Source of the DNA: Gilvimarinus agarilyticus
GTDB lineage: Bacteria > Pseudomonadota > Gammaproteobacteria > Pseudomonadales > Cellvibrionaceae
DNA: 64,000 nucleotides
Assembly (NCBI RefSeq): GCF_000832015.1
Contig: NZ_JXCJ01000001.1
Span: 2,387,003-2,451,002, forward strand
Direction of reading: 5' to 3'
The notes under the pieces were generated by a model, which did no database searches, was not told the DNA's origin, and saw nothing but the letters and a program-made list of their open reading frames with translations. The position numbers were made by a program, and so were the translations under genes. Shown in pieces: positions 1 to 64,000 of the stretch. How positions within the stretch are numbered: the first letter of the stretch is position 1; every line of letters begins with the position of its first letter.

Positions 1-78
1 CTGTGTCAGCTCGTTAAGTCAATATATTGGCATCGTAAGCGTTAAGAGGTGTGACTACCTACCCAAACCATAACTCGG

Positions 79-152
79 TCATCCCCGCGAAGGCGGGGAT
101 CCAGTGGCGTTGAGTACGCAGGCATTTGCGCTCCCACCTTCGCGAGGGCGAC
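79..152. repeat. REP-like palindromic intergenic repeat
   Basis: A perfect inverted repeat, ATCCCCGC-GAAG-GCGGGGAT, lies at 81-100 inside the longer unit starting GTCATCCCCGCG. At about 130-152 there is a degraded inverted copy of the same unit (ACCTTCGCGAGGGCGAC), so the whole looks like a two-part REP/BIME-type element in opposite orientation. Elements with this core are widespread between genes in proteobacteria. It sits downstream of fumC and could act as a 3' mRNA stabiliser or transcription stop. I found no second copy in the window. Confidence 0.65.
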
Positions 153-189
153 AAACCCAGTCTCAGAGCTAAGTAAGGGCCGCCCGGTG

Positions 190-1587
190 CTAGGGGTGCG
201 TTAATCGCTGGGGGTCGAGCAATTCGCTCAACTTTTCGCGGGATAACTCGGTTTCTTCCTCGGCCACATCAAGAATATCTCGCTGCTCGCGATAGGCTTT
301 TTTGGCGATTTCGGCGGCTTTGCTGTAGCCGATGGTGGCGTTAAGGGCGGTGACAAGAATGGGGTTTTTGGCCAGCGGGCGCTGGATTTTGTCGTGATTG
401 ACGCTAAACCCCGCGATGGCCTGATCCGCTAGGCTGGTGGCGCTGTTGGCCATGAGCTGGATGGACTGCAACAAGTTGCTGCCAATAAGCGGTAGCATTA
501 CGTTAAGCTCAAAGTTACCCGCACCGCAGGCACTGGTGGTCGCGGCGTCTAGCCCCATCACTTGGGTGGCGGCCATGGCCGTAGCTTCGGGAATCACCGG
601 GTTCACTTTACCGGGCATTATCGACGAGCCAGGTTGCAGCGCGGGCAAGCTGATTTCTCCGATGCCGGCCAGCGGGCCGGAATTCATCCAGCGTAAATCA
701 TTACTGATTTTTAACACGGTGACGGCTAAGGTTTTGAGGGCGCCAGACAGGGCTGCTAAATCGTCCTGTGCGCCAATTTTGCTAAAAGCTGAGTCGCAAG
801 GCGTAAAGGCAATACCGGTATCCTCGCTCAGGCAGCGAGCAAAGCTTTGGCTAAACCCTTCAGGGGTGTTAATGCCTGTGCCTACGGCCGTGCCGCCTTG
901 GGGCAGGGCGCTGATCTCGTTAAGGGCCAGCTCCAGCCGTTGGCTGTTAGCGTGTATTTGCATGCTCCAGCCCGACAGCACTTGGCCAAACGTCACTGGC
1001 ATGGCATCCATTAAATGGGTGCGGCCGGTTTTTACCACCTGATCCAGCTCTTGAGCACGCTGGGTGATGATGCTTTGCAAGTATTCAAGCGCCGGTAGCA
1101 GCTGCTGGGTAATTTGCGTGGCGCAGGCGATGCGAATACTGCTGGGGAAAACATCGTTACTGCTTTGGCTGCAATTAACGTGATCGTTGGGGTGAACTTC
1201 AATGTTGGCCTCAGCGCACAGGTGGCTGATCACCTCGTTGACGTTCATATTGCTGCTGGTTCCTGAGCCGGTTTGATAGATGTCCACCGGGAACTGCGCC
1301 CGATGCTGGCCTTCTAACAAGGTTTTGCAGGCTGTTTGAATGGCGCCGGCACGGGCAAAATCTAACGCCTCGCATTCAATATTGGCCCTGGCGGCGGCGT
1401 GCTTTACCTGCACAATGGCGTCAATCAGCGGCGCCGGCAGGGGGCCGCCACCTAACGTAAAGTTATCCACTGCCCGTTGCGTTTGCGCGCCGTACAGGGC
1501 ATCTTGGGGCACCTTGACGTCGCCCAGGCTGTCACTTTCAATACGAACCGCGTTGTTGCCGTTGTCACTTGCGTCAAAAGAATCCAT
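190..1587 (-). CDS. fumC: Class II fumarate hydratase
   Basis: Iron-independent fumarase that interconverts fumarate and (S)-malate in the cytosolic TCA cycle. The 465-residue product has the usual family length. It shows the superfamily signature GSSIMPGKVNP (about 320-330), which carries the catalytic serine loop, the TGRTHLMDAMP segment around the active-site histidine (about 188-197), and GSGTSSNMNVNEV (about 107-119), which binds substrate. The N-terminus has an acidic, Asn-rich extension of about 15 residues before the conserved core. The gene diverges from uvrB; the start at 1587 leaves 94 bp for both promoters. Argininosuccinate lyase and aspartase share the fold, but the overall sequence reads as FumC. 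Confidence 0.96.
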   Translation of the reverse strand: MDSFDASDNGNNAVRIESDSLGDVKVPQDALYGAQTQRAVDNFTLGGGPLPAPLIDAIVQVKHAAARANIECEALDFARAGAIQTACKTLLEGQHRAQFPVDIYQTGSGTSSNMNVNEVISHLCAEANIEVHPNDHVNCSQSSNDVFPSSIRIACATQITQQLLPALEYLQSIITQRAQELDQVVKTGRTHLMDAMPVTFGQVLSGWSMQIHANSQRLELALNEISALPQGGTAVGTGINTPEGFSQSFARCLSEDTGIAFTPCDSAFSKIGAQDDLAALSGALKTLAVTVLKISNDLRWMNSGPLAGIGEISLPALQPGSSIMPGKVNPVIPEATAMAATQVMGLDAATTSACGAGNFELNVMLPLIGSNLLQSIQLMANSATSLADQAIAGFSVNHDKIQRPLAKNPILVTALNATIGYSKAAEIAKKAYREQRDILDVAEEETELSREKLSELLDPQRLTHP

Positions 1588-1681
1588 AGGGGCCTCGTAT
1601 CTGCAGTAAAATGAGTGATTGAGTTACTGTAGCATAGCCGCCAATGGGTGTTGTGAGAGCGCGTTAAAGAGTCTGTAGTTT

Positions 1682-3682
1682 ATGAGCACAAAGTTTAAAG
1701 TTCACAGTAGTTACCAGCCAGCGGGCGATCAGCCCACCGCGATTGCCGGCTTAGTTGACGGTATTGAATCGGGCCTGGCCCACCAGACACTGTTGGGGGT
1801 TACGGGCTCGGGTAAAACCTTCTCGATTGCCCATGTGATTGGTCAGGTACAGCGGCCCACCTTGGTAATGGCCCACAATAAAACACTGGCGGCGCAGTTA
1901 TACGGTGAGTTTAAAGAGTTCTTCCCGGATAACGCGGTGGAATATTTTGTCTCTTACTACGATTACTACCAGCCCGAAGCCTACGTTCCATCCTCTGATA
2001 CCTTTATCGAAAAAGACGCCTCGGTGAACGATCATATCGAGCAGATGCGCCTGTCGGCGACCAAGGCCTTGATGGAGCGCAAAGACGCCATTGTGGTGGC
2101 TACGGTATCGGCCATTTATGGCCTGGGTGACCCGGAATCGTATTTAAAAATGGTGTTGCACCTGGTGCGCGGTGACCGTATCGATCAGCGTAAAATATTG
2201 CGCCGTTTGGCCGAGCTGCAGTACACCCGCAACGATATGGACTTTCAGCGCGCCACGTACCGAGTGCGCGGAGACGTAATTGATATTTTCCCGGCCGACT
2301 CGGATATGGAGGCGGTGCGGGTTGAGTTGTTTGACGATGAAATAGAGCGCATCTCGATTTTTGACCCGTTAACCGGCGAGGTGCTGCACAAAGTGCCGCG
2401 CATGACGATTTACCCAAAGTCGCACTATGTTACGCCGCGCGAGAAAATACTAGCCGCGGTTGAAGATATTAAAGAAGAGTTGGCCGAGCGGTTAAAGCAG
2501 TTGCGCGAGAACGATAAACTCGTCGAGGCGCAGCGCTTAGAACAACGCACTCGCTATGATTTAGAAATGATGCAAGAGCTGGGTTACTGCAACGGCATCG
2601 AAAACTATTCCCGTTATTTATCGGGGCGCGATCCGGGCGAGGCGCCGCCCACCTTATTTGATTATTTACCCCGCGAAGCATTACTGGTAATTGATGAATC
2701 GCACGTGACGATTCCGCAAATTGGCGCTATGTACAAAGGCGATCGATCGCGTAAAGAAACCTTGGTTGAATACGGCTTTCGCTTGCCCTCGGCGCTGGAT
2801 AATCGCCCCATGCGTTTTGACGAGTGGGAATCGCGCGCGCCGCAAATGATTTTTGTCTCGGCAACGCCCGCCGCCTACGAGGCGGAGCATGCAGGCCAAA
2901 TTGTCGAGCAAGTGGTGCGGCCCACGGGGCTGGTTGACCCGCAAATTGAAGTGCGCCCGGCAACTACTCAGGTTGATGATGTGTTGTCTGAGCTGCGTGC
3001 GCGGGTCGAGCTTGAAGAGCGAATCCTGATTACCGTATTAACCAAGCGCATGGCCGAAGACTTAACCGAGTATTTATCTGAGCACGGCGTGCGGGTGCGT
3101 TACTTACACTCGGATATCGACACGGTCGAGCGGGTCGAAATTATTCGCGATTTACGCTTGGGCGAGTTTGATGTTTTAGTCGGTATTAACTTGCTGCGTG
3201 AAGGCCTAGATATGCCAGAGGTTTCACTAGTGGCGATCTTAGATGCCGATAAAGAGGGTTTTTTGCGCTCAGATCGCGCTCTGATTCAAACCATTGGGCG
3301 GGCGGCACGTAATTTAAACGGTAAGGCGATTTTGTACGCCGACCGTATTACCGGCTCGATGCAGCGCGCTATGGATGAAACCGAGCGCCGCCGCGAAAAG
3401 CAAATTGCCCATAACCTCGAGCATAATATTACGCCGCAAGGTATTAAAAAGAATATTGCCGATATTATGGAGGGCACTCAAGTGCCTGGCGCTAAAGGTA
3501 AGCGCAAGGGCGCGGGTAGGGGCAAATCAACCGAGACCGTCGAGTTGCCGGCCGATGGCGATATTTGGAAGCAGGTCGAAAAACTTGAGGCGCAAATGTT
3601 GGCCGCGGCAAAAGACTTAGAGTTTGAGCGCGCGGCGCAGCTACGCGATCAGATAAACCAACTGAAAGAGGCGGGCTTATAA
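1682..3682 (+). CDS. uvrB: Excinuclease ABC subunit B
   Basis: DNA-damage-loading helicase-like subunit of the UvrABC nucleotide excision repair nuclease. The 666-residue protein has Walker A GVTGSGKT (39-46), the beta-hairpin [12 protein letters not shown] (about 92-103) that clamps damaged DNA, a DExH-type motif (IDESH, about 338-342), a C-terminal helicase domain with the QTIGRAARN motif, and a terminal UVR motif (about 630-663) that binds UvrC. I looked for a LexA box (CTGT-N8-ACAG) in the 94-bp upstream gap and saw none, so SOS control cannot be claimed here. The stop codon lies inside a palindrome shared with the convergent kinase gene. Confidence 0.98.
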
Positions 3683-3688
3683 GCCCGC
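3671..3688. terminator. Palindrome between convergent uvrB and kinase genes
   Basis: The 18-bp perfect palindrome GCGGGCTTATAAGCCCGC covers the uvrB stop codon (TAA, 3680-3682) and touches the kinase stop codon (TAG, minus strand, 3688-3690). The two genes are only 5 bp apart, so this hairpin is the only visible candidate for a shared bidirectional terminator. There is no clean T-run on either side, so it may instead be an mRNA 3'-end hairpin. Confidence 0.5.
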
Positions 3689-6252
3689 TAGTTGTTTAGC
3701 TCGACCACCAGGCGAAAGCCGACATCCTCGTGGTACGTATGCTGTGGTTGAAATTGGCGGCTGTAGGTATTGGTGTCGCCAGCGTCGGATTTTAACGATC
3801 CGCCGCGTACCACCCGAGCCGGGCAGTTTGCTTGCTGATAGGCTTCAGCGCTCGGCGAGTTGCCTTGATAACCCTCGCGGTAGCAATCAGCCACCCATTC
3901 GGCGACATTGCCTGCCATATCAAACACGCCAAAATCGTTGGCTTTATAGCTGCCCACAGGGGCGGTTTTACCGCTAAAGAATCCGGTAAACTCGCTGTCG
4001 CAATAGCGCCGGCAGTTGGCGTAACCCGCCGCATCTTTAGCGTTGTTGCCCCACACATACTCTTGTGCTTTACCGCCTTTGGCCAGGTATTCCCACTCCG
4101 CTTCGGTAGGCAGACGGTAACGCATACCGGTTTGCTCGCTGAGCCATTTTGCGTACATATCGGCTTCCTCCCAGCTGACGTTTATCACCGGGCGGTCGCC
4201 GCGTCCCCAGCGGTTGTCTCCCGGTAGCGGCATGCCTTTGCGTTTGGCAAATAGCTCGTACTGGTCAAACGTGATCTCGTGCTGACTAACGGCAAAACGG
4301 TTATTGATGTTTACTTTGTGCACCGGTTGGCTGTTGTTGTCCGGCCCACCCATCGGGAATTGCCCCGCGGGTACGACAATCATAGAGGGGCCCCGGGTAT
4401 TGCCCGAAAGCGTGCTGGAAAACACACTGCCCACCTCGCGTTGCTCGCGCAGGCTAACAGTTTTGGTTAACGGTTGTTGGTCGAGCGTTACCCACTGCAG
4501 GTATTTACGGTAGCCAGGCGCGGTTACCTCGACCTGATAGCGGCCGGGCTTTAGCTCGATGCCGGGGGTGTATTTGGCGCGTATGTTCATAATGCGGATG
4601 CGCGCATTGCTGGGCTCCGGGTTGACGGTAAAACTAAATTTGGCCGCCGACGCTGAGTTAGATTCAGTCTCGGGGTCAGAGCTGTCGGCCAATGCAAGCG
4701 TCAAATCGTCGGCTTCATTTAGCTCGTTGCCTTGCTCGGCTTCGGTCGAGCGCGCGGCATTACTGGATTCCAGTGTTAATTCTGAGCTTACAGCCAAGGT
4801 ATCGCTCGTTTCCTCAGGCAGGTTGGGAGCGTCGGCATCGGCGCTCTGGCGTATTCTCCCCCCGTTATCGGTTATCGCATCAGTACTTGCTTGGCTAGAA
4901 AACTGGGTTGCTGTGTCGGTGATGCTGGCTGCGTTTTCGCCAGCGGTATCAGCCGAGGCTTCACTGGCCGCAGCGTGTAACTCTTGGTTGCCGGTTAATT
5001 CGTCGTTGTTAGTTTGATCGGCTTGCCAGGCAATGGTGGCGGAGCCTTGCGGTTTGGCATCTTCGGCCAGTGTAGGCGCTTCGGGTGGGGGGCTCGAGGG
5101 GTTAAACAACCAAATGATAACAAACAGCCCCAGCAGTAACACTACGCCTGTGGCCAGCCAGCGCTGTTGTTTGGGGCGGTTGAGTAGCCAGCTAAAGCGT
5201 AGAGTAGCTTGTGCTGATTTTTGAAACTGAGTGGCGACCAATGTGTTTTGCCGGGTAGGGTAATCGCCTAAGGCAACCTGTTCGGGCTCGACCTGATGAA
5301 AACCCTGTTCGCGAGAAAAGCGCAGGCCACGGAGGTTGCTCCACAGTTGGTGGCTGATGGATTTGGTACTATTGGCCAAGCGCCAACCGATGGTGTGTGT
5401 TAAAGCTTGAAACTGGTGGCTAAGGTTCTGACCGTCGCCATCGCCGTCACCCAGTTCTCGCATTTTTAACTGCAGTAGCTCGATATCAACCACCAATTCC
5501 CGGCCAGTTTGGTAGCGTTTGTCGGGCTCTTTATCGAGCAGCTTGTTGAGGATGTCCTGATAGCGACGATACTGTGCTGGCAGCTTGGGCAGGGGTGAGG
5601 CGAGGTGTTTTAAGGCAATGGCCACTGCCTCGTCACCCTGATAGGGCACGGCGCCCGTGAGCATCTCATAAAACACGATGCCCAAGCTGTATAAGTCTGA
5701 ACGGCCGTCGGCATTTTTACCGCGGGTTTGCTCGGGGCTCATGTAGTGGGGGGTGCCCACCACGGTGCCGGCATGGGTGGCCCGCGGCCCACTGTTGCGC
5801 GCGAGCGCCACACCAAAGTCGGTGAGTACTGCCGAGCCGCCATCGCGAAATAAAATGTTTTCGGGTTTGATGTCGCGGTGGATGTAGCCTTTCTCGTGGG
5901 CATGACCGAGTGCCGAGGCCATTTCGCGCAAAATCTCGAGCGCGGCGTCGGGCTCGATACCAGTGAGCATTTTGTCGTGTATCGAGCCGCCCGGCAGGTA
6001 ATCCATGGCGATGTAATTTAAGCTTTCGTGCCGGCCAATATCGTAAATCGACACAATATTGGGATGCGACAGTTGGCCCACGATATTGGCTTCGCGCTGA
6101 AACCGCTCACTGAAGCTCGGGTCGCCATTTAGCGCCGGCGACATAACTTTTAACGCGACGACCCGGCCGACGCTCTCCTGAATAGCCAAGTACACAGTGG
6201 ACATGCCACCGTGGTTAATTTTGCGAATGATTCGATAGCCGGGAATATACAT
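3688..6252 (-). CDS. Transmembrane Ser/Thr protein kinase with PEGA and FGE-like domains
   Basis: Hanks-type kinase, 854 residues from the ATG at 6252. A longer frame to 6441 overlaps the phosphatase gene and is rejected. Kinase domain about 5-255: glycine loop NHGGMSTV, Lys35 (ALKVM), HRDIKPEN with Asp127, DFG at 145-147. Then come a juxtamembrane linker, one transmembrane helix (about 365-384), a long acidic Ser/Ala/Thr-rich linker, a PEGA domain (about 538-597) and a formylglycine-generating-enzyme-like domain (about 621-852) with LPTEAEWEY, DMAGNVAEWV and VVRGGS. The kinase is thus cytoplasmic and the sensor-like part periplasmic. After RGGS the two catalytic cysteines of true FGE are absent, so the domain probably binds ligand rather than oxidising sulfatases. 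It lies 7 bp after the phosphatase stop, so translation is probably coupled. Confidence 0.9.
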   Translation of the reverse strand: MYIPGYRIIRKINHGGMSTVYLAIQESVGRVVALKVMSPALNGDPSFSERFQREANIVGQLSHPNIVSIYDIGRHESLNYIAMDYLPGGSIHDKMLTGIEPDAALEILREMASALGHAHEKGYIHRDIKPENILFRDGGSAVLTDFGVALARNSGPRATHAGTVVGTPHYMSPEQTRGKNADGRSDLYSLGIVFYEMLTGAVPYQGDEAVAIALKHLASPLPKLPAQYRRYQDILNKLLDKEPDKRYQTGRELVVDIELLQLKMRELGDGDGDGQNLSHQFQALTHTIGWRLANSTKSISHQLWSNLRGLRFSREQGFHQVEPEQVALGDYPTRQNTLVATQFQKSAQATLRFSWLLNRPKQQRWLATGVVLLLGLFVIIWLFNPSSPPPEAPTLAEDAKPQGSATIAWQADQTNNDELTGNQELHAAASEASADTAGENAASITDTATQFSSQASTDAITDNGGRIRQSADADAPNLPEETSDTLAVSSELTLESSNAARSTEAEQGNELNEADDLTLALADSSDPETESNSASAAKFSFTVNPEPSNARIRIMNIRAKYTPGIELKPGRYQVEVTAPGYRKYLQWVTLDQQPLTKTVSLREQREVGSVFSSTLSGNTRGPSMIVVPAGQFPMGGPDNNSQPVHKVNINNRFAVSQHEITFDQYELFAKRKGMPLPGDNRWGRGDRPVINVSWEEADMYAKWLSEQTGMRYRLPTEAEWEYLAKGGKAQEYVWGNNAKDAAGYANCRRYCDSEFTGFFSGKTAPVGSYKANDFGVFDMAGNVAEWVADCYREGYQGNSPSAEAYQQANCPARVVRGGSLKSDAGDTNTYSRQFQPQHTYHEDVGFRLVVELNN

Positions 6253-6259
6253 GGGTGTA

Positions 6260-7114
6260 TCAGTACAAAGTCCAGTAGAGCAGGGCCACCAACACGCTAA
6301 TGGCGGCCAGATAAATAAAAGTATCGAGGCGGCGGCTGTGACTAAATACCGGCACCCAATGGGATAGCTTTTCCAGTAGCGATGGCGTGTGTTTGGGGGC
6401 CGCGATGATTTGCAATGTGATGTTATCCCGCCCACCGGCATTGAGCGCGGCTTGCATCAGAGCACGGGTGGCATCGCGCGGCGTTTTACAGCGCTGTAGG
6501 ATTTGCGCAATGTCGGCGTCACTCAGCTCGTCGGTTAACCCGTCGCTGCACAGCAACACCCACTGCTGCTCTTGCCACTGGCGTTCGATATGGTCAACGG
6601 TCACAGTGTCCAGCTCTTGTGAGCCCAAACACTGGGTAATGATGTTGCGATCCGGGTGCGTGTGCGCCTCGTTAGCGGCAATGGCGCCGGACTCCAATAG
6701 CATTTGCACGTAGGAGTGATCACGCGTTAATAGCTCTAATTCACCCGTGTTGCGGCTGAACAGGTACGAGCGGCTGTCGCCAACCCAGGCAACTTGAAAT
6801 TGCTCGGGGTTGCTACGCAGCGCCACGACTGTAGAGCCCATACCCTCGGCGCCCACGCCACTGGCTACCGCATTCAGTACAGCGCGGTGCGCCGCTTGAA
6901 TAGTATCAGGCAGTGGCTGATTGGGTTTTTGCTCGAGGGTTTTACGAACTATTTCACTGGCGACTTCGCCCGCTTCATGACCACCCATGCCGTCGGCCAC
7001 CATCCACAAAGAGTGCGCAGGAAGACTTAAAAAGCAATCTTCATTGTTGCTGCGCTTACGTCCCGGGTTGGTGACGGAGCTTGATTCCAAATCCTGTATG
7101 GGTGAGTGCTTCAT
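6260..7114 (-). CDS. PP2C-family Ser/Thr phosphatase, membrane anchored
   Basis: Metal-dependent phosphoprotein phosphatase (PPM/PP2C, Stp1/PrpC-like). The 284-residue protein carries the metal-binding motifs RSNNEDCF (about 20-27), VADGMGGHEAGE (about 39-50), GSTVVA, WVGDSRSYL, LCSDGLTDEL and GGRDNIT. A hydrophobic C-terminal segment (about 263-284) would anchor it in the inner membrane with the catalytic domain in the cytoplasm. It is first in a two-gene unit with the transmembrane kinase, so it most likely reverses that kinase's phosphorylation. Such pairs also occur in type VI secretion loci (PppA/PpkA), but no T6SS gene is visible in this window. Confidence 0.92.
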   Translation of the reverse strand: MKHSPIQDLESSSVTNPGRKRSNNEDCFLSLPAHSLWMVADGMGGHEAGEVASEIVRKTLEQKPNQPLPDTIQAAHRAVLNAVASGVGAEGMGSTVVALRSNPEQFQVAWVGDSRSYLFSRNTGELELLTRDHSYVQMLLESGAIAANEAHTHPDRNIITQCLGSQELDTVTVDHIERQWQEQQWVLLCSDGLTDELSDADIAQILQRCKTPRDATRALMQAALNAGGRDNITLQIIAAPKHTPSLLEKLSHWVPVFSHSRRLDTFIYLAAISVLVALLYWTLY

Positions 7115-7358
7115 CCTGATTTCGGGCCTTAGACCTCGTTCGGGCGGTACGTGGTTGTTATTGCGCGATCAATCCAGAGTAATACCGCCATCCTTTATTC
7201 ATGGAATAGTACCCTAAAACCCTAAGCAGTTGCTTATATTTCCACGTAAGCGCCAATGTTTATGGCGTACGAGTATGACACGGACAACCACGGCACTGAA
7301 TAGGACGCAGCTCGCAACAAGCTGAACAACTGCGCCGCAAACGCCAATAGTAGAACAG

Positions 7359-7382
7359 CTGGTCGCTAAAAACCACGACCAG
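7359..7382 (-). terminator. Possible terminator after M16 peptidase gene
   Basis: A 7-bp perfect stem (CTGGTCG/CGACCAG) with a 10-base loop lies 13 bp beyond the peptidase stop. On the minus strand five T residues fall in the loop and none follow the stem, so it is not a textbook intrinsic terminator. The rest of the 281-bp gap (7115-7395) should hold the phosphatase promoter, but I could not pick a convincing one. Confidence 0.35.
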
Positions 7383-7395
7383 TGCTCACTGACAA

Positions 7396-10326
7396 TTACA
7401 GGGTTTTGATACTGAAGCCGGCATCGGCCAATGCCTCTTTATTGCCAGCGCTGGAGATAACGGCGGTGCTGGCTTTGTCCGGCTGCAAATAGGCTTGGGC
7501 AACACGCTTAATGTCGTCACCGGTTACCTGCAAAATGCGTTGACGAAACTGCTCGCGCAGCTCGCGGGTGCGACCAAACAACTCGGCCTGAAACGTTTGT
7601 TTAGCTTCGCCGGCCGGTGAGGCGGGTTTATCGATGCTGCTTACCACCCCCAAAATAGACTGTTCGATCTCGCTTGGGTCGATAGGCTGCTCTTCCAGCC
7701 AGCTGAGGGCGCTGTCAAAGTCGTCGAGTGTCTCGCTCAGGCGTGGATCGCGGTAGGAGTAAAAGCGAAATACGCCGTTGTTGTTGTCCTGACTGGCACC
7801 GCCGCCGTAGGCGCCGCCGCGCTCGCGAATCGCGCGGTGTAAATAGGCATTACGCAGTACGCCGGCCAATACGGTTAGGGCCGGGGCATCCGCGTGATCG
7901 GCGCCTACGGTGGGGTAGGCTTTGGCACAAAAGTTAACCTGCGTATTGGTTAGCCATGCCTCTTTTACTTGCTGTGGCTTATGCGGCACCTGCAGTGGGG
8001 CAAAGCTGGTTTGGCTGGCCAGCGGCCAGTAGTTTTCCAGCAGTTGGCGGTAGTGGGGCAGCTGCTCGTCTTCGCCCACTAGCAAAAATTGGCGCGGAGC
8101 GGGTTTAATTTTTTCGTGCATGGCTTGTAGCGCGCTGGACAATGCCTCGCGGCCAGCCGAGTCGGCCAGTGAGTCATCCAGTACTTTTAATTCTGTGAGC
8201 CCGCCAAGGCCGCCAAGGTCATGGCTGATTTTAGCGCCTGGCGTCATGCCCGCTGAGGCAGCGGTCATTGCCAGCACGTGGCCACTTCCGGGCACGCCTT
8301 GCTCGCGACGCGCGCGCGATTGCGCCACCAGCTCGCGTAACCGGTCAAGCTCGTCAAAGCGTGCTTGGTGCAAGGTGCGGTGAATAAGCTCGGTGGTAAG
8401 CTCGGCATTTTTTGCCAGCGCCTTAGCCGATAACACCAAGTAACCGTCAAGCTCGTGGGGGTTGTTGCCAGTGCTGCGAATTGCCGCTTTGGCGGTTAAT
8501 GAGCCAACTCGCTGCGCCTGCAGGGTTTGCACTGCCAGGTAGTCTAAATCGCCCAGCCCAACCTCAGTGAGCGCCAAGGCGTAAATCGGCAGTAACTGCA
8601 GCTCTTGCTCGCTAAGCTGCGGCAATTTGATCACGACTTGCTGATACAGCAAACCGTTGGTGCCGGCGCCGTAGCTACGCAGTGGGTAGCCGGCGATGTT
8701 TTCGTGGCTGCCTGGGGTGTAGTGCATCTCGGCTGGAATATCGGCGAGCGTTACCTGTGGCAAGATGCTGTCGTCTTCCTGCAGGGTTTGGCGCGCTTCC
8801 AGGGCGCTGGCCTGCTTGACGATGGCTTCGCTTTCGGCGTCGCTTAGCGTTGCCTTCATCGCGGCCAGTTTGGCTTGCTCGGCCGCTTTAGCGCGGGCCG
8901 ACATCTGGGCGTCGGGGCGCAGCGTTAAGGTGACCCGGTGGGTGTTATCCAGCAGCCACTCGCGCACCCGGCGCTGAATAAAATCTGGCTCGGCTACGGT
9001 TTTACGAACCCTCGCCAGGGCGGACTCTAAATCCAGTTGGGCAACGGTGTCGCCACGATGGGTGGCGGCGGTTAAGGCCGTCATAATCAGTTGCAGGCCG
9101 TAGGGGAAGCCGTCGCCGCCAACTTCGCGCTGGGCCAGCTCTAACTGATGCAGCGACGATTCGATTTGCTCGGTGGGCACGCCATCGTTGGCCACTGCCG
9201 TCAGGGTGTCTAAAATCATTTGTTCTACGGCTTGCGTGCTATCACTGGCGCAACCTTCCAGGCCGCAGACAAAGCTCATCTCAAATTGACTGTCGTCCAG
9301 GCCGCATAAAGGCGACGGCGCCTGGCCCAAATCGGTTTGCTCCAGCGCCATGGTTAGCGGGGAGGCGCTGTTATCAAATAGCACGCTGGCCAGTAAGTGG
9401 GCTTCTAGTGCGGCCTCCAGATCGGTTACCTGGCCCAACAGCCAGCCCATTACTACGTGTGTTTTGTTGTCTTTAGAGGCGCTGTCGGATTCATCGAGAT
9501 CCAGTGGGTAGGCGTCTTCGACCCGAATGGGCGCGTGCAGGCGTTTTTCGGGTTTGACGGCAATGGTGTTGTCGAGTGCTTCAAACTGGGCCAGCGCCTG
9601 CTCGTGAAACTTGGCCTGATGTTCAGCCGCGGAGATATCGCCGTAGGTCATAAATACGGCGTTGCTGGGGTGATAGTGATGCTTATAAAACGCCTGCAGG
9701 TCGGCATAGCTCAGATCGGGGATATGCTCGGGCTCGCCGCCGCTGTTGTAATGGTAAGTACTGGAGGGGAATAAGTGGCTCGCGAGCTTTTGCCACAGCT
9801 GCGATGGCACCGAGCTCATGGCGCCTTTCATTTCGTTAAATACCACGCCTTTATAGGTCAGCTCTGAGTCGGGGTTGTTCGCCTCGGCAAACTCCAGGCG
9901 GTGGCCTTCCTGAGCAAAATCAAGAGGGTCTAAGTTGGCAAAAAAGACCGCGTCCAGATACACGTCTAACAGATTGTTAAAGTCTTTGCGGTTTTGGCTG
10001 GCAAAAGGGTAAGCGGTCCAGTCCGAGCTGGTAAAAGCATTCATAAAGGTGTTGAGCGAGCGCCGGGTCATCATAAAAAACGGGTCTCGCACCGGGTAGC
10101 GCTTACTGCCGCACAGTGCTGTGTGCTCTAAAATATGCGCGACCCCGGTAGAGTCGGTAGGCACCGTGCGTAACGCCACTAAAAATACATTCTCGTTATT
10201 GCTTGAAGCGAGGTGAATATGCTGTGCGCCGGTTTTGCGGTGGCGGTACTCTTCGACCGTCAGGTTTAACGACTCTAATGATTTACTGCGTAAATGCTCA
10301 AATTCGGGGTGCTGATGTGTACTCAT
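7396..10326 (-). CDS. M16C insulinase-family metallopeptidase
   Basis: Large zinc peptidase of the M16C (presequence-protease-like) family, 976 residues, the usual length for the full four-domain clamshell. The inverted zinc motif HILEH is at 64-68, followed by GSKRYPVRDPFF, typical of this subfamily, and the third ligand lies in the GVVFNEMKGAMSS segment (about 160-172). The C-terminal half has the RGGAYGGGAS motif that contributes to substrate binding. There is no signal peptide, so a cytosolic peptide-degrading role is likely. It is last in a minus-strand run, 31 bp after the DTW gene. Substrates cannot be told from sequence. Confidence 0.9.
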   Translation of the reverse strand: MSTHQHPEFEHLRSKSLESLNLTVEEYRHRKTGAQHIHLASSNNENVFLVALRTVPTDSTGVAHILEHTALCGSKRYPVRDPFFMMTRRSLNTFMNAFTSSDWTAYPFASQNRKDFNNLLDVYLDAVFFANLDPLDFAQEGHRLEFAEANNPDSELTYKGVVFNEMKGAMSSVPSQLWQKLASHLFPSSTYHYNSGGEPEHIPDLSYADLQAFYKHHYHPSNAVFMTYGDISAAEHQAKFHEQALAQFEALDNTIAVKPEKRLHAPIRVEDAYPLDLDESDSASKDNKTHVVMGWLLGQVTDLEAALEAHLLASVLFDNSASPLTMALEQTDLGQAPSPLCGLDDSQFEMSFVCGLEGCASDSTQAVEQMILDTLTAVANDGVPTEQIESSLHQLELAQREVGGDGFPYGLQLIMTALTAATHRGDTVAQLDLESALARVRKTVAEPDFIQRRVREWLLDNTHRVTLTLRPDAQMSARAKAAEQAKLAAMKATLSDAESEAIVKQASALEARQTLQEDDSILPQVTLADIPAEMHYTPGSHENIAGYPLRSYGAGTNGLLYQQVVIKLPQLSEQELQLLPIYALALTEVGLGDLDYLAVQTLQAQRVGSLTAKAAIRSTGNNPHELDGYLVLSAKALAKNAELTTELIHRTLHQARFDELDRLRELVAQSRARREQGVPGSGHVLAMTAASAGMTPGAKISHDLGGLGGLTELKVLDDSLADSAGREALSSALQAMHEKIKPAPRQFLLVGEDEQLPHYRQLLENYWPLASQTSFAPLQVPHKPQQVKEAWLTNTQVNFCAKAYPTVGADHADAPALTVLAGVLRNAYLHRAIRERGGAYGGGASQDNNNGVFRFYSYRDPRLSETLDDFDSALSWLEEQPIDPSEIEQSILGVVSSIDKPASPAGEAKQTFQAELFGRTRELREQFRQRILQVTGDDIKRVAQAYLQPDKASTAVISSAGNKEALADAGFSIKTL

Positions 10327-10357
10327 AGATTACTCATGGTTGGTGGCCCGCTTGCGC

Positions 10358-10936
10358 TTAGCTCCGGTTGGGGTCAAAGCTTGCCAAGTGGTTCATATAA
10401 TCGGTAAAGGCGGCTAACGCCGGTTGGCACAGGGTGGCGTTGCCCTCTAATTGTTGCAGAGCGTAACAACTTGCTTCGAATGTGGAAAGCTGATTGAGCT
10501 TGGCGGCGCTGCGGATACTGTACAGGCTATCGGGTGTTTCAGTAAGGCTGACCCGTGGCAAAGCGGCCAGCGCCGGATTGAGAAACAACATTTTACGGCT
10601 CTTGCGCCAGGTCGCATCAAGCACGACTAACCGCTCTACGCGCTCAGGCACCGCCTGTTTGGTCTCCGCAGTGGCTGTATCGGGCAGGCTTGGGTAAAGC
10701 AGCGCGGTATTGGGCGTTAACAGGGTTTGTGCGGTTGCCGGGTCGAGCGTTTCGGCTATATGCAAGCGGCACAAGCGTAAATTGCGCGCCAGTAGCTCGC
10801 CGGTATTTTTAGGGTGTTGATGTTCATCCGGGTGCTGCACCAGTAAAACCTCTATCTGGTTAGCAATAGGGCAAATGTAGTCACACAAGCAGCGCGTCTG
10901 GGGCCGCTGGCAGCTTGGGCACAGGCGGCGGCTCAT
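10358..10936 (-). CDS. tapT: DTW-domain tRNA-uridine aminocarboxypropyltransferase
   Basis: Probable tRNA acp3U47 synthase (TapT/YfiP family), which transfers the 3-amino-3-carboxypropyl group of SAM to uridine 47. The 192-residue product has an N-terminal zinc-type cysteine cluster (C6, C9, C16, C18), the HPDEHQHPKNTGEL segment and the family-naming DxTW motif, here DATW at 107-110, followed by RKSRKML. It overlaps the upstream GIY-YIG gene by 4 bp (stop/start overlap) and precedes the M16 peptidase by 31 bp, so the three genes are probably co-transcribed. The family is certain; the exact tRNA target is inferred from E. coli. Confidence 0.85.
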   Translation of the reverse strand: MSRRLCPSCQRPQTRCLCDYICPIANQIEVLLVQHPDEHQHPKNTGELLARNLRLCRLHIAETLDPATAQTLLTPNTALLYPSLPDTATAETKQAVPERVERLVVLDATWRKSRKMLFLNPALAALPRVSLTETPDSLYSIRSAAKLNQLSTFEASCYALQQLEGNATLCQPALAAFTDYMNHLASFDPNRS

Positions 10937-11214
10937 TCGGCGGGCACTAATACAGGTAGTGGCACGGGAGAGCTAGTCGCAATCAGGGCCTCTTTGGCCG
11001 GGCGGGCAAGCTTTTTAATGGCCGCCTCGCGGGCGCTGGCATCGGCCCGATTGGCAAACGACTCTAAGCGGCACAGCTTTACCGGCTTACAGGTACGAAA
11101 GAATCGCGCGCCTCGCACACCGCTGGCGTGTTCTTGCCAGCGGCGGTTTATGTCCGTGGTAATGCCGGTATACAACTTGTTGTTGTCGCTAAGGATAATG
11201 TAGGTGTACCACAT
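10933..11214 (-). CDS. GIY-YIG nuclease-superfamily protein (YhbQ/UPF0213-like)
   Basis: Small 93-residue single-domain GIY-YIG protein. It starts WYTYIILSDNNKLYTGIT, where the paired Tyr and the YTGIT element are the GIY-YIG motif, and continues with RRWQEH and a GARFFR segment containing the catalytic-type arginine region. Members related to YhbQ are stand-alone proteins with suspected roles in DNA processing, poorly characterised. It is first in the minus-strand unit with tapT and the M16 peptidase, and diverges from cmoM with a very short gap. It has a C-terminal Pro/Val tail with no recognisable domain. Confidence 0.85.
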   Translation of the reverse strand: MWYTYIILSDNNKLYTGITTDINRRWQEHASGVRGARFFRTCKPVKLCRLESFANRADASAREAAIKKLARPAKEALIATSSPVPLPVLVPAE

Positions 11215-11238
11215 GGATTAAGGGCGGCTTGCATAAGG

Positions 11239-11244
11239 TATAAT
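11239..11244 (+). promoter_or_regulatory. Candidate -10 element for cmoM
   Basis: A perfect TATAAT sits 10 bp before an in-frame ATG at 11254 and 46 bp before the preferred start at 11290. No good -35 box is visible at 17-18 bp. Transcription would begin near 11251, so the 11254 ATG would be leaderless and the 11290 ATG would have a leader of about 39 bases. Confidence 0.45.
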
Positions 11245-11289
11245 CCTGCCATTATGCCCGATCGGGGCGCCTTTCGGTACCGCACTATT

Positions 11290-12117
11290 ATGCCCATTGA
11301 GTCCAGCCACCAGGATCGTAACTTTGATGATTTAGCCGGTCGTTTTAGCCGCAATATTTACGGTGGTTTAAAAGGTCAAATTCGTCTGGCCGTATTGGCG
11401 CGAGATTTTGCTGAGTTTTTACCCATCGCCCCTTATGTACCGCTAACACCCGATAAAACCCTTAATATTCTCGATGCCGGTGGTGGCCAGGGGCAGTTCT
11501 CACTGCCGTTGGCGGCGGCTGGGCATTCGCTCACCTTGTGCGATATCTCGGCCAACATGCTCAAAATAGCTGAGCAACAGGCCGCGGTATTAGGGGCTAG
11601 CGAGCACGTGCAGTTGCTGCAGTGCCCCGCGCAAGCCGTGGCAGAGTACTTGCCAGACGCTACCGCGCCGTTCGATTTGGTTATATGTCATGCCGTGATT
11701 GAGTGGGTGGTAGAGCCTTTTGCTTTGCTCGATCACCTGTTGACACTGCTGCGCCCCGGTGGGCACTTATCGCTGATTTTTTACAACAAGCACGGGTTGA
11801 TTTATAAAAACCTGCTGCGTACCAATTACAAAAAAATCAAAAGCGACGATTACCGTCCCCACCGTGGCAGCTTGACGCCGATCAACCCCGCAACCCCAGA
11901 GGCATTGCTGCAATACGCGGCGAGCCGTGAGCTGGAAGTATTGTGTCACAGCGGTATAAGGGTGTTCTACGATTATATTCTGGACCCGGAGCAGCGCCGG
12001 CGGGAGGAGGTTACCGTGCTGGAGCTAGAGCAGAAGCTCTCTCGCCAGCAGCCTTATCGCGATCTAGGGCGCTACGTACATTTATTGTTACAAAAGCCGT
12101 TTAGCTCAGCGCCTTAA
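11290..12117 (+). CDS. cmoM: tRNA 5-carboxymethoxyuridine methyltransferase
   Basis: SAM-dependent methyltransferase that converts cmo5U34 to its methyl ester in wobble-reading tRNAs. The 275-residue form begins MPIESSHQDRNFDDLAGRFS. The QDRNFDD...FSRNIYG block is the family N-terminus, which is why this start is chosen over the frame opening at 11128 (inside the divergent GIY-YIG gene) or the ATG at 11254. The SAM-binding motif I is ILDAGGGQGQFSLPLA, followed by LTLCDISANML and the later LRPGGHLSLIFYNKHG. No clear ribosome binding site precedes either start. The 3' end overlaps the convergent J-domain gene by 17 bp. Confidence 0.88.
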   Translation: MPIESSHQDRNFDDLAGRFSRNIYGGLKGQIRLAVLARDFAEFLPIAPYVPLTPDKTLNILDAGGGQGQFSLPLAAAGHSLTLCDISANMLKIAEQQAAVLGASEHVQLLQCPAQAVAEYLPDATAPFDLVICHAVIEWVVEPFALLDHLLTLLRPGGHLSLIFYNKHGLIYKNLLRTNYKKIKSDDYRPHRGSLTPINPATPEALLQYAASRELEVLCHSGIRVFYDYILDPEQRRREEVTVLELEQKLSRQQPYRDLGRYVHLLLQKPFSSAP

Positions 12118-12589
12118 GCACACAGGTTTTGGCCGCGTTGATCCGGGCCGCTAAGTAATCGTTGCCGCCGCGATCCGGGTGCAGCTTTTGAATCAGCCGC
12201 TTGTGAGCGAGCTCCACATCATTTTGAGTAAGCGTGCCTGCTTGATAACCGTCTTTTAGGCCAAGTGTGAGCAGCGCCTCTTCTAAACTGATATTGCTGT
12301 TTTGGCTATCGGGCGGCGGACTTTGCGCCGCTTTGTGACGCTGTAAAAAAGGTAAAAACTGTGCGGCTAATCCCAGTAACGTCTTGCCAAGTGGTATTAA
12401 AGCCCCAAGTACCGCGCCCAGCCAGTGAATCCGCCCGGTAATGGCTAAAAATACCAAAGTAACGACCAGTGCGCCGATCAATAACCGCGTGACGGCCTGG
12501 CGCTTTTTACCCGGCGGTAGCTTGCGCAGCCAGGAAACGCCAAAAAACAGCAGTGCCAATAGTGCGATAATGGGGATCAGACGAAACAC
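12101..12589 (-). CDS. Membrane-anchored J-domain protein
   Basis: A 162-residue co-chaperone-like protein with hydrophobic N-terminal segments (about 3-20, 36-54 and 57-82) and a C-terminal J domain (about 99-162) containing the HPD tripeptide at 137-139 in KLHPDRGGNDYLA. The layout (membrane part first, J domain last) is that of the TIM14/DjlA-like minor DnaJ proteins, which recruit DnaK (Hsp70) to the membrane. It is monocistronic and convergent with cmoM, with overlapping stop ends. The client is unknown. The 218-bp gap upstream (12590-12807) presumably holds divergent promoters; none is clear. Confidence 0.82.
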   Translation of the reverse strand: MFRLIPIIALLALLFFGVSWLRKLPPGKKRQAVTRLLIGALVVTLVFLAITGRIHWLGAVLGALIPLGKTLLGLAAQFLPFLQRHKAAQSPPPDSQNSNISLEEALLTLGLKDGYQAGTLTQNDVELAHKRLIQKLHPDRGGNDYLAARINAAKTCVLKALS

Positions 12590-12807
12590 CGTGGACTCCG
12601 TTGGGATTTTTGGCTAAAAGGTTGGGTAACTTTACCACTGTTTATCGGGTATCGCTAAGGCCCGGTTACGGTAAACAATCTCTGCTCAGTTACGGCTAGT
12701 ACATAGCGGCGAGCTGTGTGGTCGCACATGTAGTAAAACTTCGTTAAGCTTGGAGCTTAACTTTTGATCCCTCGCAGGCTTTTATTAAAGCACTGGGAGC
12801 CTCGGTA

Positions 12808-14532
12808 ATGCCTGGTGCTAACATGATTTTTACAAACCTTGCCGTTAAACCTGAGGGGGCGTATTGGCTACCTTGTTGGCTGTCGCTCGTAAAAACCTGG
12901 TTGTTTGTTATCAGTGCGCTGCTGCTGAGTGCCTGCGGTGGTGGAGGGGGCGGCGATTCCGGCGGCGCTATTATCTCGTCGTCTTCTGTAGCCACTTCCG
13001 TATCGTCCAGCAGCACATCAAGCTTTTCGAGCTCGTCATCCAATTCGGTTTACATCAGTGGTTCGGTAAGTTACGACTTTGTTCCGGTTCGTAAAGCTCA
13101 GGGGCTCGACTATAACGCCACGGCGCATAAGCCCGTGCGCGCGGCGAAGGTCAATTTGATCGATGAGGCGGGCGCAGTGGTGGCTACTGCGCAAACCGAT
13201 CAGCAAGGGCACTACACGTTGACGTCACCGCGTGACCGTCAGGTTAAAGTTCAAGTCGAGGCTTATAGCTATGCCGATGCCGCCCAGCGCTGGGAAATTC
13301 GTGTTGAAGATAATACAGCGAATAATGCGCTTTATGTGCTTGAGGGAGAGTTGCTAAATAGCGGCCAGTCAGACTCAATGCGTGATTTACACGCAGGCTC
13401 GGGTTGGGACGGTAACCAGTACAGTCAACCGCGCGCGGCAGCGCCTTTTGCGATACTCGATACGGCGTACCGCTCGATGCAATCACTGCTTGAGGTCGAT
13501 CCGAACCTGACGTTACCTACCAGTATTTTTCGGTGGTCTGAAAATAATACCGTAGCCATTGGCGATTATGGCGACGGTGATATTGGTACCAGCTTTTACA
13601 ATGGTGCTGCAGTTTATGTGTTGGGGCAGGCTGGGGTGGATAGCGATGAATACGACGCCCATGTTATTGCCCACGAGTGGGGGCACTTTGTCGAGGTGCA
13701 GTTGGGTGGCCGCTCAGATTCTATCGGTGGCGACCACTCTATTACCGATAGGCTCGATATGCGGGTGGCCTATTCTGAGGGCTTTGCCAATGGCTTTTCA
13801 GCTTACGTATTGGCTGACCCCGAGTACCGCGATACATTTGGCTTGAGGCAGGCACGTTCATCAGGTTTTGATGTGAGTTTAAAAAATCCGGCCGTACGGG
13901 GGTGGTACAGTGAGTCATCGATTCAATCAATATTTTATCACCTTGCGGAGTTTGGTGCCTTCGATGCTATTTACTCGGTGTTTAGTGACCTCCGCTATGA
14001 AACTATCCCCGCGTTTACCAGTATCTTTAGTTTTGCTGAGCTCCTGGCGGAGCTAGACCCGCAAGCGTTTGCTGAACTAGACAGGCTGATGAATCAGCAA
14101 CTTATTGTGAGTCGCGACGCTTATGGTGAGGCAGAGACCAATAACGGAAGCACACAAGGCGCTTTACCTGTGTACGTTAACTTGGTGGCAGGTGGCCGCG
14201 CTGTAGTGTGTAGCTCGCAGCAAAATGGTCAGCAAAATAAATTAGGTGTGCACGCGTTTTTAGCAACCACGATATTCGCATCTGGCCAGTATCGATTACT
14301 GGTGGAAAATAACGGCGAGCGCGCTGCCGAGACCGACCCTGACATCGTGGTAAACGGAGCAGGAGAGCGCTGGGTAGGTTTGAGTGCGCAAGTGGATGCC
14401 GAATCGCTGGATTTGAATATGCAAGCGGGCGAGCGCTATGCCATCGCGGTTACCGATTACCAGAATCACGCTGATGCACTAACGCCAAATTACCAGCCGG
14501 CGTGTTTTAATGTCTCGCTTACGTCAATTTAG
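12808..14532 (+). CDS. Polyserine-linker lipoprotein with HEXXH metallopeptidase motif
   Basis: I do not recognise the family. The 574-residue protein starts at an ATG with GGGAG 8 bp upstream. A lipoprotein signal ends in the lipobox LLSAC (Cys43), followed by six glycines and a serine-rich linker (about 57-80) of the kind common in secreted proteins of Cellvibrionales. Residues about 81-150 look like a carboxypeptidase-regulatory beta domain (PVRAAKVNLIDEAG). The middle holds HEWGH at 289-293 and, 31 residues on, YSEGFANGF (Glu324), the spacing expected of a gluzincin-type zinc protease. The last 130 residues look like a beta-sandwich. It is thus a likely outer-membrane or surface zinc protease, substrate unknown. 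A second lipoprotein gene follows 11 bp later. Confidence 0.72.
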   Translation: MPGANMIFTNLAVKPEGAYWLPCWLSLVKTWLFVISALLLSACGGGGGGDSGGAIISSSSVATSVSSSSTSSFSSSSSNSVYISGSVSYDFVPVRKAQGLDYNATAHKPVRAAKVNLIDEAGAVVATAQTDQQGHYTLTSPRDRQVKVQVEAYSYADAAQRWEIRVEDNTANNALYVLEGELLNSGQSDSMRDLHAGSGWDGNQYSQPRAAAPFAILDTAYRSMQSLLEVDPNLTLPTSIFRWSENNTVAIGDYGDGDIGTSFYNGAAVYVLGQAGVDSDEYDAHVIAHEWGHFVEVQLGGRSDSIGGDHSITDRLDMRVAYSEGFANGFSAYVLADPEYRDTFGLRQARSSGFDVSLKNPAVRGWYSESSIQSIFYHLAEFGAFDAIYSVFSDLRYETIPAFTSIFSFAELLAELDPQAFAELDRLMNQQLIVSRDAYGEAETNNGSTQGALPVYVNLVAGGRAVVCSSQQNGQQNKLGVHAFLATTIFASGQYRLLVENNGERAAETDPDIVVNGAGERWVGLSAQVDAESLDLNMQAGERYAIAVTDYQNHADALTPNYQPACFNVSLTSI

Positions 14533-14543
14533 AGGTTGTTGTC

Positions 14544-15086
14544 ATGATTAAGCTTGTGCCGTTATTGTGCTTTGCCTGGCTGTTGGCCGCTTGTAATGGT
14601 TCTGTGGATAGCGCCGGTGCTGACAGCTCGGTCGTCTCGGCAGAGGTGCTCAATACGGCGCAAGTGGGTTCAGTCATTGGTAAGCCGGCGCTACCGGTAA
14701 GGTTATTGCACCCTCGGCAACGAGTGGATGTAGGGGTTGTGACAGAGGTTGATTTATCGCTGGTCACGGATTTGCCGGAGACAAGCTTTCGGGTAAGTAT
14801 TTCGCCAGACTCGGGTTTGTCAGTGGTTACAGGCTCTTTAGAGCAAACTTTAAACAGCGCCGACACTCTTGATGCGATGCTCATGAGTCTTGAGGTGCGG
14901 GCCGATTACCCCGGCAAGTACTATATTAACCTCGAGGTCGTTAACAGTGGCGGCGCCACCGGCCTGGACCGGCGGGCGTTAGCGCTTGTGGTGCTGGCGG
15001 GCCCTACGGAGGCCAAAGCGTTATCGGCAGAGCCTAAAACCATACCTGAAAAGCGCGTATTACCGGCCCAGGAGCGCGTTTATTAG
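14544..15086 (+). CDS. Hypothetical lipoprotein, partner of the HEWGH lipoprotein
   Basis: A 180-residue protein of unknown family. The signal peptide MIKLVPLLCFAWLLAAC ends in a lipobox with Cys17, followed by a Ser/Ala/Asp-rich linker, which marks a lipoprotein. The remainder (about 45-160) is rich in alternating hydrophobic residues and predicts mostly beta structure, like an Ig or bacterial surface sandwich; the last 20 residues are basic and charged. It starts 11 bp after the upstream lipoprotein gene, so the two are very likely co-transcribed and may act together at the cell surface. No catalytic motif is visible. Confidence 0.7.
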   Translation: MIKLVPLLCFAWLLAACNGSVDSAGADSSVVSAEVLNTAQVGSVIGKPALPVRLLHPRQRVDVGVVTEVDLSLVTDLPETSFRVSISPDSGLSVVTGSLEQTLNSADTLDAMLMSLEVRADYPGKYYINLEVVNSGGATGLDRRALALVVLAGPTEAKALSAEPKTIPEKRVLPAQERVY

Positions 15087-15233
15087 GGTACCTTTACGTG
15101 CCGTCGGCGTAGGCTTTAGCGGTTGCCCGAGGGGGTAATTACTTTTACTATTCGCAGCTGTATTGCCAGCCCCGCTCCGAGCGGCTGGCGCCTACCCGTC
15201 ATCGCGCCCAGGCGCATCACGTAAGAGAGCAGA

Positions 15234-16265
15234 ATGAGTCAATATCGTCTAATGGCCGAATGGGAGCCCCAAGCGGCGGTCATGCTGAGTTGGCCCCACG
15301 AGGCAACCGACTGGCAGCCTCTGCTGCATTCTGTTTATCAGGTTTATGCCGAGCTTGCCTGGCACATCTGCCGCTATAGCCGCTTATTGATAGCGGCTCC
15401 GGCCTCCAGTCATAACACGATTGCCGAACTGCTTGCTAAACGCGGTGTCCCGCACGATGTTGTGCGTTTATACGATGTCGATAGCGATGACACCTGGGCC
15501 CGGGATCACGGCCCTATCACCGTTGCGAGCGATGCCGGTTTTAAGTTGCTGGATTTTCAGTTTAACGGCTGGGGTGGGAAATTCGATGCCTCTCTCGATA
15601 ACGCCATCTCTGGTGCCTTAGCTCGCGCCGGTGCTTTTATGGCACCTCTTGAGACGATAGATTTTGTTTTAGAGGGCGGGGCGATTGAGTCTGACGGCGA
15701 GGGTACTTTAATGGCTACTCGCGAGTGTTTGCTGAACTCAAATCGCAATGGCGCTGTCAACCAGACAGACGTTGAGCAAGTACTGCAACGATATTTTGGT
15801 GTAAGCACCATTAACTGGCTGAGCTCGGGCTTTTTACAGGGCGATGATACCGATAGCCATATAGACACATTGGCGCGGTTATGTCCCAGCAACCGTATTC
15901 TTTATGTAGGCTGCCCCGACCCTGAGGATGTTCATCATCAGGCATTGGCTAAAATGAAAGCCGAGCTGCATGAATTTCGCAGTGCGAGTGGTGCAGCCTA
16001 CGAGCTTTATGAGTTGCCGTGGCCCGAGCCGGTTTACTCGGCAGACGGTGAACGTTTACCGGCTACCTACGCCAATTTTTTAATTTTAAACGGTGCGGTT
16101 TTAGTCCCAACCTACCAGGATCCGTCAGACGCGCTTGCATTGCGCACTGTAGCTGAGGCGTTTCCGGGCTATGACGTGGTAGGTATTGATTGCCGGGTGC
16201 TGATTGAGCAACACGGCAGCTTGCACTGTATTACCATGCAGTTACCTGAGGGGGTTGTAGTATGA
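15234..16265 (+). CDS. aguA: Agmatine deiminase
   Basis: Hydrolyses agmatine to N-carbamoylputrescine and ammonia, the second step from arginine to putrescine in the arginine-decarboxylase route. The 343-residue protein has the peptidyl-arginine-deiminase fold: EWEPQAAVMLSWPH at the N-terminus, WARDHGP (Asp/His around 90-95), EGGAIESDGEGTL, and the catalytic cysteine near the end in HGSLHC (about 332). An AGAGAG-type ribosome binding site precedes the ATG. The stop overlaps the aguB start by 4 bases (ATGA), so the two enzymes are made from one transcript. Confidence 0.96.
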   Translation: MSQYRLMAEWEPQAAVMLSWPHEATDWQPLLHSVYQVYAELAWHICRYSRLLIAAPASSHNTIAELLAKRGVPHDVVRLYDVDSDDTWARDHGPITVASDAGFKLLDFQFNGWGGKFDASLDNAISGALARAGAFMAPLETIDFVLEGGAIESDGEGTLMATRECLLNSNRNGAVNQTDVEQVLQRYFGVSTINWLSSGFLQGDDTDSHIDTLARLCPSNRILYVGCPDPEDVHHQALAKMKAELHEFRSASGAAYELYELPWPEPVYSADGERLPATYANFLILNGAVLVPTYQDPSDALALRTVAEAFPGYDVVGIDCRVLIEQHGSLHCITMQLPEGVVV

Positions 16266-17140
16266 CAGTACTTAACGTCGGCGTGGCGCAGCACGCCTGT
16301 AGTGACGATCTTGCGGCAAACCTTGCAACGAGTATCTCAGCGATTCGTGAGGCCGCTGCACAAGGTGCGCAACTGGTGGTGTTGCAGGAGCTGCACCGCG
16401 GTTTGTATTTTTGTCAGCGTGAAGACGTCGACGAGTTTGAGTTAGCGGAAACGATTCCCGGGCCGAGTACCGACTCATTAGGAGCCCTGGCTAAAGAGTT
16501 GGGCATTGTTATCGTAGCGTCTTTGTTTGAAAAGCGTGCGACAGGTTTATATCACAACACCGCTGTGGTACTCGAAACCGACGGTACAATTGCCGGGGTT
16601 TATCGCAAGATGCACATTCCTGACGATCCGGGTTTTTACGAGAAGTTTTATTTTACCCCGGGTGATTTAGGTTTTACGCCTATTAACACCTCGGTTGGGC
16701 GATTGGGGGTATTGGTTTGCTGGGATCAGTGGTTTCCCGAGGCCGCGCGTCTCATGGCCATGGCTGGTGCCGAGCTCCTTATTTACCCTACCGCCATCGG
16801 TTGGGATCCTACCGATGACAAAGCCGAGCAGCTTCGCCAGCGCGATGCCTGGGTAACCGTGCAGAGGGCCCATGCGGTTGCCAATGGCGTACCGGTTATT
16901 AGCGTAAACCGCGTTGGACACGAGGCCGACCCGGAAGGTGGTGCCGGCATTCAGTTTTGGGGCAATACCTTTGTCGCTGGCCCCCAGGGCGAGCTGCTGC
17001 TTGAACTTGGCGCAGAGGCAAAAACCAGAGTGGTAGCAGTCGATATGCAGCGCTCTGAACACGTGCGCCGTATCTGGCCATTTTTACGGGATCGACGTAT
17101 TGATGCCTATACCGATCTTACGAAACTCTACCGTGACTAA
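16262..17140 (+). CDS. aguB: N-carbamoylputrescine amidase
   Basis: Nitrilase-superfamily amidase that splits N-carbamoylputrescine into putrescine, CO2 and ammonia, completing the pathway begun by AguA. The 292-residue protein shows the Glu-Lys-Cys triad: LQELHRG (Glu43), YRKMHIPDD (Lys116) and LVCWDQWFPE (Cys153). It overlaps aguA by 4 bp. A diguanylate cyclase gene begins 20 bp after its stop. Family length and motifs are complete. Confidence 0.96.
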   Translation: MTVLNVGVAQHACSDDLAANLATSISAIREAAAQGAQLVVLQELHRGLYFCQREDVDEFELAETIPGPSTDSLGALAKELGIVIVASLFEKRATGLYHNTAVVLETDGTIAGVYRKMHIPDDPGFYEKFYFTPGDLGFTPINTSVGRLGVLVCWDQWFPEAARLMAMAGAELLIYPTAIGWDPTDDKAEQLRQRDAWVTVQRAHAVANGVPVISVNRVGHEADPEGGAGIQFWGNTFVAGPQGELLLELGAEAKTRVVAVDMQRSEHVRRIWPFLRDRRIDAYTDLTKLYRD

Positions 17141-17160
17141 CGGGCAGCGGGAGTTGTTTT

Positions 17161-17904
17161 TTGTCTGATGTAAATCGGCCTGTTGAGCAATGTGTTGCCA
17201 GTGAGTCTAGGTGCGCTTACCGCGATGAGTTGGTGCAGTTGCGCGAGGATGTTGCGCGATTAAAGCGCGATTCGTTAACTGATGCCTTGACCGGCTTGTT
17301 TAATTACCGCCATTTTGAGGCGGTGTTAAATCAAGAGGCAGAGCGAGTTCACCGTAGCGGCTTACCGATGGCACTGATGTTGTGTGACCTCGATCATTTT
17401 AAATCCATGAATGACCGCTATGGCCACGAAGCGGGTAATCGTATCTTACAAAAAGTCGCCGGTATTATAGATTCACAATTGCGCAAGCTTGATATCGCTT
17501 GTCGCTATGGTGGCGAGGAGTTTGCCGTAGTGTTACCCGGCACGAGCCTGGCTCAGGCCGTTGCTGTTGCTGAGCGCGTGCGGGCAGCTATCGCCGAGTC
17601 CGTGTTTGAGTTGCCCTCGGGTGAACAAGTTGGCGCTACGTTAAGCTTGGGCGTTGCAAGTCTCAACGATAAGCAAAATATACTCCCCGCTGAGCTGGTT
17701 GCTCGTGCCGACGAGCAGTTGTATTTGGCCAAAGCGCGAGGGAGAAATTGTGTGGTGGCTCCCGCAGTTGCGGATGTGCCGGATCAGTATGCACCGCTGG
17801 TAACCACCGATGAGAAGGCGGCTTTATTTTCTACGAATACGACATGCGATGTGACAGTCGATACCTCGGCTAAAGCCGATGACGATATGTCATCTTCTTC
17901 GTAG
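17161..17904 (+). CDS. Diguanylate cyclase (GGEEF), soluble
   Basis: Makes cyclic di-GMP from two GTP. The start is TTG, supported by GGGAG 7 bp upstream; no better ATG precedes the domain. The 247-residue protein has a short N-terminal region with a likely coiled coil (RDELVQLREDVARLKRD) and then a GGDEF domain: LTDALTGLFNYRHF, LCDLDHFKSMNDRYGH, and the active-site GGEEF at 117-121. The inhibitory I-site RKLD (108-111) lies exactly five residues before GGEEF, so product feedback is expected. There is no transmembrane segment or sensor domain. It follows aguB by 20 bp and precedes bcp by 24 bp, so it may be co-transcribed with polyamine synthesis. The roughly 75-residue C-terminal tail is not a known domain. 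Confidence 0.92.
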   Translation: MSDVNRPVEQCVASESRCAYRDELVQLREDVARLKRDSLTDALTGLFNYRHFEAVLNQEAERVHRSGLPMALMLCDLDHFKSMNDRYGHEAGNRILQKVAGIIDSQLRKLDIACRYGGEEFAVVLPGTSLAQAVAVAERVRAAIAESVFELPSGEQVGATLSLGVASLNDKQNILPAELVARADEQLYLAKARGRNCVVAPAVADVPDQYAPLVTTDEKAALFSTNTTCDVTVDTSAKADDDMSSSS

Positions 17905-17928
17905 CTATTCACACTAAAGGAGTGTTTT

Positions 17929-18408
17929 ATGAGCTTCCCAAAACTGGGTAATCTTGCCCCCGCATTTACCTTGCAGGATCAAAATGGCAATAAGGTTAGC
18001 CTAAAAGATTTTCGTGGTAGTAAGAATGTGGTGCTGTACTTTTACCCTAAGGCGATGACCCCTGGTTGTACCACTCAAGCTTGTGGGTTGCGTGACGCGC
18101 AGGCTGACTTAGACAAGCTTGATGCCGTGGTTTTGGCGGTTAGCCCCGACCCGGTGGCACGCCTGGCAAAGTTTGTCGATAAGCACGAGCTTAACTTTAC
18201 GCTGTTGTCCGATGAGGACCACGCCATTGCCGATAAATACGGCGCATGGGGTTTAAAGAAGTTTATGGGGCGCGAGTATATGGGCATTTTGCGCACGACG
18301 TTTTTTATTAACAAAGAGGGGCGGCTGACTCATATCTTTGACAAGGTCAAAACCAAGACACACGATCAGGATGTGCTGGCTTATTTGGCAGAGCTCGAGA
18401 GCGCCTGA
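17929..18408 (+). CDS. bcp: Thioredoxin-dependent thiol peroxidase (peroxiredoxin Q)
   Basis: Reduces hydrogen peroxide and organic hydroperoxides using thioredoxin. The 159-residue protein is the usual Bcp length. The motif PGCTTQACGLRD places the peroxidatic cysteine at 47 and the resolving cysteine five residues later at 52, the Bcp/PrxQ arrangement. An AAAGGAG ribosome binding site precedes the ATG. It is the last gene in the aguA-aguB-diguanylate cyclase-bcp run. Confidence 0.95.
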   Translation: MSFPKLGNLAPAFTLQDQNGNKVSLKDFRGSKNVVLYFYPKAMTPGCTTQACGLRDAQADLDKLDAVVLAVSPDPVARLAKFVDKHELNFTLLSDEDHAIADKYGAWGLKKFMGREYMGILRTTFFINKEGRLTHIFDKVKTKTHDQDVLAYLAELESA

Positions 18409-18498
18409 TTTTTGGTGAGATCGACTAGCAATGTGTGACTCGGCGCAAGAATTCACTCGTTAGTCGCAATTGTGTTAATAAAAATACGCCAGATAGCC

Positions 18499-18504
18499 TA
18501 TAAT
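18499..18504 (+). promoter_or_regulatory. Candidate promoter -10 for the AraC-type gene
   Basis: TATAAT at 18499-18504, with a weak TTAATA 18 bp upstream at 18475-18480. It falls in the 300-bp gap 18409-18708 and would give a leader of about 200 bases before the regulator gene. The gap otherwise contains only one short frame (18537-18731) without recognisable features; I see no terminator or repeat in it. Confidence 0.45.
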
Positions 18505-18708
18505 CTTGGCTCGTAGGCAGACGCCAGCGTTAGAGCGTGTCCCCTTATAGCAGATCTTTCTATTGGCGCCTGTTTCAGCGCCATAGGGGTCTTAAAGTAA
18601 CGGGTAAACACATTGCCAGCATTGCTGCCACCCTTTATATTAATGTCTGCCAATTAACAGTGTCGTTAAAGGCAGGCGCTAACCAAGGCCCGGCACAAGG
18701 AGAGCCCA

Positions 18709-19146
18709 ATGATTCAGCTACAGCGACTTAACCCACAGGTTACCGATGAGGACGGATTTGCCCGATCCGGAATCCGCTCGTACCATGAATATGTCGTACT
18801 GGCCAAGCTGCCAGAGGTTGAAGGTGTGTCAGATCGAGTGCTGGAAGCACTGCAAAAGCGGGTAGGCCACGCACCTATGGCCATCGAGCATATTGCAGAC
18901 GATTTAAATCTCTCCAAACGCACCCTGCAACGGCGCCTGCAGCAGCAGGGCGCCAGCTTTGCTCAGCTGCGCGATAGCTTGCGTTTTCATTACGCGATTA
19001 AATATTTGATTGATGACCACATGAGTGTCGATTCGGTTTCATCGTCACTGGACTTCTCTGATCGCACCAGCTTTACCAACGCCTTTAAGCGCTGGACTAA
19101 TTTGTCGCCCAGCGTGTTTCGTAAGCTGTTTCGCGATTACGCTTAA
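18709..19146 (+). CDS. Small AraC-family transcriptional regulator
   Basis: A 145-residue protein consisting almost entirely of an AraC/XylS DNA-binding domain (about 45-143): two helix-turn-helix units around IADDLNLSKRTLQRRLQQQG and VSSSLDFSDRTSFTNAFKRW, ending with LSPSVFRKL, the usual family finish. The ATG is preceded by AAGGAGAG. The N-terminal 40 residues are too short for a sugar or ligand cupin domain, so any effector binding must come from a partner or be absent. Its targets are unknown; the flanking genes bcp and yajC give no clear hint. Confidence 0.88.
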   Translation: MIQLQRLNPQVTDEDGFARSGIRSYHEYVVLAKLPEVEGVSDRVLEALQKRVGHAPMAIEHIADDLNLSKRTLQRRLQQQGASFAQLRDSLRFHYAIKYLIDDHMSVDSVSSSLDFSDRTSFTNAFKRWTNLSPSVFRKLFRDYA

Positions 19147-19218
19147 TCCTTTCTGTCAGGGGTCGCCCAGCCGGTGGCCCTTACCCTTTGATTTAACCCC
19201 CTAGGCGCGTCATCGGCG

Positions 19219-19247
19219 TTGGCAAAATCCGCCAAACACGGTAGAGT
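19219..19247 (+). promoter_or_regulatory. Candidate sigma-70 promoter of yajC
   Basis: TTGGCA (19219-19224) and TAGAGT (19242-19247) are separated by 17 bp, matching the consensus at 5 of 6 and 4 of 6 positions. Transcription would start near 19254, about 26 bases before the yajC ATG. Confidence 0.5.
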
Positions 19248-19279
19248 TACGCCTCTTTTAAGCTAATGAGGTTTTACCT

Positions 19280-19612
19280 ATGGGTTTCTTTGTACAGTCC
19301 GCTTGGGCACAAGGTCAGGCAGCTCCACAGGGCGCGCCAATGTACGTCAACTTGTTGATGTTTGGCGGTCTGTTTTTGTTCATGTATCTGCTTATTATTC
19401 GTCCACAGCGCAAGCGTCAAAAAGAACACCAAAACTTGGTTTCAAGCTTAAAAAAGGGCGATGAGGTTCTACTAACCAGTGGCATGCTGGGTAAAATTCT
19501 TAAAGTAGACGAGAATTACGTTGTTTTAGAGACCGGCGCTAACATTGAGCTGAAGTTTCAAAAATCCGCGGTTCACGCAGTACTGCCAAAAGGCACTGTT
19601 AAGTCCATTTAA
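19280..19612 (+). CDS. yajC: Sec translocon accessory protein YajC
   Basis: Small inner-membrane protein that associates with SecDF and SecYEG. The 110-residue product has one transmembrane helix (about 24-41), followed immediately by the hallmark IRPQRKRQKEHQ and a compact cytoplasmic beta domain (GDEVLLTSGMLGKI). In most gammaproteobacteria yajC lies between tgt and secD; here neither neighbour is present, so it is displaced or a second copy. It appears to be transcribed on its own from a promoter just upstream. Confidence 0.95.
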   Translation: MGFFVQSAWAQGQAAPQGAPMYVNLLMFGGLFLFMYLLIIRPQRKRQKEHQNLVSSLKKGDEVLLTSGMLGKILKVDENYVVLETGANIELKFQKSAVHAVLPKGTVKSI

Positions 19613-19669
19613 AGGATTACCGCTTTGTAGTACAGTGGCCAGTAGTGTCGTTTAGCAACGGAGAGCACC

Positions 19670-20668
19670 ATGCCTAAAGGCTTAGCGTACCCCGATCGAC
19701 TCTCACTGGCCCAGCTTCCCACCCCGTTACAACCTCTCTCTCTTCCTGGCATTGGCGAGCACCGCTTGTGGTGCAAACGCGATGACCTTACTGGCTGTTT
19801 GTTAAGCGGTAATAAAATACGCAAATTAGAATTTGTGATTGCCGAGGCACAGGCGCAAGGTGCCGATACCCTGATTACCTGTGGCGGTTTGCAGTCTAAC
19901 CACTGCCGCGCAACGGCCCTGTTAGCGGCTCAGTTGGGTTTTGGTTGCGAATTAGTACTGCGCGGTGACGAGCCGCAAGTGGCTGACGGCAACCTGCTTT
20001 TGAGCCAGCTGGCGGGCGCAGCCATCAGCTATCACCCGGTACGGCGGTTTCAGCATCATTTACCACAGTTGCTGCAAGAGGCCGCCGATCGCCAGCGTGC
20101 GGCGGGGCGTACGCCTTATGTGATACCCACCGGAGCGAGCGATGGTGTGGGCGTTTGGGGGTATATTGCGGCGGCGGAAGAGCTTGCCGGGCAATTCGCC
20201 GAGCGTGGTATTACCGAGCCATTGGTCGTTTGTGCGACGGGCTCCGGGGGCACTTTGGCGGGCTTAGCGGCTGGTCTGAACTTGTTTTGTCCGGGTGCTC
20301 AGGTGTTGGGTGTCGCGGTGTGTGACGATGCCGATTACTTCTACCGCCGTGTGCGCGAGGATCTAAATGCGTGTCGCAAACGGTACTCTCAGGTGAATAT
20401 CCCCGAGCCGGAAAACTATCGGGTGGTTGAAGATTATATCGGCCCAGGCTATGCGCAAGGTTACCCAGAGGTGTTTGAGACGATCGCGACTGTAGCGTGC
20501 GGCTCTGGTGTTGTACTGGACCCGGTCTATACCGCTAAAGCTTTTTATGGAATGCTTAAAGAGCTACGGTTAGGCCATGTCACGGCACGTGATTTGGTGT
20601 TTGTGCATACCGGCGGTATCTTTGGCGTATACCCAGAACGAGCCGCGCTAGCGAGTGCAGCGCAATAA
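19670..20668 (+). CDS. PLP-dependent D-cysteine desulfhydrase / ACC deaminase family protein
   Basis: Fold-type II PLP enzyme of 332 residues. The cofactor lysine lies in LSGNKIRKLEF (Lys49), and the substrate/PLP loops CGGLQSNHCRATA and CATGSGGTLAGLAAG are typical of D-cysteine desulfhydrase (DcyD) and 1-aminocyclopropane-1-carboxylate deaminase. A role in degrading D-cysteine to pyruvate, sulfide and ammonia is more likely in marine gammaproteobacteria than ACC use, but the two are hard to separate by eye. A GGAGAG ribosome binding site precedes the ATG. A sodium:alanine-type symporter gene follows 45 bp later, suggesting an amino-acid utilisation pair. Confidence 0.85.
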   Translation: MPKGLAYPDRLSLAQLPTPLQPLSLPGIGEHRLWCKRDDLTGCLLSGNKIRKLEFVIAEAQAQGADTLITCGGLQSNHCRATALLAAQLGFGCELVLRGDEPQVADGNLLLSQLAGAAISYHPVRRFQHHLPQLLQEAADRQRAAGRTPYVIPTGASDGVGVWGYIAAAEELAGQFAERGITEPLVVCATGSGGTLAGLAAGLNLFCPGAQVLGVAVCDDADYFYRRVREDLNACRKRYSQVNIPEPENYRVVEDYIGPGYAQGYPEVFETIATVACGSGVVLDPVYTAKAFYGMLKELRLGHVTARDLVFVHTGGIFGVYPERAALASAAQ

Positions 20669-20713
20669 GCGTGCGCCCTGAATCATAAACGGTTTCTCTA
20701 AGAGGCAAGTACC

Positions 20714-22069
20714 ATGGAAGAGTTACACAGCGTATTAAATGGCATTAGCGGTGTGGTATGGGGCCCGCTGATGCTGCTGTTGCTTGTGGGTACCGGGGTG
20801 TTTTTAATGCTGCGGCTAAGAGGCTTCCCGCTGCGGCGCCTCGGTACGGGCTTTGCGTTGTTGTGGCAAGGACGGCGTAAACAGGGGGCGGGCGACGTCA
20901 GCCCCTTTAACGCGTTGATGACAGCGCTGGCTGCAACCATCGGTACCGGCAATATTGTCGGGGTAGCCACAGCCATAGGGCTGGGCGGCCCAGGAGCGTT
21001 ATTTTGGATGTGGTGCAGTGCTTTAGTGGGCATGGCAACAAAATACGCTGAGGCTGTGTGCGCGGTGCACTATCGCGAAAAAGATACGGATGGCCACAGC
21101 GTTGGCGGCCCAATGTATTACATCAAAAATGGCCTGGGTTCACGCTGGGCATGGCTTGGAACTTTGTTTGCCATATTTGGTTGCGCGGCGGGGTTTGGTA
21201 TTGGTAACACCGTGCAAGCTCACTCGGTAGCTGACGCGCTGCATGGTGATTTAGCCGTGCCCAAAATGGTGACTGGATTGGTGCTAATGGGGCTGGTTGC
21301 CGTGGTACTGTTGGGAGGTGTAAAGCGCATTGCCCAGGTAGCGGGGCGGTTGGTTCCTTTTATGGGTATCGCCTATATCGTTTGCGGGGTGGTGGTGATC
21401 GTGATGCACGCCGATGCAGTTCCACAAGCTCTCGGGTTAATCTTTGACAGTGCATTCAATGGCCAGGCGGCGGCCGGTGGGTTTGCCGGCGCCGGTGTCG
21501 CTATGGCAATTCAGTTTGGTGTGGCCCGTGGCGTTTTCTCCAACGAGGCAGGGCTTGGCAGCGCGCCTATCGCTCATGCGGCGGCCGCAACCAATAACCC
21601 AGTGCGTCAGGGAATGATTGCCATGCTGGGCACCTTTATCGATACGCTAGTCGTTTGCTCTATTACCGGTATTGCTATTGTGGCTAGCGGTGCGTGGCAG
21701 GGGGAGGCCAAAGGGGCTCTAATGTCGCAAGCCGCGTTTGCCAGTGCACTGCCGTTTGGTGAGTTGTTTATTAGCTTGGCGATCGCGTTGTTTGCGTTTA
21801 CAACCATGCTGGGCTGGAGTTATTACGGAGAGCGATGCGCGCAATATTTATGGGGCATAAAAGCCATTACGCCTTTTCGTGTGGTCTGGGTGCTGGCAAT
21901 AGGCGTGGGCGCCATGGCAAATTTATCGCTGGTTTGGATTGTGGCTGATATTTTAAATGCGCTGATGGCGATCCCTAACTTAATCGCGCTGTTTATGTTG
22001 TCGGGTGTCGTGGTCACTTTGACACGCCAGTACGCTAAGGCAAAACCTGCGTCCGATAACGAGCCGTAA
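20714..22069 (+). CDS. Sodium:alanine/glycine symporter, AGCS family
   Basis: Integral membrane symporter, 451 residues with about ten to eleven hydrophobic segments. The AGCS signature is clear: NALMTALAATIGTGNIVGVA (about 75-94) followed by GGPGALFWMW, and later GVARGVFSNEAGLGSAP. It imports alanine, glycine or related amino acids with sodium; the exact substrate is not readable. It lies 45 bp after the PLP enzyme gene in the same direction and ends 7 bp from the convergent tusE. Confidence 0.94.
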   Translation: MEELHSVLNGISGVVWGPLMLLLLVGTGVFLMLRLRGFPLRRLGTGFALLWQGRRKQGAGDVSPFNALMTALAATIGTGNIVGVATAIGLGGPGALFWMWCSALVGMATKYAEAVCAVHYREKDTDGHSVGGPMYYIKNGLGSRWAWLGTLFAIFGCAAGFGIGNTVQAHSVADALHGDLAVPKMVTGLVLMGLVAVVLLGGVKRIAQVAGRLVPFMGIAYIVCGVVVIVMHADAVPQALGLIFDSAFNGQAAAGGFAGAGVAMAIQFGVARGVFSNEAGLGSAPIAHAAAATNNPVRQGMIAMLGTFIDTLVVCSITGIAIVASGAWQGEAKGALMSQAAFASALPFGELFISLAIALFAFTTMLGWSYYGERCAQYLWGIKAITPFRVVWVLAIGVGAMANLSLVWIVADILNALMAIPNLIALFMLSGVVVTLTRQYAKAKPASDNEP

Positions 22070-22076
22070 CGTTACG

Positions 22077-22409
22077 TTAAAAACAGTTGGCTGGGCGTGG
22101 CAGCCCGGCAATTTTATTAATCATTAGCGCGGGGTGCGGCGGGAATAAGCCCATCAAGTAAATGCTGCGGCCTTTCTCTTTGCCTAGCCGTTGTTGGGTG
22201 TAGCGCACTAACGCGCGGCTTGCCGGTGATAGCTCAAACTCACGATAAAACGCCTGTACTAACTCGATAATCTCCCAGTGCGCATCGCCTAGGTTGATGT
22301 GCTCTGCGGCGGCTAGTGCTTGCGCGACCTCAGGAGTCCAGTCCTCCCGATTAATCAGGTAGCCGTCTTTATCGAGTGCAGGCAGGTTGGGGGTTACAGT
22401 GGTACTCAT
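22077..22409 (-). CDS. tusE: Sulfur-relay protein TusE (DsrC family)
   Basis: Last sulfur carrier in the Tus relay, passing persulfide from TusD to MnmA for 2-thiouridine at tRNA position 34. The 110-residue protein has the DsrC-family core and the essential penultimate cysteine (Cys109 in PRPANCF). Only the single C-terminal cysteine is present, as in TusE; the second cysteine required by true dissimilatory DsrC (CPGKQ-type arm) is not seen. It follows tusB by 2 bp and is last in the tusDCBE unit. Confidence 0.95.
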   Translation of the reverse strand: MSTTVTPNLPALDKDGYLINREDWTPEVAQALAAAEHINLGDAHWEIIELVQAFYREFELSPASRALVRYTQQRLGKEKGRSIYLMGLFPPHPALMINKIAGLPRPANCF

Positions 22410-22411
22410 TC

Positions 22412-22720
22412 TTAATACCAGCTTTGAACCGTCGTGTGTTGGCAGCTTAACTCTACAAAGGCAGGGTAATTGGCTATTGCGATGCCTTGTGCTATTTGCG
22501 ATTGCAGCCCTCGCGCCATTAGATCGCTCTCTAGTGCGTATACTTTAATATCGCGCTCGATAGCCCTTTGCAGTAACTTGAACGTAGGGGCAGAACCTAA
22601 CGCGCCGTAGGTGCCATCTTCAATAAGCAACACGGAATCGCCACTCGAGCAAATATTGAGGCATGAGTGCAAAGACTGGTCGCTAAAAGGCGACTTATTG
22701 ACGGTGTGTAATGTACTCAT
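22412..22720 (-). CDS. tusB: Sulfur-relay subunit TusB
   Basis: DsrH-family subunit of the TusBCD heterohexamer. The 102-residue product begins MSTLHTVNKSPF and contains VLLIEDGTYGAL, typical of the family. Its ATG overlaps the TAA of tusC by one base, so translation is coupled. TusB gives no sulfur-carrying cysteine of its own; it is structural. Confidence 0.93.
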   Translation of the reverse strand: MSTLHTVNKSPFSDQSLHSCLNICSSGDSVLLIEDGTYGALGSAPTFKLLQRAIERDIKVYALESDLMARGLQSQIAQGIAIANYPAFVELSCQHTTVQSWY

Positions 22721-23079
22721 TAAAAACTTAGCAGGTGATCCTGCTGCGCGATTAATTGCTGGACTTGTTCGTCATTTAACCACTGAACCGTATCGATGCA
22801 AAGTGCCTCGGTGTTTAATCCTCGTTCAACAGCCGACCTATGATGAGCGTAAACCCTCTCAACTCCAAACATTTCCAGCGCACTCAGGTTGCGAGCCAGA
22901 CTTTTTTGTTTGTTGGCTTCGGGCTGTTGCGCCGGGGTGAGCTGCCAAATACCTTCATCCATTAAGAGTAAATTTACCGGCTGATCGAACGCCGCGGCGG
23001 CTAAAACCGTTTCGAGCGCTTCACGGGCTAATGCACTGCTATAGGGGGGGTGGCGACTAATACACAAAATAGATTTCAT
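22720..23079 (-). CDS. tusC: Sulfur-relay subunit TusC
   Basis: DsrF-family subunit of TusBCD, 119 residues from the ATG at 23079 (MKSILCISRHPPYSS, the family N-terminus). An in-frame TTG at 23094 would add five residues overlapping tusD and is less likely. This start lies 4 bp after the tusD stop. The family motifs ARE-LE and NLLLMDEGIWQL are visible. Confidence 0.93.
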   Translation of the reverse strand: MKSILCISRHPPYSSALAREALETVLAAAAFDQPVNLLLMDEGIWQLTPAQQPEANKQKSLARNLSALEMFGVERVYAHHRSAVERGLNTEALCIDTVQWLNDEQVQQLIAQQDHLLSF

Positions 23080-23083
23080 AGCG

Positions 23084-23476
23084 CTAGGCACCAAACGTCA
23101 GCACTCGATCGGAGGCCGCGCTAGCCTCAATCAGCTGTCCCAGGCCGCTCAACTCAAAACCTTGGGCAATGTTGTCGCCGCTTTTTTGGTAGCGTTCTGC
23201 CTCTGTGGTGTCTAGTAGGCCCCGACGCAACGCGGCGGCAATGCATACCACCGCATCGAGTTGGTGTTCTGTTATAAATTGTTGCCAGCTGGCGGGTAAG
23301 TCGTGCTCGTCCTGCGGTGGGGCGGCTAAACGTGTGGCATTGTGTACGCCATCGGCGTAGAAAAAAAGCCGGTAGATGGTGTGGCCGTTGGCGAGTGCGG
23401 CATGTGCAAAGGCCAGAGCAGTTTGGCTGGCGCTGTCGCTGTAGGGGGCGCCGAGAATAACGAGGGTGAATTTCAT
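23084..23476 (-). CDS. tusD: Sulfur-relay subunit TusD
   Basis: DsrE-family subunit carrying the active cysteine of TusBCD. The 130-residue protein has the nucleotide-fold start FTLVILGAPYSDSAS, FFYADGVHNAT, and Cys78 in VVCIAAALRRG, the same position as the catalytic Cys78 of the E. coli protein. No normal ribosome binding site is visible: the only purine-rich stretch upstream (GGGG) lies in the stem of the terminator hairpin at 23487-23506, 14 bases from the ATG. Confidence 0.94.
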   Translation of the reverse strand: MKFTLVILGAPYSDSASQTALAFAHAALANGHTIYRLFFYADGVHNATRLAAPPQDEHDLPASWQQFITEHQLDAVVCIAAALRRGLLDTTEAERYQKSGDNIAQGFELSGLGQLIEASAASDRVLTFGA

Positions 23477-23480
23477 GGTT

Positions 23481-23506
23481 AAAAAGAAAGCCCCTTGCGG
23501 GGCTTT
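23481..23506 (-). terminator. Intrinsic terminator between yccA and tusD
   Basis: On the minus strand AAAGCCCC-GCAA-GGGGCTTT (23506-23487) forms an 8-bp perfect stem followed by CTTTTT (23486-23481). This is a strong intrinsic terminator for yccA transcripts, yet the tusD ATG starts only 4 bases after the T-run. Either tusDCBE relies on read-through or its own promoter lies inside yccA's 3' end. Confidence 0.88.
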
Positions 23507-23527
23507 GCTAGTGTTTGTGATTTGGGC

Positions 23528-24223
23528 TTAGTCGTCTGCCGCGCCCAACAAGTGCAGTAGGCTGGTGAAGATATTAATGATCGCCAGATAAAGCGACGTG
23601 GTAGCCAGCAGGTAATTGCGCTCACCGCCGTGAATAATGGCGCTGGTTTGATACAAAATAATCGCCGACATTAACAGTACGATACCTGCTGAGAACACCA
23701 AGCTAAATATCGGCATGTGGTAACCAAACAGTGATGCACCCAACAGCAGTAGCATGCAGCCGATCATGATCATCATGCCCATGGCGATAAAGCCGCCCAT
23801 AAAGCTGAAGTCCTTGCGGGTTACCAAGGCGTAAGCAGACAAGCCTAAAAAGGTAAAGGCGGTGCCGCCCAGTGCCTGCATAACGATTGTAGAGCCGTTG
23901 CTGGCGGCTAGGTAGTGGTTAATGATTGGCCCTAAGCCGGCGCCAATTAAACCGGTAAAGGCAAACACCACACCGAGGCCGGCGGCGGAGTTGGCTGTGC
24001 GCGGCAACGCAAACCAAATAAGCCCCATGGCAACCAGAGACATTATTAGGCCGGCACCGTGGCTTAAGTTAACGGCCATAGCAATACCGGCAGTAACTGC
24101 CGAGAAAGCGAGGGTAATGCTCAGCAGCAAATAGGTGTTGCGCAAAACACGGCTTACTTCTGTGGCATCAGCCTGTGTGGCCGAGCCCATGTGCGTATTA
24201 GCGGCAGTGCGTACGTGTTGCAT
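23528..24223 (-). CDS. yccA: Bax inhibitor-1 / YccA family membrane protein
   Basis: Integral membrane protein of 231 residues with seven hydrophobic segments and the family C-terminus (SLYLAIINIFTSLLHLLG). In E. coli YccA is a substrate and modulator of the FtsH protease and protects the Sec translocon. The first 25 residues are polar and cytoplasmic. It lies upstream of tusDCBE, the same order as in pseudomonads, but a terminator separates them. Confidence 0.92.
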   Translation of the reverse strand: MQHVRTAANTHMGSATQADATEVSRVLRNTYLLLSITLAFSAVTAGIAMAVNLSHGAGLIMSLVAMGLIWFALPRTANSAAGLGVVFAFTGLIGAGLGPIINHYLAASNGSTIVMQALGGTAFTFLGLSAYALVTRKDFSFMGGFIAMGMMIMIGCMLLLLGASLFGYHMPIFSLVFSAGIVLLMSAIILYQTSAIIHGGERNYLLATTSLYLAIINIFTSLLHLLGAADD

Positions 24224-24255
24224 TTAATCTCTCCAAGCTAAAGTGATAGTACCCA

Positions 24256-24283
24256 ATGATACAAGCTTACTTGTTTAAAACAA
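24256..24283 (-). promoter_or_regulatory. Candidate promoter of yccA
   Basis: Reading the minus strand, TTGTTT (24283-24278) and TATCAT (24261-24256) are 16 bp apart, giving a start near 24249 and a leader of about 25 bases to the yccA ATG at 24223. The -10 matches at five of six positions, the -35 only partly. Confidence 0.4.
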
Positions 24284-24424
24284 AGGCCCAATGCAGCGTA
24301 ATGGAATCGCTTTGAGGCGATCGTTAGACGCCTCGAGCGAAACATTGGTTCCTTCGATAATATGGGGGCTAATTGCGTTTTTTAAAGTATAAGGTGTAGG
24401 CGGGTGTCGCTAAAAAAGGGGCAT

Positions 24425-24453
24425 AAAAAAAGCGCCAACAAGGCGCTTTTTTT
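24425..24453 (-). terminator. Terminator after tRNA-Ser
   Basis: GCGCC-AACAA-GGCGC flanked by seven A on one side and seven T on the other, so it can work in both directions. It lies 21 bp beyond the 3' end of the tRNA-Ser gene on the minus strand. Confidence 0.85.
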
Positions 24454-24474
24454 ACAGCTGCAAGCAGCTCGATA

Positions 24475-24565
24475 TGGCGGAAGGGCAGGGATTTGAACCC
24501 TGGGTAGGCTATTAACCTACGCCGGTTTTCAAGACCGGTGCATTCAACCACTCTGCCACCCTTCC
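24475..24565 (-). tRNA. tRNA-Ser (UGA)
   Basis: A 91-base tRNA with acceptor stem GGAAGGG/CCCTTCC, discriminator G and an encoded CCA end. The anticodon arm is ACCGG-TCTTGAAA-ACCGG region with anticodon TGA (reads UCA and related serine codons). The long variable arm (GTAGG...CCTAC) is that of a class II serine tRNA, and the T arm has GGTTCAAATCC. Confidence 0.96.
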
Positions 24566-24673
24566 GAAGTGGGGCAGATTATACATAGGTTTTTAGCTTG
24601 AGCAAGAGCTCAGAGAGAAAAAGTTGAGGTTTTTCGGTTACTTGGGTGAATGCTGTGCAATCTGAGGGAAAAT

Positions 24674-24704
24674 TACCCGAACCAGCAGGACGCTGGTTCG
24701 GGTA
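24674..24704 (-). terminator. Terminator after rne
   Basis: A 13-bp perfect stem (TACCCGAACCAGC / GCTGGTTCGGGTA) with a five-base loop lies 9 bp beyond the rne stop. On the minus strand it is followed by ATTTTCCC, a short T-run, so termination is probable. Confidence 0.75.
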
Positions 24705-24712
24705 GTCAGAGT

Positions 24713-27700
24713 TTAAGACTCTGTAGAGGCGCCTTTGGCGACCCGGGGGTCGTTACTTGGGCGTTCGAGCTTGCGCGGGTTGTGACCCACTCGCGAGGGC
24801 TGGCTGGTGTCCAGCGCCCGGGGTAGTGGGCGAGTGCGGGTTTCGGTAAGAATCCGCACAGCCGCTACCGGCTTGGGTGAGATTCGTGGATCGTTGCCCG
24901 CTCGGCTAAAAGTGCGAGCCGCTGGCTGCTCGCCGTTTTTTCGGCTAATGGCAACCTTTGATCTGGCGGCGTCCGGTGCAGCTGACGCTTTCGGAGCGTC
25001 TGCAGTGGCGCCCTTATTGCTTTCTGGTGCATCGGGCGCTTGCGCGACACTTTTGACGCTTTGTGCGTCAGTAGTGGCTGTCGCGGTATTTACCTCAACC
25101 TGACTGGCTTCCGGCTCGCGGGTTTTCTCGCTAGTGCTTTCTTCGCTAACGGTGGTATCGCCTGCGTTGGTCTCACTGCCAGCTTCTGGCTCGGTTTGCT
25201 CGGCAGTAGGTGTCACAACTGCTGCGGGCTCAGTAGATTCCGCTTTGCTCTGCTCTGCGGTCTTTTCTGAGTCAGCTTTGGCCGCGGCTGCCGGCTGCTC
25301 TGCCTTTTGCGGCTCGGCCGCTTGGCTTGGGCTTGGGACGGCTTCAGGCTCCGCTGGTTTAACGGTGGTGGGCTCAACGAGGCGGCTTACTTGCTCCGCG
25401 CTGTCTTCTGCCTGCTCCGTTTTGCGCGTTGCCGGCTTTTTGTCAGTGACTTCTTGCTGCGGCTTACGCGGCTCTTGCGCGGCTTTAGGCTGCTCCGCTT
25501 GAGTGCTGGCATCCGCTTCTGGTGCAGCAGGGCGTTGCTCCGCTGCCGGGCTTTTGGTTTTAGCCTGACGAGTGTTTTGCTCACCGTTTGGCGCTTTGTC
25601 TTCGCGCTGCTGGCGCTCGGCTGCCGGCTTTTTGTCCGCCTCAGTCAAATTGCTCGCTGCAGTGTTGGCCTCATTCGTGGGCTCCGGTGTTGAGCCGGCA
25701 TTAGCTTGCACATCGCTCGCTTGCGGGTTGCTTTGCTCGCCATCTTCACGGCGACGGCGACGTTGATTGCCACGACGACGACCCGAAGGGCGCTTGGGTG
25801 GACGCTGCTCGCTCGACTGATCGGCGTTTTCCGGGCCGTTATCGCTATTTTCCGCCGCAACGTTTTGCTTGGTGGCGGCGTCATCCTGTTGCTGATTGCG
25901 CGGCGCATCATCGTTGTTGCGGTTGCGATTACGGTTGCGATTACGGCCGCGGCGACCGCGACCACTGCGTGATTCACCGCGCTCGTTGCCGCCGTTGTTG
26001 TCAGCGTTACCGTTGGCATCTTTGGTGCGTGCATCGGCACCGCGAGGCTCAGAGTTTTCGTCTTTTGTCTCGCTGCTTTTACGCTTGTTGTCGGCGCCTT
26101 TTTGCGGCTTTTTACCTTGTGGGTCGCGTTCGTCATCGCGCGGGCCGTTACGGCGTTTGCCGCCGCGGCGTTTGCGGTTTTGTGACGAGCGGTTGCGATC
26201 GTTGCGTTGTTCGCCGCCTTTGCCTTTTTGGTTTTTGCCCTTACCTTGATTTTTGCTCTTGTCGTCTTGCTCGTCGGACTCGAACAACTCCTGCAGCCAG
26301 CTAATCAGGCGGCTGACTAAGCCCGGCTCTGGTTTGGCGACAGGGGTCGGGGCTTGCTGCAAGGGTGCGGTTGGTTTTACCAACGGCTGGGGCAGTTTAA
26401 CCGGCGCTTCTTCGGTGATGGTCTCGTGCTCAATGTGCTCTTCTGAGGCGACGATCTTGTAGCTGGTTTCCAGTGTGCCTTCGTCGTCATCGCGCAAGCG
26501 TTGCACTTCGAAGTGTGGGGTGGTCATTTCGGCGTTGGGTACCACAACCACGCGAGTGCTGTTGCGCTGCTCAATGTTGAAAATCGTTTTACGTTTTTCG
26601 TTGAGCAGGTAAGTCGCGACTGAGGTGGGCGCAATAGCGCGAATCTCGGCGCTGCGCTCTTTTTGCGCTTCGTCTTCTACTAAACGCAAAATAGACAGGG
26701 CCAGAGAGCGAGTGCCACGAATGGTGCCTTGGCCATTACAGCGAGGGCACACTTTTGAGTGAACTTCACCGAGCGATGGCCGCAGGCGCTGACGAGACAT
26801 TTCCAGTAGCCCAAAGCGCGAGATGCGGCCAATCTGTACTCGTGCGCGATCCATTGCCAGCGCATCGCGAATGCGGTTTTCGACTTCGCGTTGGTTGCGG
26901 CTCGACTGCATATCGATAAAATCGATAACCACCAAACCGCCCATGTCACGTAGGCGCAATTGGCGTGCAATTTCGTCGGCCGCTTCAAGGTTGGTTTGGG
27001 TGGCGGTTTCTTCGATGTCGCCGCCCTTAGTGGCGCGTGACGAGTTGATGTCGATAGACACCAGTGCTTCGGTGACGTCGATGACAATAGAACCGCCCGA
27101 CGGAAGTTTTACTTCGCGCTGGAAAGCCGTTTCGATTTGGCTTTCGATCTGATAGCGGTTAAACAGCGGGATGTCGTCTTCGTAAAGTTTTACCCGGCTG
27201 CCAAAGTTGGGCATAACCTGCTGAATAAATCCAGAGGCAAGCTCAAAAGACTCTTTGTTGTCGACAATAACTTCGCCCACGTCCTGACGCAGGTAATCGC
27301 GAATGGCGCGGATAATAACGTTACTTTCCTGAAACAAAAACGCCGGGGCTTTGGCTTCCTTGGCGCCCTTGTCGATCGACTCCCACAGTTGCAGTAGATA
27401 GTTTAAATCCCACTGCAGTTCTTCGGCGCTGCGGCCAACACCGGCGGTGCGAATAATAATGCCCATGCCGTTGGGGATTTCGACCTGGCTCAGAGCGTCG
27501 CGCAACTCGGCGCGATCTTCACCTTCAATACGGCGCGAAATGCCACCGGCACGCGGGTTGTTGGGCATAAGCACCAAGTAACGTCCGGCAAGGCTGATAA
27601 AGGTGGTGAGGGCGGCGCCTTTATTGCCACGCTCTTCTTTATCTACCTGAATAATAACTTCAGTGCCTTCTTTGACGACGTCTTTAATTTTGACGCGGCC

Positions 27701-27958
27701 TTCACTGTCGTTAGGGGATTTGCTGAAGTACTCGCGGGAGATTTCTTTGAGGGGCAAAAAGCCATGACGCTCAGCGCCATAGTCGACGAATGCAGCCTCC
27801 AGGCTGGGTTCCACTCGGGTGATGCGGCCTTTGTAGATGTTGGCCTTTTTTTGCTCGCGATTACGGTTTTCGATGTCCAGGTCGTACAGCCATTGGCCGT
27901 CAACCAGCGCAACACGCAACTCTTCAGGTTGGGTTGCATTAATAAGCATTCTTTTCAT
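24713..27958 (-). CDS. rne: Ribonuclease E
   Basis: Essential endoribonuclease for mRNA decay and rRNA/tRNA processing, scaffold of the degradosome. The catalytic half (1 to about 520) has the S1 domain (about 37-125), catalytic Asp303 (SIDINSS) and Asp346 (VIDFIDM), and the Zn-link CPRC (Cys404, Cys407), all at the E. coli positions. A short amphipathic stretch, [17 protein letters not shown] (about 545-561), matches the membrane-binding segment A. The C-terminal 500 residues are low-complexity: an Arg/Asn/Lys-rich RNA-binding part with RNRNRNRN repeats, then a long Ala/Glu/Pro/Thr-rich tail with a basic finish. The length of 1081 equals full-size RNase E, not RNase G. Autoregulation through the 5' leader is known in E. 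coli; here there is room for a long leader. Confidence 0.97.
25921..25944. repeat. 12-bp tandem repeat inside rne
   Basis: GGTTGCGATTAC occurs twice in direct succession, with partial copies either side. On the coding (minus) strand it spells Arg-Asn-Arg-Asn repeats in the RNA-binding arm of RNase E. The repeat is in frame, so copy-number change would lengthen or shorten the arm without a frameshift. Confidence 0.75.
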
Positions 27959-28680
27959 GCGTTTCCTAGTCTTTTCGTTGGGCGCAGCGTGCCCACGCGA
28001 CTGTCAACGCTCCTGTGTTTTGCACAACCATATAGACTGCCGTGCTACATCCTGCTCACGTCAGCGGTTGTTGGATCCTTATTGAACTTCGTCGTCGACC
28101 CGAGCCAAAGGGCTGTTTTGGGGCCGAAATGTCAATATTAATCGTTAACCGTATGTACCAGTTTTTGCCCGGGTTTACCCGGTAACGCCTAATTTAGGCT
28201 GTTAAGCACAGCCTGCCTGTTGCAGTTAGTTGTTGCAGTTAGGGCAGATACTGCCGTTGTTACCATCAACACTCAGAATCGGTCTTTGAGTCTTTCGTCG
28301 GGGCCTCGAGCTAGTGCTCGTAGGGCCGGTTCATGGTTTAACTTCTGCCAGCAATAGTTTGGTATTCAAGTTACAAAACACATTCAGCGGATCAGTCGCA
28401 TTGCGCTTGCTGCGCAATGGTTCCGGTGCTCGCGCGGGACCGAGACATTGTGTCGTCGATAGCAGCGTGCGTCACACCCTTCATCATTTCGCCGGATCTG
28501 TACACAATTTGTGTTTAAAAACAGAGCCTTAGCTGGCAGCGGTATTTCCTCGCGACACGCCTAAAACGCTATGTCCGGAAACCTGCCTGTCCCAGCTGGC
28601 TCGAATATAACAGCTAAAGCAATACCCAGCAAATCAATTCGTGGCCTGTAAGTAACTGTTTTGTATCGATTGCTGCTATT
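27959..28680. other. 722-bp divergent gap between rne and rluC
   Basis: No supported gene. A 72-residue open frame (28314-28532, plus strand) has no recognisable features. The gap must hold the rne promoter and probably a long rne 5' leader, as in enterobacteria, where that leader mediates autoregulation. I found no consensus promoter pair on the minus strand. A 12-bp direct repeat, TGTTGCAGTTAG, occurs at 28218-28229 and 28231-28242. Just before rluC, TATTAT at 28677-28682 is a possible -10. Confidence 0.6.
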
Positions 28681-29697
28681 ATGCCGGGCATGAGTAATCA
28701 GCCAACTGTAGCGTTCGACATCGACGAGCGCTTTTCGCAAGTTCAGTATTTAGATGTCGACGCTGACCAAGCCGGCCAGCGTATCGACAATTATTTGGTG
28801 GCGCGCCTGAAGGGCGTGCCGCGCACCCACGTCTATAAATTGCTGCGCAAAGGCGAGGTGCGGGTTAATAAAGGGCGTATTCGTGCCGATTATCGGCTAA
28901 AGGCCGGAGATCTTGTTCGCTTGCCCCCGCTCAAAGTCGCGCGTAAAGCGCCACCCAAGCAGCTGAGCCAGGGGCTGGGGCGTGTACTTGAAAAGGCCAT
29001 CCTGTTTGAGAATGACGGGGTGCTGGTGGTTAATAAGCCGCCGGGCCTGGCTGTGCATGGTGGCAGCGGGGTGGACTTGGGGTTGATCGAGGCTTTGCGT
29101 CAGCTGCGTCCGGAGGCGCGTTACCTGGAGCTGGTTCACCGGCTAGATCGCGATACATCCGGTTGCATTATGGTGGCCAAAAAGCGCAGCTTCTTACGCC
29201 ATTTACAGCAGTCATTGCGGGATAAGTCGGCCGGCCGGGGTGGGATCGTTAAGGTGTATCAGGCGTTGGCGCTGGGTAGTTGGCCCAAGCGTTTGGCAAG
29301 GGTTAACGCACCATTATTAAAGCTTGAGCAAAATGGCGGCTTAGAGCGCATTGTTAAGGTGCACCCAGAGGGCAAGGCGAGCGTTACGGAGTTTGCGGTG
29401 TTGCAGCGCTACCGTGACTACACCTTGATAGAGGCCCGGCCAATTACGGGGCGAACTCATCAGATTCGTGTTCATGCCCAGTTTAAGCAATGCCCCTTGG
29501 CTGGAGATGATAAGTACGGGGATGACAGTGCTAATCGTGCACTGCAAAAACTTGGCCTAAAACGGCATTTTTTGCACGCCAGCGCGCTGGAGTTTGTATT
29601 GCCGGGGGATTCATCCGCGACTCGGGTTGACGCCCCCCTGTCGGACGATCTTGCGGCGTTGTTGCAGTTGATCGAGGCGCAAAAGCTTCCTGGTTAG
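28681..29697 (+). CDS. rluC: 23S rRNA pseudouridine synthase RluC
   Basis: Makes pseudouridine at three sites of 23S rRNA (955, 2504, 2580 in E. coli). The 338-residue protein has an N-terminal S4 RNA-binding domain (about 33-85, VYKLLRKGEVRVNKGRI) and the RluA-family catalytic domain with HRLDRDTSGCIMVAKK, where Asp156 is catalytic, and GRTHQIRVHA. The start is uncertain: ATG at 28681 or, three codons on, ATG at 28690; neither has a Shine-Dalgarno sequence, and a -10-like TATTAT (28677-28682) would place the 5' end near 28690. RluC rather than RluD is supported by position next to rne. Confidence 0.94.
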   Translation: MPGMSNQPTVAFDIDERFSQVQYLDVDADQAGQRIDNYLVARLKGVPRTHVYKLLRKGEVRVNKGRIRADYRLKAGDLVRLPPLKVARKAPPKQLSQGLGRVLEKAILFENDGVLVVNKPPGLAVHGGSGVDLGLIEALRQLRPEARYLELVHRLDRDTSGCIMVAKKRSFLRHLQQSLRDKSAGRGGIVKVYQALALGSWPKRLARVNAPLLKLEQNGGLERIVKVHPEGKASVTEFAVLQRYRDYTLIEARPITGRTHQIRVHAQFKQCPLAGDDKYGDDSANRALQKLGLKRHFLHASALEFVLPGDSSATRVDAPLSDDLAALLQLIEAQKLPG

Positions 29698-29708
29698 GGA
29701 GGCTGACT

Positions 29709-29713
29709 GGAGG
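29709..29713 (+). promoter_or_regulatory. Ribosome binding site setting the HAD gene start
   Basis: GGAGG abuts a TTG at 29714 with no spacing, but lies 6 bases before the next in-frame TTG at 29720. The second TTG is therefore taken as the start. Confidence 0.7.
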
Positions 29714-29719
29714 TTGAAT

Positions 29720-30373
29720 TTGCTTTATATCTTTGACTGGGACGGCACCTTAAGTGATTCCACGGGCACTATCGTAACTGCCATGCAGCGCGCAGCGGAG
29801 GACTTAGGGTGGCAGCGGCCCGAGCGAGATGCGGTGCGCAATATTATAGGCCTGGGTTTACCCGAGGCTCTACAGGTGCTTTATCCCGGAATCGAAGCGC
29901 CGACGGCAGAGCGGTTGCGAGCCCTTTACAGTGAGCATTTTCTGGCTATTGATCAGGCTGAGCCTGCCCAGTTTTACCCACAGGTTATGGAGTCGCTGGA
30001 ATCGCTGCGCGGTGATGGCCATCAGCTGGCGGTGGCGACGGGTAAAAGCCGCCGGGGGCTTGATCGGGTGTTTCAGCGATTGGGGCTCGAGGGTTATTTC
30101 CACGCCAGTCGCTGCGCAGATGAAACCGCCTCAAAGCCCGACCCACGAATGTTGCACGAGCTGCTGGAGCACTTTTCTGTGCCCGCCAATCAGGCCGTCA
30201 TGGTTGGGGATACAGAGTATGATATGGAGATGGCGCGCCGGGCCAATATGCCGCGTATCGCGGTAAGTTATGGCGCCCATGAGGCAGTGAGGCTGCACCC
30301 ATACGAGCCGGCCCTCTGCATGGATTGTTTCTCGGAGATTTTGCAGTGGCAGCTTACGCCGCAAAGCGTTTAG
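29720..30373 (+). CDS. HAD-superfamily phosphatase (phosphoglycolate-phosphatase-like)
   Basis: HAD-IA hydrolase, 217 residues from a TTG start chosen by its ribosome binding site. Motif I is FDWDGTLSDS, with the nucleophile Asp near residue 6; motif II is VATGKSRRG; the motif III/IV region is ASKPDPRML and MVGDTEYDMEMA. A helical cap lies between. Substrate is not readable; relatives act on phosphoglycolate, sugar phosphates or nucleotides. It sits 22 bp after rluC, as in pseudomonads, where sppA usually follows; here the convergent maf-type gene comes next. Confidence 0.9.
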   Translation: MLYIFDWDGTLSDSTGTIVTAMQRAAEDLGWQRPERDAVRNIIGLGLPEALQVLYPGIEAPTAERLRALYSEHFLAIDQAEPAQFYPQVMESLESLRGDGHQLAVATGKSRRGLDRVFQRLGLEGYFHASRCADETASKPDPRMLHELLEHFSVPANQAVMVGDTEYDMEMARRANMPRIAVSYGAHEAVRLHPYEPALCMDCFSEILQWQLTPQSV

Positions 30374-30391
30374 CGCGTTTGCGGCCAGTTG

Positions 30392-30982
30392 CTAACGGTT
30401 GGCGCTAAGCGGGTCTAGCCCTGCCAGGCTCAGCATTTCGGTCAACTTTATAAGCGGTAGCCCGATAAGGGTATTCGGGTCGTCGCCCGCGAGCGATTCA
30501 AACAAGGTGATTCCCAGTCCCTCGCTTTTAAAGCTGCCAGCACAGTCGAAGGGCTGTTCTCGCTCCAGATAGTTGCGCAGCTGGTCGTCGCTTAGCTCGC
30601 GAAAACTGGCCTGATAGGTCTCGACGCTTAGCTGCTCGCTATCGTCACGGCTATTATAAAGGCATAGGCCGGTATAAAAAGTGACGGTTTTGCCTCTTGA
30701 GCGCTGGAGCTGCCCGAGGGCATTGGCAAAGTTTCCCGGTTTGGTAAGTTGTGACCCCTCAAGCCAGGCCACTTGGTCTGAGCCGATAATAAGAGCGTTG
30801 GGATGCTGTTGTTTTAATGCGCGGGCCTTGCTGCGCGCCAGTCGCTTGGCTAGTGCAACCGGTGCTTCGTCGGCTGTAGCGGATTCATCGATGTCAGGCG
30901 AGTGTGCGGTGAACTCGAGCCCGAGCTTGCCCAGTAGCGCTTGGCGATAAGGTGAGCCGGAGGCGAGAATAAGAGGTTGCAT
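30392..30982 (-). CDS. yceF: Maf-family nucleotide pyrophosphatase (YceF type)
   Basis: Hydrolyses modified nucleoside triphosphates; the YceF subfamily prefers 7-methyl-GTP. The 196-residue protein begins PLILASGSPYRQALL (the Maf SxSPxR motif) and has PDIDES, the catalytic GSDQVAWLEG and KPG motif, and the C-terminal GLPLIKL. The SDQVA form is typical of YceF, while YhdE proteins have SDT. It converges with the HAD gene and diverges from yceD, where YceF is also found in E. coli. Confidence 0.92.
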   Translation of the reverse strand: MQPLILASGSPYRQALLGKLGLEFTAHSPDIDESATADEAPVALAKRLARSKARALKQQHPNALIIGSDQVAWLEGSQLTKPGNFANALGQLQRSRGKTVTFYTGLCLYNSRDDSEQLSVETYQASFRELSDDQLRNYLEREQPFDCAGSFKSEGLGITLFESLAGDDPNTLIGLPLIKLTEMLSLAGLDPLSANR

Positions 30983-31170
30983 GGCTGGGTGGCTTCCTTT
31001 TATGCGGGTGTGTTTAACCGATGCTGACTTGCGTGTGTTTGTGGGTCTATTTTAACGCAAGGTGGGTGCGTATTTTAGTGCAGAGTAGGCGGTGTGGTGA
31101 GGCCGGCCAGCCGCAAGGCCAAAAAAATGAGCCAAAAGCCCGAAATAGTGGGCCTGGGAGCTATTTTTCT

Positions 31171-31199
31171 TTGACAGATGCGCTTTCGATCCCTATTAT
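31171..31199 (+). promoter_or_regulatory. Strong sigma-70 promoter of yceD-rpmF
   Basis: TTGACA (31171-31176), a 17-bp spacer and TATTAT (31194-31199): a full-consensus -35 and a near-consensus -10. Transcription is expected to begin around 31205-31207, only 2 to 4 bases before the yceD ATG at 31209, so the mRNA may be leaderless. The rest of the gap (30983-31170) shows no other clear element. Confidence 0.8.
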
Positions 31200-31208
31200 T
31201 GCGCGCTT

Positions 31209-31751
31209 ATGTCTCAGCCATCCTTTAGTCAGCCTCTGCCACGGCAGGGAGATCCGCGAAAATATGCCCAGCAGGGCATTGAAATTACGGGTTTTGTTGA
31301 TTTAAAGCAGCTGCCCAGAGTGGCAACGGCAGTGGCTGATGAGAATGCAAGGTTTGCGGTTGTTCTGTCGTTTAGGATTGATGAAGAGCGCAAGCGAGTG
31401 GTGCAGGGCAGTATTGAAGGCGAGGTGGGGCTAACCTGTCAGCGCTGTTTGGATACGGTCAGAGTGCCCTTGGTGTGTGCGGTTAATCTCGGCATTGTCT
31501 GGGATGAAGAGCAGGCAAAAACCTTACCGCGAGATCGCGATCCGTGGATTGCAGCAGAGGGCCCGGCGGACTTCTACGATATGGTCGAAGAAGAGCTGCT
31601 GTTAAGTCTGCCGCCGGTCGCTTATCACGATCACGCATGTGTACCCTCCGAGCACTTTGAAAGTAAAGCGCCCGAGATAGGGGCTCAAGAGCAACCGAAA
31701 CAAAACCCGTTTCAAGTTCTGGAGCAACTTAAAGGAACGCCGAAAAAATAG
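31209..31751 (+). CDS. yceD: Large ribosomal RNA subunit accumulation protein YceD (DUF177)
   Basis: Protein of the DUF177 family needed for normal 23S rRNA levels. The 180-residue product has the conserved CQRC (Cys77, Cys80) and ends with QNPFQVLEQLK, the family C-terminus (NPFAVL...LK in E. coli). The N-terminal region aligns in character with the E. coli protein from this start. It precedes rpmF by 64 bp, the order conserved across proteobacteria. No ribosome binding site fits in the predicted short leader. Confidence 0.93.
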   Translation: MSQPSFSQPLPRQGDPRKYAQQGIEITGFVDLKQLPRVATAVADENARFAVVLSFRIDEERKRVVQGSIEGEVGLTCQRCLDTVRVPLVCAVNLGIVWDEEQAKTLPRDRDPWIAAEGPADFYDMVEEELLLSLPPVAYHDHACVPSEHFESKAPEIGAQEQPKQNPFQVLEQLKGTPKK

Positions 31752-31815
31752 AGGGTGTTATGCACTTTCTTTGAGGCGCCCCAGCTTCAGTTTTTTGTTA
31801 TATAGGAGTTAAATC

Positions 31816-31998
31816 ATGGCCGTACAGAAAAGTAAAAAGACTCGTTCCAAGCGCGGTATGCGTCGTTCACACGATGCGTTGACTGGGCCGACCTTGTCTG
31901 TTGATCCAACCAGTGGTGAAAAGCACCTGCGTCATCACGTGAGTGCCGACGGTTTTTACCGTGGCCGTAAAGTGATCGACATCGCATCTGACGAGTAA
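31816..31998 (+). CDS. rpmF: 50S ribosomal protein L32
   Basis: Ribosomal protein of 60 residues, usual L32 length. It begins [19 protein letters not shown] after the initiator Met, the diagnostic L32 N-terminus, and contains [17 protein letters not shown]. The cysteine pair of zinc-binding L32 forms is absent, so this is the zinc-free type. A TAGGAGTT ribosome binding site precedes the ATG. It lies between yceD and plsX. Confidence 0.98.
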
Positions 31999-32024
31999 GT
32001 ATTGCACAACAAGACGATTTTCCA

Positions 32025-33023
32025 TTGTCTGAGCCAATACGACTAGCTGTAGATGCTATGAGCGGGGACTTCGGTCCCCGCATTGCTATCCCCGCGGCAA
32101 TTCAATTTGCCCGCACCTTCCCCGATGTTCAGTTGCTGCTGTTTGGTCAGCGCTCTGCGATGGCGCACGAGTGTTCAGCCCCTATTCCTGTCAATATTAA
32201 GTTTGTCGAAACTCCCGATGTGGTTGCGATGGATGCCGATCCTCGTCAGGCTTTGCGGCAGGGGGATGGTTCGTCCATGTGGCAAGCGCTACAGGCGGTT
32301 GCCCAAGGTGACGCCCATGCGTGCGTGAGTGCCGGCAATACGGGTGCGCTGATGTTAGTGAGTCGTAGAGTGGTGGGGATGATTGGTGGCGTCGAGGTGC
32401 CTGCTATTTGCAAGGCGATGCCGGTACGCTCGGGATTAACCCTGATGCTTGACTTGGGTGCCAATATTCACTGCAGCAGCTCGCAGCTTTTACAGTTTGC
32501 CACCATGGGCAGTGTGCTGGCGCGAGCGAGCGGTGTTGCCGAGCCGCAGGTGGCGCTGTTAAATATTGGCACTGAGGCAGGTAAAGGGACTACCACGATC
32601 CGTGATGCCGCCACCTTGCTGGCTCAATCCGATGATTTTACCTACGCCGGTTTTGTGGAGGCTGATGCCATCTACAGTGGTGCGGTGCAGGTGATTGTCT
32701 GTGATGGCTTTAGTGGCAATATCGCGCTTAAGGCGAGCGAAGGGGTGGCGCGGTTAATTGCTGGGCGGATTGAGGAAAGTTTTAAGTCAGGCTTTGGTCG
32801 TTTAATCGCGCCGCTTGCCTGGCCGCTTATTCGGCGCTGGCGCGCAGAGTTAAACCCTGACGCCTACAATGGTGCAATCTTGGCGGGTTTGGCGGGTACA
32901 GTTATCAAAAGTCATGGTGGCGCCTCGGTGGCGGCTACGGTGAATGCTTTACGCCTTGCGTACGAGCAGGCAGAGTTTGATTCAATTGCAAAAGTGGCGC
33001 ATGTACTTGGTGGCGCCAAATAA
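32025..33023 (+). CDS. plsX: Phosphate acyltransferase PlsX
   Basis: Converts acyl-ACP to acyl-phosphate for the PlsY route of phosphatidic acid synthesis; peripheral membrane enzyme. The 332-residue protein has LAVDAMSGDFGP near its N-terminus, SAGNTGALM, LLNIGTEAGKG and VCDGFSGNIALK, all family landmarks. The start is TTG at 32025, 26 bp after rpmF; there is no in-frame ATG before the conserved block. Directly followed by fabD. Confidence 0.96.
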   Translation: MSEPIRLAVDAMSGDFGPRIAIPAAIQFARTFPDVQLLLFGQRSAMAHECSAPIPVNIKFVETPDVVAMDADPRQALRQGDGSSMWQALQAVAQGDAHACVSAGNTGALMLVSRRVVGMIGGVEVPAICKAMPVRSGLTLMLDLGANIHCSSSQLLQFATMGSVLARASGVAEPQVALLNIGTEAGKGTTTIRDAATLLAQSDDFTYAGFVEADAIYSGAVQVIVCDGFSGNIALKASEGVARLIAGRIEESFKSGFGRLIAPLAWPLIRRWRAELNPDAYNGAILAGLAGTVIKSHGGASVAATVNALRLAYEQAEFDSIAKVAHVLGGAK

Positions 33024-33053
33024 ATATTTATCAGTTTGGAAGAGTTAATGATT

Positions 33054-33995
33054 ATGGCCGCAGATAATTTGGCATTTGTGTTTCCGGGGCAGGGGTCTCA
33101 GCAAGTTGGTATGTTGGCGCCTTTGGCGGAGCAATACCCCGTAGTGCAGCAAACGTTCTCCGAGGCGTCGGATGTGCTGGGATACGACCTTTGGGATCGG
33201 GTGCAAAATGGCACGCAGGACGAAATTAATTTAACCGAGTGTACACAGCCTTTGCTGTTGACCGCCAGTGTCGCACTTTGGCGTGTGTGGAGTGAGCGAG
33301 GCGGTGCCCAGCCGGCTATGCTTGCCGGGCACAGTTTGGGTGAGTGGTCGGCATTGGTGTGCGCTGAGGTGGTGTCTTTTGCCGATGCAGTCGCTTTGGT
33401 GCGTGAGCGCGGCAAGTTAATGCAGGCTGCGGTGCCGGCAGGCCAAGGCGCGATGGCCGCCATCATTGGCTTGGCTGACGATGCCGTACTTGATGCCTGC
33501 GCCAGTGCGGCCGAGGGCGAGGTGGTGAGCGCCGTTAATTTTAACTCTCCGGGGCAAGTCGTGATTGCCGGCCACAGTGCGGCCGTCGAACGCGCTATGG
33601 TCGCTTGTAAAGAGGCCGGCGCCAAGCGAGCGTTGCCTTTGCCTGTAAGCGCACCATTTCATACTGAGTTGATGCGCCCGGCGGCTGACGGTTTGGCAAC
33701 CTGGGTCGAAGAAGTTGAGTTTAGGGCGCCTAAGATTGCCGTTGTCCACAATGTGCACGGCCAAACCGAGGCAGACCCGGCAAAGATTAAAGCCTTAATG
33801 ATTGAGCAAATCTACAGCCCGGTACTGTGGGTAGATTGTGTTAACGCTTTGGCGCAATCTGGTGTTGATAATCTGGTAGAGTGCGGCCCGGGCAAAGTGT
33901 TGGCCGGTTTGGCAAAGCGTATTAATAAAGCTTTGAGCGCAACATCGATTGAGCAGCCCGCGGATTTGGATGCGGCTTTGGCGCAACATCAATAA
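33054..33995 (+). CDS. fabD: Malonyl-CoA:ACP transacylase
   Basis: Loads malonyl groups from CoA onto acyl carrier protein for fatty-acid elongation. The 313-residue form starts MAADNLAFVFPGQGSQ; GGAAGAG lies 9 bases upstream. An ATG at 33048 (two residues longer) is possible, and a TTG at 33036 overlaps the ribosome binding site and is unlikely. Motifs: FPGQGSQ, nucleophile Ser94 in GHSLGEWSAL, and the catalytic histidine in SAPFHTELM. fabH is not found between plsX and fabD, as in P. aeruginosa but unlike E. coli. Confidence 0.96.
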   Translation: MAADNLAFVFPGQGSQQVGMLAPLAEQYPVVQQTFSEASDVLGYDLWDRVQNGTQDEINLTECTQPLLLTASVALWRVWSERGGAQPAMLAGHSLGEWSALVCAEVVSFADAVALVRERGKLMQAAVPAGQGAMAAIIGLADDAVLDACASAAEGEVVSAVNFNSPGQVVIAGHSAAVERAMVACKEAGAKRALPLPVSAPFHTELMRPAADGLATWVEEVEFRAPKIAVVHNVHGQTEADPAKIKALMIEQIYSPVLWVDCVNALAQSGVDNLVECGPGKVLAGLAKRINKALSATSIEQPADLDAALAQHQ

Positions 33996-34017
33996 ACCTT
34001 TAATAAGTGAGAAGGAT

Positions 34018-34761
34018 ATGACGACAGATAACAAGGTTGCACTGGTTACCGGTGCGAGTCGCGGTATTGGTGCTGCCATCGCTGAGCAGTTGGCACAGGC
34101 GGGCTGCACCGTTATTGGTACTGCAACCAGCGAGAAAGGCGCAGCGGCAATTACCGAGCGCTTTGCGGCTAACGGATTAACCGGCGTGGGTAAGGTTTTG
34201 AATGTAACAGACGCCGATTCGGTAGCAGGGCTTTTGAAGGAGGTGCAACAAGAGTATGGTGTACCCCTGATCTTGGTGAATAACGCCGGCATCACCAAAG
34301 ACAACCTGCTTATGCGGATGTCTGATGAGGAGTGGTTTGATGTTATTAATACCAACCTCAGTGCTGTTTATCGCCTGAGTAAGGCGGTGCTGCGCGGTAT
34401 GATGAAAAGCCGCTGGGGCCGTATTATTAACGTGGGTTCAGTGGTGGGTGCGATGGGTAATGCCGGGCAGTCTAACTACGCGGCAACCAAGGCGGGCGCA
34501 GCAGGTTTTGCCCGTTCACTGGCGGCCGAGGTCGGCTCGCGCGGTATCACGGTTAATACCGTGGCGCCTGGTTTTATCGATACGGATATGACCCGGGTGT
34601 TGCCCGACGAGCAGAAAGCTCAGTTGCTGAATAAGATACCGCTGGGGCGTTTGGGTAAGCCTGAAGAAATTGCTGCAGTAGTTGGATTTTTGGCCTCTGA
34701 CGCCGGAGGTTATGTTTCTGGTGAAACAATACACGTCAATGGCGGTATGTACATGAATTAA
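34018..34761 (+). CDS. fabG: 3-oxoacyl-ACP reductase
   Basis: NADPH-dependent ketoreductase of the fatty-acid cycle, SDR family. The 247-residue form starts MTTDNKVALVTGASRG at the ATG with GAGAAGGA upstream; a longer frame from 33949 overlaps fabD and is rejected. Cofactor motif TGASRGIG (11-18), NNAG, and the catalytic Ser141, Tyr154 and Lys158 (NYAATKAG) are all present, with the C-terminal GETIHVNGGMYMN. It lies 22 bp after fabD. Confidence 0.97.
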   Translation: MTTDNKVALVTGASRGIGAAIAEQLAQAGCTVIGTATSEKGAAAITERFAANGLTGVGKVLNVTDADSVAGLLKEVQQEYGVPLILVNNAGITKDNLLMRMSDEEWFDVINTNLSAVYRLSKAVLRGMMKSRWGRIINVGSVVGAMGNAGQSNYAATKAGAAGFARSLAAEVGSRGITVNTVAPGFIDTDMTRVLPDEQKAQLLNKIPLGRLGKPEEIAAVVGFLASDAGGYVSGETIHVNGGMYMN

Positions 34762-34828
34762 AGTGGGTTGTAACTACCTGTTTTAATTGGAAAAAGGGCA
34801 AAAATTTAAAGATTTTTTGTCTTATGCG

Positions 34829-34857
34829 TTACAACGCGGTAAAAATAGATGTAAAAT
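34829..34857 (+). promoter_or_regulatory. Candidate acpP promoter
   Basis: TAAAAT at 34852-34857 preceded by TG (extended -10 character) with a weak TTACAA 17 bp upstream at 34829-34834. It lies in the 190-bp gap between fabG and acpP, which suits the high, separate expression that acpP usually needs. The leader would be about 88 bases. Confidence 0.45.
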
Positions 34858-34951
34858 GCGCATCGATTTCGCCGTAGAAAATCTGGAACCGTCAAATGGT
34901 TCTAAACATGACGGTTTCGTCGATACTACCTATTAGGAGTTGAATTAGATC

Positions 34952-35188
34952 ATGAGCAGCATTGAAGAACGCGTAAAAAAAATCGTTGCTGAGCAACTGG
35001 GCGTTAAAGAAGACGAAGTGAAGAACGAAGCTTCTTTCGTTGAAGATTTAGGCGCGGATTCTCTGGACACCGTAGAACTGGTAATGGCTCTGGAAGAAGA
35101 GTTTGAAACCGAAATTCCAGATGAAGAAGCCGAGAAAATCACCACAGTTCAGTTGGCCATCGATTACATCAATGCCAATTTGGCCTAA
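34952..35188 (+). CDS. acpP: Acyl carrier protein
   Basis: Carrier of growing fatty acyl chains. The 78-residue acidic protein contains [18 protein letters not shown], with Ser37 of DSL modified by 4'-phosphopantetheine. A TAGGAGTTG ribosome binding site precedes the ATG. A strong terminator follows, leaving fabF to read-through or its own promoter. Codon choice is strongly biased (many GAA, CTG), as expected of a highly expressed gene. Confidence 0.98.
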
Positions 35189-35217
35189 TCTGCGACATAT
35201 TTGGTAGCAGGTTTCGC

Positions 35218-35256
35218 GAAAGCCGTATTATTGAGAAATAGTACGGCTTTTTCTTT
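35218..35256 (+). terminator. Terminator after acpP
   Basis: AAAGCCGTATTATT-GAGA-AATAGTACGGCTTT forms a 14-bp stem with one G-U pair, followed by TTTCTTT. It lies 30 bp after the acpP stop and about 70 bp before fabF, so it likely raises acpP mRNA over downstream genes. Confidence 0.9.
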
Positions 35257-35324
35257 GGGGTTTTGGGTACGCTGAGACGTTTTGTCGATGGCGTATAGGT
35301 CCGTTGTGGGGGAGAACAAATCAC

Positions 35325-36569
35325 GTGTCGCGTAAGAGAGTAGTAGTAACAGGCTTGGGTATGGTCAGTCCGCTGGGCAACACCGTGGCGGATACCTGGG
35401 ATGGAATCCTTGCCGGGCGCAGTGGTGTTGCGCCTATCACCCAGTTTGACGCCTCTGCTTTCAGTACGCGCTTTTCGGCGTCCGTCAAAGACTTTTCGGT
35501 CGAAGGTTACTTTCCCGCTAAAGATGCTCGCAAAATGGACCCTTTCATCCAGTTTGGGATGGTGGCGGGGATTCAGGCGATGCGTGATTCTGGTCTCGAG
35601 GTTACCGAGGCTAACGGTGCGCGTATCGGTGTGTCCATCGGCTCTGGTATCGGCGGCATCGGTACAATCGAAGATGGCACTTTGATTGTGGAGCACAAGG
35701 GGCCGCGTCGTATGTCGCCGTTTTTCGTGCCCGGTGCGATTATCAATATGATTGCCGGTAATTTGTCTATCCACTACGGGCTGCGTGGCCCTAATTTGGC
35801 GGTGACCACTGCTTGTACTACGGGCACTCACTGTATTGGCCTGGCGGCTCGCTCGATCATGTATGGCGATGCCGACGTTATGTTGGCCGGTGGCGCCGAA
35901 ATGGCCACCACCCCGGTAGGCTTAGGTGGTTTTGCGGCGGCTCGTGCGCTGTCGACCCGCAATGATGATCCATTGGCGGCAAGCCGCCCGTGGGATAAAG
36001 ACCGCGACGGGTTTGTGCTGGGCGACGGCGCCGGCGTTATGGTGCTCGAAGAGTATGAGCATGCACGTGCCCGTGGCGCCAATATTTATGCCGAGCTGAT
36101 TGGCTTTGGTATGAGTGGTGATGCCTATCATATGACGTCGCCGCCCGAGGATGGTGCTGGTGCGGCACTGTCGATGCAAAACGCCATCAATGATGCTGGC
36201 ATTGCGCTGGAATCTATCAATTACATCAACGCCCATGGCACCTCTACCTTGGCTGGTGATAAAGCCGAGTGCCGCGCGGTTAAATCCGTAATGAAATCGG
36301 CGGTTGATCAGGTGGCAGTAAGCTCAACTAAGTCAATGGTAGGGCACTTGCTGGGAGCGGCTGGTGCGGTCGAAGCCATTTTCAGTACTTTGGCTATCCG
36401 GGATCAAGTGGCTCCGCCAACCATTAACCTCGACAACCCAGATGATGAATGTGATATCAATTTGGTGCCCCACACAGCGCAAGAGCGGCCTATTGAGGCC
36501 GTCCTGAGCAACTCTTTCGGCTTTGGTGGTACCAACGGGTCGTTATTGTTTTCTAAGTTGCGAGACTAG
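35325..36569 (+). CDS. fabF: 3-oxoacyl-ACP synthase II
   Basis: Condensing enzyme that elongates acyl-ACP with malonyl-ACP. The start is GTG at 35325 ([17 protein letters not shown]) with GGGGGAG 9-10 bases upstream, giving 414 residues, the usual length; the TTG at 35304 lies before that ribosome binding site. Active-site Cys164 is in [11 protein letters not shown], and the two histidines are in NAHGTST and [10 protein letters not shown]. The C-terminus [13 protein letters not shown] is intact. Confidence 0.97.
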
Positions 36570-36613
36570 TTTAGCCCTGTGCCTGCCTTGCCCAACCCTG
36601 AGCTCCGCTAGCC

Positions 36614-37495
36614 GTGTCGACACCTGAGCGGCCATTAACCTGGGTTGACGGAGAACCTGGTGATCAGCTTTGTGTACTTGACCGAGGCTTGGCTTATGGT
36701 GACGGATTATTTGAAACCTGTCGCATTGTCGATGGGCGAGTGCCTTTATGGCCCTGGCACATAAAGCGTTTGCAAGCCAGTGCTCAGGCTTTGTCTATTG
36801 CGCTTGATGTCACGCAACTACACGTTTGGCTGCGTGACGTTTTTAGCGAGTTGACGGGGCGCAACATAGGGCAGGGAACGCTAAAAATTTTGCTGACTCG
36901 CGGCGTGGGTGGTCGCGGTTATCAATACTCCAGGCACTTGGTGCCAACCGTGGTATTGCAGGTGTACCCTGATAGCCTCTCGCCATTCTCGGATCCGTTA
37001 ACCCCGTTGCGGGTTAGGGTTTGTGAGATGCGTTTGGCCGCAAATAAAGTTCTTGCTGGGCACAAGCACCTCAACCGGTTAGAAAATGTGCTGGCGCGCT
37101 CCGAATGGCAAAATTCCAATATCCACGAAGGGTTAATGCTGGATAATCACGGCTGCGTTATCGAAGCAACTGCTCATAACGTGTTTATTTGGCAATCTGG
37201 CCAGTGGTATACACCAGCGTTGAGTGAGTGCGGTGTGGCCGGTGTTATGCGGCAGTTGTTGATGAATGAGCTGCTTCCAGGCATTGGCTACAAGGTTAAG
37301 GTTGTACCCATTACACTCGCTGAGATGTATCAGGCAGATGAAGTGATTTTGTGTAACAGCAATCGGGGGATTCGACCCGTCGGTGAAATCATCGATACAT
37401 CGGGTGAGCCCCGTAGGTTTTTGAAGCATGATAATGCACAGGCTTTACGTGCATTGCTTGGCGAATTTGTGCAAGGCAAGGGTAGTGTTAAATGA
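36614..37495 (+). CDS. pabC: Aminodeoxychorismate lyase
   Basis: PLP enzyme releasing p-aminobenzoate and pyruvate from 4-amino-4-deoxychorismate in folate synthesis; fold-type IV. The 293-residue protein, from a GTG start, has DRGLAYGDGLFET and the PLP lysine in GHKHLNRLENV (Lys151), and a C-terminal CNSNRGIRPVGEI. It overlaps mltG by 4 bp (ATGA). Branched-chain aminotransferases share the fold, but the fab-cluster position and motifs favour PabC. Confidence 0.94.
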   Translation: MSTPERPLTWVDGEPGDQLCVLDRGLAYGDGLFETCRIVDGRVPLWPWHIKRLQASAQALSIALDVTQLHVWLRDVFSELTGRNIGQGTLKILLTRGVGGRGYQYSRHLVPTVVLQVYPDSLSPFSDPLTPLRVRVCEMRLAANKVLAGHKHLNRLENVLARSEWQNSNIHEGLMLDNHGCVIEATAHNVFIWQSGQWYTPALSECGVAGVMRQLLMNELLPGIGYKVKVVPITLAEMYQADEVILCNSNRGIRPVGEIIDTSGEPRRFLKHDNAQALRALLGEFVQGKGSVK

Positions 37496-38550
37496 TTCAG
37501 TTGGCAGTCGGGTTGGTAAAACGTTTAATGCTGCTGGCGCTTTTGGCCCTTCTGGTCTCTTTGCTGGGTGCGCTGCAATATTTTAAAAAGTGGTATGCCG
37601 AGCCTATGGCACTACCCGATGACGGCTTGCATTACGAGCTTAAACCCGGGAGTACATTGAGTGGCGCTGCCACGGATATGGCTAACCGCGGCATACTTGA
37701 ACACCCGCGCATTTTAACGCTTTATGCGCGCTTTAGTGGTCAGAGTGAAGTGCGTGCCGGTGACTACATGCTCGAGCCGGGCATGACTCCCAGGCAATTT
37801 ATGAAAATGCTCAACACCGGTAACGTTGTGAGCTACACCGTTACGTTAATTGAGGGTTGGACCTTTGCGCAGGCAGTGCAGGCGCTAGCGGATGCCGAGC
37901 GAGTCGAGGCACAACTGGCAGGGCAGTCGCTAAAAGCCCAGTTGGCACTGCTCGACTTGCCCATTGAGCATCCCGAGGGTTGGTTTTTCCCTGATACTTA
38001 CCACTATACGGGCGGTACTACCGATGTTGCGATTTTGCAGCGGGCGTACCGTAAGATGCGCCAAACACTGGATGAATTGTGGCCTGGGCGCGACCCGAAC
38101 TTGCCTTATCAGACACCCTATGAAGCGTTGACTATGGCGTCTATTGTCGAGCGCGAGACCGGGGCGTCGTGGGAGCGCCGGAAGATAGCCGGCGTATTTG
38201 TCCGCCGCCTGGAAAACAATATGCGTCTGCAGACGGATCCGACCGTAATTTACGGTATGGGTGATCGTTACCAGGGAAAAATCGGCCGCGCCGATCTGCA
38301 GCGCCCAACTCCTTACAACACCTACACGATTCACGGGTTACCGCCTACCCCTATCGCACTGCCTGGGGGCGAGGCTGTTTATGCTAGCCTACACCCGGAC
38401 CCGGGTAGTGAATTGTATTTCGTTGCCAAGGGGGATGGCACTCATGTGTTTTCCGACACGCTGGAGGCCCATAATGAGGCTGTGCGTCAATATCAAATCC
38501 AGCGCCGCGCAGGCTATCGCTCAACAGTCTCGCCGGGCGTGGCGCAGTAG
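37492..38550 (+). CDS. mltG: Endolytic murein transglycosylase MltG
   Basis: Inner-membrane lytic transglycosylase that cuts nascent glycan strands and sets their length. The 352-residue protein has an N-terminal transmembrane helix (about 10-28), a LysM-like region (LKPGSTLSGAATDMANRGI) and the YceG catalytic core with Glu220 in MASIVERETG, followed by MRLQTDPTVIYG and the C-terminal YFVAKGDGTHVFSDTLEAHN. It overlaps pabC by 4 bp. In pseudomonads and enterics tmk and holB follow; here glnS does. Confidence 0.96.
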   Translation: MIQLAVGLVKRLMLLALLALLVSLLGALQYFKKWYAEPMALPDDGLHYELKPGSTLSGAATDMANRGILEHPRILTLYARFSGQSEVRAGDYMLEPGMTPRQFMKMLNTGNVVSYTVTLIEGWTFAQAVQALADAERVEAQLAGQSLKAQLALLDLPIEHPEGWFFPDTYHYTGGTTDVAILQRAYRKMRQTLDELWPGRDPNLPYQTPYEALTMASIVERETGASWERRKIAGVFVRRLENNMRLQTDPTVIYGMGDRYQGKIGRADLQRPTPYNTYTIHGLPPTPIALPGGEAVYASLHPDPGSELYFVAKGDGTHVFSDTLEAHNEAVRQYQIQRRAGYRSTVSPGVAQ

Positions 38551-38640
38551 TAGGAAATCACGCGACCAAGCATTACAATACCCTATCTGACTCGCCGGTG
38601 CGTCCGGCACTCTCGCTTGCTAACTGGATTGTTAATCAGC

Positions 38641-40341
38641 ATGACTGAAATCACCGAAAACGGCTCTACCAAAGTCGAAAAACCCTCGCACTTTATTCAA
38701 AACATTCTCCGTAAAGATTTGGATGAAGGTAAAGTCGAGACTATCGTGACGCGCTTTCCACCCGAACCAAATGGGTATTTACACATTGGTCACGCGAAGT
38801 CCATTTGTCTTAATTTTGGCGTGGCGAAGCAGTTTGGCGGAGTCTGTAACCTTCGTTTTGACGACACCAACCCGGAAAAGGAAAGTGACGAATACGTCGA
38901 GTCCATTAAGCGTGACGTTTCGTGGTTAGGGTTCGAGTGGCACGAAGAGATTCGTTTTACCTCTGATTATTTTGATCAATTACACGACTGGGCGCTCGAG
39001 CTTATCAAAGCGGGTAAAGCCTATGTGTGCGATCTGAGCCCAGATCAAGCTCGCGAATATCGCGGTACGCTTACCGAGCCTGGTAAAAATAGCCCCAACC
39101 GAGACCGCAGTGTCGCCGAGAACACGGAGTTGTTTGCCAAAATGCGCGCCGGCGAATTGGCAGAGGGTAGCTGTTCGTTACGCGCTAAAATTGATATGGC
39201 GGCCCCCAATATTAACCTGCGTGACCCGGTTATCTACCGAATTAAAAAAGTGCGTCATCATCACACAGGCGATAAATGGTGTATTTATCCCTCGTACGAT
39301 TTCGCCCATGGTCAGAGTGATGCCATCGAGGGGGTTACCCACTCGATTTGCACGCTAGAGTTTGAAGATCATCGCCCGCTGTACGAATGGTTTATTGCAA
39401 ACCTATCGGTGCCGGCGACGCCAAAGCAATATGAGTTTGCCCGATTAAATCTGAACTACACCGTCACCAGTAAGCGAAAATTGCGTCAATTGGTTGATGA
39501 GCAGCATGTAGATGGTTGGGACGATCCGCGTATGCCGACTATCTCGGGTATGCGACGTCGTGGTTATACCGCCCAATCGCTGCGCAATTTTTGCGATCGC
39601 ATCGGCGTTACTCGCTCGGACAGTGTCGTTGATGTCGGCATGCTGGAATATTGTGTGCGCGATGATCTCGACAAAAACGCGCCGCGGGCAATGTGTGTGC
39701 TGCGCCCATTGAAGGTGACACTAACCAATTATCCCGAGGATAAAATTGAGCGCTTGCGTGCCCCGGGCCACCCGAATCGTGATGATTTGGCCGAGCGTGA
39801 GCTGCCGTTTAGTCAGACATTGTTTATCGATGTGGAAGATTTTCGTGAAGAGGCCAACAAAAAGTACAAACGTTTAGTGCTGGGTAAACGGGTACGTTTG
39901 CGCAACGCTTACGTTATCGAGGCCGATGAAGCCGTTAAAAACGACGCCGGTGAAGTGGTGGAAGTGAAAGCTCGTATCATTGAAAACACCATTGGTGAAG
40001 ATCCGGAAGATGGCGTAAAACCCAAGGGGGTTATCCACTGGGTGTCGGCGGCAGAAAACATCGAGTGCGATGTGAGACTGTATGATCGTCTCTTTAATGA
40101 AGAATCCCCTGGTGCGGGTGGCTCGGATTTCTTGCAGGCGATTAACCCGGATAGCCTGCAGGTGTTAAGCGGTGCCAAGGCCGAGGTGTCACTTGGTGAG
40201 GCTAAGCCCGAGTCGGCGTACCAGTTTGAGCGCGAGGGCTACTTTTGTCTCGATAGTCACTACAGCCGCGATGGCGCATTAGTGTTTAACCGTACTATTG
40301 GTTTGCGTGACAGCTGGGCGAAGATTTCTCAGCAAAACTAA
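38641..40341 (+). CDS. glnS: Glutaminyl-tRNA synthetase
   Basis: Charges tRNA-Gln with glutamine; class I synthetase. The 566-residue form starts at ATG 38641 (MTEITENG); the longer frame from a TTG at 38617 adds eight residues unlike the family. Motifs: [15 protein letters not shown] with HIGH at 48-51, the FDDTNPEKE segment, and the KMSKS-type loop, here TSKRKL. The direct glutaminyl enzyme marks gammaproteobacteria. The 3' beta-barrel domain is complete. cysS follows 81 bp later. Confidence 0.97.
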
Positions 40342-40422
40342 TTGAATTTACGGTTGTTGTTGGGCAGCGTGCAGGTTGCGCTACATAAGCACTGCAAGAT
40401 AGACGTTTAGAGAAACTGAGTT

Positions 40423-41817
40423 ATGAGTTTAACGATATACAGTACATTGTCAGGCAAGAAGGAAGTTTTTTCGCCACGAGAGCCGGGTAAAATCGGTCTC
40501 TACGTCTGTGGTATTACCGTCTACGATTATTGTCATATCGGTCATGCACGAGTGTTGGTGGCTTTCGATGTCATAAGCCGTTTTTTACGCTCGCAGCAAT
40601 GGCAAGTTCATTACGTGCGCAATATTACCGATATCGATGACAAAATCATCAATCGGGCACAGGAAAACAGCGAGCCCTACACTGATTTAACCTCGCGCTA
40701 TATCGAGTATATGCATGAGGATGAAAAGGCTTTGGGTATACTGCCTCCGGATGCTGAGCCGCGTGCAACCGCGCACATTGCGGATATCATAGCGATGATA
40801 GAAACCTTAATTGCCAAAGATTTTGCCTACCAGGCAAGTAATGGCGATGTGTACTATCGCGTAAGCCGTTTTGCCGAATACGGTAAGCTCACCAATAAAG
40901 ACCCCGAGCAATTGTTAGCCGGCGCCCGGGTAGAGGTCGACTCGGCGAAAGAAGACCCGCGTGACTTTGCCCTTTGGAAGTTTGCCAGTGAGCAAGATGT
41001 TGGTTGGGATGCGCCTTTTGGGCGCGGGCGCCCGGGCTGGCATATCGAGTGCTCGGCCATGAGTAAGGCGTGTTTGGGAGCGCACTTTGATATTCATGGC
41101 GGCGGGCCGGATTTACCGTTTCCTCACCATGAGAACGAAATCGCGCAAAGTGAAGCGGCCAATGGTTGTCAATACGCCAACTACTGGATGCACGCGGGTG
41201 CGGTACGCTTGGATGGCGAAAAGATGTCGAAATCCTTGGGCAACTTTTTCACCATTCGTGACGTGTTAAAGCAATACCATCCTGAGGTGGTGCGCTACCT
41301 GCTAATCAGTAGTCACTATCGTAGTCCCATCAATTACTCGGAAGAAAACCTTGTTGAGGCTAAAGCTGGCTTGGATCGTTTGTACAGTGCTCTGCGCGGC
41401 TACGAAGCAGTGCCGGCTGCACCGTTAAGCGAATTATCTGATAACGAATTTTATCAGAAATTCGTGGCGGCCATGAACGATGACTTTAATACTCGCGTGG
41501 CGCTTGCGGTGATGTTTGATTTGGTGCGGGCATTAAACTCCGCAAAGGGTGGGGCTGATGCCGAACCGCTGGTGAGTGCGCTTAAAGCTATGGGTGAATT
41601 GTTTGGTTTGTTTGGCTGTGCGCCCGATAGCTTTTTGCAGTCGGCGAGTGCTGATGATATCGCGGCGGATGACGTTGAGGCATTAATCGCCGAGCGCACC
41701 CAGGCGAAGCGTGATAAAAACTTTGCCCGTGCCGACGAAGTGCGCGATCAACTCTTGGCTGCCGGTATCGTTTTGGAGGATTCTCCCGAAGGTACAAAGT
41801 GGCGGCGCGAGGGATAG
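40423..41817 (+). CDS. cysS: Cysteinyl-tRNA synthetase
   Basis: Class I synthetase charging tRNA-Cys. The 464-residue protein has the zinc ligand Cys29 (YVCGITVYDYCHIGHAR), the HIGH motif at 38-41, the second zinc cluster GWHIECSAM with HHENE, and KMSKSLGN. The terminal DALR-like helical domain is present. It begins 81 bp after glnS; the same pair is adjacent in pseudomonads. The next gene starts 20 bp after its stop. Confidence 0.98.
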   Translation: MSLTIYSTLSGKKEVFSPREPGKIGLYVCGITVYDYCHIGHARVLVAFDVISRFLRSQQWQVHYVRNITDIDDKIINRAQENSEPYTDLTSRYIEYMHEDEKALGILPPDAEPRATAHIADIIAMIETLIAKDFAYQASNGDVYYRVSRFAEYGKLTNKDPEQLLAGARVEVDSAKEDPRDFALWKFASEQDVGWDAPFGRGRPGWHIECSAMSKACLGAHFDIHGGGPDLPFPHHENEIAQSEAANGCQYANYWMHAGAVRLDGEKMSKSLGNFFTIRDVLKQYHPEVVRYLLISSHYRSPINYSEENLVEAKAGLDRLYSALRGYEAVPAAPLSELSDNEFYQKFVAAMNDDFNTRVALAVMFDLVRALNSAKGGADAEPLVSALKAMGELFGLFGCAPDSFLQSASADDIAADDVEALIAERTQAKRDKNFARADEVRDQLLAAGIVLEDSPEGTKWRREG

Positions 41818-41837
41818 ACGAGTGCGAGGAGAGCTAT

Positions 41838-42194
41838 ATGAGTACTGTGCCAATACCCAGGGCAGCTCGGCTGTTGATGTTGCTGCTGTTACTGGGGTTG
41901 CACATTAACGTGAGTGCCGCCGATACCTTGTGGATTGATGTGCGCACCAGCGAAGAGTTTGCCGCCTCCCGTTTAGCAGCGGCGGTGAATATTCCCTACG
42001 GCGAGATCGCTGATCGAATCGCGCAGCACGCCACCGATAAAGACTCAGAGATCGTGCTTTATTGTCGCAGTGGCCGGCGCGCCGATATAGCAAAGCAAAC
42101 GCTGGAGCAGCTTGGCTATAAAAATGTTGTCAACGCCGAAGATCTTGCCGGTGCTGAAGCGCTTTACCAGCGGCAAGGTAATACGGCGTATTAA
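41838..42194 (+). CDS. Exported rhodanese-domain protein
   Basis: Single-domain sulfurtransferase-like protein, 118 residues from the ATG with GAGGAGAG upstream. The frame open from 41799 overlaps cysS and is rejected. A signal peptide (about 1-27, MLLLLLLGLHINVSAA) directs it to the periplasm, as for PspE. The rhodanese loop is CRSGRR with active-site Cys76, and WIDVRTSEEF is the other family motif. Substrate unknown; sulfide/thiosulfate handling or thiol transfer is likely. Confidence 0.88.
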   Translation: MSTVPIPRAARLLMLLLLLGLHINVSAADTLWIDVRTSEEFAASRLAAAVNIPYGEIADRIAQHATDKDSEIVLYCRSGRRADIAKQTLEQLGYKNVVNAEDLAGAEALYQRQGNTAY

Positions 42195-42235
42195 TATATC
42201 GCTAGCGTGTCGCACCCGGGGGAAATAGGTATTTT

Positions 42236-42448
42236 ATGTTCAGACGTCTTGGTCGTTACCGCCGTTTAGGAGCTGCCAGCTTCTTATCTTGTGCGTGTTT
42301 TATTGGTTTGGCTGTTTATGGGTGGGGAGTAAGCTGGGAGCAACTGCTTGGCTATGTGACAGTAGTAGTGGTTTTGCTGTCGTTGTTGCTGGCGATGGCG
42401 GCGTTGGTTGGTTGGCTGTTGCACAAATTAAACCGGCGCGACGATTGA
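42236..42448 (+). CDS. Small two-helix membrane protein
   Basis: A 70-residue protein of unknown function: a basic N-terminus (MFRRLGRYRRLG), two hydrophobic helices (about 12-31 and 38-63) and a charged end (KLNRRDD). AGG about eight bases before the ATG is a plausible ribosome binding site. It follows the rhodanese gene by 41 bp and may share its transcript. No conserved motif is recognised. Confidence 0.7.
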   Translation: MFRRLGRYRRLGAASFLSCACFIGLAVYGWGVSWEQLLGYVTVVVVLLSLLLAMAALVGWLLHKLNRRDD

Positions 42449-42485
42449 CGTTGCGCCGTTAGCGTGAGCTCGCTTCTCGGGCAGC

Positions 42486-43763
42486 TTACTGAATCTTTTC
42501 ATCCATCTTTACTTTAAACCACGCCACCATCTTGTCGGTTATCTCCACGGTTTCAATTAGATAATGATCTAGGGTAAAGCTAATGTTGCCATCAGGGATG
42601 CCTTCGAGGTGTTCCATGGCAAGGCCGTTCAATGTTTTCGGGCCGTCAATTGGCAGTGACCACTCTAGGGTGCGATTGATGTCGCGAATAAACGTACCGC
42701 CATCGATTTTGTACCAGCCGTTTTCTGCAGGAATAATATCCTGATCTTCATCTTCGGCAACATTGGTGGTGAAGTCGCCGACAATCTCTTCCAGCAAGTC
42801 TTCCAGGGTGACGATGCCTTGTACTTCACCGTACTCGTTAACGACCAGCGCGATACGACACTTTTGTTGCTGAAAATTCATCAGCTGTGTGTGCAGCGGT
42901 GTGGACTCGGGGACAAAGTAGGGCTCATCGGCGTGGGTCTGAAAATCGGCCTTGGTAATCTCGCTGTCATTACCGTTTAAAAATCGAGCTGAGTTACGTA
43001 AGTGTAAAATTCCCGCGACTTCGTTTAAGTCGCCACGGTAAATAGGCAGTCGGGTGTATTCAGAGGTGCGAATTTTTGTCAGCAGGGTGCTCACGTCGTC
43101 TTCCAGGTCGAGGCCCTCGACCTCATTACGTGGAATCATGATGTCCTCGACCGTGGACTTTTCCAGGTCGAGAATATTAAGCAGCATACCCTGGTGCTGA
43201 TCTGGGATTAACGCCCCCGCTTCGTCGACCACGGTGCGCAGCTCTTCGGGCGCCAGGTGCTCAATATGGGTGTGGGCCTTATCAATGCCAAACAGTTTGG
43301 TGACGCCGTTGGCGATACCATTTACCAGCATTACCGCTGGCGCTAACACCACCGCGAGCGGGCGCAAGATAAGGCTGGAAAAAAAGGATATGCGCTCCGG
43401 GTAGAGGGTAGCGAGGGTTTTGGGGGTTACTTCGGCAAACACCAGCATAACCAGAGTCAGCAGTAGACCGCCGATGGCGGGGCCGGAAGAGTCTCCCAGT
43501 AAGCGAATACCGATAAAGCCGGCGACAATTGCCGCGAAATTATTGACCAGGTTGTTGCCAATCAGAATCAAGCCAATCAATCGGTCGGGGCGGCGCAGCA
43601 ACAGCTCAACCCGCTGGGCACGGCGGTCGCCTTTTTTACTAAGGTGCTTGAGGCGGTAACGGTTGATCGCCATCATGGCGGTTTCTGAACTGGAGAAAAA
43701 GCCTGAGAGCACGAGTAGCCCTAGGAGAATCCCAAACAGTAGTTCTAAGGGTATGTCGTTCAA
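42486..43763 (-). CDS. corB: CNNM/CorB-type membrane protein (DUF21, CBS, CorC domains)
   Basis: Inner-membrane protein of the HlyC/CorC family, homologous to E. coli YfjD/CorB and linked to magnesium or cobalt efflux. The 425-residue protein has a DUF21 transmembrane domain (about 1-185) with FFSSSETAMMAINR, a pair of CBS domains (about 205-330, MIPRNEVEGLD and VVNEYGEVQGIVTLEDLLEEIVGD) and a C-terminal CorC_HlyC domain. The neighbour ypjD and then ffh recapitulate the E. coli ffh-ypjD-yfjD arrangement. Confidence 0.92.
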   Translation of the reverse strand: MNDIPLELLFGILLGLLVLSGFFSSSETAMMAINRYRLKHLSKKGDRRAQRVELLLRRPDRLIGLILIGNNLVNNFAAIVAGFIGIRLLGDSSGPAIGGLLLTLVMLVFAEVTPKTLATLYPERISFFSSLILRPLAVVLAPAVMLVNGIANGVTKLFGIDKAHTHIEHLAPEELRTVVDEAGALIPDQHQGMLLNILDLEKSTVEDIMIPRNEVEGLDLEDDVSTLLTKIRTSEYTRLPIYRGDLNEVAGILHLRNSARFLNGNDSEITKADFQTHADEPYFVPESTPLHTQLMNFQQQKCRIALVVNEYGEVQGIVTLEDLLEEIVGDFTTNVAEDEDQDIIPAENGWYKIDGGTFIRDINRTLEWSLPIDGPKTLNGLAMEHLEGIPDGNISFTLDHYLIETVEITDKMVAWFKVKMDEKIQ

Positions 43764-43853
43764 GGAAATGTCTTGCCTATATTGCTGCTCGGCAGGCTAT
43801 CTTGCAGCAGTTTGCGCGAATGCGCAACCGGCCTTGCCAAGATCGCCTGTCGG

Positions 43854-44651
43854 CTAAATGTTCAGAATAAACTCGAGTACAATTTTACTGCCAAAGTACG
43901 CCAACATTAGCATGGCAAACCCCACCAGGGTCCAGCGTATTGCGGTGTATCCGCGCCAGCCTAAGCTGTGGCGTCCCCACAGCAGGATGCTGTAAATCAG
44001 CCAGGCAAATAGGGTAAATACTGTTTTATGCACCACGTGCTGCGCGAAAATGTCATCGAGAAAGATGATCCCAGAGATAATGGCGCCGGTTAGTAATAGC
44101 TGTCCCGCCCAGAGGAGCTCAAACAGCAGTGACTCCATCGTTTGCAATGGCGGCAGCAGGCCACTTGGGCCGAGCGAGCGCTTGTGCTTTAGCCGATGGT
44201 TTTGATAGGCCAAAAAAAGCGCCTGTAAGGTCGCGATAGTCAGTAGGCTATAGGCCAGAATCGACAGTAATACATGAGAAGCCAGGCCCAGTGTTAACGG
44301 CAAAAGCACGTTGCTACTGATGGGTAATAGGCTGGCTATGATGGCAAGTATCGTCAGGGGGAATAGTAAAATAAATAAGTTGTGCAGCGGTTTACGTGCG
44401 GCACTTAACAGCACAACGGTGTTGACAGTACAAAATATCAGCGACAGCATTGGAAACAGGTTTAACGCCAGCCCTTGGGGCTGAATAATCAATTTGGCGC
44501 AGCCCGTGCCATGGGCGATCAGTGCCACGGCCGTCAGGAGGTACAGGCGCTGGCGGTGAATCGGCTGTCGACGCCAGAGCGACAGAAAAAGATAGCCTGC
44601 GGCCAGCAGATACAAAGCTGCGGCGATTAAGTTGATGTCGAGTGCAGACAT
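43854..44651 (-). CDS. ypjD: CcsA-like inner-membrane protein YpjD
   Basis: Integral membrane protein related to the cytochrome c assembly protein CcsA/CcmC; E. coli YpjD is also described as CorC/CorE-like. The 265-residue form begins MSALDINLIAAALYLLAAG at ATG 44651; the frame from 44750 adds 33 polar residues unlike the family. Eight hydrophobic segments; a WxxWxxP-type haem motif is not obvious, so cytochrome assembly is uncertain. It diverges from ffh over a 336-bp gap. Confidence 0.88.
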   Translation of the reverse strand: MSALDINLIAAALYLLAAGYLFLSLWRRQPIHRQRLYLLTAVALIAHGTGCAKLIIQPQGLALNLFPMLSLIFCTVNTVVLLSAARKPLHNLFILLFPLTILAIIASLLPISSNVLLPLTLGLASHVLLSILAYSLLTIATLQALFLAYQNHRLKHKRSLGPSGLLPPLQTMESLLFELLWAGQLLLTGAIISGIIFLDDIFAQHVVHKTVFTLFAWLIYSILLWGRHSLGWRGYTAIRWTLVGFAMLMLAYFGSKIVLEFILNI

Positions 44652-44843
44652 GCGTGGGCAGAGTCCTTTATGGGTAGTGTTGCTGGTGCGCTGGTCGTGG
44701 CATCTCACCGGATACGCGTCGCTGGGCACTTTGGGGAGAAAGTGTGTCACATGCGACGCGATATGAGAAGCCTATAAATGAGAATCAATCTCCCTCGTGG
44801 TTATTCTCCTTCAGGGCGCGAGACGGGGCCCGATAATACGCGT

Positions 44844-44849
44844 TATAAT
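44844..44849 (+). promoter_or_regulatory. Candidate -10 for ffh
   Basis: TATAAT at 44844-44849 in the 336-bp divergent gap (44652-44987), with no consensus -35 at the right spacing. Transcription would begin near 44856, leaving a leader of about 130 bases before the ffh ATG. The rest of the gap shows no gene or terminator. Confidence 0.4.
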
Positions 44850-44987
44850 GCGGCCCTTTCGCAGGTGTAGCTTTGGCCGCCGGCAACAGTGATTAAGTAT
44901 GCGCAGAGGGCCAACAGGGCCTCTCGCGATAAAGTCTTATGCGGCGCAGTATAAGTGGGCCGCCAGATAATGGGCACTAGTGTCATT

Positions 44988-46367
44988 ATGTTTGAAAATC
45001 TGCAGGATCGACTTTCAGGTACATTTAAGAAAATAACAGGTAAGGCGCGCCTTACTGATGACAACATCCAGGCCACCTTACGCGAAGTGCGTAAGGCTTT
45101 ACTGGAGGCCGATGTTGCCTTGCCTGTGGTGAAAGATTTTGTTGGGCGGGTGCGCTCGCGCGCTTTGGGGACTCAGGTAGGTAAGGCTCTTAATCCGGGC
45201 CAACAGTTCCTCAAGATCGTCGAGTCTGAGCTGGTCGATATGATGGGCGAGGCTAACGAGTCGCTTAACCTCGCGGTTCAGCCGCCCGCCGTCATCTTGA
45301 TGGCGGGCCTGCAAGGGGCGGGTAAAACCACCTCGGTCGCAAAATTGGCCAAATTCCTCACCGAACGCGAGAAAAAGAAAGTGCTGGTGGTGAGTGCGGA
45401 CGTCTATCGTCCAGCCGCTATAGCTCAGCTGCAAACACTGGCGGGCGAAGTTGGGGTGGAGTGCTTTCCGTCTACCGGCGAGCAAAAGCCGGCCGACATT
45501 GCCCGTGGCGCCATTGATCACGCTAAGCGCCAGTTCTACGACGTACTGCTTATCGATACCGCTGGACGGCTGCATATCGATGAAGCCTTGATGGCCGAGA
45601 TTCAAGAGTTACACGAGGTCGCCAACCCCGTCGAGACCCTGTTTGTTATTGACGCCATGATTGGTCAGGATGCGGTGAACACCGCCAAGGCATTTAATGA
45701 GGCGTTGCCCCTGACCGGTGTTATTTTGACCAAGGCGGATGGCGATGCCCGCGGTGGTGCCGCTCTGTCGGTACGTCAAGTGACGGGTAAGCCCATCAAG
45801 TTCTTGGGGATGGGTGAAAAAGTGGACGCGCTGGAGCCATTTCATCCGGATCGTATTGCCTCACGGATTTTGGGTATGGGCGACATTATGTCGCTTATCG
45901 AAGATGCCGAGCGCAAGATCGACCGGGATAAAGCCGAGCGCCTGGTACAAAAGGTCAGTAAAGGTAAGCGCTTTGATCTGAACGACCTGCGTGACCAGCT
46001 GCAACAAATGCAGGATATGGGCGGTTTAACCGGGCTGATGGATAAATTGCCCGGCATGGGCAATATGGCGCAAATGGCCCAACAAGCCGATATGGGTAAG
46101 CAGTTTAAAGTGATGGAGGCCCTGATTAACTCCATGACGCCTTGGGAACGACGTCATCCCGACGACCTGTCCAGCTCTCGCAAGCGACGCATCACTCAGG
46201 GCTCGGGTACGCAGATACAAGACCTAAACCGCTTGCTCAAACAGCATAAGCAAATGGCCAAAATGATGAAGAAGATGAAAGGCGGCGGGATGAGCAAGAT
46301 GATGCGCGGCCTGGGCGGCATGATGCCGGGCGGTGGTGGCGGTTTGCCACCGGGCATGGGCCGCTAG
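44988..46367 (+). CDS. ffh: Signal recognition particle protein Ffh
   Basis: GTPase that binds 4.5S RNA and signal sequences to deliver membrane proteins to FtsY. The 459-residue form starts MFENLQDRLSG, the conserved N-terminus; frames from 44955 or 44970 add residues not shared by the family. N domain (1 to about 88), G domain with GLQGAGKT (107-114), DTAGRLH and TKADGDARGG, and a methionine-rich M domain (about 330-459) ending in a Gly/Met/Pro tail. rpsP, rimM, trmD usually follow; here a terminator does. Confidence 0.97.
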   Translation: MFENLQDRLSGTFKKITGKARLTDDNIQATLREVRKALLEADVALPVVKDFVGRVRSRALGTQVGKALNPGQQFLKIVESELVDMMGEANESLNLAVQPPAVILMAGLQGAGKTTSVAKLAKFLTEREKKKVLVVSADVYRPAAIAQLQTLAGEVGVECFPSTGEQKPADIARGAIDHAKRQFYDVLLIDTAGRLHIDEALMAEIQELHEVANPVETLFVIDAMIGQDAVNTAKAFNEALPLTGVILTKADGDARGGAALSVRQVTGKPIKFLGMGEKVDALEPFHPDRIASRILGMGDIMSLIEDAERKIDRDKAERLVQKVSKGKRFDLNDLRDQLQQMQDMGGLTGLMDKLPGMGNMAQMAQQADMGKQFKVMEALINSMTPWERRHPDDLSSSRKRRITQGSGTQIQDLNRLLKQHKQMAKMMKKMKGGGMSKMMRGLGGMMPGGGGGLPPGMGR

Positions 46368-46372
46368 CTATT

Positions 46373-46405
46373 AAAAAAACGCCAGGCAATGCCTGGCGTT
46401 TTTTT
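46373..46405 (+). terminator. Terminator after ffh
   Basis: CGCCAGGC-AAT-GCCTGGCG flanked by seven A and a run of seven T: a strong, bidirectional intrinsic terminator 6 bp after the ffh stop. It isolates ffh from the next gene. Confidence 0.95.
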
Positions 46406-46556
46406 ATCCGGGCAGTAATCTTTGGCTATGAAAGCACGCGATTTACCTCAGCTCTGGGGAATTGTTGCGCCAGTTGTGGGTCTAGATCGAATAATGAGGA
46501 TGAGTCGCGGGATACGGTTGGCTCATTGCTAATGCCTTTAAAAAGAGCGACATGCC

Positions 46557-47018
46557 ATGTTAATTCGACTATCTTTACTCATTCTGATTGTGGCGACTAC
46601 CTTGGGGGCTGGCTGTACCTTGTCTTCTACACCTACATCTACATCTACAGAGACAGCTAACATCAATGGTCTGAATCTTCTTGGCGAGTGGCGGGTTGAG
46701 TACATCGCGGGGCGTGGCGTTATCGATTATAGCCCGGCGCGTGTGCGCTTTAATGAAGACGGCAAACTAAATGGCAATGCCAGCTGTAATCGTTTTTTTG
46801 GTGATTATCAGCAGGACGGACAGCGCCTGATCATCAAGGAGCCGCTCGGGGCTACCCGCATGCTTTGTGTGCCAGCGCTCAATGAGCAGGAGGAGCGCTT
46901 GTTGGCGGCGCTGCCCGGAACTCACAATATTGCCATTCGTCATGGTATTCTGACGCTTACAGACGACGGCGGTAACGAGGTGTTACGAGCGGCTAAGCTT
47001 GATCCCACCGATACCTAG
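46557..47018 (+). CDS. META-domain lipoprotein (HslJ-like)
   Basis: A 153-residue lipoprotein: signal peptide ending in LGAGC (Cys20), a Ser/Thr linker coded by short CTACAT-type repeats, then a META domain (about 40-148) with LLGEWRVEYI, FNEDGKLNGNASCNRFFGDY and a second cysteine in TRMLCVPAL. HslJ, the E. coli relative, is linked to novobiocin and heat response. The two in-domain cysteines could form a disulfide. Function unknown. It is monocistronic; maeA starts 64 bp later. Confidence 0.85.
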   Translation: MLIRLSLLILIVATTLGAGCTLSSTPTSTSTETANINGLNLLGEWRVEYIAGRGVIDYSPARVRFNEDGKLNGNASCNRFFGDYQQDGQRLIIKEPLGATRMLCVPALNEQEERLLAALPGTHNIAIRHGILTLTDDGGNEVLRAAKLDPTDT

Positions 47019-47082
47019 CGCTGTTGCGATTCATTCAGGGCCACAGGCCCCGGCATAAAACGGACAAACGGCGGGTAACTCT

Positions 47083-48768
47083 GTGAATACCAGACCAATC
47101 TATATCCCCTTTGCGGGGCCGGCGTTACTAGAAGCGCCATTGTTAAATAAAGGCAGTGCTTTTAGTCGGCAAGAGCGCGAACAGTTTAATCTTGAAGGGC
47201 TGCTACCTTTTCGCATCGAAACCATCGAAGAGCAAAAAGCTCGCGCATACGAACAACTTAGCTCATTTAAATCCGATATTGATAAGCACATTTATTTGCG
47301 CAATATTCAGGATACCAACGAAACATTGTACTACCGTCTGGTAACCGAACACCTCGAAGAGGTGATGCCTCTGATTTATACGCCTACGGTAGGGCAGGCG
47401 TGCGAGCAATTCTCTAAGATATACCGGCGTAAGCGAGGCTTGTTTGTCTCGTACGCGGATCGCGACCGGTTGGACGATATTTTACAAAATGCTACTAAGC
47501 ATAATGTAAAAGTTATTGTTGTCACCGATGGCGAGCGTATTCTGGGCTTAGGCGATCAGGGTATTGGCGGCATGGGCATCCCCATCGGTAAGCTTGCGCT
47601 TTATACCGCTTGTGGCGGCATTAGCCCAGCCTATACATTACCCGTAGTGTTGGATGTGGGTTGCAATAATAAGCAGCTGATGAACGATCCTATGTATATG
47701 GGGTGGCGGCATGAGCGAATTGCCGACGAGGAGTATTATGAATTTGTCGATCAATTTATTCAGGCGGTGAAAGTACGTTGGCCTAATGCATTGTTGCAGT
47801 TTGAAGATTTTGCTCAGACCCACGCTACACCGCTGTTGCATAAGTATCGCGACGAATTATGTTGTTTTAACGATGACGTTCAGGGCACCGCATCGGTTAC
47901 GGTCGGCACGCTGTTAGCCGCTTGTAATACCAAACAAGAGAAACTCTCGGAGCAAACCATTGTATTTGCTGGGGCCGGCTCCGCCGGCTGTGGTATTGCC
48001 GATCAAATTGCGGTGCAGATGCAGGCGGAGGGACTAACCCGTGAGCAGGCATTGGCGCGGATATTTTTAGTTAATCGCGATGGCCTGCTTACCGACACTT
48101 CCCGTGGCTTGCTTCCCTTTCAGGAAGAGTTTTGCAAGCAAGGCAGTGACTTAGGTGAATGGCTAAACGACAAAACCGGGCAAGTCTCACTTTTGGACGT
48201 CGTGCGTAATTCTCAGCCAACGGTTCTGGTGGGTGTGTCCGGCCAGCCGGGGCTGTTTAACAAATTGCTTATCGATACGATGCAAGCGCATTGCGATCGC
48301 CCAATTGTTTTGCCTTTGTCTAATCCGACCTCAAAAGTCGAGGGGCAACCGGTTGATATTTTGCGTTGGACAGGGGGGAGAGCTATTGTTGCAACTGGCA
48401 GCCCGTTTGCGCCAGTGGATATTGCCGGGGTGCGCTACGACATCGCTCAGTGTAACAATAGCTATATTTTCCCGGGTGTGGGCTTGGGCGTGATTGCGGC
48501 TAAAGCGTCACGCATTACCGACACCATGATGTTAGCAGCTTCCAGGGCGCTGGCCGATTTGTCACCGCTTGCCCGCGACGGTGTGGGCTCGCTGTTGCCG
48601 GCACTGGCTGATATTCGCCAGGTGAGTGTGACAATTGCGCAGGCCGTGTTCCGCCAAGCGATTGAAGACGGGGTGGCGGTGCCGGTGCCTGAGGCGTTAA
48701 TTGCCGAGAAGGTAGAGGCAAATTTTTGGTACCCGCGTTATCGCACTTATCGGCGCACCTCCTTCTAG
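47083..48768 (+). CDS. maeA: NAD-dependent malic enzyme
   Basis: Oxidative decarboxylation of malate to pyruvate with NAD, supplying pyruvate for growth on C4 acids or fatty acids. The 561-residue protein matches SfcA/MaeA length. Start is GTG with GGCGGG upstream. Motifs: [27 protein letters not shown] with [23 protein letters not shown], and the NAD fold [13 protein letters not shown]. It precedes an XRE-cupin regulator and fadBA on the same strand. Confidence 0.95.
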
Positions 48769-48798
48769 GTCGGGTAAACACACAGTGCAGGAGGCGCT

Positions 48799-49368
48799 AT
48801 GAGTCAGACATCGCAGACGTATACGCTGGGGAAACGGCTAAAAGAAATCCGTGAGGCTAACGGACTGTCGCAGCGCGAGCTGGCTAAGCGTGCGGGGGTT
48901 ACCAACAGTAGTATTTCAATGATTGAGCAGGGGCAGGTAAGTCCCAGCGTGCAATCGTTAGAGAAAGTTCTCGCGGGCATCCCCATGTCGCTGTCACACT
49001 TTTTTTCATCAATGAACGGTGGCTCTGGAGACGTTTTTTTTGATCAGCACAATATGGTAAAGCACGATAAGCTGTATGGTTTTATGCAGATGATTGGCGA
49101 AGACATTACCAATCGCAACGTTACCTTAAAGCACTTTTATTTTGACCCGCAAACCGATACCGGCGAGACGCCTATGATGAGTCATTTTGATCAGGCTGGT
49201 TGGGTTTGCCAGGGGGATATTCAGATGACCATAGGTGCAAAAATAAAAGAGCTCTCACCCGGTGAAGGGTTTTACTTAGCCGCCTATACCCCTTGCAGGG
49301 TGAGAAACTTATCAGAGCTCAACTCGGCTCAAATTGTCGTTGCCACCGAGGTGTTAGCGGCTCCGTAA
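48799..49368 (+). CDS. XRE-family regulator with C-terminal cupin
   Basis: DNA-binding regulator of the PuuR-like group, 189 residues. Helix-turn-helix (about 11-66): GKRLKEIREANGLSQRELAKRAGVTNSS. The C-terminal cupin (about 110-187) contains GWVCQGDIQMTIGAKIKELSPGEGFY and would bind a small effector. The ATG has CAGGAGG upstream. It lies 30 bp after maeA and 61 bp before fadB; control of these genes or of polyamine use (the PuuR theme) are both possible, and neither is shown by sequence. Confidence 0.88.
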   Translation: MSQTSQTYTLGKRLKEIREANGLSQRELAKRAGVTNSSISMIEQGQVSPSVQSLEKVLAGIPMSLSHFFSSMNGGSGDVFFDQHNMVKHDKLYGFMQMIGEDITNRNVTLKHFYFDPQTDTGETPMMSHFDQAGWVCQGDIQMTIGAKIKELSPGEGFYLAAYTPCRVRNLSELNSAQIVVATEVLAAP

Positions 49369-49429
49369 TCGTAGCGCAAAGTCTTAGGAAACGTTAGTCA
49401 ACCTGGGCTGATAAACAATAGGGCAGATT

Positions 49430-52812
<3,383 letters not shown>

Positions 52813-52891
52813 TTTTGCCTGCCTGGTGTCGGGTTCTGTCTGTTAGAATGCGCCGCTTGCACGAATACGCCGCCCGGGAGAGTGTCGCGCC

Positions 52892-54247
52892 TTGAATATC
52901 TACTCCGCTGTAAACCTCGATACGTTTTTGACCGGCAGCTCCACGCGGCCTGCCGCCGATGAGCTGTGGGCGCTGCAGTTTGATCATCACGCTTACTATT
53001 TGCCCGAGCCAACAACGCTGCCGCTGCTGGCTGTGATGCGCGGCGCGGTGAATGATCTTCAGTGTATTATTTGCGAGGCCACTCAAGAGTCTTTACGGGT
53101 TGTTAAGGGGTGCGCAGAGAGCGCTAACCTTGCGCACCTTGCCCAAACATTTAGTGCGCCTGTGCTGAACTTGTCTCGCGGAGTCTCTCTGCTGCCTGTT
53201 GCCATTCCCAAGCCCTGGGGGCGGGAGCTTTGGTATACCGGTATTGAGGTGCGTGGCCAGGCAGGGGTGGGGAATGCCGAGCTAAGCACGCCGCTGCCGT
53301 GGTTGTTGTCATTACTGCCACAGCGCTTTAGTGCGGGGCAGCCCGAGACGCTTACGTTGCTCAAAATTCTCGACCCGCTACCGGATGAAGTGTTTGGCGA
53401 TTTGTATTTTGAAATGCACGAGCGCAAACAAGAGGTGTATGTGGTAACCCATGTGGATGCCACGGCCTGGCCAGACGGGGTCGGAGGCATTAGGTTTGGT
53501 TTTTGCCCGGCAAAGCGCGCCAAATACGCCGACGACGATAGCTTTAAACGGGCGTACCGTGAGGCGGTAACTCAGTACGAGCAGGTTCGGCGCCAAATCG
53601 ACGAGCGACTCGATGTTATCAAGCAGGCCGAGGGCTTGGATGTCAGTGCGCCGGCGAGTCCGTCTCAGGTACGTTACTGGTTGCGGCACGTTGATGCTGA
53701 CTTGCAATGTCAGGAGCAGGAGCGCCGGCAGTACATGGACAGTTTTGCCCAGGTGTTGCCGTTGCGGGTGGGCGACGTGGTCAAGGTGCCATGCTATACC
53801 CCCCATTCACTGTTGCACGGCGTTCGTACGGTAGAATTCCAGACGCCAGTTTATGAGCGCAAAATTTTAGCATTTGCTCAAAAAGTGCTCACTCAGGCCC
53901 AGTGGGACACGGATGCCGCCCTGGCAAAAATCGAGCTGGATTGCCCGCCTCAGCCAGACATTGTCGTGCACAACGAAGCCGGTGGTGCCATTGTGCGCGA
54001 GCAGATTGTCGATTTTGATGACTTCGAAGTCTGGCGTTTGCGGGCGCTGCGCCCGGGCGACTATCCGCTGTCTGGCTGCGACAGTTATCAGTTGCTTATG
54101 GCGGTTACCGGCGAGCAAGCGATCGATCAGCGTTTGTTGGGGGCCGAGCAGGCCATTTTAATCCCGGCAAATGCGGCTAAAGACGCCGTTATTCGCCTCG
54201 AATCCGGGGCGGTAACGCTGCTGGCAAAGCCAAAACCTTGTAATTGA
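52892..54247 (+). CDS. Phosphomannose-isomerase-like cupin protein, function unknown
   Basis: A 451-residue protein from a TTG start; GGGAG is about 12 bases upstream. I recognise no named family. The middle resembles type I mannose-6-phosphate isomerase: IPKPWGRELWYTG, then GDLYFEMHERKQEVYVVTHV (about 170-188), where Glu and His could bind metal, and VPCYTPHSLLHGVRTVEFQTPVYERKILAF (about 308-337), a second metal-ligand-like strand. A coiled-coil-like insert (about 215-250) separates them, and the last 90 residues look like another cupin half. Isomerase activity cannot be assumed. It follows fadA by 79 bp. Confidence 0.65.
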   Translation: MNIYSAVNLDTFLTGSSTRPAADELWALQFDHHAYYLPEPTTLPLLAVMRGAVNDLQCIICEATQESLRVVKGCAESANLAHLAQTFSAPVLNLSRGVSLLPVAIPKPWGRELWYTGIEVRGQAGVGNAELSTPLPWLLSLLPQRFSAGQPETLTLLKILDPLPDEVFGDLYFEMHERKQEVYVVTHVDATAWPDGVGGIRFGFCPAKRAKYADDDSFKRAYREAVTQYEQVRRQIDERLDVIKQAEGLDVSAPASPSQVRYWLRHVDADLQCQEQERRQYMDSFAQVLPLRVGDVVKVPCYTPHSLLHGVRTVEFQTPVYERKILAFAQKVLTQAQWDTDAALAKIELDCPPQPDIVVHNEAGGAIVREQIVDFDDFEVWRLRALRPGDYPLSGCDSYQLLMAVTGEQAIDQRLLGAEQAILIPANAAKDAVIRLESGAVTLLAKPKPCN

Positions 54248-54260
54248 TTGAATTCGCTTG

Positions 54261-54289
54261 TTGAACCTCGCTGAGGACTGTGGCAAAAT
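54261..54289 (+). promoter_or_regulatory. Possible promoter upstream of tRNA-Leu
   Basis: TTGAAC (54261-54266) and CAAAAT (54284-54289) are 17 bp apart, each matching four of six consensus positions. It would give a 5' leader of about 98 bases to be trimmed from the tRNA-Leu precursor. Weak; a closer promoter is possible. Confidence 0.3.
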
Positions 54290-54393
54290 CAGCACCCTTC
54301 TCGCAACTGACCGATTACTTATTTAGTTTTTTGGTGAGAAATCAAAGGCTTACGATAGCTTTTGAGAAAATGCGATATGCGCCATTGGGCGAC

Positions 54394-54478
<85 letters not shown>

Positions 54479-54564
54479 AACAATGAAAGAGAATTGCATC
54501 GGCCACTAACGGCGGTGTTATTTAACCGATGTGAGAGACATCGACGTTATTTCACGAGGAAAAT

Positions 54565-55878
54565 ATGCAGGTTTCAATCGAAACGACTTCTGGCTTAGAG
54601 CGTCGCCTGACGATCGGCGTACCCGCTGACACCGTAGAGGGCGAAATTGAAAAGCGTCTGAAAGACGCCGCTAAAAACATTCGCATCAACGGTTTCCGCA
54701 AGGGCAAAGTCCCTATGAAGATCGTTAAGCAGCGCTACGGTGCCGGTGTTCGCCAAGAAGTTGTAGGCGAGGTCATCAGCCGCTCTTTCTATGAGGCAGC
54801 GCAAAAAGAAGACGTGAAACCTGCCGGTCAGCCTAGCATTCAGCCTAAAGAAATGGGCGAAGGCAAAGACTTGGAGTTTGTTGCTACCTTCGAAGTATAC
54901 CCAGAGGTAGCTTTGGGTGACATTTCTGGCTTTAAAGTGACGCGTGAGTCGGCCGAGATTACCGACGAAGACATCGATAATATGATCGAAACCCTGCGCA
55001 AGCATCAGGCAACGTACGAAGTTGTCGAGCGTGCCAGTGCCGATGGTGACCAGGTAAACATCGATTTTACCGGCACCAAAGACGGTGAAGAGTTTGAAGG
55101 CGGCAAAGCTGAAGGCCACAACTTAGTGCTGGGTTCTAACTCGATGATTCCAGGCTTTGAAGATGGCATCGTGGGCATGAAAGCTGGCGACGAAAAAACC
55201 ATCAAGGTCACCTTCCCGGAAGATTACCAGTCTGAAGAGCTAAAAGGTGCTGACGTAGAGTTTGCCATTAAGGTAAATAGCGTTTCTGAGCAAACTTTGC
55301 CAGAGCTGAAAAAAGCGTTCTTCCAAAACTTCGGTTTAGAGAAGGGCGGTATTAAGGCTTTCCAGAAAGAAGTAAAAGCCAATATGCAGCGCGAGCTGAA
55401 AAACGCGCTAAAAGCCAAAGTGAAGTCTCAGGTGATGGATCAGTTGATCGAGAGCCATGAAGTTGAGCTGCCGAAGGCACTGGTGGGCAGCGAGATTGAT
55501 GTGCTGCGCAATCAAATGATGCAGCGTTTTGGCCAGCAGCCTAAAGGTTTTGACGCTAAATCCATGTTGCCGGACAGCATGTTTGAAGAAGAGGCTAAGC
55601 GCCGCGTAGCTCTGGGCCTGATTGTTGGTGAAGTTGTTAAATCAGCCGACATTAAGCCTGACGCTAAAGCTGTTCGCACTATGGTGGAAGAGATTGCCAG
55701 TACTTACGAAGATCCACAGGAAGTGATCGACTACTACTACAGTCAGCGTCAAATGCTGGCTGGTGTTGAGTCAGCCGTGCTTGAGGACCAGGTTGTTGAG
55801 CACATTCTTGAGCAGGCGGAAGTGACAGAAACCACTTCGACCTACGACGAGATCATGCAGCCAAAAGCTGAAAAATAA
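54565..55878 (+). CDS. tig: Trigger factor
   Basis: Ribosome-bound chaperone and prolyl isomerase that meets nascent chains at the exit tunnel. The 437-residue protein has the ribosome-binding loop NGFRKGKVPMKIV (about 43-55, with the conserved GFRKGKVP), a FKBP-type PPIase domain (about 155-240, IDFTGTKDGEEFEGG) and the C-terminal substrate-holding domain. CACGAGGA is the ribosome binding site. It leads the protein-quality-control block tig-clpP-clpX-lon-hupB-ppiD, the conserved order. Confidence 0.98.
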   Translation: MQVSIETTSGLERRLTIGVPADTVEGEIEKRLKDAAKNIRINGFRKGKVPMKIVKQRYGAGVRQEVVGEVISRSFYEAAQKEDVKPAGQPSIQPKEMGEGKDLEFVATFEVYPEVALGDISGFKVTRESAEITDEDIDNMIETLRKHQATYEVVERASADGDQVNIDFTGTKDGEEFEGGKAEGHNLVLGSNSMIPGFEDGIVGMKAGDEKTIKVTFPEDYQSEELKGADVEFAIKVNSVSEQTLPELKKAFFQNFGLEKGGIKAFQKEVKANMQRELKNALKAKVKSQVMDQLIESHEVELPKALVGSEIDVLRNQMMQRFGQQPKGFDAKSMLPDSMFEEEAKRRVALGLIVGEVVKSADIKPDAKAVRTMVEEIASTYEDPQEVIDYYYSQRQMLAGVESAVLEDQVVEHILEQAEVTETTSTYDEIMQPKAEK

Positions 55879-55896
55879 CGCTTTTTGGACAAAAAT

Positions 55897-55920
55897 GCCG
55901 CGAAACGTTCGTTTCGCGGC
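55897..55920 (+). terminator. Hairpin after tig
   Basis: GCCGCGAAACG-TT-CGTTTCGCGGC is an 11-bp perfect stem 18 bp after the tig stop. On the plus strand it is followed by CACACTCCCTTCC, not a clean T-run; on the minus strand ATTTTTG follows. It may act as a partial terminator or an mRNA-stabilising hairpin between tig and clpP. Confidence 0.55.
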
Positions 55921-56048
55921 CACACTCCCTTCCTTTTCTCTTACGGCGCTGGCAAACAGCTCCGTCACAGGTTAAGCTCCCACTATCTCGGTTTAATGGC
56001 GGCTTAGCGCCGCGTTTGTGACATTTTCAGAAGAAGGTATGAAGCGCA

Positions 56049-56684
56049 ATGTCCTACCCGCAATCAGATCGTAATTCGCAAGAGATCACCGCCAGCGGCT
56101 TGGTGCCAATGGTTGTCGAGCAAACCGCCCGGGGAGAGCGTTCTTACGATATTTATTCGCGCCTATTGAAAGAGCGCGTCATCTTTCTTACCGGTCAGGT
56201 AGAAGATTACATGGCCAATCTGGTCTGTGCTCAGCTGCTGTTTCTTGAGGCTGAAAACCCCGATAAAGATATTCACCTTTACATTAACTCGCCCGGTGGC
56301 TCTGTTACGGCGGGTATGTCCATCTACGATACCATGCAGTTTATTAAACCCGATGTCAGCACCATGTGCATGGGGCAAGCCTGCTCGATGGGGGCCTTCT
56401 TATTGGCTTCTGGTGCCGAGGGTAAACGTCACTGTCTGCCCAACTCGCGGGTTATGATTCACCAGCCAAGTGGCGGGGCCCAGGGTCAGGCGTCCGATAT
56501 CCATATTCACGCCCAGGAGATCCTCAAGATCCGCAAGCGCCTGAATGAGATTTTGGCCAATCACACCGGCCAAACATTGGATCAAATTGAGCTGGATACC
56601 GAGCGCGACAAGTTTATGTCGGCCGATGAGGCTAAAGAGTACGGCATTGTTGACTCAGTGGTGTCGTCGCGGGTTGAGGCGTAG
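56049..56684 (+). CDS. clpP: ATP-dependent Clp protease proteolytic subunit
   Basis: Serine peptidase that forms the two-ring degradation chamber, fed by ClpX or ClpA. The 211-residue protein has Ser113 in [11 protein letters not shown], His138 in VMIHQPSGG and a downstream Asp, the catalytic triad, plus the [11 protein letters not shown] loop. Twenty or so N-terminal residues precede the mature start and are probably self-cleaved. AGAAGG precedes the ATG. clpX follows 111 bp later. Confidence 0.98.
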
Positions 56685-56795
56685 TTCGCCCCGTTAGAAT
56701 ACTGGAGCTCCCAGGGTCGATTTGACCCCGAGGGCTTGAAAATTTAGGGTAAAGACTGCATCTTTACTCCATAGGTTAAGAATGGGAGTGGTTTA

Positions 56796-58097
56796 ATGAC
56801 CGATCACACCGGTGATAGCGGCGACAAAAACGGCAAACTTTTGTATTGCTCGTTTTGCGGTAAAAGCCAGCACGAGGTTCGCAAGTTGATTGCGGGCCCG
56901 TCTGTGTTTATATGTGACGAGTGTGTCGATCTTTGTAATGACATCATTCGCGAAGAAATCCAAGAAACCGCGACTGAAGGGCAATCAGAGAAGCTGCCCA
57001 AGCCTGCTGAGATATCCGGCATTTTGGATCAGTATGTTATTGGTCAGCAGCGCGCTAAAAAAGTACTGGCAGTCGCTGTATACAACCACTACAAGCGCTT
57101 GCGCGTAGGTGGGGCTAAAGGGAAGGACAAAGATTCTGTCGAACTGGGCAAAAGTAACATTTTGCTGGTTGGCCCAACCGGTAGCGGTAAAACCCTGCTC
57201 GCCGAGACGCTGGCTCGCCTGCTGAATGTACCCTTTACCATCGCGGATGCAACAACGCTCACCGAGGCGGGCTATGTTGGTGAAGATGTTGAAAATATCA
57301 TTCAGAAGCTGCTGCAAAAGTGCGATTACGACGTAGAAAAGGCCCAACAAGGCATCGTCTATATCGATGAAATCGACAAAATCTCGCGCAAATCGGACAA
57401 CCCGTCTATTACTCGTGATGTTTCCGGTGAGGGCGTGCAGCAAGCACTTCTTAAGCTCATCGAAGGCACGGTGGCGTCTGTACCTCCTCAGGGGGGGCGT
57501 AAGCACCCGCAGCAGGAGTTTCTGCAAGTTGATACCGGCAATATCCTGTTTATTTGTGGCGGTGCGTTTGCCGGGCTCGATAAGGTTATTCGGGATCGCT
57601 CGGAGCGTGGCGGTATCGGTTTTGGCGCTGAAGTCAAAAGTAAGAACGATGACAAGAGCTTTGGCGACACTCTGCACGAGTTAGAGCCAGAAGATTTGGT
57701 TCGTTACGGGCTTATCCCCGAGTTTGTCGGCCGCTTGCCGGTTATTGCAACTCTCGATGAGCTGGACAGTGAAGCGCTGGTTGAGATTTTGGCGGCCCCT
57801 AAAAACGCCTTAACCAAACAGTATCAACGTCTGTTTGAGATGGAAGATGTCGAGCTGGACTTCCGTCGCGATGCGCTTGAGGCAGTAGCCCAAAAGGCGA
57901 TGGATCGTAAAACCGGTGCCCGTGGTCTGCGCTCTATTATGGAGTCGGTGCTGCTGGATACTATGTATCGCATTCCATCAGAGGAAAACGTTAAGAAAGT
58001 GGTTGTTGACGAAAGCGTCATTAAAGGAGAGTCAGAGCCTTTATTGGTGTATGAGAATCAGGAACCAGCGCCCAGCAAGGTCGCAAAAGAAGACTAA
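56796..58097 (+). CDS. clpX: Clp protease ATP-binding subunit ClpX
   Basis: AAA+ unfoldase delivering substrates to ClpP. The 433-residue protein has an N-terminal zinc-binding domain with Cys18, Cys21, Cys40 and Cys43, Walker A GPTGSGKT (about 123-130), the pore loop GYVGEDVEN, Walker B VYIDEIDK, and the ClpP-binding IGF-type loop region (here in the [12 protein letters not shown] segment). It ends 25 bp before a strong terminator, so lon is separately transcribed. Confidence 0.98.
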
Positions 58098-58122
58098 ATA
58101 TTGGCAAAACTGCTGTAAAACT

Positions 58123-58161
58123 ACGCAAACAGGGTACTTTTAGTACCCTGTTTGCGTTTTT
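58123..58161 (+). terminator. Strong terminator between clpX and lon
   Basis: ACGCAAACAGGGTACT-TTT-AGTACCCTGTTTGCGT is a 16-bp perfect stem followed by TTTTAT. It closes the clpPX transcript and lies just before the lon promoter. Confidence 0.95.
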
Positions 58162-58173
58162 ATCCCTCTTCAT

Positions 58174-58202
58174 CTTGCAATTCGACCATCCCGACCCCAA
58201 TC
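58174..58202 (+). promoter_or_regulatory. Sigma-32-type heat-shock promoter of lon
   Basis: CTTGCAA (58174-58180), a 14-bp spacer and CCCCAATC (58195-58202). The sigma-32 consensus is CTTGAAA with CCCCAT-T about 13-15 bp apart; six of seven positions of the -35 and the C-run of the -10 match. It lies between the clpX terminator and lon, with a leader near 45 bases. lon is a known heat-shock gene. Confidence 0.75.
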
Positions 58203-58255
58203 TTAAGGTGTAAGGCTTATTAAGCCAGTTGTATTCAGACCATTAGGGGGTCTTT

Positions 58256-60670
58256 ATGGACCAGAATGAGCAAGTATCCAAGCACTCCGATTTACCCTTG
58301 TTGCCACTGCGCGATGTCGTGGTTTATCCGCATATGGTGATCCCTTTATTTGTAGGGAGGCAAAAGTCAATCGAAGCACTCGAGAGTGCCATGCGAGCTG
58401 ACAAGCAAATCGTGTTGGTTGCGCAAAAAAGCCCTGATAATGATGACCCTACGCCCTCTGACTTATATGAAGTGGGTACCCTTGCCACGATCCTGCAATT
58501 GCTAAAATTGCCTGACGGCACCGTCAAGGTGCTGGTAGAAGGTGGCGAGCGCGTATCTATCGATAACGCTGAAGAAGAGGATGGTCACTACCGGGTGGCG
58601 GTTAGTCTTTTTGATGAGCAGCCGCTTAGTACTGAAGATTCTGAGGCGCTTATAAAGGCAGCGCGAGATCATTTTGAGCAGTATGTGAGTTTGTCGCGAA
58701 AGGTGTCCTCTGAGGTGATGAGCTCTCTCAGCGGAATCGATAATCCGAGTCGTTTTGCCGATACGGTGGCGGCCCATATGGCACTAGAGCTTGAGCAAAA
58801 ACAGGCGGTGCTTGAGTTGGCGGGTGTGCGCGAGCGGATCGAACGCTTAATACAGCTGATGGATGGCCAGATAGATTTGTTGCAGGTCGAGAAGAAAATT
58901 CGCGGCCGTGTCAAAAAACAAATGGAAAAAAGCCAGCGTGAGTATTACCTGAACGAGCAGATGAAAGCGATTCAGAAAGAGCTGGGTGATATGGGCGAGG
59001 AGGTCAACGAAGTTGACGAGCTCGAACAAAAAATTGCCGATAGCGGTATGTCAGAGGAGGCACAAGAGAAAACCCGTGCTGAGCTTGGCAAGCTTAAAAT
59101 GATGTCGCCTATGTCTGCCGAAGCCTCGGTATTGCGCGCTTACATCGACTGGATGATTAAAGTGCCCTGGAAAAAGCGCAGCAAAGTGCGTCACGACCTG
59201 GCACGCGCCGAGGCCGTGCTCGAAAAAGATCATCACGGTCTGGAAGAAGTTAAAGAGCGTATTCTGGAATACCTCGCGGTGCAAAAGCGGGTCAAAAAAA
59301 TCAAAGGGCCAATTTTATGTTTGGTAGGCCCACCGGGCGTGGGTAAAACCTCGTTGGGTGAGTCCATCGCCCGGGCGACCAACCGAAAATTTGTCCGCAT
59401 GGCGCTAGGCGGCGTGCGTGATGAGGCTGAAATTCGCGGCCACCGCCGTACTTATATAGGCTCGTTGCCCGGCAAGTTGGTGCAAAAAATGGCGAAAGCT
59501 GGCGTAAAAAACCCGCTGTTTTTACTCGATGAAATCGACAAAATGGGTATGGATAATCGTGGCGATCCTGCTTCGGCGCTACTAGAGGTGCTGGATCCGG
59601 AACAAAACAACCATTTTAACGACCATTATCTCGAGGTCGATTACGACCTGTCGGATGTTATGTTTGTTTGTACTTCCAACTCGATGAACATACCGGGGCC
59701 GCTGCTGGACCGGATGGAGGTCATTCGTATACCGGGTTATACCGAAGACGAAAAGCTGAATATCGCTAAAAAATACCTGATTCCAAAGCAAATTAAAGCT
59801 AACGGCTTAAAAGATGGGGAAATGTCCGTCGACGATGACGTGATTCGTGACATTATCCGCTACTACACTCGTGAGGCGGGGGTACGTGGGTTGGATCGGG
59901 AGATCGCTAAGTTGGCCCGTAAGGTAGTCACCCGTCATGTGCGTGCCGCCAGCAAGCAAGCCGATACGATCTCGGTGGATGGCCTGGAGGATTTACTGGG
60001 TGTGCGTAAGTTCGACTTTGGCCGCGCCGAAAATGACGACCAAATAGGTCAGGTGACTGGCTTAGCCTGGACGCAGGTCGGGGGCGAGCTGTTGACCATC
60101 GAATCCACGGCGGTCAAAGGTAAAGGTCGGGTGGTTAAAACAGGCTCTTTGGGTGATGTGATGCAGGAGTCGATCCAGGCGGCGTTAACCGTAGTTCGGT
60201 CTCGGGCGCAAGTGCTTGGTGTGGCGCCTGATTACCATGAGAAAATGGATATTCATATTCATGTCCCCGAAGGTGCAACGCCCAAAGACGGTCCGAGTGC
60301 TGGGGTCGGGATGTGTACAGCGCTTGTTTCCGTGTTGACCTCGATCCCGGTTAAGGCTGACGTGGCCATGACCGGTGAGATTACGTTGCGCGGTGAAGTA
60401 CTGCGCATCGGCGGGCTTAAAGAAAAGCTGCTGGCGGCTCACCGCGGAGGTATTAAAACGGTGGTTATTCCGGCCGATAACGAACGCGACCTGAAAGAGA
60501 TACCGGATAATATTAAGGCTGACCTAACTATTTTGCCTGTCAAATGGATCGACGAAGTGTTGGAGGTTGCCTTGCAGCATACACCGACTCCTCTGACTGA
60601 CGAAGAATATAGGGCGTTGGAGCAAAAGGCTGAACAGTCTGAAAATGGCAGTCGGATTAACACCCACTAA
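58256..60670 (+). CDS. lon: ATP-dependent protease La (Lon)
   Basis: Cytosolic AAA+ serine protease degrading misfolded and regulatory proteins. The 804-residue protein has the N-terminal substrate domain ([23 protein letters not shown]), AAA+ Walker [10 protein letters not shown] and Walker [10 protein letters not shown], and the C-terminal protease domain with catalytic Ser in [11 protein letters not shown] and Lys in [17 protein letters not shown] lies upstream of the ATG. It follows the sigma-32-like promoter. The C-terminal tail after the protease domain is short and charged. Confidence 0.98.
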
Positions 60671-60810
60671 GCCGTTCGGGGCCGTGATCTGTCTGTTACT
60701 TTGAGTAACCTGCAGTGTTCCGTCTGGGCGTCAGCATACGGTTGTGGTGGCGCTTTTGTTCAAATAGCAGGCAAATCTGCGATAGTTACAACGATTGTCG
60801 CAGACCAGCC

Positions 60811-60839
60811 TTGACCCAACCGAAGCCACTTGGTATAAA
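60811..60839 (+). promoter_or_regulatory. Sigma-70 promoter of hupB
   Basis: TTGACC (60811-60816) and TATAAA (60834-60839) with a 17-bp spacer: five of six positions each. Expected start near 60846, giving a leader of about 112 bases to the GTG at 60958. This lies in the 287-bp gap between lon and hupB, in which I see no other feature. Confidence 0.75.
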
Positions 60840-60957
60840 TCGCAATTCAACGCAGATGGTGGTGCAAGACTGAGTGCCGAGAGTCATTGGTGCCATTATC
60901 AAAAAGCACCGCACAACTATAAACGCTAGTTCTGGAAATTTATTAAAGGGGTTTAAC

Positions 60958-61230
60958 GTGAATAAAACTGAGCTGATCGAATCCATTGCCGCATCTGCGG
61001 ATATCTCTAAAGCTGCAGCAGGACGTGCATTGGATGCCGTCGTTGATGGCGTTACCGATTCACTGAAAAAAGGTGACCAAGTTGTGCTGGTAGGATTCGG
61101 TACTTTTTCTGTAAAAGATCGTGCCGCTCGTACTGGTCGTAACCCACAGACTGGTGCTGAAATTCAGATTGCCGCTGCTAAAGTGCCTAGCTTTAAAGCC
61201 GGTAAAGCTCTGAAAGACGCTGTTAATTAA
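60958..61230 (+). CDS. hupB: DNA-binding protein HU-beta
   Basis: Histone-like nucleoid protein that bends DNA without sequence preference. The start is GTG at 60958 with AAAGGGG upstream, giving exactly 90 residues, the standard HU length ([20 protein letters not shown]). A longer frame from 60874 adds 28 residues unlike the family and is rejected. The DNA-binding arm is [22 protein letters not shown]. Position after lon and before ppiD is the conserved one and identifies it as HupB. Confidence 0.97.
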
Positions 61231-61289
61231 GCTCAGTTGTTGGTTTAATCGAAGCCAAGTTAGTGTTTTAAAATAAGCATTAATGCTTA

Positions 61290-61317
61290 AAAGGCGCATC
61301 CCAGATGCGCCTTTTTT
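61290..61317 (+). terminator. Terminator after hupB
   Basis: AGGCGCATC-CCA-GATGCGCCT with a 9-bp stem followed by six T. Just upstream is a second perfect palindrome, AAGCATTAATGCTT (61275-61288), which could form an additional small hairpin. Confidence 0.93.
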
Positions 61318-61358
61318 GTGTATAGATATTTAAACTGCCCCCTGTTCAGGAGCTGGAC

Positions 61359-63221
61359 ATGTTACAAACAATGCGTGATAACTCGAAGGGAGTTGTCGCC
61401 GGAATTTTAGTTGGCCTGCTGGTCATTATCTTTGCCCTGTCTGGGGCCGAGGCGCTATTTTCGTCTAATAATACGGCGCAAACGGTGTTGACCATTAACG
61501 GTCAGGATATTACTGAGACTGAAGTTTCCCGCGCTATCGAACAGCAAAAGCAGCAGCTCCGCAGTCGCTTTGGCGACTCGGTGCCAGAGGACTTTCTCAG
61601 CAATGAAAACCTGCGGGAGCCGGCGATTGAAAACCTGATTCGCCGTACCTTGCTTACCCAAGCAGCTGCAGATGCAGGCATGACGGTTTCTGACGCCCGC
61701 CTTAACGGTGTCATTACGTCAATTCCTGCCTTTCAGAATCTTGAAGGTCAGTTTGATCCGGCGCGTTATCAGCAATCGCTGCGTATGCTGGCTTACACCC
61801 CGGCGTCTTACAAGCGCGAATTAACTCGCGACCTTACCGTTAATCAGTTGGCGAGTGGCGTGTCGGACAGCAACTTTGTCACCGACGCCGAGCTAGAGCA
61901 CCTTGTTAATCTCAATTTTCAGACGCGAGACTTTAGTTTTGCTACGTTAAGCGCTGAAAAACTGATGGAGGCTGTCGAGGTTAGCGATGAGGAAATCGAA
62001 CAGTTTTATCAACAAAACAGCGAGCGCTTTACCGTGCCAGAAATGGTTACGGTCGAGTATATCGATCTCAGTGTTGATCAGCTGGCTGACGAGCAGCAAA
62101 TTGATGAGGCGCGGTTGCGTCAGCAGTACGAGGAGAACATCGAAGATTTTGCTCCTTCAGTTGAGCGACACGCCGCTCACATCCTGCTAGAGGAGCCAAG
62201 CGACGAGCTGATTGCACAAGTGCAAGGCAAAATTGACAGTGGTGTTGATTTTTCTGAGTTAGCTGCCGAGTACTCTGACGACTTGGGTTCAAAAGACAGT
62301 GGTGGTGATTTGGGCATCTCGTCGGGCGATGCGTTTCCCGAAGAGTTTGAAGATGCTCTGGCCAGCTTGAGTGTTGGGGAGGTCTCGGCGCCGGTTGAAA
62401 CCGACTCGGGCACGCACTTCATCAAATTGCTGGATGAGACCGGCGGCGAGCCTACCAGTTTTGCCGAGCAGCGCGATCAGTTAGCTCAGCAGGCTAGGCG
62501 TGCAGGGGCCGAGGCACGCTTTATTGAGCTGCTGAGTGAGCTTGAAGACTTATCTTACAATGCGGAGAGCCTCGCCAACGTTGCCCAGCAGCTGAACCTT
62601 GCGGTGGCTCAGAGCGAGCCTTTTGCACGCAGTGGTGGAAGCGGTATCAGCGCGTTTCCCGCAGTGGCAAAAGCGTCATTTGGCGAAGAGGTATTAACCC
62701 ATGGTAATGCCAGTGAGGTTATTGAACTCGCCCCCGATCGTGTAGTGGTTGTTAAAAAGATTGCCCACGAGCCAAGCTTTGTTCGCCCAATGGCTGACGT
62801 AAGCGATGAAATTGCCATGACTTTGCGCGAACAGAAAGCCGCAGCACAGCTCGCTGAAAAAGGCGAAGCTCTGCAGCAGCGCCTAGAGGCCGGAGCTAGC
62901 TTTACCGAGTTAGCGGAGTCCGAAGGTCTGGAGGTTACCTCGTTAGAGGCCGTCGAGCGCAGCAATATGGAGCAGCCGCGTGCCGTTGTTGAGTTTGCCT
63001 TTGGTATGGCTCGACCATCAAGTGGTAGCACTACCGTTGATGGATTTGGCGCCAGCGGTGAGTACACCGTGCTTGAGCTCAGTGCCGTAAACTTGCCGGA
63101 GCAAAGCCTTCCTGAGGTAGAGAAGCCGGCGTTGGTCGAAAGTCTGGCTAATTTGTTGGGTAGCGCAGATTTTGCCTCCTATCAGCAATACCTGGAAGAT
63201 ACAGCTGATATTGAGCGCTAG
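61359..63221 (+). CDS. ppiD: Peptidyl-prolyl isomerase / periplasmic chaperone PpiD
   Basis: Inner-membrane-anchored chaperone facing the periplasm that meets proteins leaving the Sec translocon. The 620-residue protein has one N-terminal transmembrane helix (about 12-33, GVVAGILVGLLVIIFALSG), a SurA-like N-terminal domain, a parvulin domain (about 265-355, RHAAHILLEEPSDELIAQ, then DLGSKDSGGDLG) and a C-terminal helical part. Only the parvulin fold is certain; many PpiD parvulin domains lack isomerase activity. CAGGAG lies before the ATG. Confidence 0.96.
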   Translation: MLQTMRDNSKGVVAGILVGLLVIIFALSGAEALFSSNNTAQTVLTINGQDITETEVSRAIEQQKQQLRSRFGDSVPEDFLSNENLREPAIENLIRRTLLTQAAADAGMTVSDARLNGVITSIPAFQNLEGQFDPARYQQSLRMLAYTPASYKRELTRDLTVNQLASGVSDSNFVTDAELEHLVNLNFQTRDFSFATLSAEKLMEAVEVSDEEIEQFYQQNSERFTVPEMVTVEYIDLSVDQLADEQQIDEARLRQQYEENIEDFAPSVERHAAHILLEEPSDELIAQVQGKIDSGVDFSELAAEYSDDLGSKDSGGDLGISSGDAFPEEFEDALASLSVGEVSAPVETDSGTHFIKLLDETGGEPTSFAEQRDQLAQQARRAGAEARFIELLSELEDLSYNAESLANVAQQLNLAVAQSEPFARSGGSGISAFPAVAKASFGEEVLTHGNASEVIELAPDRVVVVKKIAHEPSFVRPMADVSDEIAMTLREQKAAAQLAEKGEALQQRLEAGASFTELAESEGLEVTSLEAVERSNMEQPRAVVEFAFGMARPSSGSTTVDGFGASGEYTVLELSAVNLPEQSLPEVEKPALVESLANLLGSADFASYQQYLEDTADIER

Positions 63222-63240
63222 GGCGCTCGCCAAGGCAATA

Positions 63241-63269
63241 AAAAAGCCGACCTCAGGGTCGGCTTTTTT
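63241..63269. terminator. Terminator between ppiD and GGDEF gene
   Basis: AGCCGACC-TCAG-GGTCGGCT with an A-run before and six T after; it can stop both ppiD and the convergent diguanylate cyclase gene, which ends at 63326. Confidence 0.92.
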
Positions 63270-63325
63270 GTGGGAGGCTCTTTATTAATGGAGGGGGCGA
63301 GAGCGCTTAAATTGGATATAGGGGG

Positions 63326-64000
63326 TTAGTGGTTGATGTGAGAGCGATTTCGGCCGTGCTCTTTACAGTAATATAAAGCTTTGTCAGCCCCCTCTATCCA
63401 GTGCTGTGTCGAACTGATGGCCTCGTTAAGCTGCTGAATACCAAGGCTTATGGTGATTTTAACGTCAGTGGTGGAAGTTGTGATCACTTGATTGGCCACT
63501 GATTGTCGCAATCGCTCGGCAAACTCCAGTGCACCCTCATCGTCGGTATTGGTTAAAATCACGCCAAACTCCTCGCCGCCATAGCGCCCGGCGATATCGG
63601 TTTCACGTAGCTGCTCCCGTAAGCACTCGCTGACACGCCGAATGACCTCGTCGCCCACGGTGTGGCCGTAGGTGTCGTTAACCACCTTAAAGTGGTCAAT
63701 ATCAAACAGCACTAAGCTGCAGGGGATGTGGTAGCGATCGTAGCGTTTGTATTCTTGAGTCAGGCAGTGCTCCCAGTGACCGCGGTTGTACAGCGACGTT
63801 AAGTGATCGATGCGGCTTAGCCCCTGCAGGCGGCGGTTGGCGTCGATTTGTGCCAGCTTATTCATGGCCGTGTCGGTAACGTCGTAAACGATCAGACAGA
63901 TATGCTCTACCTCGCCGTGAGTGTCCAGCAAGGGGATGATGGTTGTATTTTGGTACATATAGCCGGCGCTACCGGTAATAGGGCGGTAGTGAGGAAAGCG
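63326..64000 (-). CDS. PAS-GGDEF diguanylate cyclase, 5' part cut by window edge
   Basis: The reading frame is still open at the last base of the window, with no stop upstream of the internal ATG at 63958, so the gene continues beyond 64000. The visible 224 codons begin in a PAS/PAC tail (HYRPITGSAGYMYQNTTI, LLDTHGEVEHICLIVYDVTD) and continue with a GGDEF domain: LTSLYNRGHWEH, LFDIDHFKVVNDTYGH, and GGEEF. The inhibitory I-site RETD lies five residues before GGEEF. This makes it an active, product-inhibited cyclic di-GMP synthase with a sensor region, convergent with ppiD. Confidence 0.9.
   Translation of the reverse strand, partial: RFPHYRPITGSAGYMYQNTTIIPLLDTHGEVEHICLIVYDVTDTAMNKLAQIDANRRLQGLSRIDHLTSLYNRGHWEHCLTQEYKRYDRYHIPCSLVLFDIDHFKVVNDTYGHTVGDEVIRRVSECLREQLRETDIAGRYGGEEFGVILTNTDDEGALEFAERLRQSVANQVITTSTTDVKITISLGIQQLNEAISSTQHWIEGADKALYYCKEHGRNRSHINH

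Follow-up and report, generated by a model that had tools for sequence, protein, structure and literature searches.

Results

The locus and its protease gene

The window, that is the whole stretch of 64,000 nucleotides analysed here, comprises bases 2387003-2451002 of contig C1 in a genome of 4.19 Mb on two contigs. It contains the gene of a predicted zinc peptidase, which is followed immediately by the gene of a second putative lipoprotein, referred to below as the partner. The protease gene and its parts are the following:

12808-14532, forward strand: open reading frame of 574 amino acids with an ATG start, encoding a lipoprotein with a predicted thermolysin-fold zinc peptidase domain
12808..12936, forward strand: signal peptide and lipobox LLLSAC, with Cys43 and Gly at +2, read from the translation
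12976..13047, forward strand: polyserine linker, residues 57-80, read from the translation
13054..14109, forward strand: thermolysin-like peptidase domain, residues 83-434 (model residues 20-371), by structural superposition; it takes in the CarboxypepD_reg stretch
13672..13686, forward strand: HEWGH, residues 289-293, on a predicted helix, by conservation and by register with the HExxH of M36
13735..13737, forward strand: His310 of the IGGxH loop, kept in 104 of 105 loci
13777..13779, forward strand: Glu324, presumed third zinc ligand, present in all 105 loci and aligned with the Glu of M36 GEGW
14173..14526, forward strand: C-terminal beta domain with a predicted PPC/collagen-binding-domain fold, residues 456-573, by structural superposition

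The named relatives nearest to the window protease in the protease tree belong to Gilvimarinus, Cellvibrionaceae. Its export parts are those described in the first-pass annotation: the translation reads LLLSAC|GGGG, with Cys43 as the lipobox cysteine of the 574-residue frame, and the Ser-rich stretch corresponds to residues 57-80. Of the 92 filtered homologues, 79 show a loose lipobox pattern within 200 residues of the start of the open frame. The lipobox, the linker and the C-terminal domain together suggest that the protease would be exposed at the surface. M4 and M36 proteases usually carry a propeptide. In the window protein no match to the FTP or PepSY families of Pfam was found, and only the signal peptide and the linker lie ahead of the peptidase domain, so that there is no room for such a propeptide; residues 1-14 of the model have a pLDDT below 50, and the first strand begins at protein residue 80.

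Several other genes surround the pair. On the reverse strand, 12101-12589 encodes a small membrane protein whose end is weakly DnaJ-like (HPDRGG; E 0.14); in 14 of 81 loci, the window counted, a homologue of it lies close to the protease. Tandem genes of the agmatine deiminase type (PF04371) and the carbon-nitrogen hydrolase type (PF00795), which we take to serve putrescine synthesis, lie at 15234-17140 on the forward strand; at 7396-10326 on the reverse strand a 976-residue protein carries HILEHT near its N-terminus and is presumably an M16-type peptidase. The tRNA genes at 24478-24565 (reverse strand) and 54394-54475 (forward strand) are the only Rfam matches in the window at the gathering threshold. 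There were 2 promoter-like sites against 2.2 expected, and 7 terminator-like sites against 3.4 +/- 2.2.

Conservation and spacing of the zinc site

The HEWGH motif, previously singled out as a zinc-protease motif, occupies exactly residues 289-293. His289, Glu290 and His293, and with them Glu324, are invariant in all 105 homologous loci, of which 96 are distinct because nine came from two collections. When the sequences were filtered at 90% identity, 92 remained, with identities of 35-60% to the window protein (the query itself excepted), and each of them keeps the same residues. Other positions are nearly as constant among the 105: Asp317 and Arg319 are found in all, Arg302 and His310 in 104 each, and Glu296 in 101.

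The first-pass annotation had also pointed to a downstream Glu at the spacing expected of a gluzincin. The residue stands, as Glu324 in YSEGFANGF, but the spacing is wider than in the M4 and M36 proteins in which it was counted. From the second His to the Glu there are 30 residues in the window protein, and among the 92 homologues 29 residues in 85 and 30 in seven; in the fetched proteins the gap is 19 in the M4 protein (L115, counted with a pattern that allowed 17-22 residues) and 22 and 23 in two M36 proteins (L131 and L130). The 29-30 residues of the window family hold an inserted IGGxH...LDxR loop between the zinc-site His and the Glu.

Thermolysin uses a third, catalytic His, His231. His was found in at least 60% of the 105 protease sequences only at positions 285, 289, 293 and 310; by this measure none is conserved in the C-terminal half, where a variably placed His may nonetheless occur. 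Within GW[FY][SN]E, the site that we take, in rough register, to match thermolysin His231 holds Phe in 57 of the 105 sequences and Tyr in the other 48. As the only other nearly invariant His, His310 may do the work of His231 and is a possible catalytic helper.

Family and fold of the protease

The zinc-site part of the window protein has no match in Pfam or NCBIfam. The profile search against M4 and M36 that had been suggested as a check matched the window protein to neither: PF01447 and PF02868 (M4) and PF02128 (M36) gave nothing in it at E up to 10. PF01447 had no match anywhere in its own genome, and the M36 profile none there at E 0.001. Weak PF02128 matches were obtained in three of 25 homologues (best E 0.012), and the NCBIfam M36 model that matched most often did so in four of 25 (best E 5.5e-4). 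Sequence searches of the PDB returned nothing across the zinc-site part, a RefSeq-annotated relative is named hypothetical protein, and a word search of the open-access literature, which is weak evidence of absence, found no publication on the protease family or the gene pair.

The predicted model of the protease has a pLDDT of 92.6 and a pTM of 0.90, and the matches listed for it by Foldseek include M4 enzymes and collagenase C-terminal domains. The top VIA-align match was aureolysin (Z 19.0, rmsd 3.4, 261 of 301 residues aligned). Z scores were 16.0-19.0 for M4 enzymes, with thermolysin at 17.9-18.4, 14.1-14.3 for M36 fungalysins, 13.4 for the protealysin precursor and 9.4-9.7 for M1 aminopeptidases. 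Five M36 proteins were taken from related genomes and compared with the protease family by hhalign; the probability was 91% (E 1.1e-6), and HExxH as well as the distal Glu ([GS]EG motif) stood in register. Against two additional M36-like proteins it was 87%, and M4 against M36 in the same set-up gave 95%. A direct comparison of the protease family with the M4 alignment yielded a chance stretch only, at 2.9% probability. A separate M36-like group (L111 and L135) carries the motifs GVDDAEDAxxIxHEYGH and QVHADGEIW, and PF02128 covers only about the second half of its members.

According to the predicted model, the window protein is a thermolysin-fold peptidase, nearer to M36 by motif and nearer to M4 by fold score. 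By the tests made it is a member of neither, and its family appears to be a new one among the peptidases with this fold. The earlier statement that it belongs to no recognised family thus holds for the window protein in Pfam and NCBIfam, but its fold is recognisable and of the M4/M36 kind. The reading as a gluzincin is well supported by the confidently modelled thermolysin fold, the invariant residues and the M36-like register; fold and register together also support a putative convergence of His289, His293 and Glu324 on one zinc. From predicted fold and conserved residues, the protein is very likely an active zinc peptidase of the thermolysin fold. An M9 collagenase was also weighed, in view of a His-Glu gap of this length and of the C-terminal domain; as far as collagenases go, the 50 matches listed per fold search include CBD/PPC domains but no M9 peptidase domain.

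Two beta-structured parts of the protein were assessed separately. The regulatory-like beta domain of the first-pass annotation is real, but the CarboxypepD_reg family of Pfam scores 31.5 bits in the window protein against a cut-off of 32.3, and the match falls within model residues 20-371, the part that could be superposed on enzymes of the thermolysin type. A separate regulatory domain was rejected on these two grounds; judged from the first and last aligned residues of the superposition, the beta domain is probably no module of its own. The C-terminal domain resembles the collagen-binding domain of ColG (1nqj; Z 12.7, 95 of 96 residues aligned, rmsd 1.9), and its Cys pair is invariant in 25 of 25 homologues.

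The partner gene

The most informative feature of the locus is the gene directly downstream of the protease, which the first-pass annotation had passed over:

14544-15086, forward strand: partner lipoprotein, 180 amino acids, starting 11 bases past the protease stop codon
14682..14699, forward strand: KPGAxV motif (KPALPV in the window), ahead of the first strand, with K in 66 and P in 59 of 68 partners
14697..15002, forward strand: predicted macroglobulin/Ig-like beta sandwich, block pLDDT 83-98, by structural match
15054..15083, forward strand: C-terminal tail, ending LPAQERVY (LPAxETI in the family), predicted to be without secondary structure, by conservation and model

The frame at 14544-15086 has no match in Pfam or NCBIfam. 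Frames surrounding the protease were clustered for the window and 80 named loci: a partner homologue was found in 69 of the 81, and other shared neighbour families (for example the agmatine deiminase-type gene) in at most 19, antisense frames excluded; 19 is the figure for the next family. The third neighbour cluster, of 23 loci, was discarded, being made up largely or entirely of frames antisense to the protease. By profile, 95 of the 100 distinct loci carry the partner downstream of the protease and on its strand, and the two domain matches are no more than 277 bases apart. These 100 are distinct by exact sequence only, so near-copies remain, and four of them (L147, L148, L177 and L178) were added by later searches; the 95 include one fused (L018) and one split partner (L017). 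No adjacent partner was found in L011, L030, L084, L099 and L178. The contig of L099 ends inside the protease, and L178 is a plasmid copy from Burkholderia.

The arrangement of the two genes varies. They overlap by four bases on a Comamonadaceae plasmid, where both are annotated as 'hypothetical protein', and L018 is a natural fusion (1387-3513) in which a single frame of 709 residues carries the partner part directly after the C-terminal beta domain of the protease. In four loci of Campylobacterota (L073, L079, L097 and L110) a single partner comes after two tandem proteases, L093 has two protease-partner pairs, and in L017, from genome G012, the partner is split over two reading frames. Used as a single query, the window's partner was found in only 8 of 38 genomes. 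Partner homologues are 13-30% identical to the window's copy; as the family diverges fast, profiles were used in later partner searches.

The partner model is ordered in its core and of low confidence at the ends. The top match listed for it was residues 1010-1117 of Salmonella alpha-2-macroglobulin (Z 11.3, 104 residues, rmsd 2.6); complement and other Ig-like domains were listed as well, and Foldseek added pilus chaperones. Ig-like folds are common, and the macroglobulin match alone therefore says little. Conservation was followed in an alignment of 68 partners, obtained from 70 rows by leaving out a near-copy (L085) and a cut-off sequence (L105). The best-conserved positions are G137, K31, G108, E161 and A159, the last two of which lie in the unstructured tail and are kept in 65 and 62 of the 68, respectively. 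Mean gap-weighted information is 2.32 bits in the tail against 1.56 in the core, and the tail blocks have a pLDDT of 73 and 69. A conserved flexible tail usually binds something, and the protease is the obvious candidate for its ligand. A loose lipobox pattern is present in 40 of the 70 partners, and by this pattern the partner is not always a lipoprotein. No Pfam family matched the window copy at E 0.1, and emfourin was not among the 25 of 42 families listed for the 68 members.

Co-occurrence of protease and partner

In 349 genomes from across the phylum, the protease was found in three (the window's own included) at E 1e-10, and the same three carry an adjoining partner. The partner profile at E 1e-5 gave four other matches, all in protease-free genomes (L152-L155), in frames of 1,769-1,866 amino acids; by eye, the long frames of L152 and L155 read like alpha-2-macroglobulins. 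Within the window's own family the partner was present in all of eight genomes with the protease and in none of ten without it. These 18 genomes were picked by protease status (8 of the 24 with a full-length protease, and 10 of the 13 same-family genomes lacking one), and the chance of such a split, calculated by hand, is 1 in 43,758. The two genes occurred together even in G033, where they are separated and the partner lies 47 kb off on the same contig.

The eight genomes carry 13 proteases, and a partner match adjoins eight of the 13. The exceptions are the G033 gene, two of the three proteases in G012, and one of the two in each of G011 and G021. G012 has a single partner, in two frames, for its three proteases; G011 has one, whose match holds one stop, for its two; and G021 has one adjacent partner and a weak partner-like match elsewhere. 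The pairing is not one to one, and extra protease copies are often without a partner beside them. Taken together, neighbourhood, co-occurrence and fusion make it almost certain that protease and partner are functionally linked.

Spread of the protease family

A search of 58 genomes, the window's own included, gave 29 full-length protease matches in 24 genomes; in five further genomes only the serine-rich or N-terminal part of the protease was matched. The 25-homologue alignment used above consists of 25 of these 29, and since the four left out were second or third copies without a locus, the adjacency count leans to the best copies. A scan of one genome per species, over 84,980 species, found at least 595 pattern-bearing stretches, at least 475 of which encode a relative, and the best 80 were kept. 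The family is patchy: across the phylum 3 of 349 genomes have the protease, as against 24 of 37 genomes of the window's own family.

In a quick tree of 81 proteases, the Alphaproteobacteria, the Betaproteobacteria (two rows) and the Epsilonproteobacteria each form one group, which argues that the gene is old; the Gammaproteobacteria need three changes. The protease gene has probably been inherited mostly with its host. The protease contigs assigned to Planctomycetota and Nitrospirota come from single metagenome bins and may be misbinned.

Discussion

Proposed mechanism and alternatives

We propose that the protease would be exported, carry a lipid anchor on Cys43 and be kept at a distance from the outer membrane by its polyserine tether. 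His289, His293 and Glu324 would bind the zinc and Glu290 would activate the water, while the collagenase-type C-terminal domain may bind the substrate or a surface. Plant or algal cell-wall proteins, which the first-pass annotation named for assay, would be hypothetical substrates. Having no propeptide, the protease would be tied functionally to a separately encoded and co-exported macroglobulin/Ig-like partner. This partner would dock on the protease, probably via the KPGAxV segment or the LPAxETI tail, and restrain it inside the envelope, in place of the propeptide of M4 and M36 enzymes. The idea of restraint is suggested by the missing propeptide, by a partner tail that is conserved though unstructured, and by the precedent of emfourin discussed below; we hold it tentatively, as somewhat short of an even chance. 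Against it count the proteases that outnumber the adjacent partners, and the L018 fusion, which fits a subunit equally well. An extended form of the proposal is a split thermolysin system, in which a macroglobulin-like protein acting in trans would take the place of the cis propeptide and block or mature the enzyme with its LPAxETI tail in or near the cleft. Both proteins would then represent new families, and the pair an envelope device of ancient origin in Alpha-, Gamma- and Epsilonproteobacteria. In this full form the proposal is doubtful.

A different role for the partner, as a steric chaperone or permanent subunit that aids folding or specificity and raises activity, is conceivable but on the unlikely side. 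Such a helper would suit a protease that has no propeptide, the attachment of the partner at the protease C-terminus in L018, the co-occurrence in eight of eight genomes and the pilus chaperones among the Ig-like Foldseek matches. The surplus proteases of G012 and G011 and the Burkholderia plasmid copy would, however, be left unassisted, unless one partner serves several enzymes. The partner might also be a dedicated substrate, cut for example at the KPGA segment or in the tail for its release or activation. The close pairing and the conserved motifs at flexible ends flanking a folded core are in keeping with this, but the CBD/PPC-like domain suggests that the protease has other substrates, and a substrate fused to its enzyme, as in L018, is less natural; we consider this improbable.

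That the protein has retained the fold as a non-catalytic binder or structural protein is more improbable still. The C-terminal half has no conserved counterpart of thermolysin His231, which speaks for such a protein, but Glu290 and the three presumed ligands, constant in 105 of 105 loci, would be needless for a binder. A plain nutritional surface protease with an unrelated downstream gene retained by synteny can hardly be credited, even though polyserine lipoproteins with such a C-terminal domain resemble secreted degradative proteins and the partner is missing beside some protease copies, since the pair is retained in Alpha-, Beta-, Gamma- and Epsilonproteobacteria amid otherwise differing neighbours, co-occurs even where the genes are separated, and is fused in L018.

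Whichever role the partner has, the locus adds a widespread, unnamed peptidase family of the thermolysin fold, with at least 475 relatives, together with a second unnamed family linked to the first. Should the partner prove to restrain the protease, as an inhibitor or a trans-acting propeptide, it would represent another route to the safe export of a dangerous protease and a new type of metalloprotease inhibitor. Thanks to the pairing, two proteins suffice to put the question to a direct test.

Comparison with known systems

With the M4 enzymes (thermolysin, aureolysin and vibriolysin) the window protein shares the predicted fold and the HExxH motif with its downstream Glu. It differs in having [SG]E[GA]xxNA where M4 has the ExxSD motif, in having no FTP/PepSY match and no conserved third His, in the His-Glu gap of its family (29-30 residues against 19 in the M4 protein counted) and in its putative lipid anchor. 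With the M36 enzymes (fungalysin) it shares the zinc-site register, a fold similarity of Z 14.1-14.3 and, in a few homologues, weak profile matches; it is distinguished by the extra IGGxH...LDxR loop and by having no propeptide match, and the His in PHxxGEIW that is conserved in the C-terminal half of the M36 set has no equivalent in the window family.

Alpha-2-macroglobulins and complement proteins are multi-domain, whereas the partner is a single MG-like domain in a protein of 180 amino acids. In serralysin systems the gene of an exported metalloprotease neighbours that of a small envelope protein, the periplasmic inhibitor Inh/AprI. The likeness to the window lies in this placing of an exported metalloprotease gene beside the gene of a small envelope protein; serralysins are metzincins with a different fold, and the fold of Inh/AprI differs from that of the window's partner.

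MepA of M. xanthus and MCA1217 of M. capsulatus are described as vesicle-borne or predicted secreted M36-type proteases (PMC4158809, PMC4257694), and MCA1217 is listed with a propeptide (PMC4257694), which the window protease does not have. FP0506 of Flavobacterium psychrophilum, an elastin-degrading gluzincin of 296 amino acids and a predicted cell-surface lipoprotein, was proposed as a new family; according to its authors, M48-type models are remotely similar to it, and homologues in the databases are confined to Flavobacteriaceae (PMC6414381). It resembles the window protein as a predicted surface lipoprotein and as a gluzincin, and, going by its published description, differs from it in length and in these similarities. 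The closest earlier case of a thermolysin-type protease that shares an operon with its inhibitor is that of protealysin, described as intracellular, and emfourin (PMC9505478). As that source describes the pair, it shares with the window a thermolysin-type protease gene joined to a partner gene; the window's partner is MG/Ig-like and has no Pfam match, and both window proteins carry predicted export signals.
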